Positions 1-64,000 of a DNA stretch of 64,000 bases are shown piece by piece. Source of the stretch: Pseudovibrio exalbescens (lineage in GTDB: Bacteria > Pseudomonadota > Alphaproteobacteria > Rhizobiales > Stappiaceae). Location of the stretch: the NCBI RefSeq assembly GCF_028737195.1, contig NZ_JAQZAJ010000007.1:1-64000 (forward strand), in the 5' to 3' direction. The notes under the pieces were generated by a model that saw only the letters and a program-made list of their open reading frames with translations, was not told where the DNA came from and did no database searches. Both the position numbers and the translations under genes were made by a program. Each line of letters opens with the position of its first letter. Positions within the stretch are counted from its first letter, which is position 1.

Positions 1-27
1 GCATCAAACAGAACAATCAATACCAAA

Positions 28-59
28 AGCCCTCGACGCATAATGCGCGGGGGCTTTTT
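28..59 (+). terminator. Rho-independent terminator of an upstream gene
   Basis: AGCCC (28-32) pairs with GGGCT (51-55) and CGCAT (37-41) with ATGCG (43-47), with a short intervening paired stretch, followed by a run of five T. The gene it ends lies left of the window. Confidence 0.75.
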
Positions 60-152
60 GCATTCCAAAACACCCAACCAACCATGCATGCCGCGCCCAG
101 AACAAACGCACAAAGGCAAAAACGCGCCGTGGCGCTGCCATGTATCGAACAC

Positions 153-167
153 ATGAGCAATGCTCAT
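153..167. promoter_or_regulatory. 15-bp perfect palindrome upstream of bioM
   Basis: ATGAGCA-A-TGCTCAT is a perfect dyad 46 bp before the bioM start. It directly abuts a TTGACT hexamer (168-173) that could be a -35 element, although no good -10 is visible. It does not resemble the BioR site TTATMKATAA. Operator function is inference. Confidence 0.35.
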
Positions 168-213
168 TTGACTTTGCAGCCTCGCCGCATTAGGCAATCC
201 CCAACGTAAATTA

Positions 214-954
214 ATGAAGCAGGGCCCGCTTTTGGATCTCCAAGGCATTCATTTGACAGGCGTTTCAATAGAGCGCGGTGATCAGCTGGTTGTGAGGGAT
301 GTCACGGCTACGCTCAACTCGAAGCGTGTTGGGATCATTGGCCGCAATGGGTCAGGCAAGAGTTCCCTGCTTCGCGCTCTGAATGGCTTGTTGCCTCTGG
401 CCGCAGGTTCTTTGAGTGTTCATGGCATATCCCACGCTAGGCCAAAGGAGTTGAGCCGAACAGCAGGGTTTGTTTTTCAAAACCCCGATCATCAGCTTAT
501 TTTTCCGACGGCTGCCGAAGAGCTTGGGTTTGGCCTGAGACAGCTTGGAGCCGACAAGAGGTCAGCTTCAGCTCAAGCGCTTGCCTATTTGAATGATCAT
601 GGGTGTGGCCGTTTTGCTGAAGAGCCCGTTCATCAGCTGTCCGAGGGACAGAAGCAGCTGGTATGCATATTGGCGATCCTCATAATGGAACCAAAGGTAC
701 TGTTGCTTGATGAGCCGTTTTCTAGCCTCGATCATGTTACGCGCCGGATCTTGCTGAATAAAATTGACGCGCTTGAGCAGCAGATAATATTCGTCAGCCA
801 TGAGTTGGACGCGCTCTCAACCTTTGATGAAGTACTCCTGATCGAAGGTGGTCAGCTGAAGGACCAGGGCAAACCGGCAGATATTATTGCAGGTTACCTG
901 GAAGGGGAACTTGAAGAAGCCGCGCGCCGAAGCCTGCTGGCGGAGGCACTCTGA
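214..954 (+). CDS. bioM: ECF transporter ATPase, biotin type (BioM/EcfA)
   Basis: This 246-residue ABC ATPase powers vitamin uptake as part of an energy-coupling factor module. A Walker A motif GRNGSGKSS lies near residue 43, an ECF-type Q-loop FQNPDHQLIF near 88, the signature LSEGQ near 142 (the usual form is LSGGQ), Walker B VLLLDEPFSSLD near 161, and the switch histidine in FVSHELD. It has a single nucleotide-binding domain and no membrane segment, as expected of a cytoplasmic subunit. The next gene encodes the EcfT partner two bases downstream and the third gene is BioY, which identifies the substrate as biotin or a relative. The operon continues into an acyl-CoA ligase and a thiolase. 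Confidence 0.88.
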   Translation: MKQGPLLDLQGIHLTGVSIERGDQLVVRDVTATLNSKRVGIIGRNGSGKSSLLRALNGLLPLAAGSLSVHGISHARPKELSRTAGFVFQNPDHQLIFPTAAEELGFGLRQLGADKRSASAQALAYLNDHGCGRFAEEPVHQLSEGQKQLVCILAILIMEPKVLLLDEPFSSLDHVTRRILLNKIDALEQQIIFVSHELDALSTFDEVLLIEGGQLKDQGKPADIIAGYLEGELEEAARRSLLAEAL

Positions 955-956
955 TC

Positions 957-1577
957 ATGGTGTCACTCTACATCTCCGGTCCCAGTTGGGCGCATCGGTT
1001 ACCTGCCGCAGTGAAGTTGGTGTTCTTGTGCCTGATAACGCTTCTACTGTTTCCCCTTGATCAATGGTGGCAGCAAGCGATTGGACTTGCTGCCGTGCTG
1101 GGGTTTTATGGTTCTCTTGGCAAGAAGGGTCTGAAGGCGCTGAAGGTTCTCAAGAACCTCCTATGGATGCTATCGTTTATCTTTTTGATCCATTTGGCTT
1201 TTACGAGCTGGGAAGACGGGATCGTCATCAGCTTGCGTCTGGTTACTTTGGTGCTGCTCGCGAATTTTCTGAGCATCACGACTAAAATGGACGATCTGAT
1301 GGATGCGATTGAGCCTCTGTTCAGGCCGCTATCTGTCTTCGGCGTCACATCAAAGAAGATCGCCCTTGCCGTCGCCTTGGTAATCCGATTTGTCCCTATG
1401 CTGATGGCCGTCTTCATGAGTTTGCAGGAGGCCTATCGTGCGCGCACCGGGAAGGGGAGCAGCATGAGGTTGCTGGCACCGTTTGTCATTCACGCATTGA
1501 AACTTGCAGACGAGGTTGCCGAGGCCCTTACGGCTCGAGGCGGTGCCGACGGCTATGAAAACACGGCGTCGCGATAA
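957..1577 (+). CDS. bioN: ECF transporter transmembrane coupling protein (BioN/EcfT)
   Basis: This 206-residue hydrophobic protein has several membrane helices in its first 110 residues and a basic cytoplasmic stretch (about 150-195). That stretch carries the Ala-Arg-Gly type coupling segments (YRARTGKG and LTARGG) through which EcfT proteins contact the ATPases. It starts two bases after the bioM stop. The short length fits BioN of bipartite or tripartite BioMNY systems. A 104-base gap separates it from bioY, which has its own ribosome binding site. Confidence 0.85.
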   Translation: MVSLYISGPSWAHRLPAAVKLVFLCLITLLLFPLDQWWQQAIGLAAVLGFYGSLGKKGLKALKVLKNLLWMLSFIFLIHLAFTSWEDGIVISLRLVTLVLLANFLSITTKMDDLMDAIEPLFRPLSVFGVTSKKIALAVALVIRFVPMLMAVFMSLQEAYRARTGKGSSMRLLAPFVIHALKLADEVAEALTARGGADGYENTASR

Positions 1578-1681
1578 TTGAAACTTTGGCCGAGGTGCCT
1601 CTGTGGATTGAGGGTCTTGGCCATGGTTGGTGAAAATGAAGTCTGTTTTGCTTCGGCTTCTTGAACAAATGGGGGTAGAGA

Positions 1682-2239
1682 ATGGGTCAGGATAAGGCGC
1701 TTGTCCAAATTGCATTTTACGCAGCTTTGATTGCTGCACTCGGATTGTTGCCGGCCGTGGCGATTCCATTCGTCAGCGGTGTTCCCATTACTGCGCAAAC
1801 ACTCGGCGTGATGCTCGCTGGCGTGATGCTCGGCCCGCTCCGTGGCGGGCTTGCTGTGCTCCTAGTGCTGTTCCTCACGGCACTGGGTCTTCCGCTTTTG
1901 GCCGGTGGGCGTGGCGGTCTTGGTGTGTTCATGGGGCCGTCCGCCGGTTTCCTGATCGGCTGGTTCTTTGGTGCGATCACCACTGGCTACATAATGCAGC
2001 TGATGAAGAACCAGAGTGTGCTTGTAAGCGCTGCGATTGCGTCAATTGTCGGTGGGATTGGTGTTGTCTATGCGCTTGGCATTCCAGGGCTGAGCGTCAT
2101 GGCCGGTTTGCCGTTGGACAAAGCGGCGTTGGGAAGTGCGGTTTACTTGCCGGGTGATCTGGTGAAAGCCGCAATTGCCGCTGTTGTGGCACAAACAGTT
2201 GCCCGTGGTATGCCTTCCGCGTTGCATTCACGCTCATGA
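1682..2239 (+). CDS. bioY: Biotin transporter S component BioY
   Basis: This 185-residue integral membrane protein of the BioY family is the substrate-binding subunit of the biotin ECF transporter. The family hallmarks are visible: a glycine-rich GVMLGPLRGGLAVLLVLFL helix around residue 50, the GLPLLAGGRGGLGVFMGPSAGF segment about 75-95 (split as GLPLLAGG and RGGLGVFMGPSAGF), and a C-terminal YLPGDLVKAAIAAVVA helix. A GGGGGTAGAG-like Shine-Dalgarno precedes the ATG. Its stop codon overlaps the ligase start (ATGA), so the ligase is probably translationally coupled to the transporter. Confidence 0.92.
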   Translation: MGQDKALVQIAFYAALIAALGLLPAVAIPFVSGVPITAQTLGVMLAGVMLGPLRGGLAVLLVLFLTALGLPLLAGGRGGLGVFMGPSAGFLIGWFFGAITTGYIMQLMKNQSVLVSAAIASIVGGIGVVYALGIPGLSVMAGLPLDKAALGSAVYLPGDLVKAAIAAVVAQTVARGMPSALHSRS

Positions 2240-3687
2240 GTTACATTGGCTCCTTCTTGAAAGAAAGATCCCGCCAGCGCCCTGATGCGCTGGCTCTGCA
2301 CTGTGACGACCGAGTGTGGTCCAACCGCGATTTCACAGATTGGGTCTGCCAGCTGAAGGTTGAGCTGAGGAAGCGTAGCGTGGCCGGTGACCGCATTGCT
2401 CTGGACTGTCACCGTGCAGACGCTCTGTTGGCGGGCTTTTTCGCTGTAGCGGGAATTAGGCGCACGGCTGCGGTGCTTGATCCACGATCCAACCTCGATG
2501 CGAAGACAGCCAACACGCTTGCCGCTGCCAGTGCCCTGCTTCTCGATGATGATTTCATCTGCCGTGAGGCATCGCACGGGGAACGGGGCCCACTGGCGGT
2601 TTTCAGCAGCTCGAGGGACCGTTCGGCAGATCGACCGAGCCTGGAGGATAGCTTTTACATCGGCTTTACCTCTGGCACCACCGGTGTTGCCAAAGGCTAC
2701 ATGCGCAGCCACGGATCATGGCTGCATAGCTTTCAAATCATTGAAGAGCTGCTTGGGTTTAACGAAACGGACCGGGTGCTGATACCGGGTCCATTGGCTC
2801 ATTCCCTGCATCTGTTCGGGGCGGTGCACGCTTTGCACGCCGGTGCGTCGGTCTACGCTCAGTCTGCCTTTCACCCGCGCCGTAGTCTGGAGATGCTCAG
2901 GCAGGGGCGCTGCACGTTCGCCTATGCGACACCAACGCAGCTTCTCACTCTCAAGAAGCTGGCCGGTCAAGAGAGGTATCCGTGCGTTCGGACCATCCTT
3001 GTGGGTGGGGCCGAGTGGACGGAGGACATGGCTGCTACAGTGAAGCCGATGTTTCCGAATGCTCATATCCTGACATTCTATGGTGCTTCTGAGACGAGCT
3101 TCATCAGCATGCGGCGTCCGGGCGAGGTGCTGCCGACAGGAAGCGTGGGCAAGCCGGTGCCTGGCGTTATCGTGGATGTGCGCGCCGCGGATGGAACCCA
3201 TCTGGCAGCGGGTGAGGTTGGCCGCCTTTGGGTGGCAGGGCCGCAGAACTTCCAAGACTACGTTGGTGCAGCGAAGGATCAGTTGCTGCGTGAGGGCGAG
3301 TTCATTTGCGTCGGCGATCTGGGGTACTTTGACGCTAGCGGCTATCTGTATGTGACGGGCCGTGAGAACCGGATGATCATTACTTCAGGCGTGAATGTGT
3401 ATCCTGCAGAGATTGAGCAGGTGGTGCTGCGGATACCTGAAGTTCTTGATTGTGCAGTTGGCGCGAAGGTGGACGCAAAGCGTGGCTGGGTGCCGGTTCT
3501 GGTTGCTCATCTTTGTGACCATGCAGAGGATGACATCTCCGACTTCATCCTGAAGAGCTGTAGGAAGGAGCTGGGGCCCGTCAAGGCACCGCGTCAGTTG
3601 CTGATCCACAAAGAGCCTCTGCCGCTTACGCCAAGCGGCAAGATGGACTATAAAGCAATTGATCGCTTTATAGATGAACAGACCTGA
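2236..3687 (+). CDS. AMP-forming acyl-CoA ligase (YhfT-like) coupled to BioY
   Basis: This 483-residue ANL-superfamily adenylating enzyme forms an acyl-CoA from a carboxylic acid, ATP and CoA. Visible motifs are the P-loop FTSGTTGVAKGY (about residue 147), YGASE (about 282), the GDLGYFD hinge region, VTGRENRMIITSGVNVYPAEIE, and the C-terminal catalytic lysine in LTPSGKMDYKAI. It is somewhat shorter than typical FadD proteins. It overlaps bioY by four bases and is followed by a thiolase. The same trio of BioY-type transporter, ligase and thiolase is known in Bacillus subtilis as yhfU-yhfT-yhfS. The substrate is not known. Biotin, a biotin vitamer or pimelate are reasonable inferences from context. 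Confidence 0.82.
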   Translation: MSYIGSFLKERSRQRPDALALHCDDRVWSNRDFTDWVCQLKVELRKRSVAGDRIALDCHRADALLAGFFAVAGIRRTAAVLDPRSNLDAKTANTLAAASALLLDDDFICREASHGERGPLAVFSSSRDRSADRPSLEDSFYIGFTSGTTGVAKGYMRSHGSWLHSFQIIEELLGFNETDRVLIPGPLAHSLHLFGAVHALHAGASVYAQSAFHPRRSLEMLRQGRCTFAYATPTQLLTLKKLAGQERYPCVRTILVGGAEWTEDMAATVKPMFPNAHILTFYGASETSFISMRRPGEVLPTGSVGKPVPGVIVDVRAADGTHLAAGEVGRLWVAGPQNFQDYVGAAKDQLLREGEFICVGDLGYFDASGYLYVTGRENRMIITSGVNVYPAEIEQVVLRIPEVLDCAVGAKVDAKRGWVPVLVAHLCDHAEDDISDFILKSCRKELGPVKAPRQLLIHKEPLPLTPSGKMDYKAIDRFIDEQT

Positions 3688-3697
3688 GGCAGGGCCA

Positions 3698-4834
3698 ATG
3701 GGAACGGCAGTTGTTCTTTCAGCGCGTCGATCCTCTGTGCAGCCGCGGGGAGGTGCCTATAAAGCGCTCAAACTTTGGGAGCTTTGGGCCCCCGTGGGCC
3801 GTGCGGCGCTGTATGACGCGGGCATTTCCCCCCATGAAGTAGATGCGGTTCTTCTGGGCAATGGCATTTATGGTGGTGGCAATCCGGCGCGGCTCTGTGC
3901 TCTGGCGGCCGGGATCCCCGAGGATGTTGCCGCGACCACGCTGGACAGCCAGTGCTGCTCCGGCCTTGAAAGCGTGCTTCAGGCTATAGCCCTGATTGAA
4001 AGTGGGCAGGCCAATGTTGTCGTGTGCGGCGGGGCGGAGAGCTATAGCCAGCGCCCCCTTCGGGCGCACCAAGCACGTGAGGATGGCGGCGAAATCACCT
4101 TTTACGAGCGCCCCCCTTTCAGCCCATGGCCAGAGCGAGATCCTGACATGGCGATGGCGAATGCACGTCTTGCAGATGCCGCCGGTATTTCTCCAGCGCA
4201 GCAGAGCGCTTATGCAGTTGAAAGCCACCAAAAGGCGCTGGATGCACTCACCTCTGGTCGGTTTCGTCATGAGCTTGTGCCCGTATGTGAAGCTGATCCG
4301 CTGCGGGATGGATTTAGCCGCGCATTGAAGCTGCGCGTGGCGGAGCGGGCACCCGTTCTGGCGCATGAGGGGAGCGGCGTGATTACATCGGCAACCACGT
4401 CTGTTGAAGCTGATGGCGCGGCAGCACTCGTTGTGGCCAACTCTGAGCTGTATGGAACGGGCGGTTTGCGGCTCGTTGCGGGGGCGCGCAAGGGCGGAGC
4501 CTCAGAGAACCCCGGAATTGCTCCTGTTGCGGCGGCACAGGCGGTGTTGAGCCGCGTTGGGCAAATGCCTGAAGCGTTGCATGCCGTCGAGGTGATGGAA
4601 GCTTATGCAGCGCAGGCCATTGCTTGTCTTCAGCCCTTTGGTTTCCCGCCGGTGGCTCTCAACAGAGGCGGTGGCAGCCTCGCACGGGGACATCCCATCG
4701 GGGCTTCGGGCGCAATTTTGATGGTGAGGTTGTTCCACGAACTGAAGACAGCCCCACAGGGCGCCCGCGGGCTGGCAATGATTGCGGCTGCCGGTGGTCT
4801 GGGTACGGCAGCGTTGGTGGAGCGGACGGTTTAA
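3698..4834 (+). CDS. Atypical thiolase-family protein (YhfS-like)
   Basis: This protein has the thiolase fold (acetyl-CoA acyltransferase family) and about 378 residues. The nucleophile motif QCCSGL is present near residue 86, and GHPIGASGA with its catalytic histidine near 332. Two canonical positions differ. The usual NEAFA motif reads MEAYA (about 300), and the C-terminal CxGGGxG reads AAAGGLG (about 363-369), so the second catalytic cysteine is replaced by alanine. The protein may therefore not be a normal degradative thiolase. I chose the ATG at 3698 because a GAGGCAGGG stretch precedes it. An upstream ATG at 3674 would overlap the ligase by 14 bases. It is the last gene of the bioMNY operon. 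Confidence 0.8.
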   Translation: MGTAVVLSARRSSVQPRGGAYKALKLWELWAPVGRAALYDAGISPHEVDAVLLGNGIYGGGNPARLCALAAGIPEDVAATTLDSQCCSGLESVLQAIALIESGQANVVVCGGAESYSQRPLRAHQAREDGGEITFYERPPFSPWPERDPDMAMANARLADAAGISPAQQSAYAVESHQKALDALTSGRFRHELVPVCEADPLRDGFSRALKLRVAERAPVLAHEGSGVITSATTSVEADGAAALVVANSELYGTGGLRLVAGARKGGASENPGIAPVAAAQAVLSRVGQMPEALHAVEVMEAYAAQAIACLQPFGFPPVALNRGGGSLARGHPIGASGAILMVRLFHELKTAPQGARGLAMIAAAGGLGTAALVERTV

Positions 4835-5185
4835 CGCTGTCATAGCCAACGAAATTCCATCCATCGAGAATCTCTGCAAAACTGCGTAGCCGAAAAAAGT
4901 ATAAATCGGTTGAAAACCGTTTGCCTGCCATTTCCCCTCGCCATTGATCGTTTCATCATCAGGCCTACTGTATTGAGTGTAGTCATCGCCTGTTTTGGGA
5001 GAGGGGGTGATGATCAGGACCTATGGGGAGGCAAAAAGGGGTTAGATTCCCCTTTTAAAAGATGCACAATTTTGCGTGCTCGAAAAAGAGATCCGTTGCA
5101 GATCCTTTATATCGTCGTGCCAGTTTATTAATTGGACTAGGTATTTACTCTAGAACATGCCAAGAAAAGCGCTCATAGTTTTCCC
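4835..5185. other. Intergenic region with a terminator-like hairpin
   Basis: No gene is seen in these 351 bases. They hold a perfect hairpin at 5034-5056 (AAAAGGGG, 7-base loop, CCCCTTTT) that could end the biotin operon. No convincing EcfG-type promoter (GGAAC...CGTT) for the trehalose genes was found. Confidence 0.5.
5034..5060 (+). terminator. Hairpin, possible terminator after the bio operon
   Basis: AAAAGGGG (5034-5041) pairs with CCCCTTTT (5049-5056) around loop TTAGATT. The T tract is inside the stem rather than after it, so termination is uncertain. Confidence 0.4.
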
Positions 5186-5923
5186 ATGACAAAGCCGCCA
5201 CATCTATCCAGAGAAATGGCCCTGTTTCTTGACTTCGACGGCACTCTCGTTGAGATCGCCTCGACACCCGGCTCCATTTCTGTCGCCCATACACTTGTTG
5301 AGACTATTGCCAATGTGCAGGCGCTGTTGAACGGCGCTCTGGCCGTTGTGACCGGTCGTGATGTTCGCGATATTGACCGCTTTTTGCATCCCCTTGTGCT
5401 GCCCGCTGCGGGGCTCCATGGATTGCAGCGCCGAATGAGCCTAGGGGCTGAGCTTGATGCCGTGAAAGTATGGCCCGGCATTGCAGAACTTCGCCAAGAC
5501 ATTCAGCTCTCCGGCATCCTGACCGAGGGGGTGACGCTTGAAGACAAGGGCAGTGCGCTATGCGTGCACTACCGTGCTGCGCCGCACCGTGAAACGGATG
5601 TACGCGCGCGTGTTGATGAAATGACGGCCCGGTTCCCCAGCCTGCACACCGTGAAAGGCAACATGGTGGTTGAGGCAAAGCCAACAGCAGAAGACAAGGG
5701 AACGGCGGTGCGCCGCTTTTTGGATCAGGCGGACTTCAAGGGCCGCTTGCCGGTCTTTATCGGCGATGACACCACCGATGAAGACGGTATTGCAGCGGTT
5801 CAGTCTGTTGGGGGCTACGGCATCAAGGTTGGCACGCAAGAGAGCCAGGCCTTTTTTCGACTGCCAGATGTGGCGTCGGTTCATGCCTGGCTGTCAGAGA
5901 CAACACCAATCGAGATTACTTAA
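5186..5923 (+). CDS. otsB: Trehalose-6-phosphate phosphatase
   Basis: This 245-residue HAD-superfamily phosphatase removes phosphate from trehalose 6-phosphate in the cytoplasm, the second step of OtsA/OtsB trehalose synthesis. The DFDGTL motif with the Asp nucleophile lies at residues 16-21, the VVTGRD motif near 53, a conserved lysine in VVEAKP, and GDDTTDEDG, the metal-binding loop, near 192. Length matches the family. It is the first gene of a three-gene set with a GH15 enzyme and otsA. The ribosome binding site is weak. Confidence 0.9.
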   Translation: MTKPPHLSREMALFLDFDGTLVEIASTPGSISVAHTLVETIANVQALLNGALAVVTGRDVRDIDRFLHPLVLPAAGLHGLQRRMSLGAELDAVKVWPGIAELRQDIQLSGILTEGVTLEDKGSALCVHYRAAPHRETDVRARVDEMTARFPSLHTVKGNMVVEAKPTAEDKGTAVRRFLDQADFKGRLPVFIGDDTTDEDGIAAVQSVGGYGIKVGTQESQAFFRLPDVASVHAWLSETTPIEIT

Positions 5924-5970
5924 ACGCCAGGGCACCGAGATCCGATGCCCCTTGAGTGAGAGGACTTTTC

Positions 5971-7797
5971 ATGAGCGACAAGCAGCCAAGGTCATTTCCT
6001 GTCGTTCCGCTTTCCGAACCAAGCCTGAATATGGCGATGATCGGCAACTGCTCATATGCCGGTCTGATCGACACCATGGGGCGCGTGGTTTGGTGCTGTC
6101 TCCCGCGGTTTGATGGCGATCCTGTGTTTCATTCGTTGCTGGGTACCCGCGGCGAAGAAGGCGATGGTGCATTCACCATTGAGCTGGTCGGGGCTGTGCG
6201 CTCGGAACAAGAGTATGTCGACAACACAGCGATTGTGAAAACGCGCCTCTACGATGATGACGGCAATGGCATCGAGATCACCGACTTTGCGCCGCGCTTC
6301 AACCGCAAGGGACGCATGTTCCGACCGAACGCGATTGCGCGCCGGGTGCGGCCAATTCTGGGCCACCCGCGTATTGCGGTGAAACTGCGCCCGCGGTTTG
6401 ACTGGGGGCAGCGTGATCCGGAAATTACGTTCGGGTCCAATCACGTGCGCTTTATCGGCAATGGGCTGGCCCTGCGCCTGACGACAGATGCATCGATTAC
6501 CTACGTTCGGGAAGAAACCCCGTTCCTGCTGGATGGACCTCTGGCATTCTACTTCGGGCCAGATGAAAGCCTGACTGAGAGCCCGGGGAAGATCTGCCGC
6601 GACTTTGAAGAGGAAACCGAGAAGTATTGGCGTATCTGGTCACGCCGACTGGGTCTGCCTCTTGAGTATCAGGAAGCAGTGATCCGCGCTGCGATCACGC
6701 TCAAGATTTGCACCTATGAGGAGACCGGCGCAATCATCGCGGCGGCGACCACCTCAATTCCGGAAGCGCACAACACGGTGCGGAACTGGGACTATCGCTA
6801 TTGCTGGCTGCGGGACGCGTTCTTCGTGGTGCGGGCGCTGAACTCCCTCTCCGAAATGGAGACCATGGAGAATTATCTGCGGTATCTCAACAACATCATG
6901 AGTATGGCAGACGGCGGGCATGTTCAGCCGCTCTATGGCATTGGGCAGGAAGCGCATCTGGTTGAGAGCTTTGTCGATTTGCCGGGCTATCGTGGAAACG
7001 AGCCTGTGCGTGTTGGCAATCAGGCCTACGAACACTTCCAGCATGATGTCTACGGCAACATTGTTCTGGGTGCGTCTCAGGCGTTTTTTGACAAGCGTCT
7101 GCTGCGCCAGCCGGGCCTGGATGACTTTCAGCGTCTTGAGAAAGCCGGTGAGCGCGCCTTCACACTCTACAATGAGCCAGATGCAGGCATCTGGGAGTTG
7201 CGCACCCGTGCGCGGGTTCACACATCGTCCTCGCTGATGTGTTGGGCAGCTTGCGACCGCCTCGCCAAGATTGCCGATCACTTTGGGCTCGATGACCGCG
7301 CTGGGTTCTGGCAGGACCGGGCGGACGTCATTCACGCGACCATTTGTGAAAAGGGCTGGAACGAAGAGGTCGGCGCTTTCACCGAAAGCTTTGGCGGAAA
7401 GGATATGGATGCGAGCCTTCTTCTGATGGCGGAAGTGGGCTTCCTGCCTGCGAACGATCCGCGCTTCATCGCCACCGTGGACAAGATTGGCGAGCAGCTG
7501 CGCCGGGGTAATCACCTGTTCCGCTATCATCAGGCCGATGATTTCGGTGAGCCGGAGAATGCCTTCAACATCTGTACGTTCTGGTACATTGATGCGCTTG
7601 CTCGCATTGGCCGGGGGGACGAAGCGCGCGAGATTTATGAGGAGCTGCTCTCCTGCCGCAATCACGTTGGCCTTTTGTCAGAGGACACATCGCCCAAGAC
7701 TGGCGAGCTTTGGGGCAATTTCCCGCAGACATATTCGATGGTTGGTATCATCAATGGTGCAGTACGGTTGTCAGCGCCGTGGGATAAGGTAACCTAG
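5971..7797 (+). CDS. Glycoside hydrolase family 15 protein (trehalase/glucoamylase-like)
   Basis: This 608-residue cytoplasmic enzyme of the GH15 family has an N-terminal beta-rich domain (about 1-230) and an (alpha/alpha)6 catalytic barrel. The motif RNWDYRYCWLRDAFF near residue 270 is typical of bacterial GH15 proteins, as is the C-terminal NFPQTYSMVGIINGAVRLS. The ATG at 5971 is preceded by GAGAGGA. An in-frame GTG at 5956 lies before this ribosome binding site and is unlikely to be the start. Its place between otsB and otsA suggests trehalose or another short alpha-glucoside as substrate. Members of this family include true trehalases, but glucoamylase or dextranase activity cannot be excluded from sequence alone. 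Confidence 0.85.
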   Translation: MSDKQPRSFPVVPLSEPSLNMAMIGNCSYAGLIDTMGRVVWCCLPRFDGDPVFHSLLGTRGEEGDGAFTIELVGAVRSEQEYVDNTAIVKTRLYDDDGNGIEITDFAPRFNRKGRMFRPNAIARRVRPILGHPRIAVKLRPRFDWGQRDPEITFGSNHVRFIGNGLALRLTTDASITYVREETPFLLDGPLAFYFGPDESLTESPGKICRDFEEETEKYWRIWSRRLGLPLEYQEAVIRAAITLKICTYEETGAIIAAATTSIPEAHNTVRNWDYRYCWLRDAFFVVRALNSLSEMETMENYLRYLNNIMSMADGGHVQPLYGIGQEAHLVESFVDLPGYRGNEPVRVGNQAYEHFQHDVYGNIVLGASQAFFDKRLLRQPGLDDFQRLEKAGERAFTLYNEPDAGIWELRTRARVHTSSSLMCWAACDRLAKIADHFGLDDRAGFWQDRADVIHATICEKGWNEEVGAFTESFGGKDMDASLLLMAEVGFLPANDPRFIATVDKIGEQLRRGNHLFRYHQADDFGEPENAFNICTFWYIDALARIGRGDEAREIYEELLSCRNHVGLLSEDTSPKTGELWGNFPQTYSMVGIINGAVRLSAPWDKVT

Positions 7798-7835
7798 AGG
7801 GCATTGTTTCAAATGTAGATATTGGAGGAAGTAGC

Positions 7836-9233
7836 ATGAGCCGTCTGGTTGTCGTATCCAACAGAGTTGGTCCCCTAAAGGATAGCGGCAAGGCGGGCGG
7901 CTTAGCTGTAGCTCTCGTTGATACCCTGCGCAAAACCGGTGGCATCTGGTTTGGTTGGACAGGGCAAGTCTCTGAAGAGGGGACCTTCGGTTTGATGCGT
8001 GAAGAAAAGCACCGCAAGGTGCTCATGCAGCAAATCGACATGACCCAGCAGGACTATGACGAGTTCTACATCGGCTACGCGAACCGAACGCTGTGGCCGG
8101 TTCTTCACTATCGTCTTGATCTGGCGGAGTTTGACCGCCGCTATGAAGAAGGCTACCGGCGGGTGAACGAACGCTTCGCCGCCCGTCTGCGCCCCAGCAT
8201 CCAGCCGGGTGATGTTGTCTGGGTTCACGACTATCATTTCTTCGGCCTTGCAGCACAGTTGCGCGCCATGGATGTCGAGAACTCCATTGCATTTTTCTTG
8301 CACATCCCATTCCCGTCGCCGGAAATTCTGGCGGCGTTGCCGAATGCCGAATCCCTGGTGCGCCGCATGCTGGCCTATGATCTCATTGGGTTTCAGACGG
8401 AGCGCGATGCAGCCAACTTTCGACGCTTCGTGGTGGAAGAGCTACAGGGTGAAGACCTTGGGGAGGATCGTGTGTGTGCCGTGGGCCGCGAGGTTATTGC
8501 GCGTGCCTACCCAATTGGTATCGATGCGGAGGGGTTCTCACAGTATGTGCATTCGCAGGATGCGCGCCGTCATATGGCGCGTCTGGAAAAACTGCTGATC
8601 GGGCGGCAGCAGATTATCGGCGTAGACCGCATCGACTATTCCAAGGGGTTGCCGGAGCGCCTGAAAGCCTTCGAGCGATTGCTTGAGGATTACCCGGAGA
8701 ACCGCGGGCAAGTCAGCATGATGCAGGTGGCCCCTCCGTCTCGTTCAGAGGTGAACAGCTACGTCGATATTCGCATGGAGCTGGAGCATTTGACCGGCCA
8801 CATCAATGGCCGGTTTGCTGACCTGGATTGGACGCCAATCCGCTTTCTGACGCGGTCATTCAACCGGAAGGCCTTGGCTGGTATTTATCGTGGCAGCATG
8901 GTGGGGCTGGTGACACCGCTTCGGGATGGCATGAATCTCGTGGCCAAAGAATATGTGGCTGCGCAGCGTCCGGAAGATCCGGGTGTCTTGGTGCTCTCCC
9001 GCTTTGCAGGGGCCGCTGAGCGCATGAAGGAAGCACTGATCGTGAACCCGCACTCTGCGGAAGAGGTGGCGGCAGCGCTGCAAACAGCGCTTACCATGCC
9101 GATGGAAGAGCGACGGGAACGGTGGGAGGCCATGTATGAGCGCATCTGCAAAGAAGATGCACATACCTGGGCTGATACCATTTTGAAGGATTTGCAGCGG
9201 GAGTTTGCCTCCTACGCGAAGAAGGCAAGTTAA
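7836..9233 (+). CDS. otsA: Trehalose-6-phosphate synthase
   Basis: This 465-residue GT20 glycosyltransferase joins UDP-glucose (or another NDP-glucose) to glucose 6-phosphate. The N-terminal VVSNRVGP and KAGGLAVAL loop, the VHDYHF motif near residue 130, GVDRIDYSKGLPERLKAF near 263, and LVTPLRDGMNLVAKEY near 365 are all intact. A GGAGGAAG Shine-Dalgarno precedes the ATG. It follows the GH15 gene by 38 bases and is closed by a strong hairpin terminator, so otsB, GH15 and otsA appear to form one transcript. Confidence 0.95.
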   Translation: MSRLVVVSNRVGPLKDSGKAGGLAVALVDTLRKTGGIWFGWTGQVSEEGTFGLMREEKHRKVLMQQIDMTQQDYDEFYIGYANRTLWPVLHYRLDLAEFDRRYEEGYRRVNERFAARLRPSIQPGDVVWVHDYHFFGLAAQLRAMDVENSIAFFLHIPFPSPEILAALPNAESLVRRMLAYDLIGFQTERDAANFRRFVVEELQGEDLGEDRVCAVGREVIARAYPIGIDAEGFSQYVHSQDARRHMARLEKLLIGRQQIIGVDRIDYSKGLPERLKAFERLLEDYPENRGQVSMMQVAPPSRSEVNSYVDIRMELEHLTGHINGRFADLDWTPIRFLTRSFNRKALAGIYRGSMVGLVTPLRDGMNLVAKEYVAAQRPEDPGVLVLSRFAGAAERMKEALIVNPHSAEEVAAALQTALTMPMEERRERWEAMYERICKEDAHTWADTILKDLQREFASYAKKAS

Positions 9234-9234
9234 C

Positions 9235-9268
9235 TAAAAAACGGCGGGTTTCGCACCCGCCGTCTTTT
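9235..9268. terminator. Bidirectional terminator between otsA and hpd
   Basis: ACGGCGGGT (9241-9249) pairs with ACCCGCCGT (9255-9263). A run of A precedes it and CTTTT follows, so it can serve both convergent genes. Confidence 0.85.
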
Positions 9269-9287
9269 GTTGGGACACAACAATCTC

Positions 9288-10400
9288 CTATTGAGCGGCG
9301 TCAGTGTTCAAGACGCCGCGCCGGATCTGGTCTTCTTCAATGCTCTCAAACAATGCACGGAAGTTACCCTCTCCGAAGCCTTCATCGCCTTTGCGTTGAA
9401 TGAACTCAAAAAAGATTGGCCCGATGACTGTCTTGGAGAAGATCTGCAACAAGATCTTGGTCATGCCGCCGTCAATAACGCCTTCGCCATCAATCAGGAT
9501 GCCGTGCTTTTTCATCCGTTCAATTGGCTCGTCGTGACCCTTTACGCGCTCATGGCTGCGTTCGTAATAGGTGTCTGGCGGGCCCGGCATGAACCGCAAG
9601 CCATTGTCGGCCAGCTTATCGGTGGAGCCGTAGATTTCGTCACTGCCAACGGCGATGTGCTGAATGCCTTCGCCCTTGTACTTCTTCAAGTACTCTTCAA
9701 TCTGGCTGGTGTCGTCCTTGGACTCGTTCAGTGGAATCCGGATCTTGCCGCAAGGAGAGGTGATCGCGCGGCTGACAAGGCCCGTGATGCGACCGTCGAT
9801 GTCGAAGAAGTGGATTTGCTTGAAGCTGAACAGGTCACGGTAGAAATCCCACCACTTGTCCATGTTGCCGCGATACACGTTGTGTGTCAGGTGATCGAGG
9901 TAGTAAAAGCCAACGCCCTGCGGTTTTGGGTCGACCTCGTCAATCCAATCGAACTCCGCCGCATAAGCTGAGCCGTTGTCGCCATACTTGTCGATGAAGT
10001 AGAGCAGCGAACCGCCAATCCCGACAATAGCGGGTGCGTCGAGGGTCTTGTCTGACCCTTCATAAGGTTCTGCACCTTTGGCGACGGCATGGTCAAAAGC
10101 GTGCTTTGCATCAACGACGCGCCACGCCATGGACGGCGCGCATGGGCCGTGAGCCTCCACAAACCGGCTGGCAAAGCTGTTTGGTTCTGCGTTCAGGATG
10201 TAGTTGATGTCGCCCTGACGGTAGACGGTGATGTCCTTGGTCCGGTGTTTTGCAACGGGCGTGTAGCCCATCTTGCGGAACAGCACATCCAGTTTCTCCG
10301 GCTCCGGATGTGAGAACTCTACAAACTCAAAGCCGTCGGTTCCTGCAGGGTTTTCCTCGGAAATCCGGGCTGGGGGAGCGTCGTGCGGAAATGGTCCCAT
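9288..10400 (-). CDS. hppD: 4-hydroxyphenylpyruvate dioxygenase
   Basis: This 370-residue non-haem iron dioxygenase converts 4-hydroxyphenylpyruvate to homogentisate in tyrosine catabolism. It has two vicinal-oxygen-chelate domains. Iron ligands are visible in LDHLTHNVYRG, in IQHIAVGSDEIY and in the C-terminal FFEFIQRKGDEGFGEGNF (final Glu). I placed the start at the ATG at 10400 (MGPFPHDAPP), preceded by AAGGAGAC. The open frame extends further upstream but without family similarity. A divergent Lrp/AsnC regulator starts 120 bases away and may control it. Confidence 0.95.
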   Translation of the reverse strand: MGPFPHDAPPARISEENPAGTDGFEFVEFSHPEPEKLDVLFRKMGYTPVAKHRTKDITVYRQGDINYILNAEPNSFASRFVEAHGPCAPSMAWRVVDAKHAFDHAVAKGAEPYEGSDKTLDAPAIVGIGGSLLYFIDKYGDNGSAYAAEFDWIDEVDPKPQGVGFYYLDHLTHNVYRGNMDKWWDFYRDLFSFKQIHFFDIDGRITGLVSRAITSPCGKIRIPLNESKDDTSQIEEYLKKYKGEGIQHIAVGSDEIYGSTDKLADNGLRFMPGPPDTYYERSHERVKGHDEPIERMKKHGILIDGEGVIDGGMTKILLQIFSKTVIGPIFFEFIQRKGDEGFGEGNFRALFESIEEDQIRRGVLNTDAAQ

Positions 10401-10520
10401 GGAAGTCTCCTTGTCTGTTCTATTACGTATGAGTATGTGAAATATCTGTTGCGACGTCCTTGCGTTTTTGCGTATGTAAGCGCCAATGAATGCACGAAAT
10501 GTGCGCTTGGGAGGGAAGCA

Positions 10521-11000
10521 ATGGCATCTACCGTCGATCTGGACCCGTTCGACTTGAAAATTCTTGCAAGTCTTCAAGAGGACGCGTCACGCACCAATCA
10601 GGAAATCGGTACCCTGATCCACCTCAGTGCCTCGCAGGTCTCGCGCCGACGGCAAAGGTTGGAGACTGCCGGTGTAATCCGTCGCTACCGAGCGGATCTA
10701 TCACCGGATCATCTGGGATTTGGGGTGATTGCGTTTGTGGGCGTTACGTTGGACACGCACAACAACGAGAACTCTGTCAGGTTTCACGAGCTCACCCGGT
10801 CGCTAGATTGTGTGCAGGAGGCCTACACCATGACGGGGGACATGGACTACCTGTTGAAGGTGTGCGTGCCCGATCTGAAAGGCCTCTCAAAGTTCATCAA
10901 CAATGACTTGCTTCCGCATCAGGCCGTCGAGAATGTGCGCAGCTCGATTGCAATGGAAACCATCAAGGATGAGAACCAGTTGCCTCTTGGCAAAGTGTAA
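10521..11000 (+). CDS. Lrp/AsnC family transcriptional regulator
   Basis: This 159-residue feast/famine regulator has an N-terminal winged helix (LDPFDLKILASLQEDASRTN to about residue 55) and a C-terminal RAM ligand-binding domain (about 70-145, with TGDMDYLLKV). The ATG at 10521 is chosen because GGGAGGGAAG lies just before it. Upstream in-frame starts lack this. It is divergent from hpd, so control of tyrosine or phenylalanine catabolism by an aromatic amino acid is a reasonable inference. Confidence 0.9.
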   Translation: MASTVDLDPFDLKILASLQEDASRTNQEIGTLIHLSASQVSRRRQRLETAGVIRRYRADLSPDHLGFGVIAFVGVTLDTHNNENSVRFHELTRSLDCVQEAYTMTGDMDYLLKVCVPDLKGLSKFINNDLLPHQAVENVRSSIAMETIKDENQLPLGKV

Positions 11001-11072
11001 CAATGCCTTGTTTCTGCGGATCTGGTTCCCATTTCTGTATCATGAGAGTTTCTAAAGAGGTCAGGTGAGCAG

Positions 11073-11840
11073 ATGTTTGATCCAAAGCAGCTTGTTGATC
11101 AGTTTCTGGGTTCAGGCGCACTCGGTGGCGGACAGAACGCACAAAGTGGCGGTGCTGGCGGTGCCATGCAGCAGGGCCAAAACTATTTGAAAAATAATGC
11201 AGGTGGCCTTGCCGGTGGAGCGCTTGCAGGCGGTCTTGCAGGTTTGTTGCTTGGCTCAAAGAAGGGCCGCAAGCTGGGCAAGAAGGCTGTTACCTATGGC
11301 GGTCTCGCGCTGGTGGGCGGGCTTGCTTACAAGGCCTACACCAACTGGCAGAGCAATCAGGGCACATCGCAAGGCGGCCCAGCCCCAACACCGCCAAGCG
11401 CGGGCCCGAGCTCTGCTGGCAATGCAGCCGCGCTGCCAGACCTTTCTGGCACGTCTTTTGAGCCAGCAGCCGCACCGGGCGGCGAAAACCAGATGGCGCT
11501 CAACGTTCTGATTGCGATGATCCAGGCCGCCAAGGCAGACGGTCATGTGGATGCGCAAGAGCAAGCACACATCTTCGAACAGATCGATCGCCTCGGTCTG
11601 GGTATGGAAGAAAAAGCCTTCATCATGGATGAACTGCGTGCGCCGCTCGACATCGACAAGGTGGTGAATGCGGCAACAACGCCTGAACTCGCCATGGAGC
11701 TTTACACGGCTTCGCGCTTGACCATCGAACCAGACCATCCGGCAGAGCAGGCCTACCTGCAAATGCTGGCAGCACGTTTGGGTCTTGAGCCAGCATTAAC
11801 CGCAGAGCTTGAGAAAGCCGTGGTGGAAGCGCAGAGTTAA
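11073..11840 (+). CDS. DUF533 / TerB-like protein (YebE family)
   Basis: This 255-residue protein has a glycine-rich N-terminal half (residues 1-90) with a hydrophobic GGLAGGALAGGLAGLLLG segment and a second AVTYGGLALVGGLAYKAY segment, then a Pro/Ala/Ser linker. The C-terminal helical domain (about 145-250) contains the TerB-like pattern AKADGHVDAQEQAHIFEQI, which carries potential acidic metal ligands. This matches DUF533 inner-membrane proteins. The function is not established. Confidence 0.75.
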   Translation: MFDPKQLVDQFLGSGALGGGQNAQSGGAGGAMQQGQNYLKNNAGGLAGGALAGGLAGLLLGSKKGRKLGKKAVTYGGLALVGGLAYKAYTNWQSNQGTSQGGPAPTPPSAGPSSAGNAAALPDLSGTSFEPAAAPGGENQMALNVLIAMIQAAKADGHVDAQEQAHIFEQIDRLGLGMEEKAFIMDELRAPLDIDKVVNAATTPELAMELYTASRLTIEPDHPAEQAYLQMLAARLGLEPALTAELEKAVVEAQS

Positions 11841-11916
11841 TCCTCGTTCCACTCGCATATCGGGTGGTTGAGGCGGATCTTTGGACATAGGTTGCCCCCT
11901 ACACGAGGAGGGACCT

Positions 11917-12384
11917 ATGTCTTTTGTTATTACCGGATTGAATTCCGAAGAGTTTTCCGAGTTGAACGGGTTGGGTGCAGAGGCACTTGCTGCCCGCAAC
12001 GTGGTGGTTTACGAGGCCGATGCCAAACCCGGCTTTCCTTGTCGGGTCTCCTTGGCTGATGCGGAAGTGGGTGAACGGGTGTTCTTGCTGAACTATACCT
12101 ATCAGCCGCACGAAACACCCTATCGAGCTTCTCACGCGATTTTCGTGCGGGAGAATGCGCCTGAGGCGCCGCCGTACATAGGCACCATCCCCCTGTCTCT
12201 TTCGTCTCGTCTGTTGTCCCTGCGCGGCTTCGACAAGGCACACATGATGATCGAAGCGGACATCGCTGAGGGGGAAGAAGTGAAACCAATGCTTGAGCGG
12301 TTCTTCGCCAACCCCGAAGTTAACTATGTTCAGCTTCACTACGCACGGCGTGGCTGTTTTGCGGCGGCTGCCCATCGCGCCTGA
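11917..12384 (+). CDS. DUF1203 family protein
   Basis: This 155-residue protein belongs to DUF1203. Typical family features seen are an opening ITGL segment, the DAKPGFPCRVSLADAEVGE block (about 37-55), LLNYTYQPHETPYRASHAIFV (in parts, about 58-80) and a C-terminal VNYVQLHYARRGCFA. No catalytic role is known to me. The start at 11917 follows a GAGGAGGGA ribosome binding site. The earlier in-frame codon at 11881 has none. A strong terminator follows. Confidence 0.8.
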   Translation: MSFVITGLNSEEFSELNGLGAEALAARNVVVYEADAKPGFPCRVSLADAEVGERVFLLNYTYQPHETPYRASHAIFVRENAPEAPPYIGTIPLSLSSRLLSLRGFDKAHMMIEADIAEGEEVKPMLERFFANPEVNYVQLHYARRGCFAAAAHRA

Positions 12385-12410
12385 CGCGCCTTAATGAATT
12401 TGTCGATTTC

Positions 12411-12450
12411 AAAGCCTGCCCTTGGAGCGTCCATTGGGCAGGCTTTTTTG
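12411..12450 (+). terminator. Rho-independent terminator after the DUF1203 gene
   Basis: AAAGCCTGCCC (12411-12421) pairs with GGGCAGGCTTT (12436-12446), followed by further T residues. Confidence 0.88.
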
Positions 12451-12543
12451 TCTTTTGACCCATTGGAAGACGAACCATTTAGGACATATGGTAGTAAGCA
12501 TCGGAGCTTGTAAACAAATCCCGTGCCGTGGAAGAGGTGAGCG

Positions 12544-13308
12544 ATGCTGAGCGTGCTGCGCGCAGTGATGGTTGTGTTTGTGCTGTTTGTTTTTGCCGGG
12601 GCTGTTCAGGCAAAGGCTGTGCTGGTTATGGCGGCAGCCAGTTTGAAGAATGTGCTGGAAGACGCTGGCGAGGCATTTACAGACGCGTCTGACACTGAGC
12701 TGGTGTTTTCGTTTGCGGGCTCGGCCAGTGTTGCAAGGCAGGTGGAGCAGGGGGCTCCTGCGGATATCGTGGTGCTGGCCGACATTGATTGGATGGCTTA
12801 CCTTGCATCACACAAAGCCATTGATGTTCAAAGCACCGTGACTTTGGCCTCCAACTCTCTGGTTATTGTTGCCCCATCCTACGCTGCGGAGCCGCTACCT
12901 CTGACAGATGAGGCCTTGCGGGCACGTTTGATGGACGGCCGTCTTGCGATTGCTGAACCTGAAAACGTACCGGCTGGGCGCTATGGGAAGCAGGCTCTCG
13001 AAAGCCTCGGGCTGTGGGAGGTTGTTCAGGAACACTTGGCACCTATGGAGCATGTGCGTGTCACCCTTGCTGCGGTTGCGCGCGGCGAAGTTCCTCTCGG
13101 ACTTGTTTATGCAACCGATGCCAAGATTGAAGAGCGCGTTGCGGTGGTCTCAAAGATTCCCAAGGACTCGCATGCGCCGGTTGCAATCTCCGGTGCGCTC
13201 ACGCAGGACGCCAGTGATCCGGCGCGGGCGTTCTTCAGCTTTCTGCAAAGCCCTGAAGGGCGGGCGGTGTTTGCACGCCATGGCTTTAAGGTAAGCGGTC
13301 GTGACTGA
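12544..13308 (+). CDS. modA: Molybdate ABC transporter substrate-binding protein
   Basis: This 254-residue periplasmic protein has a clear Sec signal peptide (about 1-23, cleavage near VQA|KA). The mature part begins VLVMAAASLKNVLEDAGEAF, the ModA opening that places a Ser in the oxyanion site, and continues with FSFAGSASVARQVEQGAPADIV. It is the first gene of modABC, and its stop lies inside the start of modB. An imperfect ACCAT...ATGGT repeat at 12474-12492 upstream might be an operator, but it is not a classical ModE site. Confidence 0.92.
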   Translation: MLSVLRAVMVVFVLFVFAGAVQAKAVLVMAAASLKNVLEDAGEAFTDASDTELVFSFAGSASVARQVEQGAPADIVVLADIDWMAYLASHKAIDVQSTVTLASNSLVIVAPSYAAEPLPLTDEALRARLMDGRLAIAEPENVPAGRYGKQALESLGLWEVVQEHLAPMEHVRVTLAAVARGEVPLGLVYATDAKIEERVAVVSKIPKDSHAPVAISGALTQDASDPARAFFSFLQSPEGRAVFARHGFKVSGRD

Positions 13309-14002
13309 CGTTCTCAGCAATGCTGAGTGGAGCGCACTTGTGCTTTCTTTACAGGTGGCGGGCACTGCCATGGCCTTTGGGGTGCCACTTGCGGTTTTTC
13401 TGGCCTACGCTCTGTCCCGCTGGAACTTTCCCGGAAAGCTCATCCTTAATGTTCTGATCTATCTGCCATTGGTGCTGCCGCCGGTTGTGACCGGCTATGT
13501 GCTGCTGCTTGGGTTCGGGCGCACCGGCCCGCTTGGTCAGTTCTTTTCTGAGTCGCTCGGGGTTGGTTTTGCCTTTCAATGGACCGGCGCTGCCCTTGCT
13601 GCCGGCGTGATGGCCTTTCCCCTGTTGCTGCGCCCCATCAAGTTGGCGTTCGACGCCGCAGATCCCCTGTTGGAAGAAGCGGCGCGCTCTTTGGGTACAT
13701 CTCGGCTGAAGACCTTTGCCATCGTCACGCTGCCGCTGGCACTTCCCGGCATTTTGGGCGGGACCATTCTCGGCTTTGCCAAGGCCATGGGAGAGTTCGG
13801 AGCAACGATTACTTTTGTGTCCAACATTCCGGGCGAGACGCGCACCTTGTCCCTGGCGCTTTATACCGAGCTGCAAAGTGTGGACGGCGACGCGGCCGTG
13901 TTGCGCCTCGCTGCGATCTCGCTGCTGATCTCTTTCGTTGCGCTGGGCCTTTCCGAACTCTTGGCGCGCTCCATCGAAGCGCGGGTCAGGGGGCGGGCAT
14001 GA
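13301..14002 (+). CDS. modB: Molybdate ABC transporter permease
   Basis: This 233-residue inner-membrane permease has about five helices. The EAA-type loop near residue 125-145 reads LLEEAARSLGTSRLKTFAIV, followed by LPLALPGILGGTILGFAKAMGEFGATI in sections, the ModB hallmark. It starts with GTG at 13301, overlapping modA by eight bases. Its stop overlaps modC (ATGA), indicating tight translational coupling. Confidence 0.92.
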   Translation: MTDVLSNAEWSALVLSLQVAGTAMAFGVPLAVFLAYALSRWNFPGKLILNVLIYLPLVLPPVVTGYVLLLGFGRTGPLGQFFSESLGVGFAFQWTGAALAAGVMAFPLLLRPIKLAFDAADPLLEEAARSLGTSRLKTFAIVTLPLALPGILGGTILGFAKAMGEFGATITFVSNIPGETRTLSLALYTELQSVDGDAAVLRLAAISLLISFVALGLSELLARSIEARVRGRA

Positions 14003-15087
14003 TCCACGTGAATGTCAAAGGGCAGGCCGACACGTTTCAAACGGAAATCGCGTTTGATAGCGGTGGCCCGGTGACCGCTGTTTTCGGTCCGTCAGGCTGC
14101 GGCAAGACAACGTTGATCCGCATGATATGCGGGCTGCACGCCCCTGAGAACGGGCGCATTGCCATAGGCAACACAGTGCTGTTTGACAGTGTAGCCGGTG
14201 TCAATTTGCCCGCTCACAAGCGCGACCTTGGCGTCGTGTTTCAGGAGGCGCGGTTGTTCCCGCACATGAACGTCGCCAGCAACCTGCGCTATGGGGTGTG
14301 GGCCGGGGGGCGCAAAGGCTCTTTGTCCTTTGCTCACGTCGTGGAGTTGTTGGGGCTGGCGCCTTTGCTCAAGCGGCGCACCGCAAACCTTTCAGGGGGC
14401 GAGAAGCAGCGTGTTGCCATTGGGCGGGCCCTGCTGGCTGGGCCAAAGCTGCTTATCATGGACGAGCCGCTGGCTTCATTGGACGCGGCTCGCAAAGCAG
14501 AGATCCTGCCGTTTCTGTTGGCGCTGAAAGAGCGCATCGGCATTCCCATGCTCTATGTTTCTCACGCGCTTGGAGAGATCGAGCAGATCGCCGATGACAT
14601 GGTGATACTGAACGCCGGAAAGGTAACGGCTGCCGGCCCAGTAGCCGAACTTGTGAACCGTCTTGATGTGCCAGGTCTGTCTGAGGGACCGGATGCAGGT
14701 TCTCTTGTGCTCGGGCTGGTCGTGAAGCATGACGCGGAGTGGGGTGTCACGCATGTGGCCGTGGAAGGTCAGGAGCTGCTGGTGCCGCTCAGTCGGGCTG
14801 TCGTTCAATCTCAGGTGCGATTGCACATTCGGGCCAAGGACGTGATCCTCGCAAGGCAGCGCCCAGTTGGAATTTCGCTTCGCAATGTTGTTGGTGCAAC
14901 GGTTGAGCGGTTGAGTGCTCCATCCGGTCCTTTTGTGGAAGTGTTGTGCCGTGTGGGGGCGCAGTTCATCCGCGCCCGGATTACTCGGCTGGCCGCTGCC
15001 GATCTTCAACTCAAAGAAGGGATGCCCCTCTACCTATTGGTTAAGAGTGTGGCACTTGATCAGCCGCTTCCTGCTGTCGCAGACTGA
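13999..15087 (+). CDS. modC: Molybdate ABC transporter ATPase
   Basis: This 362-residue ATPase has Walker A GPSGCGKTT near residue 31, signature LSGGEKQRVAIGRALL near 133, and Walker B LLIMDEPLASLD near 154. A C-terminal molybdate-binding (TOBE/MOP) domain occupies about residues 290-355, with the VGATVERLSAPSGPFVEVLC segment. The ATG at 13999 overlaps the modB stop. The reading frame is open far upstream, but that part is a shadow of modB. Confidence 0.93.
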   Translation: MIHVNVKGQADTFQTEIAFDSGGPVTAVFGPSGCGKTTLIRMICGLHAPENGRIAIGNTVLFDSVAGVNLPAHKRDLGVVFQEARLFPHMNVASNLRYGVWAGGRKGSLSFAHVVELLGLAPLLKRRTANLSGGEKQRVAIGRALLAGPKLLIMDEPLASLDAARKAEILPFLLALKERIGIPMLYVSHALGEIEQIADDMVILNAGKVTAAGPVAELVNRLDVPGLSEGPDAGSLVLGLVVKHDAEWGVTHVAVEGQELLVPLSRAVVQSQVRLHIRAKDVILARQRPVGISLRNVVGATVERLSAPSGPFVEVLCRVGAQFIRARITRLAAADLQLKEGMPLYLLVKSVALDQPLPAVAD

Positions 15088-15104
15088 CACTTCTGCGATT
15101 TGGC

Positions 15105-15129
15105 AAGGAGGACGACCATTAGCGGCATG
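15105..15129 (+). promoter_or_regulatory. dctB ribosome binding site with a possible ATT start
   Basis: AAGGAGG (15105-15111) is spaced six bases from an in-frame ATT (15118) but fifteen from the first ATG (15127). Either a rare ATT start or a poorly spaced ATG start is used. Confidence 0.45.
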
Positions 15130-16944
15130 TGGGGCCTTTGGCCCTTGACCCCAAGCAGAACCGAAAATGATGGCATCGTTGGCCTTGTGGCTGTGGTGCT
15201 GATCCTGTTTGTGATCGGCGCTGCGTGGGGCACTATGCGGGTGAGTGAGCGTCTCTACTTCGAGGAGGTCAAGACCCGCGCCGAGGCCACACTTGCGGTG
15301 CAATCGGCTACGCTTGAGCGGCACCTGGATAAATACCGCTTGCTTCCCGCTCTGTTGGCGCGGCGGGCGGACATGATCGAAATGATTGCTACGCGAAACG
15401 CTGAAGACGGTGCCTCTGAAATGAAGGCCGTTGCTGGTATGTCCGGCGCGCGAGAAGCGTGGTTGCTCGATCATGGGGGAAATCTGATTGCTTCCAACTT
15501 GGCACTTCCTGTGGCGCAGCAAACGGTGAACCGGGCAGAGGTGCGCTCTGCCATCGCCATGGCGCGTGATGGGCGCTTGGGCCGTGCTCTCTTGACATCC
15601 GGGGATGGGTTGTCGGCCAGCTATCTGTTTGTTTCTGCAGCGCGTTATGATCATCATCTTGTGGGCTTTATCGGCGTGCGGGTTGAGCTGGCGGAAGTGG
15701 AACAGTCGTGGGCGCTCAGCACCGCAGGGCTGCTGGCGGTTGATGCCCAGGGCCGTGTGGTTGCCAGCAATGTACCTGATTGGCGCAACTTGCCGCTGCG
15801 CGCCGCACGGGATTGGTATGAGGATGAGGGGGATCCCATTCGCGTTCTTCAGCGCGAAGAGACCATTGACGGAAACTCGCTTGTGCGCTTGCCAACACCG
15901 TTTTCGACCGAACCGTTCTTGATGATCAAACAGGACCTGCCTGTGCTGGGATGGCGCGTTGCTGTGTTCTACGACATGTCCAGTGTGCGTGAGCAAGCGA
16001 TGAGAGCCACCATTGTGGCTGTGCTTTTGTGTGTCGTTGCTGCGGGAATGATCTGGATTGCCCTTGACCGCCGCCGCCGGTTGCTTGCCCGCCACGAAGA
16101 ACAGCGCGCAAATGCCGAGCAGTTGGAGGTGCGTGTCCGCGAGCGGACCCGCGAACTCTCGGAGGCCAATGCGCGACTTGCTGCTGAGATCGTCGAGCGC
16201 GAAGCGGCGGAACGTGAGTTGCAACAGGCACAGGCCGGTCTGGTTCAGTCGGCCAAGTTGGCCACACTGGGAGAGATGTCGGCCGCGCTCTCTCATGAAT
16301 TCAATCAGCCTCTTGGTGCCATCCAAATGCATGCAGACAACGCCCGAACCTTGATCAGCTCTGACAAGGCTGACAAGGCGCTGGGCAATCTCGACAAGAT
16401 CGTTGCCATGGTCAAACGCATGGCTGCGATCAGCCAGACCCTGAAGGGGTTTACGCGAAAAGCTGGAACAACCATCGAACGGGTCGCGGTTGCGCCGATC
16501 CTTGATGAAGTGCTGATGCTCTCCGGGCATCGCTGCAAGCTGATGGGCGTGGCGCTGGAAGTGGACAAAGGCCCTGCAGGCCTGTTGGTTCAGGGCGGAC
16601 AGGTTCGCCTTGCTCAAGTGCTGATGAACCTCATCGGCAATGCACTGGATGCCATGAAGGACGCGCCACAGCCACGGCTGCGCCTGCAGGTTTTGGAGCA
16701 AGAGGGGCTGGTACAGATACGGGTGGAAGACAATGGTCCGGGCATCGACCCAGAGGTTGCCAAGCAGATTTTTGATCCATTTTTCACCACCAAGGATGTC
16801 GGGCAGGGGCTGGGGCTTGGCCTTTCCATTGCCTACAAGATCATGAGAGATGTTGGCGGTACGTTGAGCTATGAGCCTTCGTCTTTGGGGGGCGCATGTT
16901 TTATCATGAGTTTGCAGCTCGCCGACGCAACGATGGAAGCCTGA
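15127..16944 (+). CDS. dctB: C4-dicarboxylate sensor histidine kinase
   Basis: This roughly 605-residue membrane kinase of the DctB type has one N-terminal helix (about 17-38), a periplasmic sensor region (about 40-285) of the PDC/Cache kind, a second helix (about 295-317), a coiled coil (about 325-375), a phospho-acceptor H-box with HEFNQPLGAIQMHADNA, and a HATPase domain with N-box LMNLIGNALDAM and G-boxes DNGPGIDP and GLGLGLSIAYKI. It lies 30-40 bases after modC and three bases before dctD. It probably senses succinate, fumarate or malate and phosphorylates DctD. Confidence 0.88.
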   Translation: MWGLWPLTPSRTENDGIVGLVAVVLILFVIGAAWGTMRVSERLYFEEVKTRAEATLAVQSATLERHLDKYRLLPALLARRADMIEMIATRNAEDGASEMKAVAGMSGAREAWLLDHGGNLIASNLALPVAQQTVNRAEVRSAIAMARDGRLGRALLTSGDGLSASYLFVSAARYDHHLVGFIGVRVELAEVEQSWALSTAGLLAVDAQGRVVASNVPDWRNLPLRAARDWYEDEGDPIRVLQREETIDGNSLVRLPTPFSTEPFLMIKQDLPVLGWRVAVFYDMSSVREQAMRATIVAVLLCVVAAGMIWIALDRRRRLLARHEEQRANAEQLEVRVRERTRELSEANARLAAEIVEREAAERELQQAQAGLVQSAKLATLGEMSAALSHEFNQPLGAIQMHADNARTLISSDKADKALGNLDKIVAMVKRMAAISQTLKGFTRKAGTTIERVAVAPILDEVLMLSGHRCKLMGVALEVDKGPAGLLVQGGQVRLAQVLMNLIGNALDAMKDAPQPRLRLQVLEQEGLVQIRVEDNGPGIDPEVAKQIFDPFFTTKDVGQGLGLGLSIAYKIMRDVGGTLSYEPSSLGGACFIMSLQLADATMEA

Positions 16945-16947
16945 GGA

Positions 16948-18291
16948 ATGGCCAAAACGAACCCGACAATTCTTCTGGTTGATGACGATGCGGATATGCG
17001 TGAAGCGGTCGCGCAAGGGCTGGAACTCGCCGACTACTCGGTGCTGCAGTTTTCCGAGGGGCGGGAGGCACTAGAGCACATCAATCACGAGTTTCACGGT
17101 GTTCTTGTGAGCGATATTCGCATGCCCGGCATGACTGGCTTTGACCTGATGCGCGCGGCATTCGAGATCGACAGCGCGCTGCCTGTGGTGCTGATTACCG
17201 GGCATGGGGATGTGCCGCTCGCAGTGGAAGCCATGCGCGCTGGTGCCTATGACTTCATGGAGAAGCCGTTTCCGATCTCTGGCTTGACAGCGGTGCTGGA
17301 ACGAGCCGTCGAAAAGCGGCGGCTAACGCTCGAAAACCGTGTTCTGCGTGCGGAACTGGGCGATCTTTCCGGGCTGGAGCAACGCATAGTCGGCAAGTCG
17401 GCAGCAATTGAGCGGCTGCGCAATACGGTGCGGGCGCTTGCAGGCACGGATGCCGATGTTCTCATTCACGGTGAGACGGGGTCCGGGAAGGAAGTGGTTG
17501 CCCGCGCCCTGCATGAGGAAGGCCGCCGAAAGGAGGGGCCGTTTGTGGCGCTTAATTGCGGGGCCTTGCCTGCCGAGATCATTGAATCCGAGTTGTTTGG
17601 CCATGAGCGCGGGGCCTTTACGGGCGCGAGTGGACAGCGCATTGGCAAGCTGGAACATGCCAATGGCGGAACGGTCTTTCTGGATGAAATCGAGTCCATG
17701 CCGCTGGACCTTCAAGTGAAGCTGCTGCGTGTGTTTGAAACCCGGAGCATCGAACGTGTGGGTTCGAACAAGGCCATACCGTTGGACCTGCGGTTTGTGG
17801 CGGCCACGAAGGAGGATCTGGAAGCGGCCAGCAATGAAGGGCGCTTCCGTAAAGACCTGTTTTATCGCCTCAACGTGATTACCATTGCCATTCCTCCATT
17901 GCGTGAGCGCCTAGACGACATTCCGATCCTGTTTCACTATCTGGCTCGCGGCGCGCGGGCGCGCTATCGCCAGGAAGTTCCTGAAATCACGCAGCCGTTC
18001 TTGGCCGAGCTGATGCGCCATGAGTGGCCGGGCAATGTGCGGGAATTGCGAAACGTGGCAGACCGTTTCGTGTTGGGCCTGATGGCGACGACTGGCGATG
18101 CGGGTTCTGCGGCACCAGCAGGTGAGGAAAGCCTGTCTGACCGCGTTGCGGCGTTTGAGCGTGATCAGATTGAGCAGGAATTGCGCCGTAACGAGGGACG
18201 GATAAAGCCTACCTATGAAGCGCTCAAGGTGTCGCGCAAGGCGCTTTATGAAAAGATGAAAAAGTACGACCTGAGCGGCGGACCGGACTGA
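16948..18291 (+). CDS. dctD: Sigma-54-dependent response regulator
   Basis: This 447-residue NtrC-family activator has a receiver domain (1-115) with the phosphorylation site Asp56 in LVSDIRMPG, an AAA+ domain (about 148-385) with Walker A GETGSGKE (175-182) and the sigma-54 contact loop GAFTGA (222-227), and a C-terminal Fis-type helix-turn-helix (about 405-440). It forms a pair with DctB. Its presumed target is the sigma-54 promoter just upstream of dctP, where two dyads that could bind DctD are visible. Confidence 0.93.
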   Translation: MAKTNPTILLVDDDADMREAVAQGLELADYSVLQFSEGREALEHINHEFHGVLVSDIRMPGMTGFDLMRAAFEIDSALPVVLITGHGDVPLAVEAMRAGAYDFMEKPFPISGLTAVLERAVEKRRLTLENRVLRAELGDLSGLEQRIVGKSAAIERLRNTVRALAGTDADVLIHGETGSGKEVVARALHEEGRRKEGPFVALNCGALPAEIIESELFGHERGAFTGASGQRIGKLEHANGGTVFLDEIESMPLDLQVKLLRVFETRSIERVGSNKAIPLDLRFVAATKEDLEAASNEGRFRKDLFYRLNVITIAIPPLRERLDDIPILFHYLARGARARYRQEVPEITQPFLAELMRHEWPGNVRELRNVADRFVLGLMATTGDAGSAAPAGEESLSDRVAAFERDQIEQELRRNEGRIKPTYEALKVSRKALYEKMKKYDLSGGPD

Positions 18292-18314
18292 GCAGCGGCA
18301 GCGCGCCGCTTGTG

Positions 18315-18334
18315 ATGTGTCGAAAACGTTACAT
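18315..18334. promoter_or_regulatory. Candidate DctD binding site 1 (dyad)
   Basis: ATGTGTCGAAAACGTTACAT has matching ends (ATGT..CG / CG..ACAT). The reverse complement closely resembles the second site at 18346. It lies about 95 bases upstream of the -24 element. Confidence 0.5.
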
Positions 18335-18345
18335 GGAACCCAAGC

Positions 18346-18363
18346 ATGTTACGAACTCGACCC
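18346..18363. promoter_or_regulatory. Candidate DctD binding site 2
   Basis: ATGTTACGAACTCGACCC matches the reverse complement of site 1 at most positions. It is spaced about three helical turns from it, as expected for tandem enhancer sites of an NtrC-type activator. Confidence 0.45.
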
Positions 18364-18426
18364 AAAAGTAATTTGTATCTTCTCCAATTCCAATGAAATC
18401 CTGCGGATTTGTGAAACTGCGTAGTC

Positions 18427-18441
18427 TGGCACAGTGCTTGC
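18427..18441 (+). promoter_or_regulatory. Sigma-54 promoter of dctPQM
   Basis: TGGCAC-N5-TTGC matches the -24/-12 consensus, with GG and GC ten bases apart. It precedes the dctP start by about 50 bases and directly follows dctD, a sigma-54 activator gene. Confidence 0.88.
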
Positions 18442-18489
18442 GTAGTAACGCTTATGATGGCCGGGAAGCCATTCATTAGGGAGGATATC

Positions 18490-19494
18490 ATGAAGAAATT
18501 GTATTTGGCCGCCGCCGCTGCCTCACTGTTCCTGTCCGCGCCAGCCTTTGCGTCTGCAGGGTGTGATGACGGCGAAGTCGTGATCAAGTTCAGCCACGTT
18601 GTGGCAGCGCAGGGGCACCCAAAGGGAGAGATGGCTGCCGCTCTGGCGGACCGCATCAACACTGAAATGGATGGCAAGGCCTGTATGCAGGTGTTCCCAT
18701 CCTCTCAGCTGTTTGATGATGACAAGGTGATGGAAGCGCTGCTTTTGGGGGATGTGCAGATTGCTGCCCCGTCGCTTTCCAAGTTTGAAGCCTACACACT
18801 CAAGTACCGTGTTTTCGACCTGCCGTTCTTGTTCTCCGACATGGATGCCGTGACCCGTTTCACTAAGGGCGAAAAGGGGCAGGAGCTGCTGGGTGCCATG
18901 TCTGACGTGGGCTTCGTGGGGCTTGGCTATATTTTCAACGGTCTGAAGCACTTTTCTGCCAACAGACCGCTGCTGGAGCCATCAGACGCTGATGGGCTGA
19001 AGTTCCGTGTTCAGACTTCTGATGTGGCGGTCGCCATGATTGAAGCGATGAATGCCAATGCTCAAAAACTGGCGTTCAAAGAGGTTTACGGCGCGCTTCA
19101 AACCGGTGTCGTAGACGGTCAGGAGAACACCTGGTCCAATATCTATACCCAGAAGTTCTTCGAGGTTCAGGACGGCATCACGGAGACTAACCACCAGCTT
19201 CTGACCTATCTTGCGCTGACCTCTCAGGAGTGGCTGGACAGCCTTGACCCTGATGTGCGCGATCAGTTCCTCGCGATCTTCACCGAGGTGACGGATGAGT
19301 ACAACAGCCGTGCGACCCAGATCAACGAAGAGAACAAGCAGAACATCATTAGTGCTGGCACGGAAGTGCGTCAGCTGACACCGGAGCAACGTCAGGCGTG
19401 GGTTGATGTCATGACACCGGTTTGGGCCAAGTTCGCGGATGACATCGGTCAGGATGTAATCGATGCGGCGGTCGCCTCAAACGCTTCCAACTAA
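18490..19494 (+). CDS. dctP: TRAP transporter substrate-binding protein DctP
   Basis: This 334-residue periplasmic receptor for C4-dicarboxylates has a signal peptide (about 1-20, with cleavage near AFA|SA). The mature protein shows the DctP pattern: FSHVVAAQGHPKGEMA near residue 37, the arginine region RVQTSDVAVAMIEAM near 176, and GVDGQENTWSNIY-like GVVDGQENTW near 215. A GGGAGGA Shine-Dalgarno precedes the ATG at 18490. It is the first gene of dctPQM behind the sigma-54 promoter. Confidence 0.93.
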   Translation: MKKLYLAAAAASLFLSAPAFASAGCDDGEVVIKFSHVVAAQGHPKGEMAAALADRINTEMDGKACMQVFPSSQLFDDDKVMEALLLGDVQIAAPSLSKFEAYTLKYRVFDLPFLFSDMDAVTRFTKGEKGQELLGAMSDVGFVGLGYIFNGLKHFSANRPLLEPSDADGLKFRVQTSDVAVAMIEAMNANAQKLAFKEVYGALQTGVVDGQENTWSNIYTQKFFEVQDGITETNHQLLTYLALTSQEWLDSLDPDVRDQFLAIFTEVTDEYNSRATQINEENKQNIISAGTEVRQLTPEQRQAWVDVMTPVWAKFADDIGQDVIDAAVASNASN

Positions 19495-19608
19495 TCATGC
19501 TGACTGTCTGCCCTGCGCTGGTGGCGTTGGGCAGACAGGTTGGACCGGGAAACATCCGTTTTCCTGATGTCATTTTGCATGCCTTTGGGGGGCTGCGCCT
19601 TGTCTCGT

Positions 19609-20232
19609 ATGAAAAACTTCGTCAACTCGCTGGAAGAGAACATCATTGCTCTCATTCTGGCGACCATGACCCTTGTTACCTTCTCTCAGGTGGTCGCCCG
19701 TTATGGCTTTAACTCCGGTTGGGGTGCGGCACTGGAGTTCACCCGTGTTTTGTTTGCCTGGCTGATCCTGTTTGGAATGAGTTATGGCATCAAGATCGGT
19801 GCCCACTTGGGGGTAGATGCCTTCATCCGACTGTTTCCCAAGCCGATTTTCCGCGTGTTCGCGCTCTTGGGGGCTGCGGCTACGGTTCTTTATGCTGCGC
19901 TTTTAATCGATGCCACATGGTTCGGGGTGTTGTTGGGCCTTGAGAACCGCGGCGCCAGCGGTGGCGCACTGCCTTATGTGGCGCGCTTTTATCAGCTTCC
20001 CATCGGCATGGAAGATCTGAAGTGGCCTTTGTGGGTGCAAGAAACCTTTGACGTGCGTGAGCGTGTGCCGCGCTGGATGCCTTACACCATTCTTCCCTTC
20101 GGGCTTGCGCTGCTTGGTTTTCGCGCCTTGCAGATGTTTTGGCTCATCCTGATTGGCAAGAGAGAAGCCATGATCGCGGCGCATGAGGCCGAAGAGTTGG
20201 TGGAAGAAAACAAAGACGTGCTGAAGGATTAA
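19609..20232 (+). CDS. dctQ: TRAP transporter small permease DctQ
   Basis: This is the four-helix small membrane subunit of the TRAP transporter, about 207 residues from the ATG at 19609. The family segments SQVVARYGFNSGWG (about 24-38) and ARVLF-like FTRVLFAWLILFGMSYG are visible. A hydrophilic insert of about 60 residues before the last helix is typical of the dicarboxylate class. In-frame TTG (19600, with GGGGGG upstream) or ATG (19567) starts are alternatives. Six bases separate it from dctM. Confidence 0.85.
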   Translation: MKNFVNSLEENIIALILATMTLVTFSQVVARYGFNSGWGAALEFTRVLFAWLILFGMSYGIKIGAHLGVDAFIRLFPKPIFRVFALLGAAATVLYAALLIDATWFGVLLGLENRGASGGALPYVARFYQLPIGMEDLKWPLWVQETFDVRERVPRWMPYTILPFGLALLGFRALQMFWLILIGKREAMIAAHEAEELVEENKDVLKD

Positions 20233-20237
20233 GGCCC

Positions 20238-21638
20238 ATGGAAACCGCAGTTCTTTTTCTCATGGTTTTCGGCCTGCTCCTGATTGGTGCACCGATTGCC
20301 ATCGCACTGGGACTATCCGCAGTGCTTTACATCGCGCTGTTCTCGCATGACTCCATGAGTTCCGTTGCCGTTCAGCTGTTTACCGCCTCGCAGAACTTCA
20401 CGCTGCTGGCGATCCCGTTCTTCATTCTCGCCTCCAGCTTCATGTCGACGGGCGGGGTGGCACGCCGTATCGTGAACTTCGCCGTTGCAACCGTTGGCTC
20501 CTTCAGAGGGGGGCTTGCCATTGCCGGTGTCTTTGCCTGCATGATTTTTGCGGCGCTCTCTGGTTCGTCGCCCGCAACGGTGGTTGCCATCGGCACCATC
20601 GCCATCGCCGCAATGCGCAAGGCGGGCTACAGCAAGGAGTTCGCTGCCGGGGTGATCGCCAATGCCGGTACGCTCGGCATTCTCATTCCACCCTCGATTG
20701 TTATGGTGGTGTATGCAGCAGCTACCAACGTTTCTGTTGGGCGCATGTTTCTGGCCGGCGTCGTGCCGGGCCTTGTAGCGGGTCTGATGCTGATGGGCGC
20801 GATTTACTTCATCGCCCGCAGGCGCAACTTGCCAGCTCAGCCTTTTCCAAGCCTGCGCGTCCTGTGGTCCACCTTCTCCGAGGCTGCTTTTGGCATGTTC
20901 CTGATCGTGATTATTCTCGGCGGGATTTATGGCGGCATCTTCACGCCCACCGAGGCCGCGGCAGTTGCGGCGGTCTATGCAGCCTTTATCGCGCTGTTTG
21001 TCTATCGGGACATGGGGCCGTTGACGGAGGTGCCATGGCGTCGTCCCGGGGAGAGTTTGGGGGGCAGTGTGCTTCGCAATCTCTGGATGATCGGCAGCCG
21101 CTTTGTGCCAGCGCTGTTCCATCGGGATACCAAAAAGGTGCTTACCGACTCGGCCAAAACAACCGTGATGCTCATGTTCATCATCGTCAACGCGCTCTTG
21201 TTTGCGCACACGCTGACGGCAGAGCGAATCCCTCAGCTTATTACTGATTGGATGATTGATGCTGGCTTCAACTGGTTCACATTCCTGATCGCGGTCAACA
21301 TCATGCTTTTGATCGGCGGTCAGTTCATGGAACCATCCGGCCTTTTGTTAATCGTTGCACCAGTTGTATTTCCTATCGGAATCGAGCTTGGCGTTGATCC
21401 AATTCATCTAGGCATCATCATGGTCGTGAATATGGAGATCGGAATGATCACGCCTCCGATAGGGCTAAATCTGTTTGTCACCTCGGGAATTACGGGCATG
21501 AGTCTGCTGCAAGTGGTTAAAGCCGCAGCGCCATTTGTGCTTGTTCTTCTTGTGTTCCTTATCCTTGTGACGTACGTGCCTTGGCTATCCACGGCTTTAC
21601 CCACAGCATTGATGGGGCCGGAGGTAATAATTCGTTAA
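20238..21638 (+). CDS. dctM: TRAP transporter large permease DctM
   Basis: This 466-residue, about 12-helix permease is the large TRAP subunit that couples sodium flow to dicarboxylate uptake. Motifs include IPFFILASSFMSTGG near residue 59, ALSGSSPATVVAIG near 105, LGILIPPSIVMVVYA near 150, PTEAAAVAAVYA near 240, and the closing ITPPIGLNLFV. A long loop of about 50 residues near 260-310 is typical of C4-dicarboxylate DctM. A terminator lies 90 bases after the stop. Confidence 0.94.
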   Translation: METAVLFLMVFGLLLIGAPIAIALGLSAVLYIALFSHDSMSSVAVQLFTASQNFTLLAIPFFILASSFMSTGGVARRIVNFAVATVGSFRGGLAIAGVFACMIFAALSGSSPATVVAIGTIAIAAMRKAGYSKEFAAGVIANAGTLGILIPPSIVMVVYAAATNVSVGRMFLAGVVPGLVAGLMLMGAIYFIARRRNLPAQPFPSLRVLWSTFSEAAFGMFLIVIILGGIYGGIFTPTEAAAVAAVYAAFIALFVYRDMGPLTEVPWRRPGESLGGSVLRNLWMIGSRFVPALFHRDTKKVLTDSAKTTVMLMFIIVNALLFAHTLTAERIPQLITDWMIDAGFNWFTFLIAVNIMLLIGGQFMEPSGLLLIVAPVVFPIGIELGVDPIHLGIIMVVNMEIGMITPPIGLNLFVTSGITGMSLLQVVKAAAPFVLVLLVFLILVTYVPWLSTALPTALMGPEVIIR

Positions 21639-22065
21639 CCTCACTTTGATTCATCAATTGCGCAGTATGCGTGTGCAATCTGCAATTGTTGAGGTCGACA
21701 ACAGATATAGTTGCTTATTGCAACCAAAAGAAAGGGCCGTTGCGGCCCTTTTTGCTTGGTGACCATAGCGTCAATGTAGTCTACCCAGTTATTGTATATT
21801 TAAAATAACCTAGAGTAAGATATTTTATCCTATCTGGTAGCTTTGTCTCAATTGTACTATCAATAATATTTATGGAATACTTTTATCGAATATTGCATTA
21901 TCGATAATCTAAGCGTGTGCTTTAAACTTGTTTGTGTCATGTCTAAATTCTTGCTGAGTGGTATTTGCAGCCTTAGTGGGTGTTTAAAATATATTTCAAC
22001 TGTGGTAGTTCTCGCTGAATAAAGAAAAAACGGTATTCTCGTAACTATCTACAACAAGGCTTTTC
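21639..22065. other. AT-rich intergenic region between dctM and the LysR gene
   Basis: No gene is seen. It holds a terminator at 21731-21753 and, from about 21780, a markedly AT-rich stretch with a 12-bp perfect palindrome ATTATCGATAAT at 21897-21908. Composition differs clearly from the flanking GC-rich genes. Confidence 0.6.
21731..21753 (+). terminator. Terminator of the dctPQM operon
   Basis: AAAGGGCCG (21731-21739) pairs with CGGCCCTTT (21743-21751) around loop TTG, with more T residues after. Confidence 0.88.
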
Positions 22066-23028
22066 ATGGGTCGGTTACCTCCACTAAACGCTCTGGTTGC
22101 CTTCCGTGCTGTAATGGAAACGGGCAGCCTCGTATCTGCTGCGCAAAAGCTTTCAATTACAGCGAGTGCAGTCAGTCATCGTCTTAAAGCTCTTGAAGAT
22201 CATCTTGGTCTAGAGCTTTTCGTTCGTCGTTCGCGGGCAGTCTTTCCAACTGCAGCGGCCTATCGCTATTTTGCAGAGATATCCGAAGCATTTGACCGCA
22301 TCAGTGCCGCCACACGCACAATTGAAAGCGTGGGCAACAAGGACCTTCTCTCCATTCACGGGCCATCGGGTTTTACAAGCCGCTGGCTGCTAGGGCGTCT
22401 GAAGTCGTTCGCGACCCAGACCCCTGAGATCTCCGTCACCTTGACCAGCACGGAAGTGTCTGGTGTTTCAAACGACGGCAGATTTGATCTTGAGTTTATT
22501 CGCGGCGTTGACGTGCCCAACGGTTTTGAGGGCATTTCCCTCGGAAAAGAAAAGTATCGTCCGCTGATTTCACCTGAGCTGCTGGATACCATTGGCTATC
22601 CGAAAAAACCGGCCGATTTGTTGAAGGTGCCAACGATTTCAAGTCGGTACTGCCCAATCAAATGGCAGGATTGGTATGAGGCGGCAGGGGTGGAAGACCC
22701 TGTGCCCAATGAGGTGATGAGCTTTGAGAGCTCTGCGCTCAGTCTTGATGCAGCCATCGAAGGCTTGGGGATCACGCTGGAATCCAGCTTGCTCAGCGCC
22801 GATGCGGAAGCTGCCGGAAAACTAGTTCCACTGTTTCCTGAGTATCAAAGCGTCTTCTCGAGTTATCGCCTGATCTGGCGTGAGAAACGTGGCGGCGAGC
22901 CCAAGATCCGCCGCTTCGTAGGTTGGCTTGAAGAGCAGCTCAGCGGCCGTGGCGACGGTGGAGAGGCAGTGACGCGTTACAAGGATGGTGCGCGCCAATC
23001 TGCTGACGCCGAGGAAATGGCGAATTAG
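22066..23028 (+). CDS. LysR family transcriptional regulator (GcvA-like)
   Basis: This 320-residue regulator starts directly with the GcvA-type opening PPLNALVAFRAVMETGSLV, followed by the winged helix (to about residue 62, with SITASAVSHRLKALEDHLG), a linker helix, and a type 2 periplasmic-binding-like effector domain (about 93-300). It is monocistronic, with an AT-rich upstream region and a strong terminator behind it. No target can be assigned. Neither neighbour is divergent. Confidence 0.88.
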   Translation: MGRLPPLNALVAFRAVMETGSLVSAAQKLSITASAVSHRLKALEDHLGLELFVRRSRAVFPTAAAYRYFAEISEAFDRISAATRTIESVGNKDLLSIHGPSGFTSRWLLGRLKSFATQTPEISVTLTSTEVSGVSNDGRFDLEFIRGVDVPNGFEGISLGKEKYRPLISPELLDTIGYPKKPADLLKVPTISSRYCPIKWQDWYEAAGVEDPVPNEVMSFESSALSLDAAIEGLGITLESSLLSADAEAAGKLVPLFPEYQSVFSSYRLIWREKRGGEPKIRRFVGWLEEQLSGRGDGGEAVTRYKDGARQSADAEEMAN

Positions 23029-23058
23029 TATTTATACGCAATGACTTCGTTAATATGG

Positions 23059-23094
23059 GCCGCGGTTCAGGATGCTGAGCCGCGGCTTTGTTTT
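23059..23094 (+). terminator. Terminator after the LysR gene
   Basis: GCCGCGGTTCAG pairs with CTGAGCCGCGGC (one G-T pair) around GATG, followed by TTTGTTTT. Confidence 0.85.
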
Positions 23095-23222
23095 GGGGGT
23101 ATTCATGCCCTCGAAAATACCTTAAAAGCACTCCAGCCTTTACTGTCGCGGCCGCCCCGATCTGGGTTGAAGGCCGCATTTTGATCCGCCTTGTTGGGCG
23201 ACAGCGAACTCCGGTCAGACAA

Positions 23223-24869
23223 ATGAGAACATCTGAACTCCTGATGCCTGCGGGCAATCTGCAGAAGCTGAAAATTGCCATCCTCTATGGTGCCGATGCC
23301 GTGTATCTGGGTACGCCCGACATGTCGTTGCGCACCAAGGCCGAATTCACCTTGGAACAGGTGGTCGAGGGAATTGAGTTTGCGCACCAGCATGGCAAGC
23401 GGGTGTACCTGACGCTCAACCTGTTTTCGCACAACAAGGACATTCCCAAGCTTGACGAGTACGCCGAAACCATTCGCGACATCAATCCTGATGGTTTGAT
23501 CATCGCTGATCCGGGCGTGTTCCAGTACATGCGCAAGAAATTGCCCAATGTCCCGCTGCACATTTCCACCCAGGCGAATGTATGTTCCTGGCTTTCCGTT
23601 GATTTTTGGAAGGAACAGGGCGCGGATCTGGTGGTGCTGGCGCGTGAGGTGTCGTTCCCCGAGCTGGAGGAAATCCGCGAAAAGTGCCCGGATATTCGCT
23701 TGGAAGCTTTTGTGCATGGGGCCATGTGCATGACCTATTCTGGGCGTTGCCTGCTCTCCAACTTCATGGCGGAGCGCGGCGCGAACCAGGGGAACTGTGC
23801 CAACTCGTGCCGCTGGAACTACAAGGTGCGCATGCGCATGAAGGATGGCACCATCGACGAGCTGGAGCTGAATGAAGACAACATCGGCATGTTCGAATTT
23901 CTGCTGGAAGAAGGGTGTCGGCCGGGCGAGTTGATGCCCATCATGGAAGACGGGCGCGGGTCTTACATCCTGAATTCCAAGGATCTTTGCCTGATGCCGA
24001 AGCTCAATGACTTTCTGCGGATCGGCGTTGACTCCCTGAAAGTGGAGGGCCGCAACAAGTCCATGTATTACGTGGCCGTGGTCACGCGTGCTTATCGGCA
24101 AGCGATTGATGACTACTATGCGGATCCGGAGAACTGGCGCCCGCAAAAGTACATGGACGAGATGTATTCCGTTGCCAACCGGGGATACACCACTGCGTTC
24201 CATGATGGGCGCCTCAACAACTACGCCCACAATTATGAAGATACCCATTCAATCGGTGAGTGGGAATTCGCAGGCCTGATTGAAGATGTCACGGATGATG
24301 CCTTCTACATGAAGGTGAAAAACAAGATCACTGCAGGCGAAGTGCTTGAGTTCCTTGAGCCAATGTCTGAGGACAGCATTCTGCTGCGTATCTACGAGTT
24401 TGAAAACTCCAAGGATGGCGCAGTAACCAGCGAAGTTCACGCAGGCAAGCAGCCTGTCATCCGCATTCCTTTCTCCCTGTTTGACAAGGAAGAGGTTTCG
24501 ACCTTCAAGGAGCGTTTCCCGGTCAACACTGTGGTGCGCAAGGAAAAGCCACTGACACCAGAACAGTGGAGCCGCTTGAAGCTGGACCGTACGGCTGAGC
24601 GCATTGAGGCGCGCGGTGAGGCGACTGAAGCCCAGCAGGGAAAGTATGAGAGCCTTAGGGACCAGCTGATTGATGCTATTGCCGATGGCAATCAGGACCG
24701 GACGCCAAAGTCTCCTCGTCTTGGGATTGATGGGTGCTGTGGCAGAGGCTGCAACGGCTGCATGATCTTTTGGGAAGACCCGAAGTTTGAGAAAGCGCGG
24801 GAGATTTTGAAGACCAAGAAACAGGGCGTTATGCTGGAGCGGAATGCGCTGAAGCATGAGGTGAGCTAA
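23223..24869 (+). CDS. Peptidase U32 family protein (TrhP/YegQ-like tRNA hydroxylation)
   Basis: This 548-residue protein of the U32 collagenase-like family is related to E. coli YegQ (TrhP), needed for prephenate-dependent hydroxylation of wobble uridine in tRNA. It has the N-terminal ELLMPAGNLQKLKIAILYGADA motif (in parts) and the iron-sulphur cysteine cluster region with MCMTYSGRCLLSNF and GNCANSCRW (about 175-205). The C-terminus has a further cysteine-rich motif, DGCCGRGCNGCMIFW (about 500-515), that YegQ proteins of about 450 residues do not require. I placed the start at 23223. The frame is open to 23088 but without similarity. True protease activity is unlikely. Confidence 0.82.
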   Translation: MRTSELLMPAGNLQKLKIAILYGADAVYLGTPDMSLRTKAEFTLEQVVEGIEFAHQHGKRVYLTLNLFSHNKDIPKLDEYAETIRDINPDGLIIADPGVFQYMRKKLPNVPLHISTQANVCSWLSVDFWKEQGADLVVLAREVSFPELEEIREKCPDIRLEAFVHGAMCMTYSGRCLLSNFMAERGANQGNCANSCRWNYKVRMRMKDGTIDELELNEDNIGMFEFLLEEGCRPGELMPIMEDGRGSYILNSKDLCLMPKLNDFLRIGVDSLKVEGRNKSMYYVAVVTRAYRQAIDDYYADPENWRPQKYMDEMYSVANRGYTTAFHDGRLNNYAHNYEDTHSIGEWEFAGLIEDVTDDAFYMKVKNKITAGEVLEFLEPMSEDSILLRIYEFENSKDGAVTSEVHAGKQPVIRIPFSLFDKEEVSTFKERFPVNTVVRKEKPLTPEQWSRLKLDRTAERIEARGEATEAQQGKYESLRDQLIDAIADGNQDRTPKSPRLGIDGCCGRGCNGCMIFWEDPKFEKAREILKTKKQGVMLERNALKHEVS

Positions 24870-24898
24870 ATACCCATTACAATTGGGTTTTCATGGAG

Positions 24899-24928
24899 GG
24901 CAGGTGCAACATGCATCTGCCTTTTTTG
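24899..24928 (+). terminator. Terminator after the U32 gene
   Basis: GGCAGGTGCA pairs with TGCATCTGCC around ACA, with a run of six T. Confidence 0.85.
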
Positions 24929-25112
24929 TTGTGCTTGCTGCAACTATTGCGGCCAGATCGCTATTGGTATTGCAGTGTTTGGCATGAGTTCATGAGAAAA
25001 TTGCAGCATTCCAATATCGCAATTGGGCTTGTGAGTATGCGCCAAATAGTTGCACATTAGGATTCTTCCAGATTGAGATAATTCAAACACTAATTCCCGG
25101 GGAGCTGCACCC

Positions 25113-26288
25113 ATGCCGATTGTTAATCGACTTGCCGAGTTACACGATGAAATCACCGCTTGGCGTCGGGATTTTCACGAGAATCCGGAGATCCTGTATG
25201 AGACGCACCGCACCGCGGCGCGCGTTGCCGAGTTGCTGGAAAGCTTTGGCGTCGATGACATTACAACCGGAATTGGGCAGACCGGCGTAGTGGGTGTAAT
25301 CAAGGGCAAGAATGGTGGTGCAGGCAAGACCATCGGGCTTCGCGCCGACATGGACGCGCTGCCGCTGACCGAGACATCCGGCAAGCCATGGGCCTCCAAG
25401 CACCCCGGAAAAATGCATGCGTGTGGTCATGACGGCCACACAGCCATGTTGCTTGGCACTGCGAAATACCTCGCTGAAACCAGAAATTTCGACGGAACGG
25501 TTGTTCTCATATTCCAGCCTGCGGAAGAGGGCGGGGCGGGCGCCAAGGCGATGATCAACGATGGCTTGATGACGCGTTGGAACATTGACGAGGTGTATGG
25601 CCTGCACAACATGCCAGGTTTGCCGGTTGGTGAGTTTGCCATTCGGCCGGGGCCGCTCATGGCCGCAACGGATGAATTCCAGATTACAATCAAGGGTTTG
25701 GGTGGCCATGCGGCGCGTCCCTATGAGACCATTGATCCGATCGTTGTGGGCGCGCAGCTGGTAACGGCGCTGCAATCCATCGTCAGCCGCAACACCAACG
25801 CGCTCGAGGCAGCCGTGATTTCCGTGACTGTGTTTGAGGCTGGCTCAGCGTTCAACATTGTGCCGGAGACTGCAAAGCTGCGCGGTACGGTGCGGACCCT
25901 GAGCAACGATGTGCGTGAGATGATCGAAACCCGGATGAAAGCGATGGTGGAGAGCGTTTGCGCAGCACATGGGGCAACCGCAGATATCCTCTACGACAAG
26001 GGCTACCCGGTTACCAACAATCACGCGGATCAAACTGATTTTGCCGTTCAGGTAGCGCGGGAAGTTACCGGTAGTGCGGATAAGGTGAATAGCGAAGTTA
26101 ACCCGACCATGGGCGGTGAAGATTTCTCCTTCATGTTGGAAGAGCGCCCGGGGGCATTTATTTTTGCGGGCAACGGTGACACGGCAAAGGTGCACAACCC
26201 TGCCTATGACTTTAATGATGAGCTTATCCCTTACGGTTGCTCCTACTTTATCAAACTGGTTGAAACGGCGATGCCTACCTCTGGCTAA
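25113..26288 (+). CDS. M20 family amidohydrolase (hippurate hydrolase-like)
   Basis: This 391-residue metallo-amidohydrolase of the M20D subfamily cleaves N-acyl amino acids or similar amides. Metal-binding segments are intact: RADMDALPLTE (about 75), MHACGHDGHTAMLLG (about 103) and FQPAEEGGAGAKAMI (about 137). The dimerisation domain carries GGHAARPYETIDPI, and NPTMGGEDFSFML near residue 330 holds the last metal ligand. CGGGGAG precedes the ATG. It is monocistronic with its own terminator. The actual substrate is unknown. Confidence 0.9.
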   Translation: MPIVNRLAELHDEITAWRRDFHENPEILYETHRTAARVAELLESFGVDDITTGIGQTGVVGVIKGKNGGAGKTIGLRADMDALPLTETSGKPWASKHPGKMHACGHDGHTAMLLGTAKYLAETRNFDGTVVLIFQPAEEGGAGAKAMINDGLMTRWNIDEVYGLHNMPGLPVGEFAIRPGPLMAATDEFQITIKGLGGHAARPYETIDPIVVGAQLVTALQSIVSRNTNALEAAVISVTVFEAGSAFNIVPETAKLRGTVRTLSNDVREMIETRMKAMVESVCAAHGATADILYDKGYPVTNNHADQTDFAVQVAREVTGSADKVNSEVNPTMGGEDFSFMLEERPGAFIFAGNGDTAKVHNPAYDFNDELIPYGCSYFIKLVETAMPTSG

Positions 26289-26306
26289 CCCAAACCGTGG
26301 TGCAGT

Positions 26307-26345
26307 GTATGCTCCCGATATTCGTCGGGAGCATACTTGTTTTTA
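26307..26345 (+). terminator. Terminator after the M20 amidohydrolase gene
   Basis: GTATGCTCCCGA (26307-26318) pairs exactly with TCGGGAGCATAC (26325-26336), followed by TTGTTTTT. Confidence 0.9.
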
Positions 26346-26366
26346 TCTGAAGCTTTGGCGGGATAG

Positions 26367-27305
26367 ATGATCAATAAAGAAGAAATTACCAAGGCTTATC
26401 AACGCATTGCGCCGTTCATTCGGCGGACGCCAGTGGTGGAGAGTGGAGCTGGCACGTTTGGCCTGCCTTTTTCAATCAATATGAAGTTGGAGCAGGTGCA
26501 GCACTCCGGGTCATTCAAAGCGCGCGGGGCGTTTAATTCCCTTCTGCAAATGAAGGTGCCGGAAGGAGGCGTTGCGGCTGCTTCTGGGGGCAACCACGGC
26601 GCGGCGGTGGCGTGCGCAGCGTCTGCCTTGGGGCATAAGGCCAAGATATTTGTGCCGGAAATCTCCAATCCCGCGAAGATTAAAAAGATCCGTCACTATG
26701 GGGCTGAAGTGCATGTTGAGGGCGCTGCCTATGCGGATGCTGCCGCATTGTGCGCCCGTCACCAGGAGGAAACTGGTGCGATAGATATTCACGCTTACGA
26801 TGCGCCGGGCACAATCAATGGGCAAGGAACGGTTGCGCTGGAGTGGGCAGCGCAGGCGCCGGACCTTGATACGGTGTTGGTGGCTGTGGGCGGCGGAGGA
26901 CTGATTGGTGGGATGAGTTGCTACTATCAAAATGGCATAGACGTGATCGCTGTGGAGCCCGGTGGCGCGTGTTCATTGCACGCTGCACTGGCTGCAAATG
27001 AGCCTGTGGACGTTGAGGTGAACAGTGTTGCGGCCAACAGCCTTGGCGCGAAGCGGTGTGGCACGCATACCTTCGCCTTGGCAAAAGAGTATGTATCTCA
27101 GTCAGTTCTGGTGAATGATGCGGACATTTTGGATGCCCAAGCCAGGCTCTGGACGCAGATGCAGCTTGCGGTGGAGCCAGGTGCTGCGACTGCACTGGCG
27201 GCGTTGATCTCCGGTGCCTACCAGCCCAAGCAAGGTGAGCGTGTGGGCGTTTTGGTCTGCGGCGGCAATGCAGATCTTGGACAGTTGGAACAAGCGCTGG
27301 GCTGA
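26367..27305 (+). CDS. PLP-dependent threonine/serine dehydratase-like enzyme
   Basis: This 312-residue fold-type II PLP enzyme has the lysine motif SGSFKARGAFN near residue 50 (Schiff-base Lys), the substrate loop ASGGNHGAAVACAA near 72, and the phosphate-binding glycine loop VGGGGLIGG near 174. It lacks the C-terminal regulatory ACT-type domain of biosynthetic IlvA, so a catabolic or broad-specificity dehydratase or racemase is more likely. The ATG follows GGCGGGAT 22 bases after a terminator hairpin. Confidence 0.88.
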   Translation: MINKEEITKAYQRIAPFIRRTPVVESGAGTFGLPFSINMKLEQVQHSGSFKARGAFNSLLQMKVPEGGVAAASGGNHGAAVACAASALGHKAKIFVPEISNPAKIKKIRHYGAEVHVEGAAYADAAALCARHQEETGAIDIHAYDAPGTINGQGTVALEWAAQAPDLDTVLVAVGGGGLIGGMSCYYQNGIDVIAVEPGGACSLHAALAANEPVDVEVNSVAANSLGAKRCGTHTFALAKEYVSQSVLVNDADILDAQARLWTQMQLAVEPGAATALAALISGAYQPKQGERVGVLVCGGNADLGQLEQALG

Positions 27306-27315
27306 GTTTGTCCAT

Positions 27316-27342
27316 GAGGCTGGCATCAACGCCAGCCTCTTT
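27316..27342 (+). terminator. Hairpin after the dehydratase gene
   Basis: GAGGCTGGC (27316-27324) pairs exactly with GCCAGCCTC (27331-27339). Only three T follow, so it is a likely but weak terminator between convergent genes. Confidence 0.6.
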
Positions 27343-27353
27343 CAAGCCTTTGA

Positions 27354-28052
27354 TCAGTCTGTGCTTACTGCGTCGAAAAAAGCTGCTTCGAGTTCGCACA
27401 TGCGGCTAAACCGCTCTTGAACTTCCCGCTGGCGCCAAGCTGGCAAAGCGGGGCCGACGCGGTTCATTTCCGCCTTTAGCCAACCGACAAACCGCAGGAA
27501 CGCGGGGTTGTCGTGAAGGTCGATCCATTCCGCCAACCAGAACTGATCAGGGCGCGGTTTTGTGCCCTCTCGTGTGCACCAGTCCATATAGACCCACTCG
27601 GCGCAGAGCAGGCACGCAAGGCCGTCTTCGTATTTGCCTTTCCCGGCAGCAGAGAGCAGCGTGGCGGCAATGGAACGGGTGGTATCGTTCGCAACGGCGT
27701 TTTCATAGGTCTCTTTGGAGAGGCCAAGTGCTTCAAAAGAGCGAAGAAAATAGTCGTTCTCTGCAGAGGTGAGCTGTGCGAGGAAGGCGGAAAGGACGCC
27801 CTTGGCTTCCATTGTCGGCGCTTTGGCGACCAGATAGCCCAGTGCGGATGCCAGATCGACAACAAAGGCATAGTCTTCAATAAGATAGCGCCGATAGGCA
27901 TAATCGGAAACTGTGCCATTTCCAACCGCAATCGTGAACGGATGTTGGGTGGCTTGTTTCCAGTTCTCAGCGGACTTTGCCTGCAGCCAATCGCAGAAAG
28001 TGGCCTCTTTGTTCTCGGTGGTAAACAGCGCGAAGGTTGTTTGTTGCAGCAT
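27354..28052 (-). CDS. tenA: TenA family thiamine-salvage protein (thiaminase II)
   Basis: This 232-residue all-helical protein of the TenA family hydrolyses aminopyrimidine breakdown products of thiamine so that HMP can be reused. Visible are YRRYLIEDYAFVVDLASALG (about 55-74), the region LLCAEWVYMDWC (about 140) with the active-site type cysteine and tyrosine, and the C-terminal catalytic glutamate region near AEWIDLHDNP or the later FSRMCELEAAFFDA. No THI-box riboswitch was recognised upstream. It stands alone, not in a thiamine operon. Confidence 0.87.
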   Translation of the reverse strand: MLQQTTFALFTTENKEATFCDWLQAKSAENWKQATQHPFTIAVGNGTVSDYAYRRYLIEDYAFVVDLASALGYLVAKAPTMEAKGVLSAFLAQLTSAENDYFLRSFEALGLSKETYENAVANDTTRSIAATLLSAAGKGKYEDGLACLLCAEWVYMDWCTREGTKPRPDQFWLAEWIDLHDNPAFLRFVGWLKAEMNRVGPALPAWRQREVQERFSRMCELEAAFFDAVSTD

Positions 28053-28328
28053 GTGTTGTTGTTCTCCCAGTGCCTTTTCTCCCGGCGCGGACAGGATGGG
28101 GGGAATATCTCATTCGCGCCAGTTCGCAAAATCCACTAATGCAACCGCTGGGTGGTGGAGGTGGAGGTGGCGAGGCAGGCCGCGGGGAGCAACAGCGGCA
28201 GGGCAAGGGGCGGCTGGTTGCTAGCCCTACATATTATTTCGCGCGACTGCCGAGACAATCGCGCGATTTTGTTTGTTTTGGGAAGGTGTTGCACCACGTG
28301 ACGACCAGTCGCCGCCACGAGGTTCGTT

Positions 28329-29363
28329 TTAGGCCGCAGCGCTTTTTGGCTGGATCAAGCCTCGGTTCACGAGCACTTCGGCAATCTGAACGGTGTTGAG
28401 GGCTGCGCCTTTGCGCAGGTTGTCTGAGACAACCCACATGTTGAGGCCATTCTCAACGGTGGCATCTTCGCGGATGCGGGAGATGAAGGTCGCGTCTTCA
28501 CCTGCGGACTCGTAAGGCGTGACGTAGCCACCGTCTTCGTGCTTGTCGACAACCAGACAGCCTGGGGCTTCGCGCAGGATGTTCTGAGCTTCTTCTGGCG
28601 TGATCGGGTTTTCGAATTCGAGATTCACGCTCTCAGCATGGCCCACGAAGACAGGAACGCGCACTGCGGTGCAGGTGACTTTGATCGCCGGATCAAGCAT
28701 TTTCTTGGTTTCAGCCAGCACCTTCCATTCTTCCTTGGTGTAGCCGTCTTCCATGAAAACATCGATGTGAGGAATGATGTTGAATGCAATCCGCTTGGTG
28801 AACTGCTGAGGCTCGATCGGGTCGTTCACGAACACGGCGCGGGTCTGGTTGAACAGCTCGTCCATGGCGTCCTTACCACCACCGGATACGGACTGGTAGG
28901 TGGAGACGACAACGCGCTTGATCTTTGCAGCGTCATGCAACGGCTTCAACGCCACAACCAGCTGAGCGGTGGAGCAGTTCGGGTTTGCAATGATGTTTTT
29001 CTTTTTAAAACCAACAATATCGTCGGCATTTACTTCCGGCACGATGAGCGGCACGTCGGCGTCATAACGCCATGCTGAAGAGTTGTCGATGACAACGCAG
29101 CCTTTGGCGCCGATCTTTGGCGACCACTCCTTGGAGATGGTGCCGCCTGCTGACATGAGGCAGATATCGACGTCGGAGAAGTCAAAGTTCTCCATGGCCT
29201 GAACCTTCAGCGTCTTGTCGCCGAACGAAATGTCACGGCCCTGAGAGCGGCGGGATGCCAGCGGCACCACAACGTCTGCGGGGAAGCCTCGTTCTGCCAG
29301 GATATCGAGCATTTCGCGGCCCACATTGCCGGTGGCGCCTGCGATTGCGACCTTGTAACCCAT
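28329..29363 (-). CDS. asd: Aspartate-semialdehyde dehydrogenase
   Basis: This 344-residue enzyme reduces aspartyl phosphate to aspartate semialdehyde, the branch point to lysine/diaminopimelate, threonine and methionine. The NADP loop GATGNVGREMLDIL is at residues 9-22, and the catalytic cysteine is in NPNCSTAQLV (Cys130). The C-terminal half has the dimer and catalytic residues in AFNIIPHIDVF. ATG 29363 is spaced nine bases from AGAGGA. A second ATG at 29372 abuts it. A threonine-rich small ORF, and sequence able to pair with the ribosome binding site, lie just upstream. Confidence 0.95.
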   Translation of the reverse strand: MGYKVAIAGATGNVGREMLDILAERGFPADVVVPLASRRSQGRDISFGDKTLKVQAMENFDFSDVDICLMSAGGTISKEWSPKIGAKGCVVIDNSSAWRYDADVPLIVPEVNADDIVGFKKKNIIANPNCSTAQLVVALKPLHDAAKIKRVVVSTYQSVSGGGKDAMDELFNQTRAVFVNDPIEPQQFTKRIAFNIIPHIDVFMEDGYTKEEWKVLAETKKMLDPAIKVTCTAVRVPVFVGHAESVNLEFENPITPEEAQNILREAPGCLVVDKHEDGGYVTPYESAGEDATFISRIREDATVENGLNMWVVSDNLRKGAALNTVQIAEVLVNRGLIQPKSAAA

Positions 29364-29476
29364 TGGTTTCATTCCTCTTTGTCTCCCCCGTCGAGCGCCC
29401 GGGGGCAAGCCAAGCCGCCCGGTGAGCCCTCTGGCGCCCTCCGTCCCGGGGGAGAGCGCGGGAAAGAGAGGCACCG
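29364..29476 (-). promoter_or_regulatory. Structured leader between the Thr-rich ORF and asd
   Basis: The minus strand here is very GC-rich. CTCTTT just after the leader stop is complementary to AAAGAG in the asd Shine-Dalgarno, and TCTCCCCC is complementary to GGGGGAGA next to it. No U-tract terminator is seen, so sequestration of the ribosome binding site is the likelier mechanism. This is inference. Confidence 0.4.
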
Positions 29477-29596
29477 TCAGACGGTGGTTTTGGTCGTCGT
29501 TGTTGTGTGTGTAGTCATTCGGGCAGCCGTCATCGCGCAGCCCGCTGTTGTTGCGGTTGCTGTTTTCGTCGCGATTTTGATCATCAGATCAGCCAT
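29477..29596 (-). CDS. Threonine-rich leader peptide upstream of asd (candidate attenuator)
   Basis: A small ORF ends 113 bases before asd on the same strand. From the ATG at 29596 it would be 39 residues. From the internal ATG at 29518 it would be 13 residues, MTTHTTTTTKTTV, nine of them threonine. The Thr codons include ACA, ACG, ACC and ACT. This resembles thrL-type leaders, in which ribosome stalling reports threonine supply. A good -35 (TTGACA) with 17-base spacing ends about 40 bases upstream of the longer start. No Shine-Dalgarno is obvious, so which start is used is uncertain. Confidence 0.5.
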   Translation of the reverse strand: MADLMIKIATKTATATTAGCAMTAARMTTHTTTTTKTTV

Positions 29597-29636
29597 TGTT
29601 GTGGCGAGGCCCGTTCTCGTGAATGTTTCGGCAATT

Positions 29637-29665
29637 TTTCTGCCCCGACTTTCGTCGGTTGTCAA
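29637..29665 (-). promoter_or_regulatory. Candidate promoter of the asd leader
   Basis: On the minus strand, TTGACA (29660-29665) is followed after 17 bases by CAGAAA (29637-29642). The -35 is perfect and the -10 is weak. Transcription would begin about 35 bases before the leader ATG at 29596. Confidence 0.5.
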
Positions 29666-30130
29666 CAGGCTTTGCTGGAACGAGCGCGATGGGCATAACT
29701 GCCGGCCGGCGTTGTGGGGTCTGAACGGCACAAAACCCCAGTTATTCCCTGCTGTTCCCCTATTGGGAGTTCAGTTGAATGCTGTGAAACACTGAAAGAA
29801 ACTCAAGAAGTTTTTGCGTTGATGGATGCGTTGGTTTGAAAGAATCTTTCATTTGGTGCGTTCGAATGGTGCCGGGTTGAGGTGCTGCCGCCCTAGAGGG
29901 GCGTTGAGCGTTCTCCACCTGATTTGAAGCGGGGTCATTTTCTGGATCAGGTCGCTTGCGTTCGCAGCAGATGCCTGCCTGGCATGAAGGTGAGGACGCT
30001 GATCCGATCTGGTGTTGCCAGTAGGGTGCCGGTTCGGTCAGCAACCTCTGCTCCGATCTTTGGGTGGGGCCAAGGACCGCTAGAACGAGACCTTTGTAAG
30101 ATAAAATGAATGCAGCATGCATAAATTGCA
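29666..30130. other. Non-coding region upstream of the asd leader
   Basis: No supported gene is seen. Open frames in all directions here are shadows without family similarity or ribosome binding sites. Confidence 0.5.
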
Positions 30131-30134
30131 AGGG

Positions 30135-30500
30135 GCGCGGGGCAGGCAAAACGAGGGCGGTGACGTGCGGAGATGGTGAGACGCGGGGCAGCGGAGACGA
30201 GGGCCGGTGAGGTGTGGAGCTGGTGAGGCGCTTGGCAGGTAAGGCGCGGGGCAGGTGATACAGGGCAGGTCAGACGGTGGGGCAGGCAAAACGAGGGCGG
30301 TGAGTTGATTGGGCAGCTAGGGCGCTGGGTTTTGCAAGGTACCGGGGTCTGGGTTCGGTGAGGGGCAGGGGCGGGAGACACGCTCGGACTGAAGAGATGC
30401 TCGGACAGGGGAGGCGCTGAGCAGTTAAGGCACCTAGGCGGGAGCGCCCTCTGGACAGGAGGCGCACCCGGATAGGAGAGCCCTTGAGCAGTTAGGGGGA
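30135..30500. repeat. Degenerate ~47-bp minisatellite, G-rich
   Basis: Units begin at 30139, 30185, 30232 and 30279 (spacing 46, 47, 47), each opening with (G/T)GGGCAG-like sequence. Units 1 and 4 share 25 identical bases (30139-30163 and 30279-30303). Further G-rich, degraded copies continue to about 30490, including GAGCAGTTA twice (30418, 30486). Encoded frames on the minus strand are proline-rich low-complexity sequence and not a credible protein. Confidence 0.7.
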
Positions 30501-30689
30501 TTGGGAAGACAGCAAGCCAGAGATGCCGCCACCCGCAGCTGGACCCTCTGGCGCAATCCGGCATGCGATTGAGCCCCCACAAGACAGCCCTGCGGAAATC
30601 GGTGGGCATACGGCGAAAACTGCGTCGGAAGCCTTGCTTCGCGTCCATGAACGCCGCAAGTTTGCACCGGGCAATTGCGGGCGAGATTG

Positions 30690-31193
30690 ATGGACTTTCT
30701 GAAGATTGCAATAGACCTTGCAGGCGAGTTGGAGCGTTCTGGCATTCGCGCCGTGTTTGCTTATGGCGCATGGGTGTTGCCGACAACGCAACTGGCTCAT
30801 TTGTTGGGTGCTGCGCTTTTGTTTGGCTGTCTGGTTCCCATGAACCTTAGAATGCTGGGCGTGTGGCCAACCGTTCCGCTGCATGACATGGCCCGCGTGC
30901 TGGTGCGCTCAAGCCTTGTGGGCGGCCTTGTGGCGATTGTGTCTGGCGTGCTCCTTCTGTCTCTCAATGCGCGTGTGTACGTGCAAAACGAGATGATGTG
31001 GTGGAAGGCTGGGTTCTTCGTGATTGCGCTGCTGAATGCCTTGTTGCTGCGGTTCGTGCCAGCGTGGCGCTATCTGGCACGGGTGGATTCCCGGGGCACC
31101 ATTCGCCGGTTTCGCTGGGCTGGCCTCGTGGCCTTGGTGGCGTGGGGCGGCGTGATGGTTTGCGGTGCGCTCTACGGGATGAAGTGGCCCTGA
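30690..31193 (+). CDS. Small multi-pass membrane protein (DUF6644/DUF2214-like)
   Basis: This 167-residue protein has four predicted membrane helices: about 26-45, 63-85, 100-118 and 138-160. Residues between helices include HLLGAALLFGCLVPMNLRML, where a membrane histidine might bind haem, and RFRWAGLVALVAWGG. It resembles uncharacterised four-helix inner-membrane proteins. The ATG at 30690 is the first with a fitting start, preceded by GGGCGAG. Function unknown. Confidence 0.7.
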   Translation: MDFLKIAIDLAGELERSGIRAVFAYGAWVLPTTQLAHLLGAALLFGCLVPMNLRMLGVWPTVPLHDMARVLVRSSLVGGLVAIVSGVLLLSLNARVYVQNEMMWWKAGFFVIALLNALLLRFVPAWRYLARVDSRGTIRRFRWAGLVALVAWGGVMVCGALYGMKWP

Positions 31194-31366
31194 TGCTTTA
31201 TGCGGTTCTTTTAGGCTAACATGCGTTGCGACGCCGTTTCGGCCTCTTTAGTCCGACGGATTAAATCCGTCGCACTGCAATTTCTCCTCCGAAATTTGAG
31301 TAATGCACACCCTTGATTCTATCTAGAGTTGTGATATTCGCTGCCGTAAGGGAGTGGCGTATTCTC

Positions 31367-31951
31367 ATGACCAGTGTTTTTGCCGGTGCCGTCGGATTTG
31401 TGGCCTGCTTGATTTTGTGGAGGGTTCAATGGCAACTCAAGGCGCGTAAACGTGCCCGGAGAGACGTTGATGACCCACTAAACCAGCTGCGTTTCGTGGA
31501 CATCGCAGCCCTGCGGTTGCGAGTTGTGATGACCCGGGAAGAGCAGCAGGTCTACAAGCTGATCAATCACTTTCTTTGCAGTGAAGGCTTGGGGCGTTAC
31601 AACGTGTTTCCGCAGGTGGCGCTTCAGCGGGTTGTGATGGAAGATCAGGAAGGCAACCCAGATAGAGCCATCGTGGACAGCGCCCTGAACGCGCTCAGGG
31701 GAAAGGCTGTAAGCGCGTTGGTGGTAGACCCGAAAGGCCAGCCGGTTGTTGCGGTTGATTATCTCACTAACATCCCGCCGCGCGGCGTTGAGGGCGCGCA
31801 GGACAAGGTGAAAGCGCTGGCCCTGAAGAAAGTTGGAGTTGGGTATGTGGAAGTCTACCCGGCGGACCTGATGAACCCGACGGGCGTTTACGAGCAGCTC
31901 GAAGCGCATTTGAGCCAGAAGATCCGGCTTTCCGAGGCGCTAGACCCTTGA
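31367..31951 (+). CDS. DUF2726-like protein with N-terminal membrane anchor
   Basis: This protein of about 194 residues has one N-terminal helix (about 3-20) and a basic KARKRARR stretch. Its soluble domain (about 48-190) has the layout of DUF2726: LINHFL, NVFPQVALQRVV, KAVSALVVDPKGQPVVAVDY, and a C-terminal ALKKVGVGYVEVYP. DUF2726 is distantly related to nuclease-like folds, but I see no clear catalytic set. The upstream TTG at 31313 is less likely than the ATG. Confidence 0.65.
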   Translation: MTSVFAGAVGFVACLILWRVQWQLKARKRARRDVDDPLNQLRFVDIAALRLRVVMTREEQQVYKLINHFLCSEGLGRYNVFPQVALQRVVMEDQEGNPDRAIVDSALNALRGKAVSALVVDPKGQPVVAVDYLTNIPPRGVEGAQDKVKALALKKVGVGYVEVYPADLMNPTGVYEQLEAHLSQKIRLSEALDP

Positions 31952-31998
31952 AAAACGCGCGGTCTTGCCTGCGCCTCAAGCATGGTTCAGCGCACGAC

Positions 31999-32415
31999 TT
32001 AGTTGGCGCGCAGATACACAGCTTCATTGGTGAAACTGCCGGAATCCAACAGATGCACCGTCTGATAAACCGTGAGGCGGTTCTCCGCGCTGTTCAGTTC
32101 CCGCTTCGCTGACATGATCGTCAGGCCGCCGCGTTTGGCCTCGGAGGTCAGAACCCGGTTGCTTTCAAACATCAGGGCGAGGGTGTCGGCAAATGGGTTT
32201 TCCGGCATTGGCCGATCTTCACCGTCTGGAATGCCGGAGAAATTGGCCTCATAGGTTTCGCCGTCAGCTTCCACCGTCTTCATGAAGAAGCCGATCTCAC
32301 CTTCCTTTTCGGCGATGGTCAGGCTGCCGCCCAGCGGAAGGGCGCCCTGCTCATAATTAGACTGGTCCGGATCAAGGATCCACGTGCCGAGAAACGGCTT
32401 GAGGCGATCGTCCAT
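31999..32415 (-). CDS. Hypothetical lipocalin-like protein
   Basis: This 138-residue protein without signal peptide opens with FLGTWILDPDQSNYEQGALP, the pattern seen at the start of small lipocalin-like or DUF-type beta-barrels that bind hydrophobic ligands. It continues with alternating strands (GSLTIAEKEGEIGFFMKTVE, NRLTVYQTVHL). I cannot assign a function. It is convergent with the DUF2726-like gene, 47 bases apart. Confidence 0.6.
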   Translation of the reverse strand: MDDRLKPFLGTWILDPDQSNYEQGALPLGGSLTIAEKEGEIGFFMKTVEADGETYEANFSGIPDGEDRPMPENPFADTLALMFESNRVLTSEAKRGGLTIMSAKRELNSAENRLTVYQTVHLLDSGSFTNEAVYLRAN

Positions 32416-32722
32416 AACCGTGCGCTCCTATTGCTGAATTTCATGAGTTGTTGTGGAGGCTATATGCAGGACCGGCCCGTGGGTTTCAAGGGAACAGTGG
32501 CGGGGCGGTGGATTGTGGTGGAGAGGCGCGGCCATGGCTGCGCTTTGTGTGAAGGCTCCGTGCCGGACGGTCGCCGGTGGCTGCTTTCTGATTTGGCATT
32601 CCAGTTTGGGCAGGCCAAGGTCAGGTGGTTCAGAACTGGCTCAATTCTTAGAGGAAGGTTAAACGGCTTATTGGAGCCTTGCCGAAGATAACAAGGGCGC
32701 ATACCAAAACATGGAGCGCACA
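32416..32722. other. Intergenic region before the acylase gene
   Basis: It contains an 86-codon open frame (32431-32691) that starts with TTG, has no similarity I recognise and no clear ribosome binding site. I do not call it a gene. Confidence 0.5.
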
Positions 32723-33850
32723 ATGAATAACGTATTCTGCAAAGTTCACCGCCGCTTACTGGCCGCCACATGCTCGGCGGCCCTATTGATTTCTGCCAGT
32801 ACAGGGGCTTCGGCCTGTACCAGCTTTGTGATCAAGGCAAAGGACGATGGCCGGGTGTATGGGCGCACCATGGAGTTCGGATTTGAAACAGAGTCGACAG
32901 TTTCCATGGTGCCGCGAGGCTTTGAGTTTACCGCAACAACAGGCCTTTCTGACCCCATGGTGTGGCAAGCCAAATACGCTGTCATTGGCATGAATGCGAT
33001 TAAGGATGACACCATGATCGTGGATGGCATCAATGAAGAAGGCCTGGCGGGCGGCGCGCTGTATTTTCCCGGATTTGCCAGCTATCCGGAGCCGACGCAG
33101 GACAAGGCCTCCAGTTCTCTCGGGCCGTTGAATTTTCTGGCTTGGGTTTTGACCAGTTTTGCGACAGTTGATGAAGTGCGGGACGCCCTTGCCTCCGTTC
33201 AGATCGTGGCGATTGAAAACACGGAACTCAAAGAAGTTCCGCCTCTTCACTTCACCCTGCATGATCGGTCCGGCAAGTCGATTGTGATTGAGCCGGTAAA
33301 TGGCGAACTCAAGGTCTATGACAATCCTCTGGGGGTTATGACGAACTCTCCGGGGTTTGATTGGCATCTGATTAACCTGCGCAACTACGTAAATCTCTCG
33401 CCCGTGAACGCGGGGGAGAAGCAGGTTCTGGACGGTGAGGTTGTGTCTCTGGGCCAAGGCTCGGGCATGTTGGGATTGCCCGGCGATTCAACGCCGCCCT
33501 CTCGCTTCGTTCGGGCTTCCGCGTTTGTCTCTACCGTCGAAATGAGAGAGACAGCAGAGGAAAACCTGCATGTCGCCACGCACATGCTGAACAATTTCGA
33601 CATTCCGAAAGGCTTTATCCGTCCCAACGCAGAGAAGGCCGGGGCACCGGAGCTACCGGACTACACCCAATGGTCCGTGATGGCGAACCTTGCGGACGCC
33701 ACCTATTTTGTGCGCGATCAGGACGCCCTGAGTTTCAACTCTGTAAGCTTTGATGACTTCGACTTGGATGGCAGTGACATACGCAGCCTCGTGCCGCCGA
33801 CAACAGATCCTTTCGAGCCGCTGGTGAAAGCCGAGGGCAGCAGGCCTTGA
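32723..33850 (+). CDS. Choloylglycine hydrolase family acylase (linear amide C-N hydrolase)
   Basis: This 375-residue Ntn hydrolase is related to penicillin V acylases and bile salt hydrolases. A signal peptide ends in GASA and is followed by Cys32 (CTSFVIKAKDDGRVYGRTME), which would become the N-terminal nucleophile. Other family residues are visible: the Arg of YGRTMEFG, an Asp/Asn region near NEEGLAGGALYFPG, and the motif VMTNSPGFDWHLINLRNY near residue 212. ATG 32723 is preceded by GGAGCG. ATG 32711 is an alternative. Gram-negative members can deacylate N-acyl homoserine lactones, so quorum quenching is possible. The location is probably periplasmic. Confidence 0.88.
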   Translation: MNNVFCKVHRRLLAATCSAALLISASTGASACTSFVIKAKDDGRVYGRTMEFGFETESTVSMVPRGFEFTATTGLSDPMVWQAKYAVIGMNAIKDDTMIVDGINEEGLAGGALYFPGFASYPEPTQDKASSSLGPLNFLAWVLTSFATVDEVRDALASVQIVAIENTELKEVPPLHFTLHDRSGKSIVIEPVNGELKVYDNPLGVMTNSPGFDWHLINLRNYVNLSPVNAGEKQVLDGEVVSLGQGSGMLGLPGDSTPPSRFVRASAFVSTVEMRETAEENLHVATHMLNNFDIPKGFIRPNAEKAGAPELPDYTQWSVMANLADATYFVRDQDALSFNSVSFDDFDLDGSDIRSLVPPTTDPFEPLVKAEGSRP

Positions 33851-33882
33851 GAGGCCATGGAATGAAAGGTCTTGGAGGGAAC

Positions 33883-33904
33883 GGGGGCCGCTCAGGCGGC
33901 TCCC
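33883..33904. terminator. Hairpin between convergent acylase and GNAT genes
   Basis: GGGGGCCGC pairs with GCGGCTCCC with one mismatch. No T tract follows, so terminator function is uncertain. Confidence 0.3.
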
Positions 33905-33914
33905 AGCGTCGCCG

Positions 33915-34454
33915 CTACCAGTATTCTGAGTGATTGAGGGCTGCGGCGCAGCGTGTGGCGCCGGATATGGGCGCAATCTCAGCGTTGGTCAGGGATTGTG
34001 CAATCCAGCCTTCGGGGTAGGTGAGCTTCAGCGGCGGTGCGATCACCTCCTGCGCGATGGGCTTGAAGCCGACCTTGCCATAGAAGTTTGGGTCGCCGTA
34101 GGTGAGGGCGATTTCCGCGCCGCGTTGAGCCAGTTCCTGCAAACCAAACTTGATGAGCGCTTGCCCGACGCCGTTTCCTTGAGCTTCTGGCGCAACAGCG
34201 ACGGGCGAGAGCAGGTAAGCCAGCGCTGGGCTGTGCTCAAAATGGAAGCGCGTGAACACGATGGCGCCTTGAATGCGGTTGTCTTCAAGGGCAAGGAAGG
34301 TCAGCAACTCGTCTTCTGGTGTGGACGCCAGCAGGTTGGCCGCAAGGGTGCCGATCAGCTCGCCTTCGTTTTCTCCCTCGGAGGCGCTGAATGTTCGGCG
34401 AAAGAGCGCGGTGACTTCATCGGCTTGAGCTGGAGTGAAACTGGTAAACTGCAT
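33915..34454 (-). CDS. GNAT family N-acetyltransferase (YhbS-like)
   Basis: This 179-residue acetyltransferase has the acetyl-CoA loop VAPEAQGNGVGQALIKFGLQ (about 100-119), followed by the conserved ALTYGDPNFYGKVGF segment (about 128-142). This identifies the YhbS-type subgroup. I chose ATG 34454 (MQFTSFTPAQ). The open frame extends upstream to 34547, but that part overlaps the leuB terminator. Substrate unknown. Confidence 0.85.
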   Translation of the reverse strand: MQFTSFTPAQADEVTALFRRTFSASEGENEGELIGTLAANLLASTPEDELLTFLALEDNRIQGAIVFTRFHFEHSPALAYLLSPVAVAPEAQGNGVGQALIKFGLQELAQRGAEIALTYGDPNFYGKVGFKPIAQEVIAPPLKLTYPEGWIAQSLTNAEIAPISGATRCAAALNHSEYW

Positions 34455-34523
34455 TGCGGCCTGTCTTATGGATAGATTGGTGATGCTCGCTTCACCTAAT
34501 ACTGGAGAGGGAACGGGCTGGCA

Positions 34524-34564
34524 AACAAAAACAAGGCCCGCATCCATGAGGGAAGCGAGCCTTG
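34524..34564 (-). terminator. Terminator of leuB
   Basis: On the minus strand, CAAGGC-T-CGC pairs with GCG-G-GCCTTG and is followed by TTTTTGTTT. It lies directly after the leuB stop. Confidence 0.75.
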
Positions 34565-34592
34565 GCCTGTCAAACAGATTGGGTATGGGGTG

Positions 34593-35711
34593 CTAGAGGC
34601 TGGTTGCCAACGCTTCCAGTTCGCCGACGATGGCGTTGCCCATTTCCTTGGTGGAGATGGTGGCCTGATCGCCTTGCGCGATGTCCTTGGTCCGCAGTCC
34701 CTTGTCGAGGGCGTTGGAGATCGCCTTTTCCAGCATGTCCGCTTCGGTGATCATGTTGAAGGAATAGCGCAGCGCCATGGCGAAGGACGCGATCATGGCA
34801 ATCGGGTTTGCTGCCCCTGTGCCCGCGATATCTGGCGCGGAGCCGTGTACTGGCTCATAAAGTGCCTTGCGCTTGCCTGTGGCAGCGTCCGGGGCCCCAA
34901 GAGAGGCGGAAGGCAGCATGCCGAGAGAACCGGTCAGCATGGCTGCAACATCGGACAGCATGTCGCCGAACAGGTTGTCACAGACGATGACGTCAAACTG
35001 TTTTGGCCAACGCACCAGCTGCATGCCGCCTGCATCTGCCAGCATGTGCTCCAGTTCCACGTCCTTGTAGGACTTGTCATGGGTGGCGGTGACGACCTGG
35101 TTCCACAAAACGCCAGATTTCATCACATTGCGTTTTTCCATGGAGGTGACCTTGTTGCGGCGGGCGCGGGCAAGGTCAAACGCAACTCCGGCGATGCGCT
35201 CGATTTCGTAGGTGTCGTAAACCTGTGTGTCCACGGCGCGCTGCTGGCCGTTCTCCAGCTCGGTGATGGTCTTCGGCTCGCCGAAGTAAACACCGCCTGT
35301 CAGCTCGCGCACGATCAGGATGTCGAGGCCTTCGATGACGTCTTTTTTCAGCGAAGAGGCATCGGCCAGTGCCGGGTAGCAAATGGCCGGGCGCAGGTTG
35401 GCGAACAGGCCGAGGTCTTTGCGCAGGCGCAAGAGGCCCGCTTCCGGGCGCACGTCATAAGGGACGTCATCCCACTTAGGGCCGCCAACAGCGCCAAAGA
35501 TGACGGCGTCTGCTGCCTGAGCCTTGGCCATGTCTTCTTCGGAGATGGAGGCACCATGGGCGTCATACGCAGCGCCGCCGACGAGGCCTTCATCGTAGTC
35601 GAAGGTGTCAGCCGTACGCTCGTTGAACCAGCCAATGACCTTCTTCACTTCCTCCATGATTTCTGGACCAATGCCATCACCGGGAAGAAGAAGCAGTCTA
35701 TTGCTTGCCAT
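34593..35711 (-). CDS. leuB: 3-isopropylmalate dehydrogenase
   Basis: This 372-residue NAD-dependent dehydrogenase catalyses the third step of leucine synthesis. It opens with [14 protein letters not shown] and contains [20 protein letters not shown] (residues about 75-94), [12 protein letters not shown] (about 138), the catalytic Lys/Asp region VEL-like [17 protein letters not shown], and the cofactor-proximal [20 protein letters not shown] (about 288). ATG 35711 is chosen over an in-frame GTG nine bases upstream. leuC and leuD are not in the window. Confidence 0.95.
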
Positions 35712-35770
35712 GGGTCTCACTCGCCCCCTTTTTACGCTTGAATTTGGAACGGTGAGATATGGCCGGATTT

Positions 35771-35792
35771 CCGCGCCTTTTGCAAGGCGCGG
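35771..35792 (-). terminator. Hairpin between gloA-like gene and leuB
   Basis: CCGCGCCTT (35771-35779) pairs exactly with AAGGCGCGG (35784-35792) around a four-base loop. There is no long U tract on either side, so it may end the upstream gene or act as an mRNA-stabilising hairpin. Confidence 0.4.
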
Positions 35793-35807
35793 ACCCGATA
35801 GATGTCC

Positions 35808-36203
35808 TCAACGATATCTGCCGTGACGCTCAAGTATCTCAATGCGGTAGCCGTCCGGGTCGACGACAAAGAAGAAACGAGCGATAAGAACGCCGTCGCG
35901 GAAGAACTCCTTGATGTCTTCCGGATTGAGGCCTTCGTTCTGAAGACGGGCGTGTTCTTCGTCAAGTTTATCAACGCAGAAGGCCATGTGGCCGTAGCCG
36001 TTGCCAAGGTCGTAGGCTTCTGTGCGGCCCTTGTTGACGGTCAGCTCTAATTCGAAATCTGCCTCCTCGTTGCGCAGGTAAACGAGGGTGAAGCTTTCGA
36101 AGTCAAACCGCTCGGCGATCTCCAGCCCGAAGGCTTTTGAGTAAAACTCAACTGAGCGCGCCTCTTCCAGCACGCGGATCATCATGTGAATGGCTTTAGC
36201 CAT
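35808..36203 (-). CDS. gloA: Lactoylglutathione lyase (glyoxalase I)
   Basis: This 131-residue vicinal-oxygen-chelate protein isomerises the methylglyoxal-glutathione adduct. All four metal ligands expected of glyoxalase I can be placed: His in KAIHMMIRV, Glu in DFELELTVN, His in GYGHMAFCV and Glu in YRIEILER. Length matches bacterial GloA. ATG 36203 is preceded by GCCTCCC on the plus strand, i.e. GGGAGGC on the coding strand. Confidence 0.9.
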   Translation of the reverse strand: MAKAIHMMIRVLEEARSVEFYSKAFGLEIAERFDFESFTLVYLRNEEADFELELTVNKGRTEAYDLGNGYGHMAFCVDKLDEEHARLQNEGLNPEDIKEFFRDGVLIARFFFVVDPDGYRIEILERHGRYR

Positions 36204-36230
36204 GGGAGGCCTCACTGAATGGGATAAAAC

Positions 36231-36301
36231 TAAAAAGAAAGGCTGGGTGAGCCACCCAAAAGGTGTGCCCGCGTGGCAGGCTCTTCAAGGGCCCAGCCCA
36301 A
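36231..36301 (-). terminator. Terminator-like long hairpin after carbonic anhydrase gene
   Basis: Outer arms GGCTGGG (36241-36247) and CCCAGCC (36292-36298), with an inner TGAGCC / GGCTC pairing. On the minus strand it is followed by TTTCTTTTT. Confidence 0.6.
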
Positions 36302-36309
36302 CAACTTGA

Positions 36310-36975
36310 TCAGGCCAGGCCGAGGACGGAAAGCAGATCAACGGCCGGAATGAACTTGGATGTTTGCTTGTCCATGACCCGCAGCTCGCCCGCGCCAATG
36401 TCAAACCACGCGCCGTGAAGCTGGAGCGACTTGCTTTCCACCCGTTTGGTGATGAACGGGAAGGTGCGCAGGTTCTTCAAGCTCTGGCGAATGCCCGCAT
36501 ACTCCATGCCGAGCTGGGGGTCTTCATTGGGCTCTACCGGGTTACAGGCCAGCTCGATGGCCGCAGGCTCCAACTGCTTGATCCATGGGCCAAGGAATTG
36601 GCCGGGAGACTGCGGGTTGATGCCACGGGCCCGGAATGCCTGAACGCCGCCACACTTGCAGTGGCCAAGCACCACGATGTGCTCCACCTCCAGACCGGTC
36701 ACGGCATATTCGATGGCAGCACTGGTGCCGTGGGTGCCGTTGTCATCCTCAAACGGGGGGACGAGATTTGCAACGTTGCGCACGACGAACAGTTCGCCCG
36801 GCCCAGCGTTGAAAATCCCCTCCGGGGTGACCCGGCTGTCACAGCAGGAGATGACCATCACCTTGGGGTCCTGACCATAAATGGCCAGCGCGCTGTACTG
36901 CTCGCGAAGGGACGGGTAGGTGTTCTCTCTGTAGCGGCTGTAGCCAGCAAGCAGTTCCTTCGGAAAATCTTTCAT
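36310..36975 (-). CDS. Beta-class carbonic anhydrase
   Basis: This 221-residue zinc enzyme interconverts carbon dioxide and bicarbonate. Zinc ligands are visible in ISCCDSRVTP (Cys44, Asp46-Arg48 dyad) and in VLGHCKCGG (His and Cys, about 103-106). GELFVVRNVANLVPP (about 60-74) is the usual dimer-interface strand. It appears monocistronic with a long hairpin terminator. Confidence 0.93.
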   Translation of the reverse strand: MKDFPKELLAGYSRYRENTYPSLREQYSALAIYGQDPKVMVISCCDSRVTPEGIFNAGPGELFVVRNVANLVPPFEDDNGTHGTSAAIEYAVTGLEVEHIVVLGHCKCGGVQAFRARGINPQSPGQFLGPWIKQLEPAAIELACNPVEPNEDPQLGMEYAGIRQSLKNLRTFPFITKRVESKSLQLHGAWFDIGAGELRVMDKQTSKFIPAVDLLSVLGLA

Positions 36976-37112
36976 TCTGTCCTGTTGGTCCCTGGTTCTC
37001 TTGCCGCCTTTGAAACTCTTTTGGGTTGGGCGGCGCCGGTCTCCATAGGTGAAAATACTTGCATCTCTGAAGTAGTCTCGAAGTGAAGTGGCGCCGAACC
37101 AAACGGCAATTG

Positions 37113-37496
37113 TTACTTTAGCTTCGCCGTTACTTCAATTTCAACCTTCATTTCCTCTTTGATGAGGTCACAGATTACCATGGTTGCAGCGGGCCTGATG
37201 TCGGCGAAGTACTCGCCCAGAACGGCGAAGACCGCATCCACATAAGCACGGTCAGTGACGTAATACCGCGCCCGAACCACGTCATTCAGGGTGGCTCCGG
37301 CTGTTGAAAGGGCGTCCTTGATGGTCTCCAAGGCGTTGGCGGTTTGAGCTGCAGCGTCATCTGGCATGGTCATGGTGCTGTAGTCATAGCCGGTGGTGCC
37401 GGACACATAGACAAAATCCCCTTCAACAACGGCGCGGGAATAGCCTGCAACTTTTTCGAAGGGTGACCCCGATGAGATGAGCTTACGGTCTGCCAT
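37113..37496 (-). CDS. RidA/YjgF family enamine deaminase
   Basis: This 127-residue trimeric protein of the Rid family hydrolyses reactive enamine/imine intermediates such as those from PLP dehydratases. Family segments seen are GYSRAVVEGDFVYVSGTTGYD (in parts, about 16-38), the catalytic arginine region VVRARYYVTD (about 73-82) and the C-terminal VEIEVTAKLK. GGAGGG precedes the ATG at 37496. The larger open frame that continues to 38462 is a shadow of mch. Confidence 0.88.
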   Translation of the reverse strand: MADRKLISSGSPFEKVAGYSRAVVEGDFVYVSGTTGYDYSTMTMPDDAAAQTANALETIKDALSTAGATLNDVVRARYYVTDRAYVDAVFAVLGEYFADIRPAATMVICDLIKEEMKVEIEVTAKLK

Positions 37497-37697
37497 GATA
37501 CAACCCTCCTGTTGTCTTTCGAGTTTGAACGGTGGTCTGAGCGCTGGGCTCGGATCGTTCATTCTAACAGAGTTTGCCGCTGAAGCCTCTACGTTAATCT
37601 GGCGGAGGGACAAAGGTTCGGGTTGCCTGAGCGTGGGCCATCCTGTTGAATGGTGCCACTTAAGCGCGTGTTCGGGAAGGCAAGCTGAGGACCATCG

Positions 37698-38759
37698 ATG
37701 AGCATCTCGGGAAAGACCAGTAAGGGCCACTTCTTCGAAGATTTTTATGTGGGACAGGTGCTGCGCCACGGCACGCCGCGCACCATCACGGATGGAGACA
37801 CGGCTCTTTACACGGCGCTTTATGGTTCTCGTTTTGCGGTGCAGTCTGCGGATTCCTTCGCCAACGCGGTGGGCTATCCGCAAGCGCCAATTGATGATCT
37901 GCTGGTCTTTCACATGGTGTTCGGGAAGACGGTTCCGGATGTTTCCCTCAATGCCGTGGCGAACCTTGGCTATGCCGAGGGCCGGTTCCTCCTGCCGCTG
38001 TACCCCGGGGATACGGTGGTGGCGGTCTCTGAAGTGATTGGCGTCAAGCAGAACTCCAACGGCAAGACCGGCATCGTTTATGTGCGCACGGTGGGGTATC
38101 GGCAGGATGGTGAGAAGGCGCTGGAATATGTGCGCTGGGTGATGGTGCCGAAGCGCGATCCCCAAGCCACATGTGGGCCCGACCATGTGCCGCCGCTGGA
38201 TACGGTGGTGGCGGTCGAAGAGCTGGGCGATGCGGTGCCGCACATTCATCAGTCGGGCTGGGATGAGGCGCAGTCGGGCTCCAGATTTCGCTACGACCAC
38301 TATGAAATTGGCGAGAAGATTGACCACGTGGACGGCATGACGGTGGAAGAAGCGGAGCACCAGCTGGCAACGCGGCTCTTCCAGAACACCGCCAAGGTTC
38401 ACTTCAATCAGCATTTGGCGCAAAACACGCCGCACGGCCGCCGGCTGATCTATGGCGGGCATGTGATGTCGCTCGCCCGATCCCTGTCATTCAACGGCCT
38501 GAGCAACGCGTTTCATGTGGCGGCCATCAACGGCGGGCGTCATGTGGCGCCGCTGTTTGCCGGGGACACGGTCTACGCATGGTCTGAGGTGCTGGACAAG
38601 CGGGAGCTGTTGGAGCGGGACGATGTTGGTGCCTTGCGCCTTCGGACGGTGGCAACGAAGGACCGGCCCTGCCATGATTTTCCCTGGAAGTCCGACGCCG
38701 GAGACTATGAGGCGGGTGTGCTGCTCGACCTGGATTATTGGGTGGTGCTGCCCCATTAA
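37698..38759 (+). CDS. mch: Mesaconyl-CoA hydratase (tandem MaoC domains)
   Basis: This 353-residue hydratase of the ethylmalonyl-CoA pathway interconverts mesaconyl-CoA and beta-methylmalyl-CoA. It has two MaoC/hot-dog halves. The sequence HFFEDFYVGQ...TPRTITDGDTALYTALYGSR, and LLVFHMVFGKTVPDVSLNAV near residue 70, closely follow the Rhodobacter Mch pattern. The second half has the catalytic-type segment HFNQHLAQNTPHGRRLIYGG. Neighbours are unrelated, so this gene is separated from the other pathway genes (ccr, mcl1). ATG 37698 follows GAGG. Confidence 0.88.
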   Translation: MSISGKTSKGHFFEDFYVGQVLRHGTPRTITDGDTALYTALYGSRFAVQSADSFANAVGYPQAPIDDLLVFHMVFGKTVPDVSLNAVANLGYAEGRFLLPLYPGDTVVAVSEVIGVKQNSNGKTGIVYVRTVGYRQDGEKALEYVRWVMVPKRDPQATCGPDHVPPLDTVVAVEELGDAVPHIHQSGWDEAQSGSRFRYDHYEIGEKIDHVDGMTVEEAEHQLATRLFQNTAKVHFNQHLAQNTPHGRRLIYGGHVMSLARSLSFNGLSNAFHVAAINGGRHVAPLFAGDTVYAWSEVLDKRELLERDDVGALRLRTVATKDRPCHDFPWKSDAGDYEAGVLLDLDYWVVLPH

Positions 38760-38770
38760 GCGGGTCAATG

Positions 38771-38803
38771 AAAAAGGCCTGAACCGCAATTGGATCAGGC
38801 CTT
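38771..38803 (-). terminator. Terminator of the tsaD-EVE operon
   Basis: AAGGCCTGA (38774-38782) pairs with TCAGGCCTT (38795-38803). On the minus strand the stem is followed by TTT, so it ends the EVE gene. It may also slow the convergent mch transcript. Confidence 0.8.
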
Positions 38804-38826
38804 CCTAACCATCATTTGTGCTGGTT

Positions 38827-39255
38827 TCAGATCTTGTCGGGATCCAGACCGCCCAAGCGGCAGATCAGATCCCATTCCTCTGGCTTTACCGGTTGAACGG
38901 AAAGTCGCATGGACGTGACCAGAGACATGTCTGAAAGACGCTCGTCGGCTTTCACATCTGCAAGGGTGATCGGCTTGGGCACATCGCAGACCGCCTTGAT
39001 GTCCACGCATTCCCAGCGTGGATCGTCGGTGGTGCTGTCAGGGTGGGCCAGAGCACATACTTCCACGATGCCAACAATCTCTTTGCCGATGTTGGAATGG
39101 TAGAAAAAGCCCCGGTCGCCGATCTGCATGGTGCGCATGAAATTGCGTGCCTGATAATTGCGCACGCCATCCCACTCTTCACCTTGATCGCCTTTAGCTT
39201 TCTGCTGGTCCCATGACCACTTGTTCGGTTCAGACTTGAAAAGCCAGTAGTTCAA
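38827..39255 (-). CDS. EVE domain protein
   Basis: This 142-residue single-domain EVE protein of the PUA-like fold may bind modified nucleobases. It has the opening YWLFKSEPNKWSWDQQ, the RNYQARNFMRTMQIGDRGFFYHS core (about 33-54) and the ending EEWDLICRLGGL. The start codon is TTG (39255), one base after the yciI stop. No ATG exists nearby and family members begin at exactly this point, so TTG is well supported. It is the last gene of the tsaD operon, an arrangement common in alphaproteobacteria. Confidence 0.9.
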   Translation of the reverse strand: MNYWLFKSEPNKWSWDQQKAKGDQGEEWDGVRNYQARNFMRTMQIGDRGFFYHSNIGKEIVGIVEVCALAHPDSTTDDPRWECVDIKAVCDVPKPITLADVKADERLSDMSLVTSMRLSVQPVKPEEWDLICRLGGLDPDKI

Positions 39256-39256
39256 A

Positions 39257-39547
39257 TCAGGTCTCCGGATTGTTGATGAGCCAGTTCCATGGACGGATTT
39301 CTACGGATTCAAAGAGGCCAGCGCTTGAATATGGGTCTTCTTGAGAGATTGCCAGTGCTTCATCGCGATTTGCACATTCAACAATGAGCAAGGTGCCGGT
39401 TGAAGTTGTCATGTCGTCGGCCAGAAAGGGGCCTGCCGCCTTGACGCGTGGTCCCAGGTTCTTGATGAATTCCAAGTGAGCCGTGCGGGTTTCCTGCCGC
39501 AGGTTGGTGGCATGGGCCTTATCAGTGCAAATGATCGCATACAGCAT
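39257..39547 (-). CDS. YciI family protein
   Basis: This 96-residue dimeric ferredoxin-like protein of the YciI family has the family's LYAIICTDKAHATNLRQETR opening, HLEFIKNLGPRVKAAGPFL (with the conserved His and Asp that follows) and a SQEDPYSSAGLFESVEIRPW ending. Its enzymatic role is not established. ATG 39547 is preceded by GGAGGCGAACCC on the coding strand. It lies between gpsA and EVE in the operon. Confidence 0.87.
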   Translation of the reverse strand: MLYAIICTDKAHATNLRQETRTAHLEFIKNLGPRVKAAGPFLADDMTTSTGTLLIVECANRDEALAISQEDPYSSAGLFESVEIRPWNWLINNPET

Positions 39548-39633
39548 GGGTTCGCCTCCCGAGTTCATGCAGAATCGCAGATTACGCGTATCTCATTACT
39601 ATCCAACACGTAAACTTTAAAGGGAAACGGCGA

Positions 39634-40647
39634 TCAGTGCGCTTCGCGCTTTAGCGGACGCGTCATTAGGTCGCTGAGCGCTTTTTCGATGCTCAGTTTG
39701 CCGGTTACGACCTCTGCCACGGCTGCTGCTATGGGCATGTCGACACCGTGTTTTGCGGCCAGAGAGACGGCAATGCGCGCTGAGTGCGCACCTTCGGCAA
39801 GCTTTTGACCGGGGGCTACAAGGCTCTGTGGGTCCGTGCCGCGCCCAATGGAAAGGCCGAAAGCGAAGTTGCGGGATTGCTCCGAGGAGCATGTCAGCAC
39901 AAGGTCGCCAAGGCCAGACAAGCCGGTAAGAGTTTCCTTACGGGCACCCAGAGCGGCCCCTAAGCGGGAGAGTTCTGCGAATCCGCGTGCCGTAAGGGCG
40001 GCTTGCGCGCTGGCGCCGAGGCCGTAGCCCACTGCCGCGCCGCAGGCGATGGCGAGCACGTTCTTAAGCGCGCCGCCGACTTCCACGCCGATGAGATCGT
40101 CCGTGGCGTAGGGCCGAAAGCTCGCGGAGGCGAGTGCTTCTGAAAGATGGTCGGCAACCAAGGCGTTTTCGCTGGCGATGGTCACGGCGGTGGGCAGGCC
40201 CTTGGCCACATCAACGGCAAAACTGGGTCCAGAGAGCGCGCAGGCGATGGCATCCGGCAAGGATTCATCCACAACTTCTGAGAGAAGTCGGCCGGTGCTG
40301 GCCTCAATTCCCTTGGCGCAGAGCACAAGGGGCGTGCCTTTGGTAACCCATGGCTTGATTTGTTCAAGGACAACAGCGGTGGTTTGCGCCGGGGTGACAA
40401 GCAGGATCGCATCAGCGCCGTTAACCGCCTCTTCCAGATCTGTCGTGGCGGTGATGTGCTCAGCCCACGTAATGCCGGGAAGATACTTCGGGTTGGTGTT
40501 GTGCTCGTTGATGGCCGCAACGGTTTCTGCATCACGGGCCCATTGGCGCACGGTTCGTCCGGCGCGGCACGCGGCCAGCGCCAGCGCGGTGCCCCAAGAG
40601 CCGCCACCCAGCACAGCGATGGTCTGATAGGTTGTTGGGTCGGACAT
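39634..40647 (-). CDS. gpsA: Glycerol-3-phosphate dehydrogenase (NAD(P)+)
   Basis: This 337-residue enzyme reduces dihydroxyacetone phosphate to glycerol 3-phosphate for phospholipid synthesis. The N-terminal Rossmann motif IAVLGGGSWGTALALAA is at residues 10-26. Other motifs are SGPSFAVDVAKGLPTAV (about 140), GVEVGGALKNVLAIACG with the catalytic lysine (about 186), and LSGLGDLVLTCSSEQSRNF (about 245). It starts 18 bases after the NUDIX stop. Confidence 0.95.
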   Translation of the reverse strand: MSDPTTYQTIAVLGGGSWGTALALAACRAGRTVRQWARDAETVAAINEHNTNPKYLPGITWAEHITATTDLEEAVNGADAILLVTPAQTTAVVLEQIKPWVTKGTPLVLCAKGIEASTGRLLSEVVDESLPDAIACALSGPSFAVDVAKGLPTAVTIASENALVADHLSEALASASFRPYATDDLIGVEVGGALKNVLAIACGAAVGYGLGASAQAALTARGFAELSRLGAALGARKETLTGLSGLGDLVLTCSSEQSRNFAFGLSIGRGTDPQSLVAPGQKLAEGAHSARIAVSLAAKHGVDMPIAAAVAEVVTGKLSIEKALSDLMTRPLKREAH

Positions 40648-40665
40648 GAACAGGCCTTTCTTAAC

Positions 40666-41139
40666 TCAAACCAAACCGAGGCGTTTGCGAAGTGCTGCGA
40701 GCGGGCGATCAAAACCCGCGTAGTAAAGACCTGGATCCAGATTGGCGGTCTCTCGCAGGTCCAGCCACTGATAGCGCAACAGGATCGGATCGCTGCCGTC
40801 GCTTGGATGCATCTCGTAGTGATCCCAGGTTTCTGCGGGCTTCTCCCGCAAGCGAGCGTGATAAAACACACGGCGCTGCCAGCCGGGATTGCGAACCTCC
40901 TGTTTGAGGTAGGTTTCCTCGTCGAGAAGGTCGAGCGCGCAAGACAGCCTCAAGCCAGTTTCTTCCTCAAACTCTCGCAGTGCAGCCTGAAGGAAGCTCT
41001 CGCCGGGGTCAACGGTGCCGCCTGCAACCTGAAAGCCCTCATCTTCCGGCACTTCCGGTTCATGCATGACCAACAGCTCCGGGCCACAGGTCAGGTAGAT
41101 GTAGGCCTTGAAGGCCAGCTCTCTAGGAGAAGTGTGCAT
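40666..41139 (-). CDS. NUDIX hydrolase
   Basis: This 157-residue protein contains a complete Nudix box, GGTVDPGESFLQAALREFEEETGL read as 23 residues from about 39 to 62, with the REFEEETG metal-binding core. The substrate cannot be predicted. It is inserted between tsaD and gpsA in the operon, 39 bases after tsaD and 18 before gpsA. Confidence 0.88.
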   Translation of the reverse strand: MHTSPRELAFKAYIYLTCGPELLVMHEPEVPEDEGFQVAGGTVDPGESFLQAALREFEEETGLRLSCALDLLDEETYLKQEVRNPGWQRRVFYHARLREKPAETWDHYEMHPSDGSDPILLRYQWLDLRETANLDPGLYYAGFDRPLAALRKRLGLV

Positions 41140-41178
41140 GGATTTCCTGCGTGAAAGAATGCTCTGGAGGAGACGCGC

Positions 41179-42285
41179 TCAGACCTTAGCGCCTTTTCGG
41201 CCGGAGCCAAACACACTTTCAGAGAGTTGGTCCAAGGGCCAGCGTGGGCGCGGCACTTCTTCCATGTCGTCGCCATCCCCGTTTGTGGCAGCCTGATCCA
41301 GCCCCTTGGTGCGCAGGCGTTCAATGCCCGCCCATGCAATCATGGCAGCGTTGTCGGTGCACAGTTTGTGCGGCGGCGCAATCAGGCTGGCTTCATTCTG
41401 GCTGGCAACCTCGGTCAGCCGGGTGCGGATGGCGTTGTTGGCAGCTACACCGCCTGCAATGACCATGACCGGAGCAATTTCCGGGAAGCGTTCTTTGAAC
41501 AGCTCGAAGGCCCGCTGGGAACGATGGCCGATGACATCTGCCACCGCTTCCTGAAACGCGGCGCAAAGGTTGTTGATTGTTTCGTCGCTGACCGGCTCTT
41601 CCTTGAGCGCTGCGGTGCGCACGGCCGTCTTGAGGCCCGCAAAAGACATGTCGAGGCCGGGACGGTCCAACAACGGGCGCGGCAACTTGTAGGCCTTCGG
41701 ATCGCCTTTGGCGGCTGCCTGTTCCACTGCAGGGCCGCCGGGATAGGGCAGGCCAAGCAGCTTGGCGGTCTTGTCGAAGGCTTCGCCAATGGCGTCGTCA
41801 ATGGTGGTGCCGAGGCGTTCGTACTCACCGATGCCTTTCACCAGAAGAAACTGGGTGTGCCCACCTGACACGAGCAGAAGAAGATAGGGAAACGCCACCT
41901 TGTCTGTGAGGCGCGCGGTCAGCGCATGGCCTTCCAGATGGTTGATTGCCAGCAGGGGCTTGTTGGCTGCCATGGCGATGGCTTTGGCTGTCATGAGGCC
42001 GACAATGACGCCGCCGATCAGGCCTGGGCCAGCAGTGGCGGCAACGGCGCTGAGATCATCCCAGCTGGTGCCCGCCTCATCCATGGCTTTTTGGGCGATT
42101 CCATCCAGAACCTGAATGTGAGAGCGGGCCGCGATCTCCGGCACAACGCCGCCGTAGGTCTCATGCTCATGGATTTGCGAATAGATGGCGTTGGAGAGGA
42201 TTTCGTGCTCTCCGTTCTCATTTACGCGCACCACGGCTGCGGCGGTTTCGTCACAACTGGTTTCTATGCCGAGGACGGTCAGCAC
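41179..42285 (-). CDS. tsaD: tRNA N6-adenosine threonylcarbamoyltransferase
   Basis: This 368-residue ASKHA-fold protein transfers the threonylcarbamoyl group to A37 of tRNAs reading ANN codons. It opens with [15 protein letters not shown] and has the metal-binding HLEGH motif in [13 protein letters not shown] (about 115-127), [10 protein letters not shown] (about 137) and VAGGVAAN-type [13 protein letters not shown] (about 275). The start is GTG at 42285, preceded by AAGGAGAC at ideal spacing. It is the first gene of the minus-strand operon and is divergent from hemC. Confidence 0.95.
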
Positions 42286-42392
42286 CCGGTGTCTCCTTAT
42301 GACCTGTTCTTTGTTAATGCCCGAATGGCCGATTGATTTTATAGGTCGAACGCTTTAACCCGCTCCATTAGCACGAGGCCCTAGCGTTGGAA

Positions 42393-43325
42393 ATGAGTTC
42401 CTTGCAAAAAAAACTGATCAAGATCGGCACGCGTGGAAGTGCCCTCGCGCTTGCACAGGCGCATGAAACCCGGCAGCGAATGATGGATGCCCACGGGCTG
42501 CCAGAGGAAGCATTTGAGGTTGTCGTCATCAAGACGACCGGCGACAAGATTCAGGATCGCCCTCTTTCCGAAGCGGGCGGAAAAGGCCTGTTTACAAAGG
42601 AAATCGAAGAGGCGCTGCTGGATGGCACCATTGATCTTGCGGTGCATTCTACCAAGGACATGCCAACGGTATTGCCGGAAGGGCTGGCGCTGACCACCTA
42701 TCTGCCGCGGGAAGATGTGCGTGATGCATTTTTATCCCCAAAAGCGGCGCGGGTGGAAGATTTGCCACAGGGCGCGGTTGTGGGTTCTTCTTCCTTGCGC
42801 CGTCAGGCTCAGATCAAGCGTCTGCGTCCGGACATTGAGGTAGTCATGTACCGTGGCAACCTGCAAACGCGGCTGCGCAAACTGGAAGAAGGCGTGGTGG
42901 ATGGCACCTTTCTGGCGTGTGCGGGTTTGCATCGCCTCGGTCTTGAGCATCTGATTACCTCGCGCGCTGATACCGAGCAGTTCTTGCCAGCGGTGGGGCA
43001 AGGGGCAATCTGCATTGAGGTGCGCGAAAACGACGCCGAGATTGCCAAGATGCTGGCACCCATCCACGATGCGGAGACCGAAACGCGCGTGACGGTGGAG
43101 CGGGCGTTTCTGGCGGAAATGGACGGTTCGTGCCGCACGCCGATTGGGGGACTTGCTGTTGTAGAGGGAGAGCGGATACTCTTCAGGGGTGAAGTGATCA
43201 AGCCCGATGGCAGCCAAACCCACCGGGTGGAGCGGGAAGGCCCGATCAGCGAAGCAAGGAGCATTGGCGAGGCGGCCGGTAAGGAGCTCTACGCCAAGGC
43301 GGGGCCAGACTTTTTGGAGAGTTGA
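42393..43325 (+). CDS. hemC: Hydroxymethylbilane synthase (porphobilinogen deaminase)
   Basis: This 310-residue enzyme polymerises four porphobilinogens into hydroxymethylbilane. Motifs include [15 protein letters not shown] (about 10-24), [12 protein letters not shown] (about 85), [17 protein letters not shown] (about 130-146), [10 protein letters not shown] (about 155), and the dipyrromethane-cofactor cysteine in [10 protein letters not shown] (about 244). I chose ATG 42393. An in-frame TTG lies six bases before it. Its stop overlaps the hemD start by one base. Confidence 0.95.
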
Positions 43326-44047
43326 TGCGTATTCTTGTGACCCGACCAGAGCCCGAAGCATCGCGGACAGCGGCGCAACTGCAGGCTATGGGGCACGAGG
43401 TAAGCATTGAGCCATTGCTGCAGTTTCAGGTGGTGCGCCCCAAGCCGGGCGCCCTGACGCTGGACGACGTGGGGGCGGTGGCGCTGACAAGCGCCCGTGC
43501 CTTGAGGTCGCTTGAAGAGCTGGGTGTTCTGCAGCAGCTGTTGAGTTTTCCAATCTTTACAGTCGGAGATCGCAGCGCTGAAGAAGCGCGTGCGGTTGGA
43601 TTCGAGCGCGTTTACAGCGCGTCAGGCACGCTAGAAGATTTAACGGCGTTGATGGCGCGGGTGGGTGCCCGGGGAACGGTTTTTTACCCCTGTGGGCAGG
43701 ACCTGAGCGGAGATCTGCCAAAAGCTCTTAGTATTCATGGGATAAAGTGTCGCGGTGTTGTGGTCTATGCCATGGAGCCGAAGGCGCGCTTTTCTGCCGA
43801 TACGGCACACCGGCTTGCGGCAGGGGAGTTTGAACGGGTGTTGTTCTATTCGCAGCGTACAGCGCACACGTTTACGCAGTTGATGCGCCTTGAAAAAATC
43901 TCAGTGTTCGTTAACTCTATGAAAGCTCTATGTGTTTCTGAGAAAATCGCGGCAGCGCTGGACGGATTTGCGGAGGTGGAAATCGCCCGCGAACCGACCG
44001 AAGCGGCTCTGCTCGATTTAATAGGACAGAAACCGCTGGCGGATTAG
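43325..44047 (+). CDS. hemD: Uroporphyrinogen-III synthase
   Basis: This 240-residue two-domain enzyme cyclises hydroxymethylbilane with inversion of ring D. Sequence conservation in the family is low. The N-terminal [19 protein letters not shown], the segment VALTSARALRSL (about 52-63), FYPCGQDLSGDLPKAL (about 120) and the C-terminal EVEIAREPTEAALLDLI (about 217-233) are typical. The start overlaps the hemC stop (TGATG), so the two are translationally coupled. Confidence 0.9.
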   Translation: MRILVTRPEPEASRTAAQLQAMGHEVSIEPLLQFQVVRPKPGALTLDDVGAVALTSARALRSLEELGVLQQLLSFPIFTVGDRSAEEARAVGFERVYSASGTLEDLTALMARVGARGTVFYPCGQDLSGDLPKALSIHGIKCRGVVVYAMEPKARFSADTAHRLAAGEFERVLFYSQRTAHTFTQLMRLEKISVFVNSMKALCVSEKIAAALDGFAEVEIAREPTEAALLDLIGQKPLAD

Positions 44048-44170
44048 ATCGGATTTCTCTTGATTGCGCTGCGCTGAAATATGTGGCGTAACATGAACGG
44101 TGGTGTTCACTGGTAATTGCCAGAGCAAATTGCGACACTGCCCCCAAGGCTTACAGATGGAGGATGTTTG

Positions 44171-46054
44171 ATGGCAGCTGACAAACCAAAGACCGGAGAC
44201 ACCGGTAGCGGCAGCTCCACAAATCGATCTGCGGGCGCACGTCCATCAGGGCGGCGGCCAGCGCGGAAGAATGTGACCATTGATCTGGAAGCTAAAGAGG
44301 TGAAGGCCTCTCTTGCAGAAGAGCAGGAGGCAAAGGCGGAAGCTGCCAAGGCCGCTGAGGCAGCGAAGGAAGCCGCAAACCCTGCCAAGGACAAGGCTGC
44401 TGAGGCAAAGCCAGAAGCGCCGAAGCCGGAAGCCGCAAAGGCGGACCCTACAAAAAAGCCTGAGGAAGCTACCAAGCCTGCCGCCGCTGCCAAGGCGGCA
44501 GAGCCGGAGAAGAAGAGCGGTGATGGCCCCTTGAAGGGGGCAGCCGAGAAAGCGGCGGAACCGACCAAGCCCGATGCCAGCGCCTCCACTGCTGGTGCCA
44601 AAACGGGCGCGGACAAGCCAAAAGAAGCTGCTGCGCCAAAGGCGAACGACAAGAAGCCAGAGGACAGCAAGACCGCAGACAAGCCAAAGCAGGCCGCCCC
44701 GGCGGGTGCTGTGGCAAACGCAAGCGCCAGCCAAAAGCAGAGCGGAGCCGGATTGGGCTCGCTTATCGCGGCCGGTGTGATTGGCGGTCTTGTGGTGCTG
44801 GGCGGCGGATATGGCCTGCAGCAGATGGGCGTGCTCTCGTTGGCCTCGCAGCAGCAGGAAGAGCAGCAGACAGCGCTTCAGCAGCTCGTTGCTGCCTCGC
44901 AGGACCGTGTTGAAACGCTTGAACAGCAGATTTCCGACCTGAGAGCATCGGTGACGGCAGCGCCTGCGCAAGATCTGTTTGACGAGTTGCGCGAACGTGT
45001 TGCCAGCGCGGAGGAAAGTGCCAGCGCCAGCTTTGACCAGATGCGCGACATCTTGGGGGCGACCTATGACACGCAGGTTCAGGAACTGGCCAAGGGTGTT
45101 GAGGAACTGCGTGGCTTTGTGAATGAGGGTGCAGCCGGAGATGGTGCTGCAGTTTCCAGCTTGCGGGCCACACTGGAAGAGGTTCAGGCGCAGATCGCCG
45201 CGTTGAGCGAGGCTGGGCAGGGGGCCTCTGAAGAAGCGTTGGAGGCCGTGAAGGCACAGGTTGCGACCTTGCAGGAACAGGCTGCGCAGCTTCAGGAAGA
45301 AGCCGGGTCATTGGCCCAGTTGCCGGAGACAGTGCGCTCTCAGCAGCAACTGGTGACCTCTTTGGAAACGCGCATTGCCCAGACTGCGGCCAACCTGCAA
45401 GCGCAGGTTCAGACACAGGCTGAAACAAGAGTGCAAATGGATGCGCTGGTGAGCCAGCTGCAGAGCCTTTCAGACACGGTGACGGCTCAGCTGGACCGTT
45501 TGGAGCAGCGCGTGGGGGATGCGAGTGCGCAGGAGCGGGCCGCCCGTGCCATTGCGATTGCTTCACTGCAGGCGGCCGTCGAGGGCGGGCGTCCTTATGC
45601 GACAGAGCTAAGCGCGGTGGAAGCGGTGATGACCGGCGATAAAAGCCAGCTTGCCCCGCTCAAGGAATATGCGTCTTCTGGCATTCCGACACGCAGCCAG
45701 TTGATTGCCCGCTTCGGCGGTGCAGCCCGCGCCATGAGTGCTGCGGACGTGACCAGCCAGAGTGAAGGCGTGGTAGACCGGCTGATGAACAGTGCCCAGT
45801 CTCTCGTTTCCATTCGCACGCCGGGGGACAATGAGGGCACCACACCGCGGGATCGGTTGGGGTCGATGGAAGCTCGTGTGGCTTCCGGTGACCTGGAAGG
45901 GGCACTGGCCGCTTATGACCAACTGCCAGAACCGGTCAAAGCGGCGGGCGCTACATGGGCCGGTCAGGTTCGCGCCCGGTTGCAGGCCGATGCTCTGGTG
46001 GCGAAGGTTACCGACGAAGTTCTGAAATCCCTTGCTGCGGCAAGCCAACAATAA
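44171..46054 (+). CDS. Mic60/mitofilin family inner-membrane protein
   Basis: This protein of about 627 residues has a low-complexity Lys/Ala/Glu/Pro-rich cytoplasmic N-terminus (about 10-190), one membrane helix (about 197-218, GLGSLIAAGVIGGLVVLGGG), a long periplasmic coiled coil (about 225-480), and a C-terminal mitofilin signature (about 540-625, ALAAYDQLPEPVKAAGATWA). Alphaproteobacterial Mic60 homologues beside hem genes are described in the literature as ancestors of mitochondrial cristae organisers. The start at 44171 follows GGAGGATG. The upstream codon at 44117 lacks such a site. It sits where enterobacteria have hemX. Confidence 0.85.
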   Translation: MAADKPKTGDTGSGSSTNRSAGARPSGRRPARKNVTIDLEAKEVKASLAEEQEAKAEAAKAAEAAKEAANPAKDKAAEAKPEAPKPEAAKADPTKKPEEATKPAAAAKAAEPEKKSGDGPLKGAAEKAAEPTKPDASASTAGAKTGADKPKEAAAPKANDKKPEDSKTADKPKQAAPAGAVANASASQKQSGAGLGSLIAAGVIGGLVVLGGGYGLQQMGVLSLASQQQEEQQTALQQLVAASQDRVETLEQQISDLRASVTAAPAQDLFDELRERVASAEESASASFDQMRDILGATYDTQVQELAKGVEELRGFVNEGAAGDGAAVSSLRATLEEVQAQIAALSEAGQGASEEALEAVKAQVATLQEQAAQLQEEAGSLAQLPETVRSQQQLVTSLETRIAQTAANLQAQVQTQAETRVQMDALVSQLQSLSDTVTAQLDRLEQRVGDASAQERAARAIAIASLQAAVEGGRPYATELSAVEAVMTGDKSQLAPLKEYASSGIPTRSQLIARFGGAARAMSAADVTSQSEGVVDRLMNSAQSLVSIRTPGDNEGTTPRDRLGSMEARVASGDLEGALAAYDQLPEPVKAAGATWAGQVRARLQADALVAKVTDEVLKSLAAASQQ

Positions 46055-46072
46055 CCGGAAGGATCCAACGGC

Positions 46073-47920
46073 ATGATCCGCGTACTGTTCTTTTTCGCTG
46101 TTGTCTTCCTGCTCGCGTTGGGCGGCGCGTGGATTGCTGACCGCCCGGGCATCGTGACACTGGACTGGGAAGGCTACCGCATTCAGGCCAGCCTGTTGAC
46201 CACGTTGGTGGCGCTGGGCGTGTTGCTGGCGGTGACCGTGGTCGTCTGGGGCCTGATGCGCCTGATCTGGAAGTTCCCAAGCCTGACTGGCCGTTTCATG
46301 CAGCGGCGGCGCAAGGATCGTGGATTTGATGCCTTGTCCAAAGGGTTGCTGGCGTTAGGCGCGGGCGATGCCATGGCGGCGCGCAAGCACGGCTTGCAGG
46401 CAGACAAGCTGTTGAAGGGCGATGAGCCCGCTGCCAAGCTGCTTTTGGCCCAAGCTGCGCAGATGTTTGGTGACCATGCGGACAGCCGCAAGCGGTTTGA
46501 GGCCATGCTGGAAGACCCTCGCGCCAAAGCCGTTGGCCTGCATGGGTTGTTCATTGAAGCAGAGCGTCAGCAAGAGCCTGTGGCCGCCCGCCACTTTGCG
46601 CAGGAGGCCTCTGCTCTGGTTCCGGGCCTGAAGTGGGCCGGCAAGGCGGTGCTGGGCTATCAAGCGGTTTCTGGAGACTGGGAAGCGGCAATTTCCAGCC
46701 TGAACCGGAACTACACCGGCAAGCTGATCGACAAGAAGACCTATCGCCGCCACAAGGCTGTTCTGCTCACGGCGCGCGCGCTTGAGCTGGAAAGCCAGGA
46801 TCCGGATCGCGCCCGTACACTGGCCGTGGAGGCGCATGGTCTGGCACCTGATCTGGTGCCTGCCGCGCTCGTGGCGTCTCGGCTGCAATCCCGTCGTGGG
46901 GACATCCGCAAGGCGTCCAAGACCATTGAAGCGACCTGGAAGCTGGCACCGCATCCTGACCTTGCCGATGCATATGCCCATGTGCGGCCGGGCGATTCCA
47001 TTCTCGACCGCTTGAACCGGGTCAAGCACCTTGCCAATTTGCGTGCGCACTCTGGTGAAGGCGCGCTGGCGGTTGCCATTGCGGCGATGGACGCGCGCGA
47101 CTTTGATGAAGCGCGTGCCCAGCTGAAGAAGGTTCTGCGCTCAGAGCCAACGCAGCGTGCATTCTTGCTGATGGCCGATCTGGAAGAGATGGAATATGGC
47201 GATCAAGGCCGGGTGCGTGAATGGATGGGCCGCGCGGTGCGTGCGCCTCAAGACAAGGTCTGGATTGCCGATGGCATGATTTCCGCGCATTGGGCACCGG
47301 TATCGCCCAAGACCGGGCGTCTGGATGCCTATGAGTGGAAGCAGCCTGAAACCAATGAGGAAGACCGGCCGACCCTTGAGCCTTTGGAGGATGCGCTGTT
47401 TGAGCCGCCAGTGCTGGCGGCCCCAGCCGCCGCCGCCGGGGGCGCTGCTGCCGCGACAGCTGCCGAGCCGATGACTGCCGAGCCGATGACTGCCGAGGCT
47501 GAGACTGTGGTAGAGGCGGCTCCCGTTTCCCGCGAGGCGGATGAGGCCGAGCTGGTGAGTGAGCCGGAGCCAGCAAAGGCTGAGGCAGCCAAGCCCGAAC
47601 CGGTGAAGCCTGCCGAGCCCGAGACTGCGGCCAAGGCCGCACAGGCCACGTCAAAGCCCGATGTGAGTTCCAAGCCCGCGGTGAAGGCAGATGCGCCGAT
47701 CCCGGATGAGCCTGCAACCGCTGAGGCCGATCTGGTGATCATTCCTGATGCTCATCAGCCCCCAGTTGAAGGCGAAGAGGCAAAGCAAAAGGCTCCGCAG
47801 ATGAAGGACGGCAAGCTGGTGGAGTTTCCGCTTTCTCATCTGCCGGATGACCCGGGCCCAGACGGCGAAGAAGATCTTGAGGCGCCTAAACCAAAGGGCG
47901 TGAAGGTCTACGACGCATGA
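46073..47920 (+). CDS. hemY: HemY family protein with long acidic C-terminal tail
   Basis: This 615-residue inner-membrane protein of the HemY family, named for its place in haem operons, has two N-terminal helices (about 5-22 and 40-65), a helical TPR-like region (about 80-410), and a C-terminal tail (about 440-600) that is rich in Ala, Glu, Pro and Lys and poorly conserved. In the tail, MTAEP is duplicated by a 15-base tandem repeat at about 47463-47500. The biochemical role is unknown. It follows the Mic60 gene by 18 bases and is closed by a hairpin terminator. Confidence 0.9.
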   Translation: MIRVLFFFAVVFLLALGGAWIADRPGIVTLDWEGYRIQASLLTTLVALGVLLAVTVVVWGLMRLIWKFPSLTGRFMQRRRKDRGFDALSKGLLALGAGDAMAARKHGLQADKLLKGDEPAAKLLLAQAAQMFGDHADSRKRFEAMLEDPRAKAVGLHGLFIEAERQQEPVAARHFAQEASALVPGLKWAGKAVLGYQAVSGDWEAAISSLNRNYTGKLIDKKTYRRHKAVLLTARALELESQDPDRARTLAVEAHGLAPDLVPAALVASRLQSRRGDIRKASKTIEATWKLAPHPDLADAYAHVRPGDSILDRLNRVKHLANLRAHSGEGALAVAIAAMDARDFDEARAQLKKVLRSEPTQRAFLLMADLEEMEYGDQGRVREWMGRAVRAPQDKVWIADGMISAHWAPVSPKTGRLDAYEWKQPETNEEDRPTLEPLEDALFEPPVLAAPAAAAGGAAAATAAEPMTAEPMTAEAETVVEAAPVSREADEAELVSEPEPAKAEAAKPEPVKPAEPETAAKAAQATSKPDVSSKPAVKADAPIPDEPATAEADLVIIPDAHQPPVEGEEAKQKAPQMKDGKLVEFPLSHLPDDPGPDGEEDLEAPKPKGVKVYDA

Positions 47921-47929
47921 CAGAAAAAG

Positions 47930-47966
47930 ACGCCGCGTTGAGGTCTCCTCGCGCGGCGTTGTTTAT
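47930..47966 (+). terminator. Terminator of the hemC-hemY operon
   Basis: ACGCCGCG...GAGG pairs with CCTC...CGCGGCGT around a short loop, followed by TGTTT. Confidence 0.75.
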
Positions 47967-48005
47967 TGCTGGTGGATGACTGCAGGGTTTAGCGAAAATC
48001 CCCTC

Positions 48006-48034
48006 TTGCATCTTTAAGGGGGCTTGGGTATCAA
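48006..48034 (+). promoter_or_regulatory. Candidate promoter of tRNA-Thr
   Basis: TTGCAT (48006-48011) and TATCAA (48029-48034) with 17-base spacing, about 45 bases before the tRNA. Confidence 0.4.
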
Positions 48035-48078
48035 GCTCGAACTTACCCGCGTCCGTTGATTTGATCCGGACATGGAAA

Positions 48079-48154
48079 GCCGCTGTAGCTCAGTTGGTAG
48101 AGCACGTCATTCGTAATGATGGGGTCGTAGGTTCGAGTCCTATCAGCGGCACCA
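48079..48154 (+). tRNA. tRNA-Thr (anticodon CGU)
   Basis: A complete cloverleaf of 76 bases: acceptor GCCGCTG/CAGCGGC, D arm GCTC/GAGC, anticodon stem CGTCA/TGATG with loop TTCGTAA (anticodon CGT, reading ACG), T arm with GGTTCGAGTCC, and an encoded CCA end (48152-48154). Confidence 0.97.
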
Positions 48155-48380
48155 GTCACTTCAAAAACTTGCATAAGCTTCGCAAGATTGCCCTTCAGGA
48201 AGTGACGTATACCCCGACATCCTTTTGCACCGCAATTGCAGCGCGGTTCTCTTGGGGCCTTTCCCTGAGCTGAGGGGCCTGCGCTTTTCGCTGAGGTTGT
48301 TTTCAGGGATGTGTTCTCGGGGTTTGAGGGGGGAGGCCGGTTCCGTAATCATGTAGTGAATCTTCGGGGGATTCCAGTCA
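48155..48380. other. Spacer after tRNA-Thr
   Basis: No gene, integrase-type site duplication or clear regulatory element is seen. Confidence 0.5.
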
Positions 48381-49214
48381 ATGGTTCGGTGTGGTCAGGT
48401 GCTTCAGGTGTTGAAGGGCGTCGCTGTGGCGCTCGTGCTGCTGTGCCTCGCTGGTCCTGTTCAGGCCGCGGATCTGGCCGATGGGTACGAACTCGACACG
48501 TTCCCTGAAAAGAAGAGATTTGCTGTGGTTCCGTACTTTTGGGCACCGTTTTTCAATGGGTCCATGACGGTCAACAACCAGCGCGTGGAGTTCAACGGCA
48601 TTAATGTGCTTGAGCTGATTTCCGACGGGGAACTGAGCTTTCCACCCTTCGTGTTGGCTGGGGAGTGGAGCCATGGGCCGTGGGGCGTGATGCTGGACAC
48701 GACCATTTTGGGGCTCGAGTTTGCCCGCGATGATTTCAACCTGCGCTCCGGGCCTGTGTCGTTGGCGGCTGGATTGGACTATGACTATGTGCTTTCTCAC
48801 GCAAATCTGAATTACGACTTCTTTGAGAGGACCAGTGCCAATTGGCACACTGTTTTTGAAGGGCATTTGGGGCTGCGCTACACGTACTACCGTGCCGCTC
48901 TGAATGTTTCCATCGGCCCACTTGAACGCGATTTCGACGAAACACTGACCTGGGTGGACGGCATTGTGGGTGCGCGTCTGTCCGGCGCGCATGTGGATGG
49001 CTGGAACTATCGCCTTTACGCAGATATCGGCACGGGCGGCGCGGACATCAGTGCGCAAGGCCTGGCGGTGCTCGGAAAGCAGTGGCAGTTTGACCGGTTC
49101 GATCTGGAGGTGTTTGGCGGTTACCGAGCGCTCTATCAGGATTGGTCCAGCGGCAACGACGCCGTGGATTTGACAAGTCATGGGCCTTTGGCGGGACTGC
49201 GCTTCACTTTCTAG
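48381..49214 (+). CDS. Predicted outer-membrane beta-barrel protein, hypothetical
   Basis: This 277-residue exported protein has a signal peptide (about 1-29, cleavage near VQAA|DL). The mature part is made of alternating amphipathic strands with aromatic residues (VPYFWAPFFNG, HLGLRYTYYRAALNVS, WNYRLYADIGTGGADIS) and ends in a C-terminal phenylalanine (LAGLRFTF), the classic outer-membrane insertion signal. Its layout resembles small porin-like or OmpW-like barrels, but I do not recognise a named family. Function unknown. Confidence 0.75.
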   Translation: MVRCGQVLQVLKGVAVALVLLCLAGPVQAADLADGYELDTFPEKKRFAVVPYFWAPFFNGSMTVNNQRVEFNGINVLELISDGELSFPPFVLAGEWSHGPWGVMLDTTILGLEFARDDFNLRSGPVSLAAGLDYDYVLSHANLNYDFFERTSANWHTVFEGHLGLRYTYYRAALNVSIGPLERDFDETLTWVDGIVGARLSGAHVDGWNYRLYADIGTGGADISAQGLAVLGKQWQFDRFDLEVFGGYRALYQDWSSGNDAVDLTSHGPLAGLRFTF

Positions 49215-49389
49215 CGTAACGTCAAGCAGGGGAGAACAGGGAGGCTCTGAGGGACGAGTAGGCAGGGTGAAAGGCGCGGTGCAGATGAGCGCTGTTATGG
49301 GCTGCTGTGGCACCACGTTTCGACAGGTGCTGTGCTGCCCTTGTGGTTGGATTGCGTGCGGCTCCACAGGTGCGGGCGCAGCGCTAGCT

Positions 49390-49449
49390 CATGTGCATGT
49401 GCATTTACATCTGCATGTGTCGGTGCATCTGCATATGCATGTGCGCGTG
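49390..49449. repeat. Degenerate hexamer repeat (CATGTG/CATCTG)
   Basis: About ten degenerate six-base units, largely alternating purine and pyrimidine, could adopt Z-DNA. In one plus-strand frame it reads as His-Val/His-Leu alternation, and on the minus strand as His-Met type alternation. Confidence 0.8.
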
Positions 49450-49494
49450 AAGGCAGAGGCCAGTCACGGTTCCGGTTTGCGGGCGGTTTGTTTG

Positions 49495-49532
49495 AAAGAA
49501 AAACCGGCAGCCGCTTGATGCGAACTGCCGGT
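49495..49532 (-). terminator. Terminator of the nagA operon
   Basis: ACCGGCAG (49503-49510) pairs exactly with CTGCCGGT (49525-49532). On the minus strand TTTTTCTTTC follows. Confidence 0.85.
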
Positions 49533-49637
49533 GAAGGTGCGAACTGAGTCGCAAGGGAGGTATGTGTTCTTGTGCCCTTTCGGGCAACCCGGAGCGCTCT
49601 GGGGGACGTTCCGGGGTGGGAGCTTGAAATACTTTTT

Positions 49638-50807
49638 TCAGTCCTTGGACCAAACGGAATTGCCTGCCACGTAGGTCTCTAGTGGCTCGACATCGTCGTT
49701 GATGATGGCAAAGTCTGCCGCGTAACCAGGTGCGATGCGGCCATACTTCTTTTCCAGACCAATAAAGCTTGCTGGATAAAGCGAGGCCATGCGCAAGGCT
49801 TCGTCCAGCGGCACATCCAGCATGGTGACGCAATTGCGCAGGGCGCTCGCCATATCGATGTCCGCCCCGGCAAGGGTGCCATCGGCCGTTGTGAGGCGTC
49901 CGTCGCGGCGGTAGATCGTCTGTCCGTAAAGAATGAAGGTCTTTGCGTCGGTGCCAACGGGCGGCATGGCGTCCGTCACAAGGAAGATGCGGCCTTGTGG
50001 TTTGGCTGCAAGCATCACCTTCATTAGTCCGGCATGAACGTGGATGCCATCGGCGATGAGGCCGCAATAGGTGTCGCGGGTGGACAGCGCCGCTGCAACG
50101 GGGCCCGGTGCGCGGTTCTGGATCGGCGGCATGGCATTGCCCAAATGGGTAAAGCCTGTCACGCCGTTGCGGGTTGCCTCTACCGTACGTTCATAGCTGG
50201 CGGCAGTGTGGCCCGCAGAAAGCACGACGCCGTTTGACGCCAGTTGCGCCAATGCCTCGTCTGCCACATTTTCTGGCGCAACGGTCAGAAGGATGCGTGC
50301 GTCATTCTTGTCCAGATCCTTGGCCAGATTGCTGATCAAATCGAGATCGTCCTGATCTGGCTGGCGGATGTAATCAGGATTGTGAACGCCCTTGCGCTCC
50401 ACGCTGATGAACGGGCCTTCAATATGGACGCCCAGAACACCGCTGTTTTCTGCCGCGATCGCTTCACCCGTGGCAGAGCATGCGGCTTCCAGTGCTTCCT
50501 TGCTGTCGGTGATCAGGGTTGGCAGAACGCCTGTGACACCATGGGGGCGCACGGCTTCGGCGATGCGCCGCGCGGCGTCTGCGGTTGGCGTTTCGTTAAA
50601 GAGAACGCCGCCCGCGCCATTGACCTGAAGATCGAGAAAGCCCGGCACGATGATGGCGTCCGGTGAGAAGCGGATAATCTCCGCTCCTTCTGGTGTGGCG
50701 GTGGCTGGCAGCAAGGCTTCGACCTTGCCATCTGCCAGTAAAATACCCGTGTCGTTCAAGAAGCGGTCGCCATTGAAAACGCGGGCTTCTGTAAGGAAGC
50801 GTCTCAT
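49638..50807 (-). CDS. nagA: N-acetylglucosamine-6-phosphate deacetylase
   Basis: This 389-residue amidohydrolase-fold enzyme releases acetate from GlcNAc-6-phosphate. It has FLDLQVNGAGGVLFN (about 57-71), the metal-binding glutamate in VHIEGPFIS (about 128), histidines in SAGHTAASYERT and FTHLGNAMPP (about 197 and 219), and the catalytic aspartate in LVTDAMPPVGTD (about 277). It starts within the last bases of the upstream SIS-domain gene (TGATG), so they are coupled. It is the last gene of the minus-strand nag operon. Confidence 0.95.
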   Translation of the reverse strand: MRRFLTEARVFNGDRFLNDTGILLADGKVEALLPATATPEGAEIIRFSPDAIIVPGFLDLQVNGAGGVLFNETPTADAARRIAEAVRPHGVTGVLPTLITDSKEALEAACSATGEAIAAENSGVLGVHIEGPFISVERKGVHNPDYIRQPDQDDLDLISNLAKDLDKNDARILLTVAPENVADEALAQLASNGVVLSAGHTAASYERTVEATRNGVTGFTHLGNAMPPIQNRAPGPVAAALSTRDTYCGLIADGIHVHAGLMKVMLAAKPQGRIFLVTDAMPPVGTDAKTFILYGQTIYRRDGRLTTADGTLAGADIDMASALRNCVTMLDVPLDEALRMASLYPASFIGLEKKYGRIAPGYAADFAIINDDVEPLETYVAGNSVWSKD

Positions 50808-51844
50808 CAGCGTGTCTCCGTGACTTTGCGCAGGTTCGGTGGGTTGTCAGGGTCGATGCCGCGGCTTACTGCAAGATGCTGGACGGCAACATAAAAGCTG
50901 AGCAGCTGAGTGAGCGGCTGGATGACAGGCTGAAGACCCGGAACCGTTGGCAGCCGTGTTGTGTTCGGAGCATCGATCGCGGAAAGCACTGTGCCTTCCA
51001 GCTCGGTGATCCGAGCAATGGTATCGCGAATGGTCTGGGCCGCTTCGTCTTCCTGACCCAATGCGAGAACCGGTAGACCGGTGCCTGCCAGACCCAGCGG
51101 GCCGTGAATGACTTCTGCTGCGCTGAATGCCTCCGCATGAATGCGAGAAGTTTCCTTCAGTTTCAGCGCTGTTTCAAGTGCCGCGCCGAAGCTGAGGCCG
51201 CGGCCGAGCACGAACATGTTGCGGGTGTCCTGCAATTGCTGCAGGTACGGCCACCAATCCAGCTTGGTTGCGGCTTCAAATGCGTCCGGCAGCTGGGCGA
51301 CGGCTTCGTTGAGGTCTTTGTCGTCTGTCCACTTGGCAACAAGGTTCAAGAAGGCAGAGCAAGACAGAAGGTAAGACTTTGTTGCGGCAACGCTTTTTTC
51401 TGGACCCGCGCACAGCGGCAAGGCGACATCTGCCAGCTCGTTCAACGGCGCGGTTTCATCGTTGACGAGGCCAACAATGGTCGCGCCCTGATCCTTCGCC
51501 ATTTCAGTGAGGCGCAGGAGGTCTGGGCTGCGGCCGGATTGGGAGACGGCGATGAAAAGGGAATCGGTGAGATCCAGCTTCCGATCGTAAACAGATGCGA
51601 TGCTCATGCCAACGGAGGCAACGGCGCGGCCTGCAAAGTTCTCAATCAGCGTCTTGCCATACATGGAGGCGTGGTCAGAGCTGCCTCGGGCACAGGTGAC
51701 AACGAAACGCGGTGGCTTGGTGCGCAGGCGCGCGGCAAGGTCATTCAGAACTTCAGCGTTCTTTTCGAACTGAACGCGGACGCGTGCAGGCGTCTCCAAC
51801 GCCTCCCGGCCCAGTGCGGTCCGTTCTGCTTGGGTCAAGGTCAT
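50807..51844 (-). CDS. SIS-domain glucosamine-6-phosphate deaminase (NagB-II type)
   Basis: This 345-residue protein resembles the isomerase half of GlmS, with two SIS domains (about 35-175 and 195-330), but lacks the N-terminal glutaminase domain. Such proteins beside nagA act as alternative glucosamine-6-phosphate deaminases (NagB-II). Motifs seen are FVVTCARGSSDHASMYGKTL (about 48-67), ISQSGRSPDLL-like AVSQSGRSPDLLRL (about 100) and the C-terminal LAVSRGIDPDNPPNLRKVTE typical of GlmS relatives. No classical nagB is present in the window. Confidence 0.88.
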   Translation of the reverse strand: MTLTQAERTALGREALETPARVRVQFEKNAEVLNDLAARLRTKPPRFVVTCARGSSDHASMYGKTLIENFAGRAVASVGMSIASVYDRKLDLTDSLFIAVSQSGRSPDLLRLTEMAKDQGATIVGLVNDETAPLNELADVALPLCAGPEKSVAATKSYLLSCSAFLNLVAKWTDDKDLNEAVAQLPDAFEAATKLDWWPYLQQLQDTRNMFVLGRGLSFGAALETALKLKETSRIHAEAFSAAEVIHGPLGLAGTGLPVLALGQEDEAAQTIRDTIARITELEGTVLSAIDAPNTTRLPTVPGLQPVIQPLTQLLSFYVAVQHLAVSRGIDPDNPPNLRKVTETR

Positions 51845-51867
51845 AACAAAGCCTTTCCTGACTGGTG

Positions 51868-52629
51868 CTACGTCAGTGTTAATTCAACAACGAAGTCATA
51901 GGCATCGCCTCTGTAATGAGAGGCGACGAACTCGAGCGGTGTGCCGTTTTCAAGGAAAGTACGGCGCTCGATGTAAAGTGCTGGCGCGCCTTCTGGCAGT
52001 TCCAGTTGGCGAGCAAGGTCTGGTATCAACCGAACGGCGCTCAAGCGTTGAAGGGCGCGATGGGGTGCGTGACCCAAATTCCGCAGGTGCTGGTACAGTG
52101 ATCCGTCAAAGGCAAAAGGATCCGGGAGAAACTTTGTTGGCACCACGCTGAGCTCTATGGCCAGTGGAGTGGTGTCTGCCAAACGCAGGCGGTTGAGGCG
52201 TACAACCTCTTCTCTCGGTCGCAAGTTGAGGGCAAGAGCTTCTTCAGGGGTTGCATGGGAAATCGACCGGCCAAGCCAAACCGTTCCAGACTGCAGTCCC
52301 CGTGAGGACATGTCTTCGGTGAAACTGGTCAGGGCTGACAGGCGCTGCTCCACATGCGGGCTGTTATTGATGAACCAGCCGGAGCCCTGGCGTTTGTTCA
52401 GCAATCCCTCGGCTGTCAGCGAAGACAGAGCCTTGCGCACTGTGACGCGGGAAACACCAAAGGTCTCGGCCAATTCACGTTCGCCCGGAAGCGCGTTGTA
52501 CTCAGCCAGCTTTCCGCTGGTGATCTGATTCCGCAGATGCTTTGCAAGCTGCAGGTACAACGGCAAAGGCAGACTTGGCGACAGCTCGATTGGCTCGATG
52601 CCTGAAGCCTCTGGCGCATTAATAGACAT
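51868..52629 (-). CDS. nagR: GntR/HutC family regulator of amino-sugar genes
   Basis: This 253-residue repressor has an N-terminal winged helix (about 20-90, with YLQLAKHLRNQITSGKLAEY and FGVSRVTVRKALSSLTAEG) and a C-terminal UTRA effector domain (about 110-245), which in NagR/NagQ relatives binds GlcNAc-6-phosphate or a related sugar phosphate. ATG 52629 is chosen. The open frame extends upstream into the operator region. It is the first gene of the nagR-nagB-II-nagA operon and is divergent from murQ. The repeated TTGGTAT sites between them are probable targets. Confidence 0.9.
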   Translation of the reverse strand: MSINAPEASGIEPIELSPSLPLPLYLQLAKHLRNQITSGKLAEYNALPGERELAETFGVSRVTVRKALSSLTAEGLLNKRQGSGWFINNSPHVEQRLSALTSFTEDMSSRGLQSGTVWLGRSISHATPEEALALNLRPREEVVRLNRLRLADTTPLAIELSVVPTKFLPDPFAFDGSLYQHLRNLGHAPHRALQRLSAVRLIPDLARQLELPEGAPALYIERRTFLENGTPLEFVASHYRGDAYDFVVELTLT

Positions 52630-52665
52630 GGTGAACTCCCAAGTTCCATGAGAACGACTAAAGCA

Positions 52666-52683
52666 TACCAATACCGTACCAAT
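52666..52683. promoter_or_regulatory. Operator-like direct repeat near nagR
   Basis: TACCAAT at 52666-52672 and again at 52677-52683, exactly 11 bp apart (one helical turn), 37 bases before the nagR start. Confidence 0.6.
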
Positions 52684-52745
52684 TTGCAAGGGATGTTTTT
52701 GATTGGTCTCTCAACATGTTAATTTTGAGGTAAGGATTACTGCGA

Positions 52746-52850
52746 ATTGGTGTAATATATAAATAGCAAAAACAAGTAGTTACAAAAATTGGTATGCATG
52801 GTGATATCCAAGATCGGCTCTCTGGTATTAAATTGGTATTAAAAATTGGT
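52746..52850. promoter_or_regulatory. Operator-like sites near murQ
   Basis: TTGGT-type half sites occur at 52746-52752 (ATTGGTG), 52788-52794 (ATTGGTA), 52822-52828 (CTGGTAT), 52833-52839 (TTGGTAT, 11 bp on) and 52846-52850 (TTGGT). Orientation is opposite to the nagR-proximal pair. Confidence 0.55.
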
Positions 52851-52930
52851 TGCGTCCGGATTGTGTCATCGGTATGTTCATATGCAGTCCAATATAGCTC
52901 CAATTGGAGTTTCGTGCGCTGGGAGGACAC

Positions 52931-53827
52931 ATGTCGGACAGCACAGAAAAAGCAGCAGAACGGTTTCGCGGCTTAGACACCTGGAACACCACGGAGATTC
53001 TTTCTGCGTTGTGGGATGGCCAGATGCGCGCGATCTCAGCGGTTCTGCCAGCGCTGGAGAAGATGGCTCCGGCGGTGGATGAAGCTGCGGTTCGGCTTGG
53101 CTCTTCTTCAGGTCGATTGATTTATGTAGGCGCGGGCTCTTCCGGCGTCATTTCCCTGTTAGACAGTTTGGAACTCGGTTCCACCTTCGATTGGTCCGAC
53201 GAACGTGCGGTGGTGATCCTCCCCAGTGGGCTGGATCTGTCGAACGGCATGGCGGACTCTGTTGAAGATGAAGGCGATGTGGGTGCCGCCCGCATTGATG
53301 ATCTGGATGTAACAGCAGACGATGTGGTGGTGGGTGTTTCTGCCAGCGGTCGCAGCGCATTTACCGTGCAGGCGCTCAAGCGTGCAGGGGAACGCGGTGC
53401 CCTGACCATCGGTTTTGCAAACAACACCGGATCTCCACTTGAAGCTGTTGCTCACCACATGATTGTTGCGCTCACCGGTGCAGAAGTGGTGGCTGGCTCT
53501 ACGCGCCTCGGTGCGGGAACCTCGCAGAAGGTTCTGTTCAATCTCTTTTCTACAACGCTGATGACCCGACTGGGCGGAATTCACGACAACCTGATGGTGA
53601 ACGTGCGCCCGTCCAACGCAAAACTTCGCAAACGCTGTGCGGCCATGGTGGCGCAGATTGCCAACACAAGCGAGGAGGAGGCCGCCGACGCGATTGCGCG
53701 CTTTGGCTCTGTGAAACGCGCCGTGCTTGGTCTTGCCGGAGTTGCTGAGGACGCCATTGAAGCGCGGTTGCAAGCCGCCGGAGGCGTTCTGCGTCGGTCA
53801 CTTGAAGCTGAGGATAAAAACCAATGA
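52931..53827 (+). CDS. murQ: N-acetylmuramic acid 6-phosphate etherase
   Basis: This 298-residue SIS-domain lyase cleaves the lactyl ether of MurNAc-6-phosphate to give GlcNAc-6-phosphate in peptidoglycan recycling. It has RLIYVGAGSSGVISLLDSLE (about 56-75), a second sugar-phosphate loop VVGVSASGRSAFTVQAL (about 132), the GFANNTGSPLEAVA segment and a helical C-terminal domain (about 230-290). GGGAGGA precedes ATG 52931. Its stop overlaps the next gene (ATGA). Product flows directly to nagA on the other strand. Confidence 0.92.
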   Translation: MSDSTEKAAERFRGLDTWNTTEILSALWDGQMRAISAVLPALEKMAPAVDEAAVRLGSSSGRLIYVGAGSSGVISLLDSLELGSTFDWSDERAVVILPSGLDLSNGMADSVEDEGDVGAARIDDLDVTADDVVVGVSASGRSAFTVQALKRAGERGALTIGFANNTGSPLEAVAHHMIVALTGAEVVAGSTRLGAGTSQKVLFNLFSTTLMTRLGGIHDNLMVNVRPSNAKLRKRCAAMVAQIANTSEEEAADAIARFGSVKRAVLGLAGVAEDAIEARLQAAGGVLRRSLEAEDKNQ

Positions 53828-56379
53828 CCGCTGTTCGTTTGCAGTCCCCGATCACTGGCTGGGCGACACCTCTCACAGACGTGCCGGATGAGGCCTTCGC
53901 ACAAGGCCTGATTGGTGATGGTCTGGCGGTAGACCCGTTCGAGATGGACCTTTGTGCTCCTTGCGATGGCACAGTTGTAACCATTCACCGTGCGAAGCAT
54001 GCCTGCACGATCCGCGCTGCCAACGGTGCTGAAATTCTGATGCATATTGGCGTTGATACGGTTGAGCTTGGTGGCGACGGGTTTGAGACTTTTGTAAGTG
54101 ACGGTCAGGCTGTTCGCGCGGGCGACAAGCTGATCTCCTTTGATATGGACAAGGTAGCGACAGCAGCTCGCAGTCTTCAGGTAATCATGGTTGTGGCTAA
54201 TGGTGATGGGTATCCCATTGAAGACCGTGTCTTGAACTGTGAGGTCAAAAGTGGCGACTTCATCATGGCTGTTGAGGGCGAAGCAGTAGAAGCGTCCTCT
54301 TCTGTCTCCTCCGATGCAGATGAAGTCGCCACTAAAGATGTGCGGCTGATGATTGCAAGCGGCCTGCATGCCAGACCAGCCGCAGCCCTTGCAAATGCAG
54401 CGCGTGAGTTCTTTGGGTCGGTAACCATTGAGCTCAATGGCAAGAGCGCCGACGCAAAGAGCGTCGTGTCCCTGATGGCTCTTGGCACCGCATATGGCGA
54501 CACGCTGGCTGTGACCGTGCGCGGACCTGGCGCAGGTGAAACGCTTGAGAAGCTGACAGCTGCCATCGCGGCGGGTCTTGGCGATCCCGTTTTTGAAGAT
54601 GAGCAGGCTGTTCCGGCTGCCGCCGCCAAGAAGGCAACACTGTCTTCGACACCCATTCAGCTTGCCGATGATCTGCCTCCGTTCGAGCCGGGCCAAGAAG
54701 AAGTGCTGGCCGATGGCACAACGGCGGTACAGGGCGTTGCCGTTGGTGCGGCAGTTCGCTTGTTCCATGCAGCTCATCAGTTTTCCGAGTATGCCGAGGA
54801 TGCAGGCAGCGAAAAGCAGCGCTTTGAGCAAGCCATGGCGGTGATGAATGACCGTCTTGCAGCTGCGGCGAAGGGGGAAGGCCATGCCTCCGAGATTTTT
54901 GAGGCCCATCGTACGCTGCTGAGCGAGCCTGAGCTGGCAAGCGGCACGCTCGACTTGATCTCAAATGGCAAGAGTGCTGAGTGGGCCTGGACCAACGTGG
55001 TTGGCAAGATGGTTGCGGTGCTTGAAGGCCTTGCTGACAGCCGAATGTCTGAACGGGCCGCGGATCTGCGCGATCTTGAAGCTCAGGTTCTGGGCATTTT
55101 GACCGGTCATGATCCTCGCGCAACCCTTGCTGATTTCCCAGAGGGCGGAATTCTGGTGGCCGACGAAGTGTTGCCATCCGAACTAACGGCGGTTCCTCGC
55201 GGTCGCCTTGCAGGCATCTGCATGGCAGCCGGTGGCAAGACGTCTCACGCCGTGATCCTTGCTGAATCCATGGGCATTCCAACCATCGTTGCGGCCGGGC
55301 CTCATGTGGTGCGGGTGCCGGAGGGTGCGCCTGTCATTATTGATGGCCCAACGGGTGCGATGCGTGTGTTCTCCTCCGAGGAGACGCAGCAGAAGACACG
55401 CGATGCAGCGGCAAAGCGCGTGAAACAGCGTGAGTTGAACCGTAAAACCGCCCATGAGATTTGCTATACGGCAGACGGCGTCCGCATAGAGGTTTTCGCC
55501 AATCTAGGCAAAGTGGATGATGCCACGGTTGCCATGGCGGAAGGTGCTGAAGGCTGCGGTCTGCTGCGCTCAGAGTTTCTTTATCTCGGCCGGGCGTCTG
55601 CGCCGACTGAGGATGAGCAGTTCCAGGAGTATCAGGCGATTGCGGATGCCATGCAGGGCCGTCCGGTGATCATCCGCACTCTTGATGCGGGCGGGGACAA
55701 GCCTCTGGCCTATTTCCCGATCCCTGAGGAAGAAAACCCGGCGCTGGGTGTGCGCGGTGTTCGCGCAACACTGAAAGAGCCGGAACTGCTTCGCACCCAA
55801 CTGCGCGCAATTCTGCGGGTTCGCCCATACGGCATCGCCAAGATCATGGTTCCAATGGTGACATCGGTTACCGAACTGCGGGCCGTGAAGGCGATGATCG
55901 AAGAAGAGCGCGTTGCGCTTGGACGGGACGAGCCGATTGAAGTGGGCGCCATGATTGAAGTGCCTGCAGCGGCGCTGACTTCCGCTCAGCTGGCAGAAGA
56001 AGCGGCGTTCTTCTCGATCGGCACAAACGATTTGACGCAATACGGGCTGGCCATGGATCGCGGCAACCCAGCTCTTGCGCCGAGCATTGATGCTCTGCAT
56101 CCCGGTGTGCTGCGCCTGATAGAGCAGGTAGCCATTGGGGCCGCAAAGAACGAACGGACAGTTGCCGTATGCGGTGGGGCCGCATCAGACGTGGCAGCGG
56201 TTCCGTTCCTCATCGGATTGGGGGTGACCGAGCTTTCGGCCACGCCTGCGGTGATCGCTGATGTCAAGGCGCTCATTCGCACCCTGAACATGGCGGATTG
56301 CCGAGCTTTGGCTCAGTCCGCTGTAACGGCCGAAACATCCAAGGATGTGCGGGCACTCGTGGCAGATACTGGAGCGTGA
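53824..56379 (+). CDS. Fused PTS protein: EIIA(Glc family)-HPr-EI
   Basis: This 851-residue phosphotransferase fusion carries a whole sugar-specific relay. The EIIA domain occupies about 1-150, with His74 in ILMHIGVDTVEL. The HPr domain occupies about 170-260, with His182 in GLHARPAA. Enzyme I occupies about 295-845, with His475 in GGKTSHAVI and the PEP-binding C-terminal motifs GCGLLRSEFLYLGR, RTLDAGGDKPL and FFSIGTNDLTQY. It would phosphorylate the EIICB permease encoded next. This is the NagF type of amino-sugar PTS. It is translationally coupled to murQ. Confidence 0.94.
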   Translation: MTAVRLQSPITGWATPLTDVPDEAFAQGLIGDGLAVDPFEMDLCAPCDGTVVTIHRAKHACTIRAANGAEILMHIGVDTVELGGDGFETFVSDGQAVRAGDKLISFDMDKVATAARSLQVIMVVANGDGYPIEDRVLNCEVKSGDFIMAVEGEAVEASSSVSSDADEVATKDVRLMIASGLHARPAAALANAAREFFGSVTIELNGKSADAKSVVSLMALGTAYGDTLAVTVRGPGAGETLEKLTAAIAAGLGDPVFEDEQAVPAAAAKKATLSSTPIQLADDLPPFEPGQEEVLADGTTAVQGVAVGAAVRLFHAAHQFSEYAEDAGSEKQRFEQAMAVMNDRLAAAAKGEGHASEIFEAHRTLLSEPELASGTLDLISNGKSAEWAWTNVVGKMVAVLEGLADSRMSERAADLRDLEAQVLGILTGHDPRATLADFPEGGILVADEVLPSELTAVPRGRLAGICMAAGGKTSHAVILAESMGIPTIVAAGPHVVRVPEGAPVIIDGPTGAMRVFSSEETQQKTRDAAAKRVKQRELNRKTAHEICYTADGVRIEVFANLGKVDDATVAMAEGAEGCGLLRSEFLYLGRASAPTEDEQFQEYQAIADAMQGRPVIIRTLDAGGDKPLAYFPIPEEENPALGVRGVRATLKEPELLRTQLRAILRVRPYGIAKIMVPMVTSVTELRAVKAMIEEERVALGRDEPIEVGAMIEVPAAALTSAQLAEEAAFFSIGTNDLTQYGLAMDRGNPALAPSIDALHPGVLRLIEQVAIGAAKNERTVAVCGGAASDVAAVPFLIGLGVTELSATPAVIADVKALIRTLNMADCRALAQSAVTAETSKDVRALVADTGA

Positions 56380-56446
56380 TCTGATGCGAGTTGCCAAAGG
56401 TCAGAAACCACTGTTTTCGATTTTTATTGAGCGGGAGGACAATTAA

Positions 56447-57889
56447 ATGTCAAACAACGCATTTGCGGGCGTCCAGCATCTTGGTCGTTCATTGATGCTA
56501 CCGATCGCGGTGCTGCCTGTCGCAGCTATCCTGCTGCGTGTAGGTCAGCCTGATCTGTTGAACATTCCATTCGTGGCAGCGGCTGGTGGAGCAATCTTCT
56601 CCAACCTCGGCATGCTGTTCGCGGTTGGTATCGCAGTTGGCTTTGCGAAGGAAAACCACGGCGCGGCCGGTCTTGCAGGCCTGGTGGGCTTCCTTATTGC
56701 ACAGCAGGGTGCTGTAAATCTGGCAGGTCTTGAGCCAGACCTGGCAAGCACCATGGAAGGCCGTATTGCAATTCCGGTTGGTATCATCATGGGTATCGTG
56801 GCCGGTATTCTTTACAACAAGTACAACAACATCAAGTTGCCTGACTATCTGGCCTTCTTCGGCGGTCGCCGTTTCGTGCCAATCGTCACCGGTCTGGCCG
56901 CTCTGGTTGTTGCTGCTGCCTTCGGTTATGGCTGGGCCTTCTTCGATAGCGCCCTGACAGGTCTGACCAACGGCATCACACACATGGGTGAGCTGGGTCT
57001 GTTCCTTTACGGCGCCCTGAACCGTCTGCTGATCGTAACTGGTCTGCACCACATCTTGAACAACATCATCTGGTTCCTGATGGGTGACTTCACCAATGCT
57101 GCTGGCGAAGTGGTAACTGGTGACCTGAACCGCTTCTTCGCAGGCGACCCGACTGCCGGTGCCTACATGGCTGGTTTCTTCCCAGTGATGATGTTCGGTC
57201 TGCCAGCTGCATGTCTTGCAATGTACACCTGCGCAAAGCCTGAGAACCGTTCTGCTGTTGGTGGTGTTCTTGCCTCTATGGCTCTGACCTCCTTCCTGAC
57301 CGGTATCACCGAACCAATCGAATTCGCGTTCATGTTCCTGGCTCCAGCCCTGTACCTGATCCACGCGGTTCTGACCGGTGTGTCTCTGGTCGTCATGGAC
57401 ATGCTGAACGTGAAGCTCGGCTTCGGCTTCTCAGCTGGCCTGTTTGACTACGTGATCAACTTCGGTATTGCGACCAACCCGATCATGCTGATCCCAGTGG
57501 GTATTGCGTTCTTCGCGATCTACTACTTCCTCTTCGTGGCTGCCATCAAGTTCTTCAACCTGAAGACCATGGGCCGTGAGAGCGCAGAAGAAGCTGCAAC
57601 CGAAACCACTGCAGAAGTTGCCGGTACAGCAATGGCTGCGGCAGGCGATGCGAAGGCTCGGGCTTACCTGAACGCCCTTGGTGGCGCCAGCAACCTGACC
57701 AACGTTGATGCCTGTGCAACACGTCTGCGCCTCAAGGTTATCGACAATGCGCGGATTGATGAAGCTGCTCTGAAGCGTCTCGGTGCCCACGGTGTGGTTC
57801 GCCCGGCAGCAGGGTCTGTTCAGGTCATCGTCGGCCCGGTTGCTGACCAGCTGGCCTCCGAAATCAAGGGTGAGATGGTTACTGCCTAA
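56447..57889 (+). CDS. nagE: PTS EIICB permease for N-acetylglucosamine
   Basis: This 480-residue glucose-family permease has an EIIC membrane domain (about 1-375, around ten helices, opening FAGVQHLGRSLMLPIAVLPV, with GITEPIEFAFMFLAP near 290) and a C-terminal EIIB domain (about 400-475) with the phosphocysteine in DACATRLRL (Cys423). EIIA is absent here and is supplied by the fused protein encoded 67 bases upstream. Next to murQ and nagA, the substrate is probably GlcNAc and perhaps MurNAc. A strong terminator follows. Confidence 0.94.
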   Translation: MSNNAFAGVQHLGRSLMLPIAVLPVAAILLRVGQPDLLNIPFVAAAGGAIFSNLGMLFAVGIAVGFAKENHGAAGLAGLVGFLIAQQGAVNLAGLEPDLASTMEGRIAIPVGIIMGIVAGILYNKYNNIKLPDYLAFFGGRRFVPIVTGLAALVVAAAFGYGWAFFDSALTGLTNGITHMGELGLFLYGALNRLLIVTGLHHILNNIIWFLMGDFTNAAGEVVTGDLNRFFAGDPTAGAYMAGFFPVMMFGLPAACLAMYTCAKPENRSAVGGVLASMALTSFLTGITEPIEFAFMFLAPALYLIHAVLTGVSLVVMDMLNVKLGFGFSAGLFDYVINFGIATNPIMLIPVGIAFFAIYYFLFVAAIKFFNLKTMGRESAEEAATETTAEVAGTAMAAAGDAKARAYLNALGGASNLTNVDACATRLRLKVIDNARIDEAALKRLGAHGVVRPAAGSVQVIVGPVADQLASEIKGEMVTA

Positions 57890-57915
57890 CCTTCTGAGAA
57901 CTTGAAAACGAATAG

Positions 57916-57948
57916 GCCGACCCGGAGGGCATCCGGGTCGGCTTTTTT
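57916..57948 (+). terminator. Terminator of the murQ-nagF-nagE operon
   Basis: GCCGACCCGGA (57916-57926) pairs exactly with TCCGGGTCGGC (57932-57942) around GGGCA, followed by six T. Confidence 0.95.
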
Positions 57949-57957
57949 ATTTTGTTG

Positions 57958-58305
57958 TTACTGGGCGCGGCGAACTTCCAAAACATGAATGCCGGGAGAT
58001 GGCTCATTCTCGACAGTGAGTTGCTGTTCTGCGCAAATGAGGGCGGGGGTGAGACACTCAAGGTCCGCTGGCGGTTCAGCAGCGATGATCATGGGCACCC
58101 CATCAAGGAATAGGATTGCCAGTTTGGTATCCGTTAAGCGCTCGAACCAGCTGTTGTCATTGGAAGGGGGCTTTACGAGGAAAACGCGATCGTAGGCGAT
58201 GCAGGGGACAATTGCGTTGACCGGCTTGTAGCCGCAGGCCGTTTGCAGGCGAATGGCCTGGGCGCTGCGGATGGTATCCAGCATATCCTCCGGGAAGTTG
58301 GCCAT
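57958..58305 (-). CDS. Hypothetical protein, 115 residues
   Basis: A small soluble protein I do not recognise. It has no signal peptide or membrane segment. The middle alternates hydrophobic strands (PCIAYDRVFLVKPPS, TKLAILFLDGVPMIIAAEPP), and the pairs of cysteines are not spaced like a metal site. The coding strand has AAGGAGCC before the ATG at 58305, which supports expression. It is convergent with nagE. Confidence 0.6.
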   Translation of the reverse strand: MANFPEDMLDTIRSAQAIRLQTACGYKPVNAIVPCIAYDRVFLVKPPSNDNSWFERLTDTKLAILFLDGVPMIIAAEPPADLECLTPALICAEQQLTVENEPSPGIHVLEVRRAQ

Positions 58306-58566
58306 GGTCGGCTCCTTGTTTGTGCGCAGAGTGCGCTGCTTCTTCGATATTACCTTACGTCATCTTGCGCCTGTTGGATCTCACGGATGTGTGCGCTCGC
58401 GCTTTTGTGACGCATTACAGATCTTGCCTTCGGGTCAGCTACTTATTGTTTGACCCGCTGGTTGTGGGTAGGATGCGCGGTGCTGGCAATGCCGGCGCAT
58501 ACCCTATTCTTATTCCGACCGTGCGATCTGTTCTTCGCAATTTATCCGATCACGAAAGGCTAGTTC

Positions 58567-59739
58567 TTGACCCATCACGCGCAAATCACCGAGCTGAAAC
58601 AGTGGTTGTTTGACAAGGCATTGCCAATCTGGTGGCGGCAGGGCGCGGATCGGCATCAAGGGGGCTACTTTGAGGCCATTGGCTTGAATGGCATGGGGGC
58701 GCTTGGCCCGCGGCGGGGGCGCGTAAACCCGCGCATGACCTATTCGTTCTGTCAGGGCGGACGCCTTGGCTGGACGGGCGACTGGGAGGCCGCTGCCAAG
58801 CATGGGCTTGATAGCATGCTGGACTCCTTTCGCACCGATGAGGGGTATGTTGCTGGCCTGATGGATGACGATGGCCGGATCGTTGACGGGAAGTTTGATC
58901 TTTACAACCAAGCCTTCGCGTTGTTGGGCCTTGCTGCCATGGCAGCCAGCAATGAAGTGCACTACGGCGAAGCGCGGCAGATCGCAGGGCAGATATTCGA
59001 CTTCATTCGGGCCAACTACGCCCATCCTGAAGCTGGATTTGAAGCGACCAACCCGCCTAGCGAGCCTTTGGCCTCCAATCCGCACATGCACATGCTGGAA
59101 GCTGCGCTTGCCTGGGAAGCGGTTGACCCGGATGGGCCGTGGGGCGATCTGGCAGATGAGATCGTGGGCCTTGCCATGGGCCGGTTTGTCGACCCAAAAA
59201 CGGGAGCCGTGCGGGAGTTTTTTGACCGGACTTGGGCCCCCATGAAAGGCGATCAGGGTCGACGCATTGAACCTGGGCACCAGTTCGAATGGGCATGGCT
59301 GTTTGTGCGTTGGGGCGCAGCGCGCAAGAACGAGCGCGCGTTGGACCTTGCCAAGCGCTTGTTCGATATCGGAGAGACGTACGGCATCGACAAAGAGCGC
59401 GATGTGGTGTTCATGGCAATGGACGACAGCTTCGCGGTGACGGATCCGGTTGCGCGCATGTGGGGGCAGACTGAGTGGATCAAAGGTGCCATTGTGATGC
59501 TGGAGATTTGCGAGGACGCCGAGCGTGAACGCTACGAGGCTTCGTTGGTGCGCGCCATGACCGCTTTGCAAAAATTCTTTGAGGGCGTACAGCCCGGCCT
59601 TTGGCGTGATAAGCTGTTGCCAGACGGGACGTTTGTGGAAGAGGCAGCGCCTGCGAGCACGTTTTATCACATTGTCTGCGCCATTGCGGAGCTTATGGTC
59701 CATGAGGCCACACAAGGAGACCGCAAACTGGGGCGCTGA
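58567..59739 (+). CDS. AGE-family epimerase/isomerase (mannose isomerase-like)
   Basis: This 390-residue (alpha/alpha)6-barrel enzyme of the N-acylglucosamine 2-epimerase family interconverts aldoses and ketoses, or epimers at C2. Family segments are WWRQGADRHQGGYFEAI (about 18-34), RMTYSFCQGGRLGW (about 58), NPHMHMLEAALAW (about 170-182, with a catalytic-type histidine) and EPGHQFEWAWLFVRWG (about 235). Start: an in-frame stop at 58561 leaves only TTG at 58567 before the conserved N-terminus, so TTG initiates. It is followed by an oxidoreductase gene, so the pair may process a free sugar. Confidence 0.85.
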   Translation: MTHHAQITELKQWLFDKALPIWWRQGADRHQGGYFEAIGLNGMGALGPRRGRVNPRMTYSFCQGGRLGWTGDWEAAAKHGLDSMLDSFRTDEGYVAGLMDDDGRIVDGKFDLYNQAFALLGLAAMAASNEVHYGEARQIAGQIFDFIRANYAHPEAGFEATNPPSEPLASNPHMHMLEAALAWEAVDPDGPWGDLADEIVGLAMGRFVDPKTGAVREFFDRTWAPMKGDQGRRIEPGHQFEWAWLFVRWGAARKNERALDLAKRLFDIGETYGIDKERDVVFMAMDDSFAVTDPVARMWGQTEWIKGAIVMLEICEDAERERYEASLVRAMTALQKFFEGVQPGLWRDKLLPDGTFVEEAAPASTFYHIVCAIAELMVHEATQGDRKLGR

Positions 59740-59781
59740 TCGGCACTTCAGGTCCTGGAGCAAGGGCCGATGGGAGGAAAC

Positions 59782-60804
59782 ATGGCAACCAAGACCACCA
59801 AGTGGGGTATTCTCTCTACGGCTCGTATCGGCATCGAGAAGGTCATTCCGGGCCTGATGAAGGCCAATGGCGTTGAGGTGGTTGCCATCGCCTCCAGAGA
59901 TTTGGCAGGGGCGCAGGAAGCGGCCAGCCGTCTCGGGATCCCGCAGGCTTATGGCAGTTATGACGAACTGTTGGCGGATCCGGAGGTGGAGGTGATCTAC
60001 AATCCGCTGCCAAACAACATGCATGTGCCGTACACCATGAAAGCCACCGAAGCAGGCAAGCACGTGCTCTGCGAAAAGCCGATTGCGCTGGATGGCGATG
60101 AAGCCTCACTTCTGTTGGACGTGCCGAGCGACCTTTATGTCATGGAAGCGTTCATGGTTCGCTGCCATCCGCAATGGCAACGTGCACGCGAGATTGTGCT
60201 TTCCGGCGAGCTGGGGGACATTTTGCTTGTTCAGTCTGCCTTCGCCTATAACAACTCGGACCCGAAAAACATTCGCAATCAACTGGCGACCGGCGGTGGC
60301 GCCCTCATGGATATTGGTTGCTATCCCATAGTGGCTGCACGGTATTTTCTGGAGAAAGACCCGGTGCGCGTGATCAGCCTCGTGGACCGGGACCCGACCT
60401 TTGGAACAGACCGGCTGACGTCTGCGCTGCTTGATTTTGGCGGAGGGCAACGGGCGGAGTTTACTGTTGCCACGCAATCTGTGCCGTATCAGCGGATCAA
60501 CATTCTGGGCACTTCCAAGCGGCTGGAAATGCTGATCCCCTTCAATGCTCCGCTGGGCGGGGAGACAGTGCTGCGGCTTGATGATGGCAAAGTGCTGGGC
60601 GATGGCGCGCTCGAGACGGAAGTGATCCCAGCTTGCGATCAGTATCAGCTTCAGGGTGAGCTGTTCTCTCGCGTTGTGCGCGGTGAAGAAGAGCTGCCCT
60701 ATGGGACAGGCGATGCCATTTTGAACATGCGCATCATTGACGCGATCTTTCGCAGTGAGGCGACGGAGGTGTGGGAGACCGTGCACACCTCGGTCTCCGA
60801 CTAG
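59782..60804 (+). CDS. Gfo/Idh/MocA family oxidoreductase
   Basis: This 340-residue NAD(P)-dependent sugar oxidoreductase has a Rossmann opening KWGILSTARIGIEKVIPGLM (about 7-26), the LCEKPIALDGDEA motif with the catalytic lysine (about 96) and the substrate-domain GGGALMDIGCYPIVAARYFL with the Asp/His-position residues (about 172-191; here the usual catalytic His reads differently). ATG 59782 is preceded by GGGAGGAAA. It follows the AGE epimerase by 42 bases on the same strand. Substrate unknown. Confidence 0.87.
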   Translation: MATKTTKWGILSTARIGIEKVIPGLMKANGVEVVAIASRDLAGAQEAASRLGIPQAYGSYDELLADPEVEVIYNPLPNNMHVPYTMKATEAGKHVLCEKPIALDGDEASLLLDVPSDLYVMEAFMVRCHPQWQRAREIVLSGELGDILLVQSAFAYNNSDPKNIRNQLATGGGALMDIGCYPIVAARYFLEKDPVRVISLVDRDPTFGTDRLTSALLDFGGGQRAEFTVATQSVPYQRINILGTSKRLEMLIPFNAPLGGETVLRLDDGKVLGDGALETEVIPACDQYQLQGELFSRVVRGEEELPYGTGDAILNMRIIDAIFRSEATEVWETVHTSVSD

Positions 60805-60814
60805 TCTAGCGCTT

Positions 60815-62314
60815 CTAGCGAATGCCGGGCCAGCGGCCTTGAGCCTTCGCAGCCATCATCTCATCGTATTCCTGAGCGGCTCTGGCACGGACGTCTTCGA
60901 ACAGGTGCACTTTGGTGACTTCGCCATCAAGGAAAACGGTTTCCAGCTGATCGTCACGATCTGCCAGCTCCTCCTGGCGGACGGTCTCATAAACACCCGG
61001 CTGCTCCTTGACCACCGCAAGGCGGCCGGGGCGAGAGGCCTTCAGCCCGGCAACAGAGGTGGCCGGAGCCTTGAACACGTCGTGCCACTCATCCTCAATG
61101 CACACGGCTGAGGCCTTCATGGCAAATCCAAAGGTGTCGCGGTCGATCTTTTGCAGAAGCCCTGCACCCATGCCGAATGCAACGTTGCCGATGGCCAGCT
61201 TGTGGTTCATGAGGGCCTGCATGATGTCGATGATGGATTGCGGTGTGACGCCATCGCCCTGAATGACGCGAACCTTGTCGTTGAGCAGGCGGTAGCCAGT
61301 TGCGGTTTCGGTGAAACCAAACTTTTCGCCAAGGGCTTCGATGGTGCTCGGCAGGATCTCGCAGGGGTTTCCGCTGTCCGGGCGCACCACGAGAAAGCCG
61401 TTCTCACGAGACAGAACCTGATCCTTGAGCTTGTCGCCCCAATACTCGTTGAGCGCGCGGAACAGGTCATAGCTGTCTGACACACATGCCACGAGCCCAT
61501 CAGGAAACTGGCGCAGCATGTTTTCCATCGCGTCGATTTCACCAGCTTCGCCACCCCAACTGGTCATGGTGGAGTGCTCGGAAGCGGGAATGGAATAGCC
61601 CGCCATGTCTGCGCCATAAAAATTGCGCGCATAGACGAGGCCGCTGATGGTGTCTGTTCCTTGAGACGCCACAAGGTGGGCACAGCCGCCGATGCCAGCC
61701 GCTTCAAACGATGTTGTCCCCCGCGCGCCGAAGTCGTGTAGCTTGAACTCAACCCCTTCAGAGGAGCCATCAGTGATTTGCATGCGGCGTGCAATTTCAC
61801 GTGTTGTCGCCAAGGAGTTGGTGGCCACCGTGCTTGGGTACCAGATGGACCGCAGCAAGCGCGTTTCCAGAAAGGTTGGCAGCCAGTAAAACTCGGGATC
61901 TGTGTTGGTGATGCGCATCATTGCCGTGCGCAGGCCAGCCACAGAGCCCTCTGGCAGGGCATCAATGCGAACTGGCAGGCGTCCGTCATGGCTTTCCTGA
62001 ATACGTCGCCAACTGTCTATGGCGGGATCAAGGCCATGGGCGCGAATGAAAGGCTCGGCTTCGGCAATGATGTCTTCGGTAATTACCACGCCCTGAAGCT
62101 TGGCAAGCTCCATCTGAAGGCCGAAGAAAACGGTGTAGTCTATCGAGCCGTTTGCTTTGCGTGCCTCCACATAGGATGACACATACTGGGTGCCGGGCTT
62201 GTATTGTCGATAGTGGGAGTGTTTGTAACTGTCGGTGTCCAGCAGCAGGTTGTCCAAGTCCATGGCGCGAACCCGCGAGGAAATATCATTGAAGAAGCCG
62301 GGTCTGTAGGTCAT
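60815..62314 (-). CDS. nadV: Nicotinamide phosphoribosyltransferase (NadV/NAMPT type)
   Basis: This 499-residue type II phosphoribosyltransferase makes NMN from nicotinamide and PRPP, giving a two-step NAD salvage without deamidation. It opens LLLDTDSYKHSHYRQYKPGT and has the NAMPT segments KLHDFGARGTTSFEAAGIGG (about 203-222), SIPASEHSTMTSWGG (about 248), VVRPDSGNP (about 315) and VIQGDGVTPQSI (about 359). The length is that of NAMPT, not of PncB (about 400). ATG 62314 follows AAAGG. A later ATG at 62263 has no ribosome binding site. Confidence 0.9.
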   Translation of the reverse strand: MTYRPGFFNDISSRVRAMDLDNLLLDTDSYKHSHYRQYKPGTQYVSSYVEARKANGSIDYTVFFGLQMELAKLQGVVITEDIIAEAEPFIRAHGLDPAIDSWRRIQESHDGRLPVRIDALPEGSVAGLRTAMMRITNTDPEFYWLPTFLETRLLRSIWYPSTVATNSLATTREIARRMQITDGSSEGVEFKLHDFGARGTTSFEAAGIGGCAHLVASQGTDTISGLVYARNFYGADMAGYSIPASEHSTMTSWGGEAGEIDAMENMLRQFPDGLVACVSDSYDLFRALNEYWGDKLKDQVLSRENGFLVVRPDSGNPCEILPSTIEALGEKFGFTETATGYRLLNDKVRVIQGDGVTPQSIIDIMQALMNHKLAIGNVAFGMGAGLLQKIDRDTFGFAMKASAVCIEDEWHDVFKAPATSVAGLKASRPGRLAVVKEQPGVYETVRQEELADRDDQLETVFLDGEVTKVHLFEDVRARAAQEYDEMMAAKAQGRWPGIR

Positions 62315-62401
62315 TCGGGGCCTTTCAGCTCACGCGAAGCAACGGAGATCAAAAAGGCAGTGATCTCAACGACCACTACCTGATTGACGAGCTAGCGTGT
62401 T

Positions 62402-63571
62402 TTACCCCCAAGAACGCGTGTTTTGCAAACCCTCCGGTGGGTAAATAATGCTGCGATCCAAGTCGTTTATGTCTCTCTTGCCACAAAGAGCCATGGTGAC
62501 ATCAAGTTCAGTGCGAATGATGTCGAGGGCCTTTGCAACACCTGCTTTGCCGTCTGCCCCAAGGCCGTAGAGGAAAGGGCGGCCAATATAGGTTCCCTTG
62601 GCGCCAAGGCACTTGGCTTTCAGCACATCCTGACCGGAGCGGATGCCGCCATCCATATGAACTTCAATCTGGTCACCCACCGCATCGACAATGGAAGGTA
62701 GCACTTCAATGGAGGACGGCGCGCCATCAAGCTGACGGCCGCCATGATTGGAGACAATGATGGCATCAGCTCCCGTTTGTGCCGCCATGCGTGCGTCCTC
62801 TACATCCAAGATGCCCTTGAGAATGATCGGGCCGCCCCAACGCTCGCGGATCCACTCTACGTCTTTCCAGTTGAGCTGCGGGTCAAACTGCTCTGCAGTC
62901 CATGAAGACAAGGAGGACAAGTCAGAGACACCTTTGGCATGGCCAACAATGTTTCCGAATGTGTGGTTCTTGGTTTTCAGCATGCCAAGGCACCACAGCG
63001 GGCGCGTTGCCATCTGATAAATGTGCTTGGGTGTGAACTTGGGTGGCGCGGACAGCCCATTGCGCAGGTCCTTGTGGCGCTGGCCGAGGATCTGCAAATC
63101 GAGTGTAAGCACCAGCGCCGAGCACCCCGCTGCCTTGGCGCGGTCAATAAGGTTGCCGATGAAGTCCTTATCCTTCATCACGTAAAGCTGAAACCAGAAA
63201 GGTTTCTTTGTTTTTTCTGCCACCGCTTCAATGGAGCATATGCTCATGGTCGAAAGAGTGAACGGAATGCCGAACTCTTCCGCCGCTTGGGCCGCCAGAA
63301 TCTCTCCATCTGCGTGCTGCATGCCTGTCAGGCCCGTGGGGGCCAATGCCACTGGCATGGCAACATCCTGCCCGATCATCTGCGTTTTCAGGCTGCGATT
63401 GGTCATGTCAACGGCAATGCGTTGTCGCAGTTTGATCTTGGCAAAGTCGCTTTCGTTGGCGTGGTAGGTGCTTTCGGTCCATGAACCGGAATCAGCGTAA
63501 TCAAAAAACATCTTGGGCACGCGGCGGCGTGCTTTGTTTTTCAGGTCATTAATCTCCAGAATGGGCGACAT
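62402..63571 (-). CDS. lldD: FMN-dependent L-lactate dehydrogenase
   Basis: This 389-residue alpha-hydroxy-acid dehydrogenase oxidises L-lactate to pyruvate at the membrane. It has RVPKMFFDYADSGSWTEST (about 17-35), MPVALAPTGLTGMQHADGE (about 73-91, FMN contacts), and the active-site histidine and arginine in VSNHGGRQLDGAPSS (about 278), followed by GGIRSGQDVLKA and GAKGTYIGRPFLYGL. GGGAGCAG precedes ATG 63571. An 8-bp inverted repeat upstream could be its operator. Confidence 0.93.
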   Translation of the reverse strand: MSPILEINDLKNKARRRVPKMFFDYADSGSWTESTYHANESDFAKIKLRQRIAVDMTNRSLKTQMIGQDVAMPVALAPTGLTGMQHADGEILAAQAAEEFGIPFTLSTMSICSIEAVAEKTKKPFWFQLYVMKDKDFIGNLIDRAKAAGCSALVLTLDLQILGQRHKDLRNGLSAPPKFTPKHIYQMATRPLWCLGMLKTKNHTFGNIVGHAKGVSDLSSLSSWTAEQFDPQLNWKDVEWIRERWGGPIILKGILDVEDARMAAQTGADAIIVSNHGGRQLDGAPSSIEVLPSIVDAVGDQIEVHMDGGIRSGQDVLKAKCLGAKGTYIGRPFLYGLGADGKAGVAKALDIIRTELDVTMALCGKRDINDLDRSIIYPPEGLQNTRSWG

Positions 63572-63806
63572 ACCTGCTCCCTTTTATTTCTCCCGGGAAT
63601 TAATGAACGCCTGTCTGCGAGTTCTGTCAATAACGCCAAGAAACAAAGATCAAGGTTTATACAGATGCCCTATGGTTATATGAAGGTATATTACTAATTT
63701 GTACTTGATCTATACCTTAGTATTAGGAAGTAAGGCCGGTGCGTGTAGACATTGGCTCCTTCGATCCATTTGTTTTATGAGGCTTTTGATAAGTGGCCAT
63801 ACAAGA
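63572..63806. other. AT-rich region upstream of lldD
   Basis: No gene is seen. It holds the inverted repeat AAGGTATA (63683-63690) / TATACCTT (63711-63718), spaced 20 bases. Confidence 0.55.
63683..63718. promoter_or_regulatory. Inverted repeat upstream of lldD
   Basis: AAGGTATA and its exact reverse complement TATACCTT lie about 110-150 bases before lldD. A regulator site is possible but untested. Confidence 0.35.
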
Positions 63807-63883
63807 TGGTGACCCCGACAGGGTTCGAACCTGTGACCTGCCGCTTAGGAGGCGGCCGCTCTATCCAGCTGAGCTACGGGGCC
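63807..63883 (-). tRNA. tRNA-Arg (anticodon CCU)
   Basis: A complete 77-base cloverleaf on the minus strand: acceptor GGCCCCG/CGGGGTC, D arm GCTC/GAGC, anticodon stem GCCGC/GCGGC with loop CTCCTAA (anticodon CCT, reading AGG), T arm with GGTTCGAACC, and an encoded CCA end. Confidence 0.97.
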
Positions 63884-64000
63884 TGGCGCTGATGTTGCCA
63901 AGTAAGGCGGCGCAACTCTGCGCATAGCATGATTTTTTTTGCGATGCGAGGGGGCTTTCCGCAGTTTCCAGAGCGCGATTTCAGCTGTGCCACGAACGGA
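63884..64000. other. Right edge of the window
   Basis: No gene is seen. It contains an eight-T run near 63932 and is probably the upstream region of tRNA-Arg. Confidence 0.4.

Follow-up and report, generated by a model that had tools for sequence, protein, structure and literature searches.

In translational attenuators of the ermC type, a leader peptide region is linked to access to the Shine-Dalgarno (SD) sequence, and ermC itself responds to an antibiotic. Rfam holds a Thr_leader family. Lysine, diaminopimelate, threonine, methionine and isoleucine are all derived from the product of aspartate-semialdehyde dehydrogenase (Asd). The locus described here lies in a 64,000-nucleotide stretch of a Pseudovibrio exalbescens contig (hereafter the window). 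It resembles Escherichia coli thrL in having a leader with Thr codons before a gene of the aspartate pathway (8 Thr in 12 codons for thrL, whose terminator was seen in the same scans). However, thrL precedes thrA, harbours Thr and Ile codons and is followed by a terminator, whereas the leader in the window precedes asd, harbours Thr and Lys codons, and no terminator was found after it. The actinobacterial LEU element also links a leader peptide region to SD access, but there the run of Leu codons itself pairs with the SD (PMC1262725), whereas in the window the strand just after the stop codon is predicted to do so.

A leader of this kind has been partly described in one species. SEP5 of Sinorhizobium meliloti is presented, in the part of the report accessible to us, as a translated, proposed leader peptide, encoded by a short ORF in the 5'-UTR of a gene termed aspartate dehydrogenase, with six Thr and three Lys codons near its 3' end; in that part it is said to be conserved in Sinorhizobium only, and an RNA mechanism is absent from the account (PMC10117765). 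The asd leaders that we found in Sinorhizobium (L027, L052 and L058) end with KTTAKTTTKTV, with 6 Thr and 3 Lys, and they fit the published description of SEP5. On that comparison by description, SEP5 is very probably the orthologue of the asd leader. The initial annotation had considered the leader unannotated. This holds for Rfam, which at gathering score yielded only two tRNAs in the window and no leader match, no hit at that score in seven relatives, and at E <=5 a single match in the leader region, CyVA-1, whose 15.3 bits (E 1.6) fall short of the gathering score; it must be qualified for the literature, where SEP5 already represents part of the finding (PMC10117765). We found no other reports of an alphaproteobacterial asd leader in the open-access literature, and a word search showed 'asd' to be absent from the main text of PMC2965389 and PMC1273637. 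New are the breadth of distribution, the RNA structure, the regular presence of Lys codons and the finding that families differ in output, the leader itself being partly known already in one species.

The downstream gene occupies positions 28329-29363 on the minus strand and codes for a protein of 344 residues, 95% identical to a P. exalbescens protein, which we take to be aspartate-semialdehyde dehydrogenase. As initially noted, a Thr-rich ORF on the minus strand ends 113 bases upstream, with MTTHTTTTTKTTV followed by TGA and 9 Thr among its last 13 codons. Its stop codon lies at 29479-29477 and the conserved ATG of asd at 29363, leaving a gap from 29476 to 29364. Since the same beginning is found in P. 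exalbescens (L002, ATGGCTGATCTG), we place the start at the ATG at 29596, which gives a leader of 39 codons plus stop beginning with MADL (29477-29596, minus strand; MADLMIKIATKTATATTAGCAMTAARMTTHTTTTTKTTV), with 15 Thr and 3 Lys. The presumed sensing codons, the Thr/Lys run from MTTHTTTTTKTTV to the stop, span 29477-29518 on the same strand, as seen in the sequence, the ORF list and the alignment. The MADL start was preferred to a longer reading of 84 residues. An additional upstream ATG in 'GAGGAATG' is missing from the relatives compared. In mononucleotide-shuffled asd upstream regions, ~0.34% contained a stop with at least five Thr among the 12 codons preceding it; the Thr run before asd is more than chance.

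For comparative analyses we gathered 110 asd loci, 80 named and 30 further ones, of which 8 were left out and 8 were duplicates. The remaining 94 were assigned to three structural groups based on record titles and kinship rather than on a tree: S (Stappiaceae-type, 35 loci), R (Rhizobiaceae-type, 48 loci) and M (Mesorhizobium/Brucella-type, 11 loci). By its nearest named relatives the genome of the window lies in or beside Pseudovibrio, a genus of the Stappiaceae, Hyphomicrobiales. The loci left out (L038, L041, L064, L070, L073, L074, L076 and L077) had leaders that were missing, differently laid out or wrongly picked, although L041 does have a leader. Genome G050 was not part of the sample. 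In several of loci L112-L140 the asd start was set at an internal GTG or TTG, and their distances are therefore off by a few codons.

The initial annotation had named a lack of conserved Thr codons among relatives as one observation that would count against it. The codons are in fact kept: in 77 of the 80 named loci, a frame ends 70-180 nt before asd and has 4 or more Thr among its final 22 codons, and those below this threshold are L070 (3 Thr), L073 and L076. Frequent endings are TTKTTV, TTKTTA and KTTTKTV. Over the last seven codons in group S (27 distinct sequences), we counted 126, 492 and 1146 changes at codon positions 1, 2 and 3, respectively, and at codon -4 AAG and AAA are used about equally (17 and 16 of 35 loci, 2 with another codon). 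This predominance of third-position changes and the AAG/AAA exchange indicate that the amino acids of the leader are what is conserved, and the asd leader peptide is, on these alignments, real and conserved. All seven further genomes of the window's family harbour a Thr leader. With a threshold of at least five Thr among the 12 codons preceding some stop, a leader was found in 6 of 24 other families of the order, the other 18 falling short, and in 4 of 50 genomes examined outside the order (93 had an asd match). The leader is thus common in the Stappiaceae and in the Rhizobiaceae- and Mesorhizobium/Brucella-type groups; elsewhere in the order its occurrence is patchy, and beyond the order it is rare. 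In L034, L020 and some other Rhizobiaceae-type loci, an inverted repeat CCGGC...GCCGG was seen by eye inside the leader ORF, before the Thr codons; it could form a hairpin at which RNA polymerase pauses.

The leader is preceded by TTGACA at 29660-29665 (minus strand), the presumed -35 element of its promoter, with TTGAC kept in the aligned loci. TTGAC was present between 260 and 40 nt before the leader stop in all 94 aligned loci, at 164-194 nt from it in the 15 loci listed, and 5-mers that are anagrams of TTGAC reached a median of 13 of 94 in the same stretch, two that overlap TTGAC reaching 71 and 61. A consensus scan of 29200-29800 revealed no complete sigma-70 site, and the -10 element of the leader is therefore poor. 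The -35 proposed initially thus stands as a sequence and as a conserved element, but it is not part of a full consensus promoter. Upstream of this promoter, a C-rich stretch carries a tandem array of period 47 with 2.2 copies (30136-30238).

The leader was initially read as a threonine sensor, which fits the conserved Thr codons, but Lys codons are also a regular part of it. Over the last 14 codons, Thr makes up 58% in group S, 38% in R and 49% in M, and Lys 16, 23 and 21%, so that these short leader ORFs are rich in codons for pathway end products. Lys occurs at least once in the final 14-18 codons of all 119 leaders analysed (35, 48 and 11 in the three groups, and 25 from two families outside the order, see below). 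As Lys recurs in all of them, and as Thr and Lys are the products of the two branches after Asd, dual sensing is plausible, and the leader may respond to both amino acids. Lys could instead be a by-product of an A-rich, unstructured codon run in a leader that senses threonine only, a reading to which we give a substantial chance, if somewhat short of even. Consistent with it, the +1 frame is also rich in Lys in groups R and M (0.19 and 0.18), so that A-richness accounts for part of the leader Lys, and the Thr run of E. coli thrL is devoid of Lys. Against it stand the presence of Lys in every leader, the free exchange of AAA and AAG at one fixed position in group S, and a Lys content of 14-23% in leader ends, as compared with 6.6-6.7% for Asd itself in groups S and R.

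Between the leader stop and asd, a succession of elements was identified, namely a switch strand (segment 2), segments 3a and 3b, a variable hairpin and the SD region. In the window (all on the minus strand), folding and pattern scanning reveal a hairpin 1:2 (CACCGTC-TGA-CGGTG, 29472-29486) that spans the final Thr codons together with the stop. The switch strand GGTGCCTCTCTTTCCCG (29459-29475) is predicted by folding to pair either with 3b, as an antisequestor, or with the SD region, as a sequestor. In the minimum free energy (MFE) fold it is followed by 3a (GCGCTCTCC, 29451-29459), by 3b, the partner of 3a or, according to the partner-swap analysis described below, of the switch strand (29433-29447), and by hairpin 4, of little conserved sequence (29393-29431). 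Just upstream of the SD, GGGGGAGA (29382-29389; MFE fold and alignment) is the partner of UCUUUCCC in the sequestor, and the asd SD sequence itself, AGAGGA (29373-29378), starts 15 nt before the ATG. The folding check proposed initially gave an MFE structure that contains 1:2 and 3a:3b and in which the switch strand pairs with GGGGGAGA and with GAGG at the SD; its energy is ordinary relative to shuffled sequences (z of -1.2 and -1.0). The RNAalifold consensus of the 48 group R loci combines 1:2 (GGCC/GGCC), 3a:3b (CCCCGGC/GCCGGGG) and an SD helix (GCUCUCU/AGAGAGC), and its base pairs show hardly any variation.

On a MAFFT alignment of group S, RNAalifold retained 11 pairs only, including the inner 2:3b helix, in which a U-A pair changes to A-U (29 and 5 of 35 loci). 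Because of this small number of pairs, we turned to an alignment-free analysis in which each segment is paired with its own partner or with those of other loci. Own 2:3b partners gave -22.65 kcal/mol versus -17.20 kcal/mol for swapped ones (p = 5e-5, approximate, as are all partner-swap p values, because the loci are related), and in each of the 22 representatives the own partner surpassed the median of its row. Coevolution was weaker for the other helices, with similarly approximate p values of 0.008 for 3a:5 (0.06 in S), 0.08 for the SD helix (0.03 in S) and 0.36 for 3a:3b (0.02 in S), and none was found by this analysis for 1:2 (p = 0.43 overall, range 0.12-0.43, 0.14 in S). The 2:3b hairpin, which was missing from the initial annotation, is thus the helix best supported by the sequence comparisons. 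One group M row without a 3a pattern was skipped in the folding, partner-swap and switch analyses, leaving 10 group M loci in the switch analysis.

For pairing between the SD and the 30 nt that follow the leader stop, the predicted mean probability was 0.52 in group S, 0.60 in R and 0.46 in M, compared with 0.18, 0.20 and 0.26 when the intervening stretch was shuffled. Sequestration of the SD by a leader strand is thus predicted. The initial annotation had proposed that CTCTTT next to the leader stop pairs with the SD; pairing as such is predicted by folding, with somewhat different partners, CCUC with GAGG and UCUUUCCC with GGGGGAGA.

We then folded nascent RNA ending with 3b, while varying where the front edge of a ribosome stands. 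In groups S and R, 2:3b dominates when the edge lies between -15 and +3 relative to the stop, and 3a:3b once it has reached +9; group M has both helices even at +3, with 3a:3b dominant from +6. A switch, defined as 2:3b in the stalled state and 3a:3b with the ribosome at the stop, with at least 6 pairs each, was predicted for 97% of the 35 loci of group S, 83% of the 48 of group R and 50% of those of group M (5 of 10), versus 20, 12 and 13% of the corresponding shuffles. With RNA free from -30, group R would form 1:2 and then 3a:3b, as in a classical attenuator. In untranslated RNA, 2:3b is favoured in 94% of group S loci, and group M is in between; hairpin 1:2 would thus act as a protector in group R only, not in group S.

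Equilibrium folds of the full leader did not separate the stalled from the untranslated state in any of the three groups, the paired fraction of the SD being 0.53 versus 0.58 in S, 0.66 versus 0.73 in R and 0.59 versus 0.61 in M. In addition, a ribosome at the stop covers the sequestering strand itself in group S, where SD-leader pairing is then 0.13. For these two reasons, a working switch would need co-transcriptional trapping and subsequent release of the strand. Mutually exclusive helices chosen by ribosome position are therefore a prediction of the nascent-RNA folds and of 2:3b coevolution, but not of the full-length equilibrium folds.

Together with the leader, the conservation of its codons, the TTGAC element and the complementarity of the helices, the coevolution of 2:3b, all evident in the compared sequences, leads us to propose that this region is probably a ribosome-mediated attenuator of asd, with a leader peptide rich in Thr and Lys codons and with asd translation as its output. 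The complementary 2:3 strands of terminator-type cousins (see below) and the translation of SEP5 in S. meliloti also favour this model. When a ribosome is held up on Thr, and probably Lys, codons, the strand just past the leader stop would remain free; that strand would pair with 3b and could not reach the SD, such that asd would be translated. With plentiful charged tRNA, the ribosome would proceed to the stop and cover the post-stop strand, allowing 3a:3b to form, and after its release the freed strand would pair with the SD region and lower translation. From this model we infer the response to starvation and its direction, the sensing of Lys, and an output at translation rather than by Rho-dependent termination.

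The same leader might instead act by transcription attenuation rather than by SD sequestration, if the C-rich sequence past the stop (CCTCTCTTTCCCGCGCTCTCCCCC) harboured a terminator that is atypical or depends on Rho. A strict scan, which detects the terminator after E. coli thrL, revealed no intrinsic terminator in any of the 35 S or 48 R leaders, but it did in 2 of 11 M leaders; with relaxed settings the numbers were 0 in S, 1 of 48 in R and 3 of 11 in M. In the two group M cases (L059 and L068), the interval from 3b to the SD contains a hairpin with TTTTTATGG after it, possibly a remnant or a working terminator, and a loose pattern scan also picks up hairpin 1:2 and the adjoining CCTCTCTTTC as terminator-like. 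No strict terminators were found in 10 of 10 leaders tested from other families of the order, nor in leaders L114, L120 and L171 outside it. The proposal that the ribosome-binding site is sequestered without a terminator, made initially, therefore fits the predictions for the Stappiaceae- and Rhizobiaceae-type leaders, whose SD pairing exceeds that of shuffles, and we consider transcription attenuation unlikely for them.

Cousins of the leader in two alphaproteobacterial families outside the order (f55 and f61) do resemble plain transcription attenuators, which counts in favour of that alternative. Genomes with an asd match numbered 16 and 19, of which 14 and 18 were readable, and at least 4 Thr in the last 14 codons were found in 11 of 14 and 15 of 18 of the latter, rates that are not class-wide since the families were chosen after a first genome had shown a leader. 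For structural analyses we used 25 of 26 leaders: L238 (5 Thr, with a peptide unlike the others) was left out, L237 (3 Thr) was out as well, and no start was found for L217, L232 and L249. Like the leader of the window, these leaders are rich in Thr and Lys, end 82-143 nt before asd and have a post-stop strand complementary to the following segment. In contrast with the window, their output is an intrinsic terminator, with a hairpin that starts 25-39 nt beyond the stop codon's first base, detected in 21 of 25 leaders by the strict scan and in all 25 by the relaxed one. Their post-stop strand can pair with the region of the terminator 5' arm, as in GCGGGCC/GGCCCGC (7 tested). Its pairing with the SD is low, with a mean of 0.11, four of the 25 reaching 0.38-0.71; it is at most 0.10 in 13 of 14 terminator-bearing f61 loci (raw pairing values), which speaks against transcription attenuation as the output of the window's leader. 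As the f55 and f61 leaders carry terminators and the S and R leaders none, a similar sensor would appear to be joined to two outputs.

Two other explanations bear on the peptide rather than on the RNA. The very uniform KTTTKTV ending in the Rhizobiaceae-type group might suggest that the conserved end of the nascent peptide itself stalls the ribosome; between families, however, only the density of Thr and Lys is kept while the endings differ (TTKTTV, TTKTTA, TTKTGTTTTA, TTKKTLA), and we regard such an arrest as very improbable. That the Thr-rich ORF is an unimportant product of chance or composition could be argued from the poor -10 element and the ordinary fold energy, but conservation in 77 of 80 named loci, synonymous drift and a translated S. 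meliloti homologue leave hardly any weight to that explanation.

Returning to the attenuator model, a broader version of it would be a dual sensor of Thr and Lys placed where the aspartate pathway branches. This sensor would be old in Alphaproteobacteria and would have stayed while its output changed, with terminators in some families and SD sequestration in Hyphomicrobiales, and in which the conserved GGGGAG by the SD perhaps forms a pseudoknot with the 2:3b loop. We put this version forward tentatively, at somewhat less than an even chance. If the attenuator model is true, many soil, marine and symbiotic bacteria of one order gate asd by ribosome-timed access to its translation start, and a single peptide reads the products of both branches. 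The terminator-type and SD-type systems, with their similar leaders, would then form a natural pair for studying one sensor joined to different outputs, and SEP5 of S. meliloti would gain a testable function.

Finally, we searched the genome for other Thr-rich sites. No frame with at least five Thr in its last 13 codons was found in the stretches examined around hom, lysC, thrC and a dehydratase-like gene of the window, which lies close to asd on the opposite strand (26367-27305), gives a weak match to the thrC family (E 6e-9) and has no Thr-rich uORF in its stretch. Runs of five ACN codons were listed at 22 places in the genome, one of which is the asd leader, and no convincing second leader was identified among the 12 sites examined, although three of these (L206, L210 and L215) fall in frames of fewer than 40 codons. 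The window also harbours two tRNA genes, at 48079-48151 on the plus strand and 63810-63883 on the minus strand.
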